The notes beneath the pieces are model-generated. The model was not told where the DNA came from. It made no database searches and worked only from the letters and a program-made list of their open reading frames with translations. A DNA stretch of 15,111 nt from Chitinophagaceae bacterium. Its GTDB lineage: Bacteria > Bacteroidota > Bacteroidia > Chitinophagales > Chitinophagaceae. The stretch covers positions 1 to 15,111 of the forward strand of contig CANHMN010000015.1 of the NCBI GenBank assembly GCA_947461645.1, given 5' to 3'. How positions within the stretch are numbered: the first letter of the stretch is position 1; each line of letters begins with the position of its first letter. The position numbers and the translations under genes are program-made. Shown here one piece after another: positions 1-15,111 of this stretch.

Positions 1-280
1 TGACACAATATACCTTGAAAGTCTGGCAGAAAAAGTAAAAGGCGTTGATCTCCTGTACCATGAAACCACCTACCTGAAAAACCAGGAAGAGAAAGCACTT
101 TCAAGATACCACAGCACAACCACACAAGCTGCTAACATTGCTAAATTGGCAAATGCAGGACGATTAATCATCGGACACTTTTCTTCCAAATACGATGATG
201 TTGCACCTTTTCTGAACGAGGCAATGGAAGTTTTCGAAAATACGGTTTTAGCGGAAGAAGGAACCTGCTACTTTTTATAA
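1..280 (+). CDS. rnz: Ribonuclease Z, C-terminal part (5' end outside window)
   Basis: RNase Z is a zinc-dependent metallo-beta-lactamase-fold endonuclease that matures the 3' ends of tRNA precursors in the cytoplasm. Only the last 92 codons are present; the open frame begins at base 2 and ends with TAA at 278-280. Visible family hallmarks are an opening Asp-Thr (likely the metal-binding Asp of the SDT motif), LLYHETTY, the segment RYHSTTTQAANIA, and LIIGHFSSKY, which carries the metal-binding His of the usual GHFSxRY motif (Lys replaces the more common Arg). The C-terminus EEGTCYFL* is intact. The gene converges on dapA and the two coding ends overlap by 13 bp (268-280), so no separate terminator fits between them. 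Identity is well supported by the motif series; full length and start cannot be judged. Confidence 0.9.
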   Translation, partial: DTIYLESLAEKVKGVDLLYHETTYLKNQEEKALSRYHSTTTQAANIAKLANAGRLIIGHFSSKYDDVAPFLNEAMEVFENTVLAEEGTCYFL

Positions 281-1149
281 TTGATAACGTATTGCTTAAT
301 CCTTTGTTGAAGCGAATCAGTAACATTTACTAGAGGAAGCCTCAATTCATTTTGTATCAATCCCATTTCAGACAAAAAAGCCTTTATGCCTGCAGGGTTG
401 TTTTCTTCAAACATGAGGCGATAAGCATCTGTAAGCTGAGCATTGAGCAGACGAGCAGTTTTGAAGTCTTCTTTTAAACAGGATGTTACCATCTGACTGA
501 ATTGTTTTGGAAAGGCATTTGCAGCAACACTGATTACACCAATCATTCCGCAAGCCAATTGAGCCAGTGCAAGGTCATCATCACCACTTACTACCCAAAA
601 TTCCTTTGGTTTATGGCGAAGAATATCCAAACATTGAATCATATCGCCACTCGCCTCTTTTATACCTATGATGTTTTTAAAATCATTTGCCAAACGAAGT
701 ATGGTGTTAACACTCATGCTTCTCCCCGTTCTTGCGGGCACATTGTACAATATGATAGGCTTGTGGGATGTTTCAGCTATAAGCTTGTAATGCTGATAAA
801 TACCTTCCTGAGAAGGTTTATTGTAATAAGGTGAAGCACTAAGAATAGCTACAGCATCATCAATAGGCAATTGATTCATTTCCTCCAAAACAGCATAGGT
901 ATCGTTTCCGCCAATACCCACTACTACGGGTACACGTTTGTTTATTTTTTCAACAGTAAAATTGATGACTTCTCTTTTTTCCTCTTTTTTCAAAACAGGC
1001 GTTTCACCAGTTGTACCAAGTGTAACGATGTAATCAACGCCATCTGCAATCAAAAAATCAATAAGGTTTCCAAGTGCGTCAAAATCTATGCTCTTGGTTT
1101 GTGTAAATGGTGTGATAATAGCCACACCGGTTCCGCTCAGTTCAACCAT
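268..1149 (-). CDS. dapA: 4-hydroxy-tetrahydrodipicolinate synthase
   Basis: DapA condenses pyruvate with L-aspartate-4-semialdehyde, the first committed step to diaminopimelate and lysine. The 293-residue TIM-barrel protein has the normal family length. Visible catalytic features are GTTGET (45-50; Thr46/Thr47 hydroxyls), Tyr109 in SPYYNKP, Tyr135 in YNVPARTGRS with Arg140 in the substrate-binding position, and the Schiff-base Lys164 in IGIKEASGD. The start ATG at 1149 gives the standard N-terminal GTGVAIITPF strand. The gene lies 61 bp downstream of the L,D-transpeptidase gene on the same strand and may be co-transcribed with it. Both relate to diaminopimelate: one makes it, the other acts on wall peptides containing it. 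No TAnnTTTG promoter was found in the 61-bp gap. The stop codon lies inside the end of the convergent rnz gene. Confidence 0.97.
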   Translation of the reverse strand: MVELSGTGVAIITPFTQTKSIDFDALGNLIDFLIADGVDYIVTLGTTGETPVLKKEEKREVINFTVEKINKRVPVVVGIGGNDTYAVLEEMNQLPIDDAVAILSASPYYNKPSQEGIYQHYKLIAETSHKPIILYNVPARTGRSMSVNTILRLANDFKNIIGIKEASGDMIQCLDILRHKPKEFWVVSGDDDLALAQLACGMIGVISVAANAFPKQFSQMVTSCLKEDFKTARLLNAQLTDAYRLMFEENNPAGIKAFLSEMGLIQNELRLPLVNVTDSLQQRIKQYVINYKK

Positions 1150-1210
1150 TGTTTTTTTGTGGTGAAGTTAAATCAAATAACTGAATTAGCTCAAAGCACA
1201 ATGAATTGCA

Positions 1211-1930
1211 TCAATTCAAACTGGATTTTGCAAAATAAAGACTATCCTCCGCATGAATATACAAACAAGTCCCGTTACGAATCTTATCAATGATAGGCTT
1301 TGTCATGGATGTGGGTATAGCAGGACATCCCCAGCTTCTTCCAATCATCCCCTTCATTCTGATAAACCAATCCGACACATAATCTGCACCATGAACAACA
1401 ATGGCTCTTTTACTCACCTCATCGTTGATGCCTTTTTCCAAACCAGCAAGCTTGAGTGAATAGCCATGTTTCCCAAAATAGGTTTGGGTAGTTTCGAAAA
1501 AACCTAAACTGCTTTTTAAACTAGACAACTTATTAGAAAAACTTGTAGCAAACATTTCACCAGATGCTTTTCCATGAGCCACGTAAGTATTAAAAAGCAC
1601 TTTTCCTTTTTCTAAATCCAGCACAAACAACCTTTTTTCATTGGCTGCTTTCGTAAAATCAATGATGGTAAGCATGTTGTTGTTTACAAAAAAACCTGCT
1701 GACTTCAATTGATTGAACCCTTTAAGTGCATAGTCAAAAACAGGGAATGCCAAACCAAATGCCTGCAAGTCGGAACTTACATAGAGGTTGTAATTTTCTA
1801 AGGAAATAATGTTTGGAAGACTAATCTCCCTTTTTAGAGGAGATAAAGCAAATCCTAAAGGATTAAATATAAACGACAAAAATAAAATGAAGAATAAAAT
1901 AAATTGAGCATTAAGTGTTTTGTTTTTCAT
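1211..1930 (-). CDS. Secreted murein L,D-transpeptidase (YkuD_2 family)
   Basis: This is a predicted exported L,D-transpeptidase-type enzyme, which would form or remodel 3-3 cross-links or attach partners at diaminopimelate in peptidoglycan. The start chosen here gives 239 residues beginning MKNKTLNAQF, followed by a hydrophobic stretch ending near FNPLGFALS, a normal signal peptide or membrane anchor. An in-frame ATG at 1993 would add 21 polar residues, but a TAnnTTTG promoter match lies downstream of it, so the shorter form is preferred. The catalytic region shows GFFETTQTYFGKHGYSLKL, then RAIVVHGADYV (active-site His-Gly) and GRSWGCPAIP with the nucleophilic Cys in the SxGCPA motif (His201 and Cys223 counted from the longer start). 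These are hallmarks of Pfam YkuD_2 rather than classical YkuD. Upstream is a probable terminator behind thrC; downstream is dapA. The substrate is inferred from family. Confidence 0.87.
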   Translation of the reverse strand: MKNKTLNAQFILFFILFLSFIFNPLGFALSPLKREISLPNIISLENYNLYVSSDLQAFGLAFPVFDYALKGFNQLKSAGFFVNNNMLTIIDFTKAANEKRLFVLDLEKGKVLFNTYVAHGKASGEMFATSFSNKLSSLKSSLGFFETTQTYFGKHGYSLKLAGLEKGINDEVSKRAIVVHGADYVSDWFIRMKGMIGRSWGCPAIPTSMTKPIIDKIRNGTCLYIHAEDSLYFAKSSLN

Positions 1931-1971
1931 GGGTACGTTTGGATTGTATTTACGAATCAGAATTTCGGATA

Positions 1972-1979
1972 CAAAATTA
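1972..1979 (-). promoter_or_regulatory. Candidate -7 promoter element of the L,D-transpeptidase gene
   Basis: On the minus strand these bases read TAATTTTG, a full match to the Bacteroidota -7 consensus TAnnTTTG. It would start transcription roughly 35 nt before the ATG at 1930 and lies inside the 21-codon extension read from the ATG at 1993, which argues for the downstream start. No TTTG at the ideal 19-21 nt upstream spacing was seen; a TTTG lies only 11 nt upstream. The assignment therefore rests on one box. Confidence 0.45.
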
Positions 1980-2039
1980 TTCGTGTTATCCAAACATAGT
2001 AGAATTATGTTGTTAAGCTTTTTCCAAAAAAATCAAGAC

Positions 2040-2072
2040 AAAAAAAATAGCATATCTAACCCTCAGAGCTAC
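2040..2072 (-). terminator. Probable Rho-independent terminator after thrC
   Basis: On the minus strand the thrC stop region reads GTAGC-TCT, a seven-base loop, AGA, a three-base bulge (TAT), then GCTA followed by eight T residues. The outer stem is 4-5 bp and the inner stem 3 bp. The hairpin overlaps the thrC stop codon, and the U-tract supports termination of the thr transcript before the L,D-transpeptidase gene. The stem is short and bulged, so strength is uncertain. Confidence 0.45.
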
Positions 2073-3367
2073 AATTCCTTCAAATAATCCACGAGTTCAT
2101 TATACGTTGGATTGATAAGCGTTGATTTTTTTTCTTTGTGCATGATTGATTGTATAGTTGTTGGAAACTCAATAGCTTTACCAATTAGCGGCTCAACAAC
2201 ATCGTAAAACTTAATAGGATGAGCAGTCTCGGCAAACAGACCTTTTTGCCCTGGATGTTTGTTAAGGAAATTTTCCAAGCCCATAAAACCTATAGCCCCA
2301 TGAGGATCCAGGAGGTATCCGTAATCGTTATACACCCTTTTAATCGTGTTTTTTGTTTCTTCGTCTGTGAAACTAATAGCACTGAAAACAGCTGAGAGCG
2401 GTGATGAAGCGTTGGTAAACATTTCGAGAATTCTCACAAAATTGCTTGGATCCCCCACGTCCATAGCATTGGAAATAGTTGGCACTGCCTTTTGAGGATT
2501 GTATTCCAAACTGCTCATGTATCTTGGCACCACATCATTCACATTGCATGAAGCAATAAAATGTTGAACGGGAAGTCCTGATCGCATAGCCAGCAATGCA
2601 GAACAAATATTTCCAAAATTTCCACTTGGCACAGAAATTACAGGCGGCATGGATTTATCGGCCCATTGTTTGTAAGCCAAAAAATAAAAAAACTGTTGAG
2701 GTAACCAACGGGCAACGTTAATCGAATTAGCCGATGTCAAAAACAAATCAGATGAAAGCTCTCTATCAGCAAAAGCGGTTTTTACCAATTGCTGACAATC
2801 ATCAAATGTTCCTTTAACCTCTAACGCATGAATATTATTGCCTAAAGTGGTGAGTTGCTTCTCCTGAACCGAACTCACTTTACCCGAAGGATAAAGAATA
2901 ACTACATCAACTCCTTCTACACCAAAAAAACCATCAGCAACCGCCCCACCAGTATCACCTGAAGTAGCTACGAGCACCGTTACTTTTTGGGTGTTGTCTT
3001 TCACAAAATAGCCAAGACATCTGCTCATAAACCTTGCACCTACATCTTTAAATGCTAGCGTATTTCCATGAAACATTTCTAATGTTGAAATATTTTCAGT
3101 CACTTTAACCAAGGGTATGGAAAAGTTAATGGTTTCTGCGACAATTTGATAAATCACTTCCTCAGGTATGCTATCGCCGACGAAAGGCTTTATAACCTGA
3201 AAAGCTATTTCTTCATTGGTAACTTTATCAATTTCAGCAAAGAAAGCATCAGGCAATTGTGGAATGTGTTCAGGAAAATACAATCCCTTATCAGGCGCTT
3301 GTCCGTTGATGGTTGCTGTTTTGAAATCCACCAAGGCCGACTGATGTTTTAAACTGTAATAACGCAT
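2069..3367 (-). CDS. thrC: Threonine synthase
   Basis: ThrC is a PLP enzyme that converts O-phospho-L-homoserine to L-threonine and phosphate, the last step of the pathway. The 432-residue product has the usual length for the bacterial long-form class. The N-terminal MRYYSL is typical, LEMFHGNTLAFKDVGARFM holds the PLP-binding Lys107, and VATSGDTGGAVADGFFG (133-149) is the substrate/phosphate-binding loop. A further conserved segment is VPSGNFGNICSALLA, which contacts the PLP phosphate. The gene follows thrB with 48 bp between them, completing thrA-thrB-thrC on one strand. A hairpin with a T-tract at its stop codon probably ends the transcript. Nothing looks damaged; function is secure from motifs and context. 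Confidence 0.97.
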   Translation of the reverse strand: MRYYSLKHQSALVDFKTATINGQAPDKGLYFPEHIPQLPDAFFAEIDKVTNEEIAFQVIKPFVGDSIPEEVIYQIVAETINFSIPLVKVTENISTLEMFHGNTLAFKDVGARFMSRCLGYFVKDNTQKVTVLVATSGDTGGAVADGFFGVEGVDVVILYPSGKVSSVQEKQLTTLGNNIHALEVKGTFDDCQQLVKTAFADRELSSDLFLTSANSINVARWLPQQFFYFLAYKQWADKSMPPVISVPSGNFGNICSALLAMRSGLPVQHFIASCNVNDVVPRYMSSLEYNPQKAVPTISNAMDVGDPSNFVRILEMFTNASSPLSAVFSAISFTDEETKNTIKRVYNDYGYLLDPHGAIGFMGLENFLNKHPGQKGLFAETAHPIKFYDVVEPLIGKAIEFPTTIQSIMHKEKKSTLINPTYNELVDYLKEL

Positions 3368-3415
3368 CCTATGATTGATTTAAAGTTGATAAAATGAAAA
3401 TTGAATTACTTGTGT

Positions 3416-4333
3416 TTACACAATCCTAACCCCTTGCTCGGCAATTGTTGAAACGTAGGTTTTGAATTCAATACCCAATTTTACATATACTAAACGCATT
3501 TCTTTTTCCACTTCATTGGCAATCTCTGCTGTTCGGCTTAACATGAACAAAGAAGGACCACTTCCCGAAATGCCGCCACCCAAGGCTCCGACTTGCATTG
3601 ACCTTTCCCTGACTTCATCGAAACCCGGTATAAGAGGAGATCTTACTGGCTCTGCTACAACATCTTTTAACGATCGGCTGATCAGTGAATAGTCGTGTTG
3701 GATAAACCCGGTCACCAGACCGGCCACATTTGCCCACTGTGTGATGGCTGTTTTTAAAGGCAGGTCTTTGGGCAAGATTGATCTTGCATAAGAGGTTTTA
3801 ATTTCTATTTGCGGATGCACGATGGTTATAAAAAGTTCAGGTGTGTTAAGTGGAATGATATCTAATGTTGGCGTATCACGAATAAGCACCAAACCACCAT
3901 AAATACAAGGCGCAAGATTATCTGCATGTTTAGATCCGCTTGCAAGAACCTCGCCTTCCATAGCAAATTGCACCAATTGCTGTTTGTTGAAATTTGCTTG
4001 TAAAATTTCATTGGCGGCTACTGCAACTCCTGCCGCACTTGCAGCACTTGAACCTATTCCGCTACCGGGTTTAATTTTTTTATCGATAATAATTTCAAAA
4101 CCTTGTTCTGTTTGAAGGTTTTTGCGCATTGCTTCCATAACTACTCCTGCAATATTTTGCTTCGGATCTGTTGACAATCCGTAATTATCCAGGTGCTTAA
4201 TAACAATGTCTTTTCCTTCTATTTTATTGATGGTAATAACATCATAAGGTTGTTCCAATGCCATTCCTAAAATATCGAAACCACTACACAAGTTGGAGAG
4301 TGTTGCAGGGGTATGTACAGTAACTGAATTCAT
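3416..4333 (-). CDS. thrB: Homoserine kinase (GHMP family)
   Basis: ThrB phosphorylates L-homoserine with ATP to give O-phosphohomoserine, the substrate of ThrC. The 305 residues match the family length. Three GHMP-kinase motifs are visible: N-terminal VTVHTPATLSNLCSGFDILG, the ATP-binding glycine/serine loop KPGSGIGSSAASAAGV (about 88-103), and the C-terminal GALGGGISGSGPSLFML (249-265). The start ATG at 4333 directly abuts a heptanucleotide tandem repeat that fills the spacer to thrA, so the ribosome-loading region is made of AAAAGTA-type repeat units rather than ordinary leader sequence. Changes in repeat number would alter the thrA-thrB spacing but not the reading frame. It is the middle gene of the thr operon and should be covered by the attenuator upstream of thrA. 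Confidence 0.96.
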   Translation of the reverse strand: MNSVTVHTPATLSNLCSGFDILGMALEQPYDVITINKIEGKDIVIKHLDNYGLSTDPKQNIAGVVMEAMRKNLQTEQGFEIIIDKKIKPGSGIGSSAASAAGVAVAANEILQANFNKQQLVQFAMEGEVLASGSKHADNLAPCIYGGLVLIRDTPTLDIIPLNTPELFITIVHPQIEIKTSYARSILPKDLPLKTAITQWANVAGLVTGFIQHDYSLISRSLKDVVAEPVRSPLIPGFDEVRERSMQVGALGGGISGSGPSLFMLSRTAEIANEVEKEMRLVYVKLGIEFKTYVSTIAEQGVRIV

Positions 4334-4387
4334 TTTTACTTTTTACTTTTTACTTTTTACTTTTTACTTTTTACTTTTTACTTTTTA
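4334..4387. repeat. Heptanucleotide tandem repeat in the thrA-thrB spacer
   Basis: Seven perfect consecutive copies of TTTTACT (plus strand; AGTAAAA on the coding strand) run from 4334 to 4382, followed by a partial TTTTA unit. The array begins immediately upstream of the thrB ATG and fills most of the 61-bp gap behind thrA. Each unit carries TAA on the coding strand; because seven is not a multiple of three, successive copies place stops in all three frames. Such an array is prone to slipped-strand length change. A role in tuning thrB translation is inference. Confidence 0.95.
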
Positions 4388-4394
4388 AGAATTG

Positions 4395-6854
4395 TTATCT
4401 TTTGGAAGCCCTAATAATGTCTGCAAATACACCACTAGCTGTCACTTCCGCTCCAGCACCTGCACCTTTGATTACCAGTGGTTGATCGCGATATCTGTCG
4501 GTGTAAAATAAAACGATATTGTCTTTGCCATAAAGATGGTACAAATCATTTTTAGGATCGATATGCTTCAACCCTACTGATGCTTTTCCATTTTCGAAGC
4601 TTGCTACAAATTTCAATATGCATCCCTTAGCTTTTGCTTCATCAAACAATTTTTTAAAATGCGCTTCTTCCTTTTCCATGGCAGCATAAAAATCATCTAC
4701 AGATCCTAGCATACATGATGCAGGCATAAAAGAATGGTTTTCGATATCGTCCATTTCTAATTGCTCACCGGCTTCACGAGCAAGAATCATTATTTTTCTC
4801 ATCACATCTGTTCCGCCCAAATCCAATCTCGGATCGGGCTCTGTGTAACCCTCAGCTTGAGCTTGGCTTACTACTTCGCTGAATTTTTTGGTGCCGTCAT
4901 AGTTGTTGAAAACAAAATTCAGTGTGCCACTTAGCACTGCTTCAATACGATGAATACGGTCTCCGCTATCCATTAAATCGTTGATAGTAAGAATTACAGG
5001 TAAGCCTGCCCCTACATTCGTTTCAAATAAAAATGGCGCATTAAACTCTCTTGAGGTTTCTTTCAATAATTTGTAGTGTTGATAGGTAGAAGATGCAGCA
5101 ACTTTGTTGCAAGCAACCACTGCTATACTTTTTTGCAACAGCTGCTGATATACCCCTGCAACGGAATCATTGGCGGTGATGTCAACAAATACACTGTTGC
5201 GCAGATTTAGTCTTATGATTTGTTCCGCAAAAGCATTCAAATTGGCTTGTTCACCATGAAGTAGTTGATCAGACCAATCGTTAACTTCGATACCTGACTC
5301 ATTAACGAGCATTTTTCTGCTGTTGATGATTCCCGTTAGTTTTACCTGAAGCTTCATTTTTTCAAGCAAAAAATCTTGCTGTTGCTGCAATTGTGACAAT
5401 AATCTTGCACCCACATTGCCTGCTCCGGCTAAAAAAACATTGACTTGCTTGAATGTGGTTTCAAAAAACTCTTCATGCAATACGTTTATGGTTTTTCTTA
5501 CGTCTTCGGTTTTAATTACTGCTGAAATATTTTTCTCTGATGATCCTTGCGCAATAGCTCTAATGTTGATGCCGTTTCTTCCCATGGAACTGAACATTCT
5601 ACCGCTAACTCCGGTATGACTTTTCATATTCTCTCCCACCAATGCTACAATAGATAAGTCCTCTTCAACGCTGAGCGGGTCTAGCTTTTTCAGATCTATT
5701 TCATTTGAGAAAGCTTTGTTTACAGATAATCTTGCTTTCTCCGACTGCAGGGTATCAATTGCAACAGTAATGGAATATTCAGAAGAACTTTGCGTAATCA
5801 AAATCACGTTTATTCTTTCATTGCTCAATGATTCAAAAAGTCTTTTGGAAAAACCAGGGATTCCAATCATTCCGCTTCCCTCCAATGTAATGAGCGAAAT
5901 GCTGTTGATGCTTGAAATGCCTCTTACAATATTATCCGAATTGTTTTTATCACTTTCAGCATATTCATCTGAAATCACCGTGCCGTAATCCTCAGGTGCA
6001 AATGTATTTTTAATCCAAACAGGAATATTGAGGCTCATCACTGGCTGAATGGTAGGTGGATAAATCACTTTGGCACCAAAGTGCGACAATTCCATTGCTT
6101 CATGATAAGAAATGTGTGGAATGATTTTCGCATTGCTGCTTAACCGTGGGTCGGCGGTCATCATACCGCTAACGTCTGTCCAAATTTCAAGATTGTGAAC
6201 CTTCAAAGCAGCTGCAAAAATCGCAGCAGTATAATCAGAGCCACCTCTACCTAAGGTAGTTGTAATACCCGCGGCGTCAGCTGCAATAAAACCTGGAACA
6301 ATATAAAGTCGTTGTGGATTTTTGTTAATGTATGTGCTAATATTTTCGTTTGTTTTAGCAAAATCCACTGCAGCAGCACCAAAATTGGAATCCGTAACTA
6401 TCAGCTCCCGTGCATCTTTCCATGTAGCATTTATCTTAACGCAATTGAAAGCTGAAGCAATGATTTGAGAAGATAATTTTTCACCATAACTGGCAATCCT
6501 GTCTTTTGTTCTGGGTGTAAGTTCACCCAACATCAAAATACCATTGCACAAGTGAGCAATTTCATCACAGGCAATATTGATGGTATTCAAAAGTTCTGCT
6601 TGTGATTTATTGTCAACCAAAGCAGCTGCACACAATTGATGCCTTTCTTTAATCAAGGAAATTTTTTCGGTATAATTTTTATTTCCTTCAGCTGCCATTT
6701 GAGCAGCGTTGAGCAACAAATCAGTAACTCCACCTAAAGCGGACACAACAACAACCGAAGCATCTTTTGTAATTGATTGGCTTACAATCGCAATCACTTT
6801 TTTGATATTTTCTGCATTGGCTACAGATGTACCGCCAAATTTCAAAACTTGCAT
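4395..6854 (-). CDS. thrA: Bifunctional aspartokinase / homoserine dehydrogenase
   Basis: ThrA catalyses the first and third steps of the threonine branch: aspartate phosphorylation and NAD(P)H-dependent reduction of aspartate semialdehyde to homoserine. The 819-residue fusion has the usual length. The aspartokinase domain (about 1-295) starts MQVLKFGGTSVANAENI and contains TTTLGRGGSDYTAA (198-211) and the WTDVSG/DPR segment. Two ACT-like regulatory repeats lie at about 315-465 (LITLEGSGMIGIPG, IVALVGENMKSHTGVSGRMF), the usual site of threonine feedback. The dehydrogenase has a Rossmann loop GAGNVG (477-482), LSGTLNF (641-647) and PDPRLDLGGTDVMRKIMILA, with Asp683 and Lys687 matching the catalytic pair. 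The start ATG at 6854 gives the standard N-terminus. A Thr-rich leader peptide and attenuator lie upstream. thrB follows after 61 bp of mainly repeat DNA. Confidence 0.98.
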   Translation of the reverse strand: MQVLKFGGTSVANAENIKKVIAIVSQSITKDASVVVVSALGGVTDLLLNAAQMAAEGNKNYTEKISLIKERHQLCAAALVDNKSQAELLNTINIACDEIAHLCNGILMLGELTPRTKDRIASYGEKLSSQIIASAFNCVKINATWKDARELIVTDSNFGAAAVDFAKTNENISTYINKNPQRLYIVPGFIAADAAGITTTLGRGGSDYTAAIFAAALKVHNLEIWTDVSGMMTADPRLSSNAKIIPHISYHEAMELSHFGAKVIYPPTIQPVMSLNIPVWIKNTFAPEDYGTVISDEYAESDKNNSDNIVRGISSINSISLITLEGSGMIGIPGFSKRLFESLSNERINVILITQSSSEYSITVAIDTLQSEKARLSVNKAFSNEIDLKKLDPLSVEEDLSIVALVGENMKSHTGVSGRMFSSMGRNGINIRAIAQGSSEKNISAVIKTEDVRKTINVLHEEFFETTFKQVNVFLAGAGNVGARLLSQLQQQQDFLLEKMKLQVKLTGIINSRKMLVNESGIEVNDWSDQLLHGEQANLNAFAEQIIRLNLRNSVFVDITANDSVAGVYQQLLQKSIAVVACNKVAASSTYQHYKLLKETSREFNAPFLFETNVGAGLPVILTINDLMDSGDRIHRIEAVLSGTLNFVFNNYDGTKKFSEVVSQAQAEGYTEPDPRLDLGGTDVMRKIMILAREAGEQLEMDDIENHSFMPASCMLGSVDDFYAAMEKEEAHFKKLFDEAKAKGCILKFVASFENGKASVGLKHIDPKNDLYHLYGKDNIVLFYTDRYRDQPLVIKGAGAGAEVTASGVFADIIRASKR

Positions 6855-6871
6855 ATAAACAATTTTATAGT

Positions 6872-6932
6872 AAGAAGAAAAACCAAATGGGTAAAAGCGT
6901 AAGGATGATATGAATATACTTAACCCTTTCGG
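6872..6932 (-). terminator. thr operon attenuator (Rho-independent terminator before thrA)
   Basis: On the minus strand the 5' arm CCGAAAGGGTTAAG (6932-6919) can pair with the 3' arm CTTTTACCCATTTGG (6897-6883), giving about 12 pairs with single-base bulges and one U-U mismatch around a loop of about 21 nt. The 3' arm is followed directly by TTTTTCTTCTT (6882-6872). The 5' arm is part of the last codons and stop of the Thr-rich leader, so a ribosome stalled on the leader's threonine codons would mask or remodel it. The alternative 5-bp hairpin at 6922-6935 uses the same bases and is mutually exclusive. Pairing was done by eye without folding energies. Confidence 0.75.
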
Positions 6933-7003
6933 GTTGTTGTGTTGTTTGTTGTGAAATCAAACTTTTGGGAAAAGAACAAAATATCGTTAGCTGTATTTTT
7001 CAT
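6920..7003 (-). CDS. thrL: Threonine-rich thr operon leader peptide
   Basis: This is a 27-codon open frame 65 nt upstream of thrA, starting ATG at 7003 and ending TAA at 6920-6922. It begins MKNTANDILFF and ends TTNNTTTRKG. Six of 27 residues are Thr, five of them in the last ten positions (codons ACA, ACA, ACA, ACA, ACC), interleaved with two Asn. Its final codons form the 5' arm of a U-tract-followed hairpin in front of thrA. Position, Thr bias and overlap with the hairpin are those of a transcription-attenuation leader that senses charged tRNA-Thr. The role of the four Asn codons is open. The well-studied enterobacterial leader mixes Thr with Ile; this one has a single Ile. The peptide itself probably has no function beyond being translated. 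Confidence 0.85.
   Translation of the reverse strand: MKNTANDILFFSQKFDFTTNNTTTRKG
6922..6935 (-). promoter_or_regulatory. Competing tetraloop hairpin at the end of the leader peptide
   Basis: On the minus strand this reads AACCC-GAAA-GGGTT, a perfect 5-bp stem capped by a GNRA-type GAAA tetraloop. It spans leader codons Thr24-Arg-Lys-Gly and part of the stop. It shares GGGTT with the 5' arm of the thrA attenuator, so both cannot form together; it is a candidate antiterminator. No U-tract follows it, so it is not itself a terminator. Confidence 0.6.
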
Positions 7004-7218
7004 TGTTGCAGAAGCACTAAGTTAATGTTTGTTTTTAAAACAACAAGAATCGATTGATATCTTTAGATACCAATAAATACTTCGGCTGTTTAAGGCTCAA
7101 TTTTTAAAATAATGGCCTAAAAAAGCCAAATGAATAGAAATCGTAAGTATATTTAATAGCAGATAGTCAAGGTTTTGATTTATAAAACAACATCAATTTC
7201 ACCATTAACTAACAAGCT
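7004..7218. other. Divergent intergenic region between the thr operon and the H-NOX operon
   Basis: These 215 bases must hold promoters for both directions. No full TAnnTTTG match was seen on either strand; the closest on the plus strand is TATATTTA at 7148-7155, without a good upstream TTG. The stretch contains an imperfect inverted repeat with 9-base arms (7053-7074), a 7-bp-arm AT-rich palindrome (7029-7043), and a weak TGGC/GCCA stem near 7113-7128. No open frame with coding features was recognised. Confidence 0.6.
7053..7074. promoter_or_regulatory. Inverted repeat, candidate operator or hairpin
   Basis: Arms ATTGATATC (7053-7061) and GATACCAAT (7066-7074) flank TTTA and match at eight of nine positions; on the minus-strand RNA the odd pair would be G-U, giving a 9-bp hairpin. 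It sits about 50 bp upstream of the thr leader ATG and about 145 bp upstream of the H-NOX ATG. It could be a dimeric regulator site for either operon. No regulator can be named from sequence. Confidence 0.35.
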
Positions 7219-7761
7219 ATGTATGGAATAATCAACAAATCAATAGGCGAATTGGTGGCCAAAAATTTTGGAGAAGATAAATGGGATGCTGTTTTAAAAA
7301 AAAGCGGTATGGAAGACGACTATTTTATCAGCAATGAAGCCTATGATGACGCTATTACCTACAAATTGGCAGGGTCTGTTGCCGAGGTGATGAACATTAC
7401 ACTCGAACAAGTTTTGTTTGCATTTGGAGAATGGTGGATTTTGGAAACAACCCGAACAAAATACGGCGGCTTGTTGCAAAGCGGAGGAAGTAATCTCAAG
7501 GAATTTTTAATGAACCTGCCTCTTTTTCACAACCATATTATGCTTCTTTACCCCAAGCTTACTCCACCTGAATTTAGGGTGAGTGATATTAACGATAATA
7601 GCATTTGCATTCATTATTATTCTAAAAGAGTTGGCTTGAAGGAATTTGTAAGGGGCTTACTTTCAGGCTTAGGTAAACTATTCAACACTGAAACGGTTAT
7701 TGAACACATGGATTCCAAGGACAATGGCAACGATCATGAAATATTTAAAGTAAGTTGGTAA
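7219..7761 (+). CDS. H-NOX haem nitric oxide/gas sensor protein
   Basis: This is a stand-alone cytoplasmic H-NOX (HNOB) domain of 180 residues, the full family length, starting at the expected MYGIINKSIGELV. The proximal haem ligand is predicted as His104 in LPLFHNHIMLLYPKLTPPEFRV, which aligns with the His105 region of soluble guanylate cyclase beta1. The YxSxR haem-propionate motif is Tyr133-Ser135-Arg137 (YYSKR), followed by the usual GLKEFVRGLLSGLGKLF helix. No Tyr is present in residues 138-155, where O2-binding H-NOX proteins carry the distal Tyr, so an NO/CO-selective rather than O2-binding sensor is inferred. The stop is 3 nt before the ATG of an HNOBA-domain histidine kinase, which implies translational coupling and a direct partner. 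The likely role is to report NO by controlling that kinase's autophosphorylation. Confidence 0.95.
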   Translation: MYGIINKSIGELVAKNFGEDKWDAVLKKSGMEDDYFISNEAYDDAITYKLAGSVAEVMNITLEQVLFAFGEWWILETTRTKYGGLLQSGGSNLKEFLMNLPLFHNHIMLLYPKLTPPEFRVSDINDNSICIHYYSKRVGLKEFVRGLLSGLGKLFNTETVIEHMDSKDNGNDHEIFKVSW

Positions 7762-7764
7762 TTC

Positions 7765-10128
7765 ATGAATTTGAAGCTTTCCATAAACCTCTCCGACCTT
7801 AACAGCTTTTTTCCCTTCTTTTTGTTGATGAATGAAAAGATGGAAATCATTTCCTGCGGAAAATCTATTCAAAAACTTCTTACTGATCTCACAAATAAAA
7901 ACTTCAATACAGTTTTTGCCCTAGAAAGGCCCCATTATGAATCGCTCACATTTGATGAGCTCAAAGGGCTTGACAACCAAATGATTGTATTAAAGTGTAA
8001 AGAACAATCCTCTATTACCCTTCGAATGCAACCTCAATTCATTGAGGAAGAAATAAAAATACTAGTTGTAGGATCTCCATGGTTCGATACTGTTGATACC
8101 TTGGCAGAAAGCGGTTTAAAGATAAGCGACTTCGCTGCTTACAGCCCTCAAATTGATTTGTTGCATATTTTAAGCAGTCAGGAAATTGTAAACACTGAAT
8201 TGAAGGAGGTGCTTGAAAAAACAGCGAATCAAAAAAATGCACTAAAATCCGCAAACGAAAGAATACAATTGATATCCCAAGACCTTGAAACTGCAAACAA
8301 TCGTTTTGAATACGCAATTAAAGCCTCTAACGAAGCTATTTTTGATTGGGATATTGCAAATGATAAACTGTATTTCGGGAATGAATGGGGTAAGATTTTC
8401 GGCCAGTTGAATACCAGAGAAGAAAATACCATGCAAAACAATTTCGACAGGATTCACCCTGATGATATTGAAAGAATAAACGACAGAATAAGAGAAATTA
8501 TCAAATCAGATCAAACCCAATGGAATGAAGAATACAGGTACATGAAATCCAACGGGGAATACGCCGCTGTTTCCAATAGAGCTACCATATTAAGAGACCA
8601 CAATGGAAGGGCGGTCAGAATGATTGGACTTTTGAAAGACATCACCCAACAACGTAAAGAAGAGGAACAACTCCGTTTACTTGAATCTGTAATCAAATAT
8701 ACCAATGATGCTGTGGTAATCACAGAAGCCAAACCTCACAAACCTATTGTTTTTGTAAATGAAGCTTTTACAAAAATCACAGGTTATACCTTTTCAGAAG
8801 TTTTGGGCAAAAATCCGAAAATCTTTCAAGGACCAAATTCCGATAAAGAAGCTCTTCAGAATATAAGGACAGCAATTGAGTCATTCGAGCACTGCGAAGT
8901 AAATACCGTCAATTACAAAAAAAGCGGCGAAGAATATTGGGTTAGTATTTCAATCAGTCCCATCCTTGACAATCAGGGCATTTGCACGCATTGGATTGCT
9001 ATTGAAAGAGACATCACAAATCAAAAAAATACAGAGCAAGAAATTAAAATACAAAAAAAATTCACGGATGACATCCTGAACAACCTGCCTGCAGATGTTG
9101 CAGTTTTTGACGAAAATCACAGGTATCTTTTTATCAATCCGAATGCTGTCAAAAATGATGAACTCAGACAATGGATGATTGGTAAAAACGATTTTGATTA
9201 TGCTAAACTTAGGGGGATAGATGACACACTTGCCAGAAAAAGAAGAGAAATTTTTGACCACACCGTAAATACTGCATCAACATACGAATGGGTTGATGCT
9301 CATACCGGAAAGGATGGCGACCGTTACATCCTTAGAAAATTTTACCCCTATTTTGAAAAGAACAAATTAAAATTTGTAATCGGTTATGGTATAGACATTA
9401 CAGAAAGAAAACTCATAGAAATCAAATTGAGCGAAGCGCTTGAAGAAGTTCAAAAAAGCAACTCCGAATTGGAGCAATTTGCTTATGTGGCCTCACATGA
9501 TCTGCAGGAGCCGCTCAGAATGGTAACGAGCTTTCTAACCCAACTGGAAAAAAAATATGCAGAAAATTTAGACGCCAGGGCTAAAGAATATATTTACTAT
9601 GCTGTTGATGGTGCTAAAAGAATGCGGCAAATCATTTTAGATTTATTGGAATTTTCAAGAGTCGGAAAAAATGATGAAAAAACAACCAAGATTGACATGA
9701 ATGAAATTGTCAATGAAATCAAAATACTACACAGCAAACAAATACATGACCTTAATGCAACCATCAACAACGAAGAGCTTCCCGTTATTACGGGAATTAA
9801 GACTCCAGTAAGACAAGTTTTTCAAAACCTGATTGGAAATGCATTGAAATACAGCAAAAAAGATATTCCCCCATACATAAGCATCCAGTTCGAAAAAAAG
9901 GAAAAGGAATGGCTATTTTCAATTACAGACAATGGAATTGGTATTGAACCTCAGTTTCATGAAAAAATATTTGCCATTTTTCAAAGACTTCACAACAAGG
10001 ATGAGTATTCAGGAACAGGCATAGGACTAGCAATTACCAAAAAAATCGTTGAAAATCTAGGTGGTAAAATATGGCTAGAATCTGCTATAAATAAAGGAAC
10101 TACTTTTTATTTCACCATTCCTTCATAA
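7765..10128 (+). CDS. HNOBA-PAS-PAS-PAS sensor histidine kinase, H-NOX partner
   Basis: This is a 787-residue soluble histidine kinase; no membrane segment is visible. Residues about 12-145 match HNOBA, the H-NOX-associated PAS-like domain of soluble guanylate cyclase: CGKSIQKLL, RPHYESLTF, VVGSPWFDTVDTLAESGLKISDF, then DLLHILSSQE. A heptad-like coiled coil follows at about 140-182. Next come three PAS/PAC units at about 180-298 (IHPDD; LLKDITQQRK), 305-422 (LOV-like but Cys-less; ERDITNQK) and 432-550 (YGIDITERK). The HisKA H-box is FAYVASHDLQEPLR with His578, of the phytochrome-like kinase class. The ATPase has Asn692 (NLIGNALKYS), DNGIGI (722-727), IFAIFQRL and GTGIGLAI (750-757). All kinase residues look intact. 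It lies 3 nt behind the H-NOX gene and 19 nt before an Rcp1-type response regulator, its likely phosphate acceptor. NO input through H-NOX and HNOBA is inferred. Confidence 0.93.
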   Translation: MNLKLSINLSDLNSFFPFFLLMNEKMEIISCGKSIQKLLTDLTNKNFNTVFALERPHYESLTFDELKGLDNQMIVLKCKEQSSITLRMQPQFIEEEIKILVVGSPWFDTVDTLAESGLKISDFAAYSPQIDLLHILSSQEIVNTELKEVLEKTANQKNALKSANERIQLISQDLETANNRFEYAIKASNEAIFDWDIANDKLYFGNEWGKIFGQLNTREENTMQNNFDRIHPDDIERINDRIREIIKSDQTQWNEEYRYMKSNGEYAAVSNRATILRDHNGRAVRMIGLLKDITQQRKEEEQLRLLESVIKYTNDAVVITEAKPHKPIVFVNEAFTKITGYTFSEVLGKNPKIFQGPNSDKEALQNIRTAIESFEHCEVNTVNYKKSGEEYWVSISISPILDNQGICTHWIAIERDITNQKNTEQEIKIQKKFTDDILNNLPADVAVFDENHRYLFINPNAVKNDELRQWMIGKNDFDYAKLRGIDDTLARKRREIFDHTVNTASTYEWVDAHTGKDGDRYILRKFYPYFEKNKLKFVIGYGIDITERKLIEIKLSEALEEVQKSNSELEQFAYVASHDLQEPLRMVTSFLTQLEKKYAENLDARAKEYIYYAVDGAKRMRQIILDLLEFSRVGKNDEKTTKIDMNEIVNEIKILHSKQIHDLNATINNEELPVITGIKTPVRQVFQNLIGNALKYSKKDIPPYISIQFEKKEKEWLFSITDNGIGIEPQFHEKIFAIFQRLHNKDEYSGTGIGLAITKKIVENLGGKIWLESAINKGTTFYFTIPS

Positions 10129-10147
10129 ATATTTTCTATATTAGCCT

Positions 10148-10597
10148 ATGGAGAAATTTAGTGTCTTATTGGTTGAAGACAATGAAGGCGATATCCTACT
10201 TACCAAGGAAGCGCTTGAGTCAAGTCGATACATTGGCCAGCTTACCACACTCAGAAACGGACAGGCCGCCATTGATTACCTCGAAAATACCTTGGAGGAT
10301 AGGAATGCTACTTTACCCGGTATCATTTTGCTAGATATCAACCTACCCAAAAAAAACGGACTCGAGGTTCTTCAGTTCATCAAAACCCATGACAAACTGA
10401 AACATTTGCCCGTTTTGATGTTAACTACTTCCTCTGCCGAAAAAGACATAATGACTTCCTATCAAAACCACGCCAATTGTTTCATATCGAAACCAATTCA
10501 AATTGACGATTTTATGGAGCTGATTAGCAAGGTGGAAGAATTTTGGCTGAATACAGTTGCCATTCCAAATAGAAAAAACATCAGCTTTCATGGATAA
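10148..10597 (+). CDS. Single-domain response regulator (Rcp1/CheY-like)
   Basis: This 149-residue protein is only a receiver domain. The acidic pocket is Glu10-Asp11 in LLVEDNEGD, the phosphoacceptor is Asp63 in IILLDINLPKKNG, the switch Thr is Thr93 in LPVLMLTTSS, and Lys115 is in FISKPIQIDDF. The EDNEGDILLTKEALE helix start and the long beta3-alpha3 loop are typical of Rcp1-type regulators that pair with phytochrome-like kinases having ASHDLQEPLR H-boxes, exactly the type encoded just upstream. There is no output domain; about 20 residues follow the last receiver helix. It is likely the direct acceptor of the HNOBA kinase, passing phosphate on or acting by protein contact. Its last 8 nt overlap the start of the next gene (ATGGATAA). 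Confidence 0.93.
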   Translation: MEKFSVLLVEDNEGDILLTKEALESSRYIGQLTTLRNGQAAIDYLENTLEDRNATLPGIILLDINLPKKNGLEVLQFIKTHDKLKHLPVLMLTTSSAEKDIMTSYQNHANCFISKPIQIDDFMELISKVEEFWLNTVAIPNRKNISFHG

Positions 10598-12005
10598 AGC
10601 AACTCCACTGAGAATTTTAGTCATTGAGGATAATCCCGGTGACTTTCTGCTTATTCGTGATTACCTCGAAGAACAAATAGATTCCTTAGACCTTATTCAT
10701 GCCAATCGTTATTCTGAAGCAAAGAATATTCTCAGCATTAAAGAAACGTATTTTGATGTTATACTGCTCGACCTAACATTGCCGGACAATTTTGGTGAGC
10801 AACTGATTACTGATATGATGAGTATAAACAAAGGCGCTCCTTTAATAGTACTCACGGGCTTCTCTGATGTAGATTTTGGCATAAAATCATTATCTCTAAA
10901 AGCGTCGGATTACCTGGTTAAAGATGATATCAACCCGGTATCACTTTTCAAAAGCATCAAATACAACATCGAAAGAAAGAAAACCAATTTGTTGCTTGAA
11001 GAGTCAGAGAAAAAATACAGCAACCTTTTTCAGTTGAGTCCCCAACCCATGTGGATTTTTGATACAGAAAAATTTGATTTCATTCAGGTAAACAAAGCAG
11101 CAATAGATCACTATGGTTACACTGAAGAGGAGTTTTTGTCTATGAATATGACAGATATTGTTGTTTTTAACGGGGATGAGGAGGAGATTATTAAAAAGGC
11201 AAAAGATATTTCTTCCAGCAACAATGTATCCAAAGGTAGATACACTCATCGTAAAAAATCAGGAGAAGAAATCTTGGTGGAAATATATGGAAGTAAGATT
11301 CAAATCAATGACAAAGATTTTGAATCGGTGATTGCCATTGATGTCACTGAAAAGGTAAGAATGGAACACAAAATCACCAAAGCCATTATCAAAACGCAAG
11401 AAGATGAAAGGTTTGAAATTGGCAGCGAGCTGCACGACAATGTTTGTCAAATCCTTGCCAGCAGCCAGCTGAGCCTAGAAATGCTTAAAGATAATCTTCC
11501 GCCTAATGCTGAACAATGGTTCAACAAATCGAAACAATTCATCAATCTGGCATTGGAAGAAATCAGGAACATTTCTCACAAACTAGCGCCTGCTTTTTTT
11601 GAATACACAACTATTGAAGATACTTTTCATGAATTACTCAATGACATCAACGCCAACAATAAATACCAGATTGATTTAAAAATTGAAGAAGAAGTTGTTA
11701 ATCAAAAGATAGCCTCTGAACTACAGCTCAACTTATACCGAATACTTCAGGAGCAATTAAGAAATATCACCAAATACGCCAATGCAGATCACATAACCGT
11801 TGAATTGAAACTCGAACAACAAGAATTGCTGTTCAATATAATCGACAACGGAATCGGATTCAATTATGATGAGGTAAAAAAGGGCATCGGTCTATCCAAT
11901 ATCAAAAGAAGAGCGGAATTGTTTTTTGGAAAAATGGAAATTGAATCAGCACCCGGACAAGGATGCAAAATGATCATACAAATTCCTTTGCAATCCAATA
12001 AATAG
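10590..12005 (+). CDS. Receiver-PAS-histidine kinase (HisKA_3/NarX type)
   Basis: The ATG at 10590 overlaps the upstream stop as ATGGATAA and gives 471 residues. An in-frame ATG at 10557 would add 11 residues inside the preceding gene and is less likely. Domains are an N-terminal receiver at 7-125 (IEDNPGD with Glu13/Asp14, phosphoacceptor Asp61 in VILLDLTLPD, Thr89, Lys111), a PAS domain at about 143-255 (FQLSPQPMWIFDTE to AIDVTEKVR), HisKA_3 with His282 in ERFEIGSELHDNVCQILA, and a NarX-like HATPase with Asn392 (EQLRNITKYANA), IDNGIGF (418-424) and KGIGLSNIKRR. No transmembrane segment is seen. The kinase could be switched by phosphorylation of its own receiver from the HNOBA kinase, making it the second tier of a relay. 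HisKA_3 kinases normally signal to NarL/LuxR-type regulators, none of which is encoded here, so the final target probably lies elsewhere. Confidence 0.92.
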   Translation: MDKATPLRILVIEDNPGDFLLIRDYLEEQIDSLDLIHANRYSEAKNILSIKETYFDVILLDLTLPDNFGEQLITDMMSINKGAPLIVLTGFSDVDFGIKSLSLKASDYLVKDDINPVSLFKSIKYNIERKKTNLLLEESEKKYSNLFQLSPQPMWIFDTEKFDFIQVNKAAIDHYGYTEEEFLSMNMTDIVVFNGDEEEIIKKAKDISSSNNVSKGRYTHRKKSGEEILVEIYGSKIQINDKDFESVIAIDVTEKVRMEHKITKAIIKTQEDERFEIGSELHDNVCQILASSQLSLEMLKDNLPPNAEQWFNKSKQFINLALEEIRNISHKLAPAFFEYTTIEDTFHELLNDINANNKYQIDLKIEEEVVNQKIASELQLNLYRILQEQLRNITKYANADHITVELKLEQQELLFNIIDNGIGFNYDEVKKGIGLSNIKRRAELFFGKMEIESAPGQGCKMIIQIPLQSNK

Positions 12006-12048
12006 CTTTCTTATTTCCTGACATTCAGATGATTCGAAAATCTAAACA

Positions 12049-12077
12049 TTGTTATTGTAAATTCTCTTTTACATTTG
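12049..12077 (+). promoter_or_regulatory. Candidate Bacteroidota promoter of the Asp-box protein gene
   Basis: TTG at 12049-12051 and TACATTTG at 12070-12077, separated by 18 nt, match the Bacteroidota pattern TTG-N17-23-TAnnTTTG. Transcription would start only about 8 nt before the ATG at 12092, an unusually short leader. The 86-bp gap after the kinase gene shows no obvious terminator, so read-through from the signalling operon is also possible. Confidence 0.5.
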
Positions 12078-12091
12078 CTAAAATTTTGGTT

Positions 12092-15000
12092 ATGAGAAAA
12101 ATTACCCTTTTTGTAGTAGTGCTTTTATCTTTCCAGGGAGCAAACTCCCAAACCATCGACCTCAGCAAACAATTCAAAAACTTAAAACCAAGAAACATCG
12201 GACCTGCCAGTATGAGCGGCAGAATAACGTCTATTGATGCGGTTGAGAAAAATACAAATACCATTTGGCTTGGCGCTGCCAGCGGTGGCGTTTGGAAAAC
12301 CGAAAATGGCGGAGGAAGTTGGAAACCTGTTTTTGATGAACAATCCATACAAAATATTGGCTCCATTGCCATTCAACAAAACAACCCACAGGTAGTTTGG
12401 GTTGGCACCGGAGAAGGAAATCCGAGAAACTCACTTAATATCGGAGCAGGAATTTACAAAACCATGGATGGCGGAAAAACCTTTAAATGCATGGGTTTGA
12501 AAGAAACCAGAAACATACACCGCATCATCATCGACCCCAACAATACCAATACAGTATATGTTGGTGCTATCGGAAACCCCTATGCGCAATACAAAGAAAA
12601 AGGACTTTATAAAACAACCGACGGCGGAGAAACCTGGGAACAAATTCTTAAAACCAATGATACTAGTGGCGTTTGCGATATGGTAATGGATGCCACCAAT
12701 CCAAACAAATTGTTTGTTGCCATGTGGCAGCACTACCGAACACCATACAGCTTTATGAGCGGTGGAAAAGGAAGTGGGTTTTACATGACTATTGACGGCG
12801 GAAAAAATTTCATCAAACTGGGTAAAGACAATGGTCTACCAGAAGGCGATTACGGCAGAATTGGTGTTACGATTTGTAAAACCAACCCAAACAGAGTTTA
12901 CGCCCTTATAGAAGCAAAGAAAAATGGTTTATACAAAAGTGATGACGGCGGCTACAATTGGGAATTGGTAAACAGCGATAAGGATGTAGTAACCAACAGA
13001 CCTTTTTATTTTCAGGACATCATTTGTGATCCTAAAAATGAAAACAGACTTTGGATGATCAATCAAATTGTAACCATGAGTGAAGACGCCGGTAAAACTT
13101 TTAAAACAGTAATAGCCTACAGAAACATTCATCCGGATCATCATGCTTTCTGGATAAATCCCAATGACCCCAACTTTATCATTGATGGTAATGATGGTGG
13201 TATTGGAATTACAAGAGATAGAGGCAAGACTTGGATTTTCGATGAAAAACTACCTGTAGGTCAGTTCTACCACATCAATGTTGACAATCAAAGACCATAC
13301 AATGTAATGGGTGGCATGCAAGACAATGGAAGCTGGCGAGGCCCTGCTTACACTTGGATTGACGACGGCATTAAAAATTATTACTGGGAAAGTCTTTATG
13401 GCGGAGATGGCTTTGATGTTATGCCAGACGCTGAAGAAAAAGACTGGGTATATACCATGAGCCAGGAAGGCAATCTCGTTAGAACGAATATCTCAACAGG
13501 TGAGACATGGGGCATTAAACCTCCTATGATGGATAAGAAAGCACCATTACGTTTCAATTGGAACAGCGCGATAGCTCAAGATCCTTTTGATAAAAAAACA
13601 ATTTACTTCGGAAGCCAGTATGTACATAAAAGTATAAACAAAGGGGTAAGCTGGGAAACCATCAGTCCTGATTTGAGCAACAACGATTCCTCACAAATCG
13701 ATCAAAGTAAAAACGGTGGATTGAGTGTTGATATTACAGGTGCTGAAAACCATTGTACTATCCTTTGCATAGAACCCAGTGCTTTGCAGAAGGATTTAAT
13801 TTGGGCAAGTACGGATGATGGTAATATTCAACTTACAAGAGATGGCGGGAAGACCTGGATCAATGTATCTAACAACATCAAAGGATTGTCAAAAGGAATT
13901 TGGATTCCTCAATTACGTGCAAGCAGACACAATCCTGCTGAGGCATTCGCGGTAATGAACGATTACAGAAGAGGCGATGATAAACCCTATATCTTTAGAA
14001 CAACCGACTTTGGAAAAACTTGGACAAGACTTGTAGATGAAAAGAAAGTAAACGGTTATGCGCTTTGTATGATACAAGATCCGGTTGAGCCGAATTTGTT
14101 TTTTGTAGGAACTGAAAATGGTTTATGGGTGAGCTTCGACAACGGCAAAAATTTTCAGCAATTTAAAAATGGTTATCCAAGCGTATCCACCTTCGATCTT
14201 GCCATTCAGGAAAGAGAAGCTGATTTATGCATTGCAACCTTTGGCAGAAGTTTGTGGGTGCTGGATGATATAAGACCTTTGCGCAAACTCGCCTCCACAA
14301 ACGGTACACCGGAAAAAACTTTGACCGTTTTCAATACACCGGAAGGCGTAATGGCCACTTTCAAAAACACGCCGGGTTACCAATGGAGCACCTGGGGAAT
14401 TTGGGATGCAGAAAATAGAAAATCAGGATTGCCTGTTTCCTTTTACATCAAATCGTTCCCTCCAAAAGAAAAAAAGGATTCAGTTGGTACTGATAAAAAT
14501 GAAAAGAAAGAACAAACGAAAAAAGAAGTAATTGATACCGTTACTGTAAAAATATACAACGAAGTCGACTCACTCATAAGAACGCTGAAATGGAAAGTAG
14601 ACACAGGTTTCAACAGAATGACATGGAACATGGAGGAAAGAGGTCAAAGACAAATCGGAAGTGCCAAACCAAAGGAAAATGCACCTGAACCAGGAGGACC
14701 AAGAGTATTACCCGGAAAATACAAATTGATGTTATCTCTCGGCAAAGAAAAGGACAGCGCTATAGCTACAATAATTGATGATCCGAGACTTGAAGACAGA
14801 ACAACCATAAGAAAAGCACAGCAATTGATGCAGAAAAGGCTTTTCAGAAGCGTAGACAGCTTAAATACTGCTATGGATAAATTGACCGACATTGAAGATG
14901 CGATTGTAAAAGTAAACGCCTTGATTAAAGATGAAAAAGGCAATGATATTGATAGTATCAACAAGCAAACTAAAAATATAGAAAAAGAAATCAAAAACAT

Positions 15001-15111
15001 CCGTGAATTCATCAAAGGAAAAGAGCAGGAAAAACAAGGTTACGGTCAGGTTGAACAGGTAACAGTTTTGAATGTGTATTATGAAGCTCAGCAATACATC
15101 AGAAATAAAAA
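12092..15111 (+). CDS. Secreted multi-Asp-box (BNR/sortilin-like) beta-propeller protein, 3' end outside window
   Basis: The frame is open from ATG 12092 to the window end (1006 complete codons, no stop). Residues 1-19 form a signal peptide (MRKITLFVVVLLSFQGANS, cleavage likely before Gln20), so the product is exported. From about residue 70 to 690 there are about eleven Asp-box motifs (S/T-x-D/N-x-G-x-x-W/F), such as TENGGGSW, TMDGGKTF, TTDGGETW, SDDGGYNW, TRDGGKTW and SFDNGKNF. These mark beta-propeller blades of sialidase/VPS10-like type. Other family marks are NIGPASMSGRI near 36-45 and MGGMQDNGSW near 406. A Lys/Glu-rich low-complexity stretch starts near residue 790, and helical, coiled-coil-like sequence fills about 905-985. 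Databases often label this Bacteroidota family glycosyl hydrolase or VPS10 domain protein; no catalytic residues are evident and the substrate is unknown. A TAnnTTTG promoter lies just upstream. Confidence 0.88.
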   Translation, partial: MRKITLFVVVLLSFQGANSQTIDLSKQFKNLKPRNIGPASMSGRITSIDAVEKNTNTIWLGAASGGVWKTENGGGSWKPVFDEQSIQNIGSIAIQQNNPQVVWVGTGEGNPRNSLNIGAGIYKTMDGGKTFKCMGLKETRNIHRIIIDPNNTNTVYVGAIGNPYAQYKEKGLYKTTDGGETWEQILKTNDTSGVCDMVMDATNPNKLFVAMWQHYRTPYSFMSGGKGSGFYMTIDGGKNFIKLGKDNGLPEGDYGRIGVTICKTNPNRVYALIEAKKNGLYKSDDGGYNWELVNSDKDVVTNRPFYFQDIICDPKNENRLWMINQIVTMSEDAGKTFKTVIAYRNIHPDHHAFWINPNDPNFIIDGNDGGIGITRDRGKTWIFDEKLPVGQFYHINVDNQRPYNVMGGMQDNGSWRGPAYTWIDDGIKNYYWESLYGGDGFDVMPDAEEKDWVYTMSQEGNLVRTNISTGETWGIKPPMMDKKAPLRFNWNSAIAQDPFDKKTIYFGSQYVHKSINKGVSWETISPDLSNNDSSQIDQSKNGGLSVDITGAENHCTILCIEPSALQKDLIWASTDDGNIQLTRDGGKTWINVSNNIKGLSKGIWIPQLRASRHNPAEAFAVMNDYRRGDDKPYIFRTTDFGKTWTRLVDEKKVNGYALCMIQDPVEPNLFFVGTENGLWVSFDNGKNFQQFKNGYPSVSTFDLAIQEREADLCIATFGRSLWVLDDIRPLRKLASTNGTPEKTLTVFNTPEGVMATFKNTPGYQWSTWGIWDAENRKSGLPVSFYIKSFPPKEKKDSVGTDKNEKKEQTKKEVIDTVTVKIYNEVDSLIRTLKWKVDTGFNRMTWNMEERGQRQIGSAKPKENAPEPGGPRVLPGKYKLMLSLGKEKDSAIATIIDDPRLEDRTTIRKAQQLMQKRLFRSVDSLNTAMDKLTDIEDAIVKVNALIKDEKGNDIDSINKQTKNIEKEIKNIREFIKGKEQEKQGYGQVEQVTVLNVYYEAQQYIRNK

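What the first reader, a model, noticed from the sequence alone, without database searches (positions are those of the whole stretch)
7219..12005. Four-gene H-NOX/HNOBA phosphorelay operon in a Bacteroidota-like genome
The sequence shows H-NOX, HNOBA-PAS3-kinase, single receiver and REC-PAS-HisKA_3 kinase genes on one strand with gaps of 3 and 19 nt and an 8-nt overlap. H-NOX proteins are established NO/O2 sensors that often act on an adjacent kinase. Here the relay is unusually deep: two kinases and two receivers. I infer that NO binding to H-NOX modulates the first kinase, which phosphorylates the Rcp1-like protein and/or the receiver of the second kinase.
Basis: partly seen in the sequence, partly recalled or inferred. 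Interest (0 to 1): 0.78.

Follow-up and report, generated by a model that had tools for sequence, protein, structure and literature searches.

The report
Nitric-oxide sensor driving two-kinase cascade
In one genus of environmental Bacteroidota-type bacteria, a haem protein that probably senses nitric oxide sits in a four-gene operon with two signalling kinases and two receivers, and the sensor part seems to have been grafted onto a ready-made two-kinase cascade used elsewhere with other sensors.

Summary
The four genes are present as described: H-NOX, HNOBA-PAS3-HisKA kinase, Rcp1-type receiver, REC-PAS-HisKA_3 kinase. The order is complete in 14 of the 22 H-NOX-bearing genomes among 93 of the genus, and a REC-HisKA_3 gene was found in the gene runs of 0 of 72 H-NOX loci from other genera of the order. 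Haem-site residues are kept; the distal site has Phe, not Tyr, so NO is the likelier ligand (rule recalled). The gene-2 kinase core groups with kinases of H-NOX-less loci that carry HK - REC - REC-PAS-HisKA_3 with other sensors, while its H-NOX+HNOBA group with HNOBA hybrid systems; descent from two non-hybrid HNOBA kinases is not excluded (p 0.086). Best reading: an H-NOX/HNOBA sensor grafted onto a branched two-kinase cascade that works like rhizobial BphP1-AgR-ExsG (PMC3899027). No Hpt was found, so it is a kinase cascade rather than a classical phosphorelay. Output is probably a NarL/LuxR-type regulator elsewhere, not identified. New variant of a known kind. Haem binding, signal sign and phosphotransfer are untested.

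The parts
7219..7761 (+). Gene 1: stand-alone H-NOX (HNOB), 180 aa; His104, Tyr133-x-Ser135-x-Arg137, Trp73, Phe143 at the place of Alr2278 Met144
   Evidence: Pfam HNOB 169.6 bits; Alr2278 1.9e-47; residues by alignment
7765..10128 (+). Gene 2: HNOBA - coiled coil - three PAS - HisKA - HATPase_c kinase, 787 aa, no fused receiver
   Evidence: Pfam; Nostoc STHK 2p04/2p08 and sGC chains
7765..8292 (+). HNOBA (PAS-like) domain and following helix of gene 2
   Evidence: matches 2p04 (9.2e-6) and sGC alpha-1/beta-1
9469..9666 (+). HisKA (DHp) of gene 2, H-box SHDLQEPLR
   Evidence: Pfam HisKA residues 569-634; alignment
10148..10597 (+). Gene 3: single-domain Rcp1/RcpA-type receiver, 149 aa, active-site residues kept
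   Evidence: Pfam Response_reg; RcpA 7.8e-34, Rcp1 5.6e-33; active site
10590..12005 (+). Gene 4: REC - PAS - HisKA_3 - HATPase_c kinase, 471 aa from ATG 10590
   Evidence: Pfam; H-box ELHDNVCQ
10614..10925 (+). N-terminal receiver of gene 4; alpha-1 helix resembles that of gene 3
   Evidence: Pfam residues 9-112
11406..11591 (+). HisKA_3 domain of gene 4; expected partner class NarL/LuxR regulators (recalled)
   Evidence: Pfam residues 273-334

Best explanation
An NO-responsive, branched two-kinase cascade. Shown by sequence: an intact H-NOX beside a kinase that begins with the HNOBA domain (together the split equivalent of the sensory half of soluble guanylyl cyclase), an Rcp1-type receiver and a second kinase whose N-terminus is a receiver. 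Inferred: NO binds the haem of H-NOX; H-NOX docks on the HNOBA/coiled-coil part and changes gene-2 autophosphorylation (inhibition is somewhat more likely, as in HnoX/HnoK; the sign is open). Gene 2 phosphorylates both the free receiver (a sink, competitor or protein-protein output) and the receiver of gene 4, which switches gene 4's HisKA_3 kinase/phosphatase, and gene 4 sets the phosphorylation of a NarL/LuxR-type regulator encoded elsewhere. Evolutionarily, the H-NOX/HNOBA sensor cassette was most likely fused onto the kinase of a pre-existing three-gene module (HK - REC - REC-PAS-HisKA_3) that other loci of the genus use with MASE11 or PAS/GAF sensors.
For: Conserved operon: 14 of 22 H-NOX-bearing genomes of 93 in the genus are complete; one more has a broken H-NOX, one lacks gene 3, two are cut by contig ends. 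Six H-NOX-less HK-REC-REC-PAS-HisKA_3 modules in five genus genomes, one with a MASE11 sensor, one with PAS/GAF and an adjacent REC-GerE regulator. The gene-2 core groups with module kinases (22 rows, SH-aLRT 97); joining it to the HNOBA hybrid kinases is rejected in two of three row sets (AU p 0.0006; p 4e-6). H-NOX+HNOBA lie instead in a clade with the hybrid systems (support 0.954). Alpha-1 of the two receivers 42% identical versus 23% over the following part. Comparable H-NOX loci carry NarL-type regulators: L062, L069 (H-NOX, HNOBA-HisKA_3 kinase, GerE regulator) and L105 (GerE regulator, REC, H-NOX, HNOBA kinase, REC-kinase). Natural deletions fit: L137 lacks gene 3; L155 lacks H-NOX but keeps the rest. 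Precedent: BphP1-AgR-ExsG-ExsF (PMC3899027, passages).
Against: No biochemistry. No DNA-binding regulator in the operon, and none could be assigned: the gene-4 DHp is only 22-41% identical to ten HisKA_3 kinases that neighbour a NarL regulator. In the third row set (without LytTR-linked kinases) joining gene 2 with the hybrids was not rejected (p 0.312). Two non-hybrid HNOBA kinases, L092 and L096, have SHDL-class cores, 0.42-0.43 DHp identity to gene 2, and stand next to the gene-2 plus module clade; joining gene 2 with them is not rejected at 0.05 (p 0.086), so descent from such a kinase is not excluded. In the sensor tree 14 of 16 four-gene types form one clade (0.968) but L137 and L138 fall elsewhere. 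The EDN part is common to receivers and the phosphoacceptor segment is as similar as alpha-1. NirK over cut-off occurs in only 1 of 22 H-NOX carriers, so an own NO source is not evident.
Confidence: 0.58

Rival explanations
1. Simple H-NOX two-component system: gene 2 signals only to the free receiver gene 3; gene 4 is an independent kinase that is merely co-transcribed.
For: Gene 3 is of the Rcp1 class that normally partners such kinase cores (recalled). REC-PAS-HisKA_3 genes also occur without an adjacent HK and REC (L157, L159, L165).
Against: L137 keeps gene 4 directly after gene 2 and lacks gene 3, the opposite of what this predicts; HK-REC-REC-PAS-HisKA_3 travels as a unit in six H-NOX-less modules; the five receiver active-site positions examined are invariant in the 17 gene-4 receivers.
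Confidence: 0.2
2. Classical phosphorelay: phosphate moves from gene 2 to a receiver and back to a histidine of gene 4, then on to a final regulator.
For: Alternation of HK, REC and REC-HK could in principle pass phosphate.
Against: No Hpt domain in any of the four proteins; HisKA_3 kinases autophosphorylate from ATP (recalled); ExsG passed phosphate to ExsF but not to AgR or its own receiver (PMC3899027, passage).
Confidence: 0.07
3. The H-NOX senses O2, redox state or haem rather than NO.
For: Some H-NOX proteins sense oxygen or respond to oxidation (PMC7108781, abstract start in the listing; PMC12329717, title in the listing). NirK is absent from most carriers.
Against: Phe, not Tyr, at the place of the distal O2-stabilising residue in all 20 aligned H-NOX sequences that reach that column, of 21 aligned with Alr2278 (rule and position recalled). 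Co-occurrence with FIST proteins, which may bind NO: 17 of 22 carriers versus 34 of 71 others, p 0.026, not corrected for ancestry (PMC8846402, passage).
Confidence: 0.15

Closest known systems
BphP1 - AgR - ExsG - ExsF cascade of rhizobia (PMC3899027, passages read)
   Same: Sensor kinase feeding a free receiver and the N-terminal receiver of a second, soluble kinase; branched; the second kinase passes phosphate on.
   Different: ExsG has an HWE kinase core; input is light (phytochrome); its target ExsF is a single-domain receiver. Here the input is H-NOX/HNOBA, the second kinase is REC-PAS-HisKA_3 and the target is unknown.
Nostoc H-NOX and HNOBA histidine kinase (Alr2278; STHK structures 2p04/2p08)
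   Same: Stand-alone H-NOX (best solved match) and an HNOBA kinase.
   Different: Here the kinase has no fused receiver and is followed by a receiver and a second kinase. Gene order and kinase type in Nostoc are recalled, not checked.
HnoX/HnoK/HnoB/HnoC/HnoD of Shewanella (PMC6335343, PMC8738867 and PMC8846402, passages)
   Same: H-NOX acting on a kinase that branches to several receivers.
   Different: No EAL, HD-GYP or DNA-binding regulator in this operon; HnoS is a second kinase converging on the same regulators, not a kinase downstream of HnoK.
HNOBA hybrid kinase plus sigma-54 regulator loci of the same order (for example L037, L090, L091, L098, L102-L104)
   Same: H-NOX and HNOBA sensor in one well-supported clade with the window's.
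   Different: Kinase core of the SHEIRTP class with fused receiver; NtrC-type regulator instead of REC plus REC-PAS-HisKA_3.

Membership tests
H-NOX (HNOB, PF07700) | profile match over cut-off | tested here: met
   169.6 bits, cut-off 25.5
H-NOX (HNOB, PF07700) | proximal His and YxSxR haem-propionate motif (recalled roles) | tested here: met
   His104, Tyr133/Ser135/Arg137 aligned to Alr2278 His105, Tyr134/Ser136/Arg138
H-NOX (HNOB, PF07700) | binds haem and NO | not testable with these tools
   needs protein
O2-binding H-NOX | distal Tyr (recalled rule and position) | tested here: not met
   Phe143 at the place of Alr2278 Met144
HNOBA histidine kinases | N-terminal HNOBA plus HisKA and HATPase_c | tested here: met
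   77.0 bits, cut-off 23.4; HisKA 34.4, HATPase_c 95.6
Rcp1/RcpA phytochrome response regulators | single receiver, closest to Rcp1/RcpA | tested here: met
   1k68 7.8e-34, 1i3c 5.6e-33
ExsG-type cascade | kinase with N-terminal receiver beside a free receiver and an upstream kinase | tested here: met
ExsG-type cascade | HWE kinase core in the second kinase | tested here: not met
   HisKA_3
ExsG-type cascade | first kinase phosphorylates both the free receiver and the REC-kinase | not testable with these tools
   only indirect: DHp class, shared alpha-1 helix
Classical phosphorelay | Hpt or equivalent intermediate His | tested here: not met
   no Hpt in the four proteins; the rest of the genome was not searched for Hpt
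HnoX/HnoK system | EAL or DNA-binding response regulator in the locus | tested here: not met
   the next gene is a Sortilin/BNR protein

The most novel reading that the evidence does not exclude
The H-NOX/HNOBA pair is a portable NO-sensing cassette that was transplanted onto a phytochrome-type kinase driving a two-kinase cascade, and this cascade converges with a second, FIST/NosP-like sensor (FIST - HisKA_3 kinase - NarL regulator, seen as a cluster in two genus genomes) on one NarL-type regulator, so that two NO inputs share one output.
Probability: 0.15. Interest if true: 0.72.

Novelty: new variant of a known kind. Interest (0 to 1): 0.5.

Why it matters
It looks like a natural sensor swap: the same output module (HK - REC - REC-PAS-HisKA_3) with H-NOX/HNOBA, MASE11 or PAS/GAF inputs, plus natural deletions of H-NOX and of the free receiver. 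That makes two open questions testable with a small soluble system: how an HNOBA domain passes an NO signal to a kinase (the same pair of domains as in soluble guanylyl cyclase), and what a kinase with an N-terminal receiver does in a cascade.

Tried and rejected
Whether the four-gene order is spread across the order: no REC-HisKA_3 gene in the runs of 72 non-genus H-NOX loci. A run was at most three genes each way on the same strand with gaps up to 260 nt, found with a simple ORF caller and local profiles. L043 gave no H-NOX ORF and G245's sub-cut-off match was not fetched.

Whether H-NOX goes with own NO production by NirK: over cut-off in 1 of 22 carriers versus 7 of 71 others, no association. 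NirS, NorB and NosZ were not searched.

Whether the partner of gene 4 is the NarL regulator of the FIST cluster: DHp identity 0.345-0.374 and a different H-box, HDGVGH versus HDNVCQ, so the kinase gives no support. The regulator beside module L162 is 42-43% identical to the three FIST-type regulators versus 22-32% to ten other NarL regulators of G000, G349 and G405, weak support. FIST proteins occur in 17 of 22 H-NOX carriers and 34 of 71 others (p 0.026); at E<=1e-35, a threshold set after seeing the list, 17 of 22 versus 16 of 71 (p 6e-6) (no correction for shared ancestry). No FIST match was found in the window's own incomplete genome.

A Bacteroidota-type -7 box (TAnnTTTG, recalled) upstream of H-NOX: in 3 of 18 upstream regions and not in the window, so no promoter is claimed.

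Rfam and tRNA scans of the window were empty; a PHROGs scan of H-NOX was empty. The scan of genome contigs with gene 2 gave four loci that I did not analyse. The first T/S column was misplaced and was rechecked. Structure prediction was not used.

Rows dropped: one search used 48 H-NOX-HNOBA pairs (H-NOX under 150 aa or HNOBA under 100 aa left out, L146 and L152 among them). One search used at most 12 LytTR-linked kinases. One search left out LytTR-linked kinases and L039; one search left out all non-hybrid HNOBA kinases; one search left out L036, L039, L105 and L160_5 (long or partial rows). One search gave no H-box for the own C29 kinase and did not include L162. One search scored at most 27 candidates per genome.

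Full report
OBSERVATION. Four + strand genes lie at 7219-7761, 7765-10128, 10148-10597 and 10590-12005. Pfam assigns HNOB; HNOBA, three PAS_4 stretches, HisKA and HATPase_c; Response_reg; and Response_reg, PAS, HisKA_3 and HATPase_c. Upstream on the - strand lies an 819-aa ORF that I call thrA (aspartokinase-homoserine dehydrogenase) and further ORFs that look like threonine/lysine-pathway genes; these names are mine from the sequence, no call. Downstream is a long Sortilin/BNR-repeat protein from ATG 12092 that runs off the window. The genome is a 1.65 Mb MAG, 73.8% complete, with one H-NOX match.

SENSOR. The best solved relative of gene 1 is Alr2278 of Nostoc (1.9e-47). His104 and Tyr133-x-Ser135-x-Arg137 align with the proximal His and propionate-binding residues of Alr2278 (roles recalled). 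The residue in the place of Met144 is Phe in the window and in the 19 aligned relatives that reach it; L153 is truncated before that site, and the broken L152 has His in place of the Arg. By the recalled rule that O2 binders carry a Tyr there, this is an NO-type H-NOX. The first 176 residues of gene 2 match the HNOBA/H-NOXA domain of Nostoc STHK (2p04, 9.2e-6) and of soluble guanylyl cyclase subunits.

CONSERVATION IN THE GENUS. H-NOX occurs in 22 of 93 genus genomes. I fetched the other 21 loci (2, 19) and mapped ORFs with a simple caller and local profiles. 14 of 22, the window included, have all four genes in order. Of the other eight: L152 (G410) has a broken H-NOX followed by the three other genes; L137 (G429) lacks gene 3; L146 and L150 are cut by contig ends; L136, L151, L153 and L154 are a different, sigma-54-regulator type (in L154 the H-NOX is broken). 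L155 (G405, 99% complete, no H-NOX match) keeps genes 2-4 without H-NOX. thrA lies beside the operon in 18 of the 19 loci of this type (a small ORF between in L101 and L142); the 19th, L139, starts at a contig end. Identity to the window over the 13 other complete operons averages 0.66, 0.52, 0.57 and 0.59 for genes 1-4.

CONSERVATION OUTSIDE. In the order, 75 of 396 genomes have a match. Of 75 fetched loci, 73 are from other genera and 72 of these gave an H-NOX ORF. The first gene downstream is a kinase in 69 of 72 and carries HNOBA in 31 (in L100 as a separate 197-aa ORF). In the gene runs LytTR regulators occur in 27, sigma-54 regulators in 10, GerE regulators in 4, and a REC-HisKA_3 gene in 0. 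Two loci have another kinase with a leading receiver (L060, L105). L105 is the closest parallel: REC-GerE regulator, REC, H-NOX, HNOBA kinase and REC-HisKA kinase in one run.

WHERE THE KINASE CAME FROM. Homologues of gene 4 occur in 22 of 59 genus genomes at E<=1e-60. Of the 12 loci without H-NOX fetched, five (L156, L158, L160, L161, L162) show HK - REC - REC-PAS-HisKA_3, six modules since L160 has two (in L156 and L162 the contig end cuts a gene, in L158 HK and REC are 397 nt apart). Their genomes have no H-NOX match. Sensors differ: MASE11 in L161, PAS/GAF in L162 (Pfam), PAS in L160. L163 has the genes in another order; L157, L159 and L165 have the gene without an adjacent HK and REC; L164, L166 and L167 hold larger fused forms. 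The DHp of gene 2 is on average 0.68 identical to ten kinases from these loci (0.72 to the six directly before REC and REC-PAS-HisKA_3), 0.26 to 18 HNOBA hybrid kinases and 0.26 to 13 HNOBA non-hybrid kinases. Among the last, L092 and L096 reach 0.42-0.43 and stand next to the gene-2 plus module clade. Maximum-likelihood trees put gene 2 with module kinases (22 rows, SH-aLRT 97). Joining gene 2 with the HNOBA hybrids is rejected when LytTR-linked kinases are in the set (AU p 0.0006; p 4e-6 with all groups) but not without them (p 0.312). Joining it with L092 and L096 is not rejected at 0.05 (p 0.086). H-NOX plus HNOBA, in contrast, lie in a 36-row clade (0.954) with 17 hybrid systems and three non-hybrid ones (L036, L100, L105), away from L092 and L096; 14 of the 16 four-gene rows form a clade of their own (0.968), L137 and L138 fall elsewhere. 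The simplest account is a domain graft: sensor from one lineage, kinase core from another.

RECEIVERS. Gene 3 is of the RcpA/Rcp1 class. Acidic pair, Asp, Thr and Lys are invariant in the 16 gene-3 and 17 gene-4 receivers examined. Within 16 operons the two receivers are 42% identical in alpha-1, the helix that docks on the kinase (recalled), against 23% over the following part; the same stretch is 12-16% identical to fused or NtrC receivers. The phosphoacceptor segment is as similar as alpha-1, so this suggests, but does not prove, that both dock on gene 2.

MECHANISM. Shown: parts, order, conservation, intact motifs. Inferred: NO-loaded H-NOX alters gene-2 autophosphorylation; gene 2 phosphorylates gene 3 and the gene-4 receiver; this switches gene 4; gene 4 sets a NarL/LuxR-type regulator. 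In ExsG, phosphorylation of the N-terminal receiver inhibits the kinase core, and the authors describe BphP1, AgR, ExsG and ExsF as a branched pathway (PMC3899027, passages). If NO inhibits gene 2, as NO-H-NOX does with its kinase in Shewanella and Vibrio cholerae (PMC8738867, passages), and gene 4 behaves like ExsG, NO would switch gene 4 on by relief of inhibition; both signs are untested. The gene-2 H-box SHDLQEP lacks the Thr/Asn of the HisKA phosphatase motif, and gene 4 has the HDxxxQ form (motifs recalled; sequences).

OUTPUT. No DNA-binding regulator is in the operon. Module L162 has a REC-GerE regulator 35 nt upstream of its kinase, and H-NOX loci L062, L069, L105 and L108 have GerE regulators in their runs, so a NarL-type output is likely. 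The complete relative G349 has nine GerE matches; none could be matched to gene 4.

LITERATURE. Nine searches; H-NOX with Chitinophag gave no paper; two searches listed 20 of 28 and 20 of 176 papers. I read passages of six papers. None of the titles, abstract starts or passages seen describes this operon; the library is open-access PMC only.

VERDICT. Observation confirmed; interpretation partly supported; a new variant of a known kind (H-NOX-controlled kinase) joined to an ExsG-like two-kinase cascade.

Noticed in passing
L037, L090, L091, L051 (partly L043): Four H-NOX loci of the order with a sigma-54 regulator upstream hold an exopolysaccharide cluster in the same stretch (Poly_export, Wzz and glycosyltransferase by Pfam in L037; phmmer homologues in the others), suggesting NO control of matrix production.
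   Followed up: partly
L136, L153, L098: A FIST/FIST_C protein (the NosP architecture) is in the same gene run as H-NOX, next to a sigma-54 regulator: two candidate NO sensors side by side.
   Followed up: partly
L172 600-5116; L174 442-5010; L168 1524-3287: FIST - PAS-HisKA_3 kinase - NarL regulator cluster in G349 and G405; FIST and GerE matches lie about 4 kb apart on one contig in G213, G404, G429 and G443 too. In the window's genome the contig breaks inside the kinase.
   Followed up: partly
L105 6218-11255: Five-gene H-NOX run with GerE regulator, free receiver, HNOBA kinase and REC-HisKA kinase, another two-kinase H-NOX system in a different genus.
   Followed up: partly
L155 4505-8397 (G405): HNOBA kinase, receiver and REC-PAS-HisKA_3 kinase kept beside thrA with no H-NOX match in the genome, a natural test of HNOBA function without H-NOX.
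   Followed up: partly
L062 10232-14186 and L069: HNOBA on a HisKA_3 kinase with a NarL regulator next to it: a one-step version of the proposed pathway.
   Followed up: partly
L101 1163-5315 (G213): The FIST match at G213:C8:108261-108836 lies in a 394-aa ORF followed by a PAS kinase and a receiver, convergent with the four-gene operon.
   Followed up: no
window 12092-15109: Sortilin/BNR-repeat protein starting 86 nt after gene 4; no homologue was labelled next to the operon in the relatives mapped, so probably not part of it.
   Followed up: no
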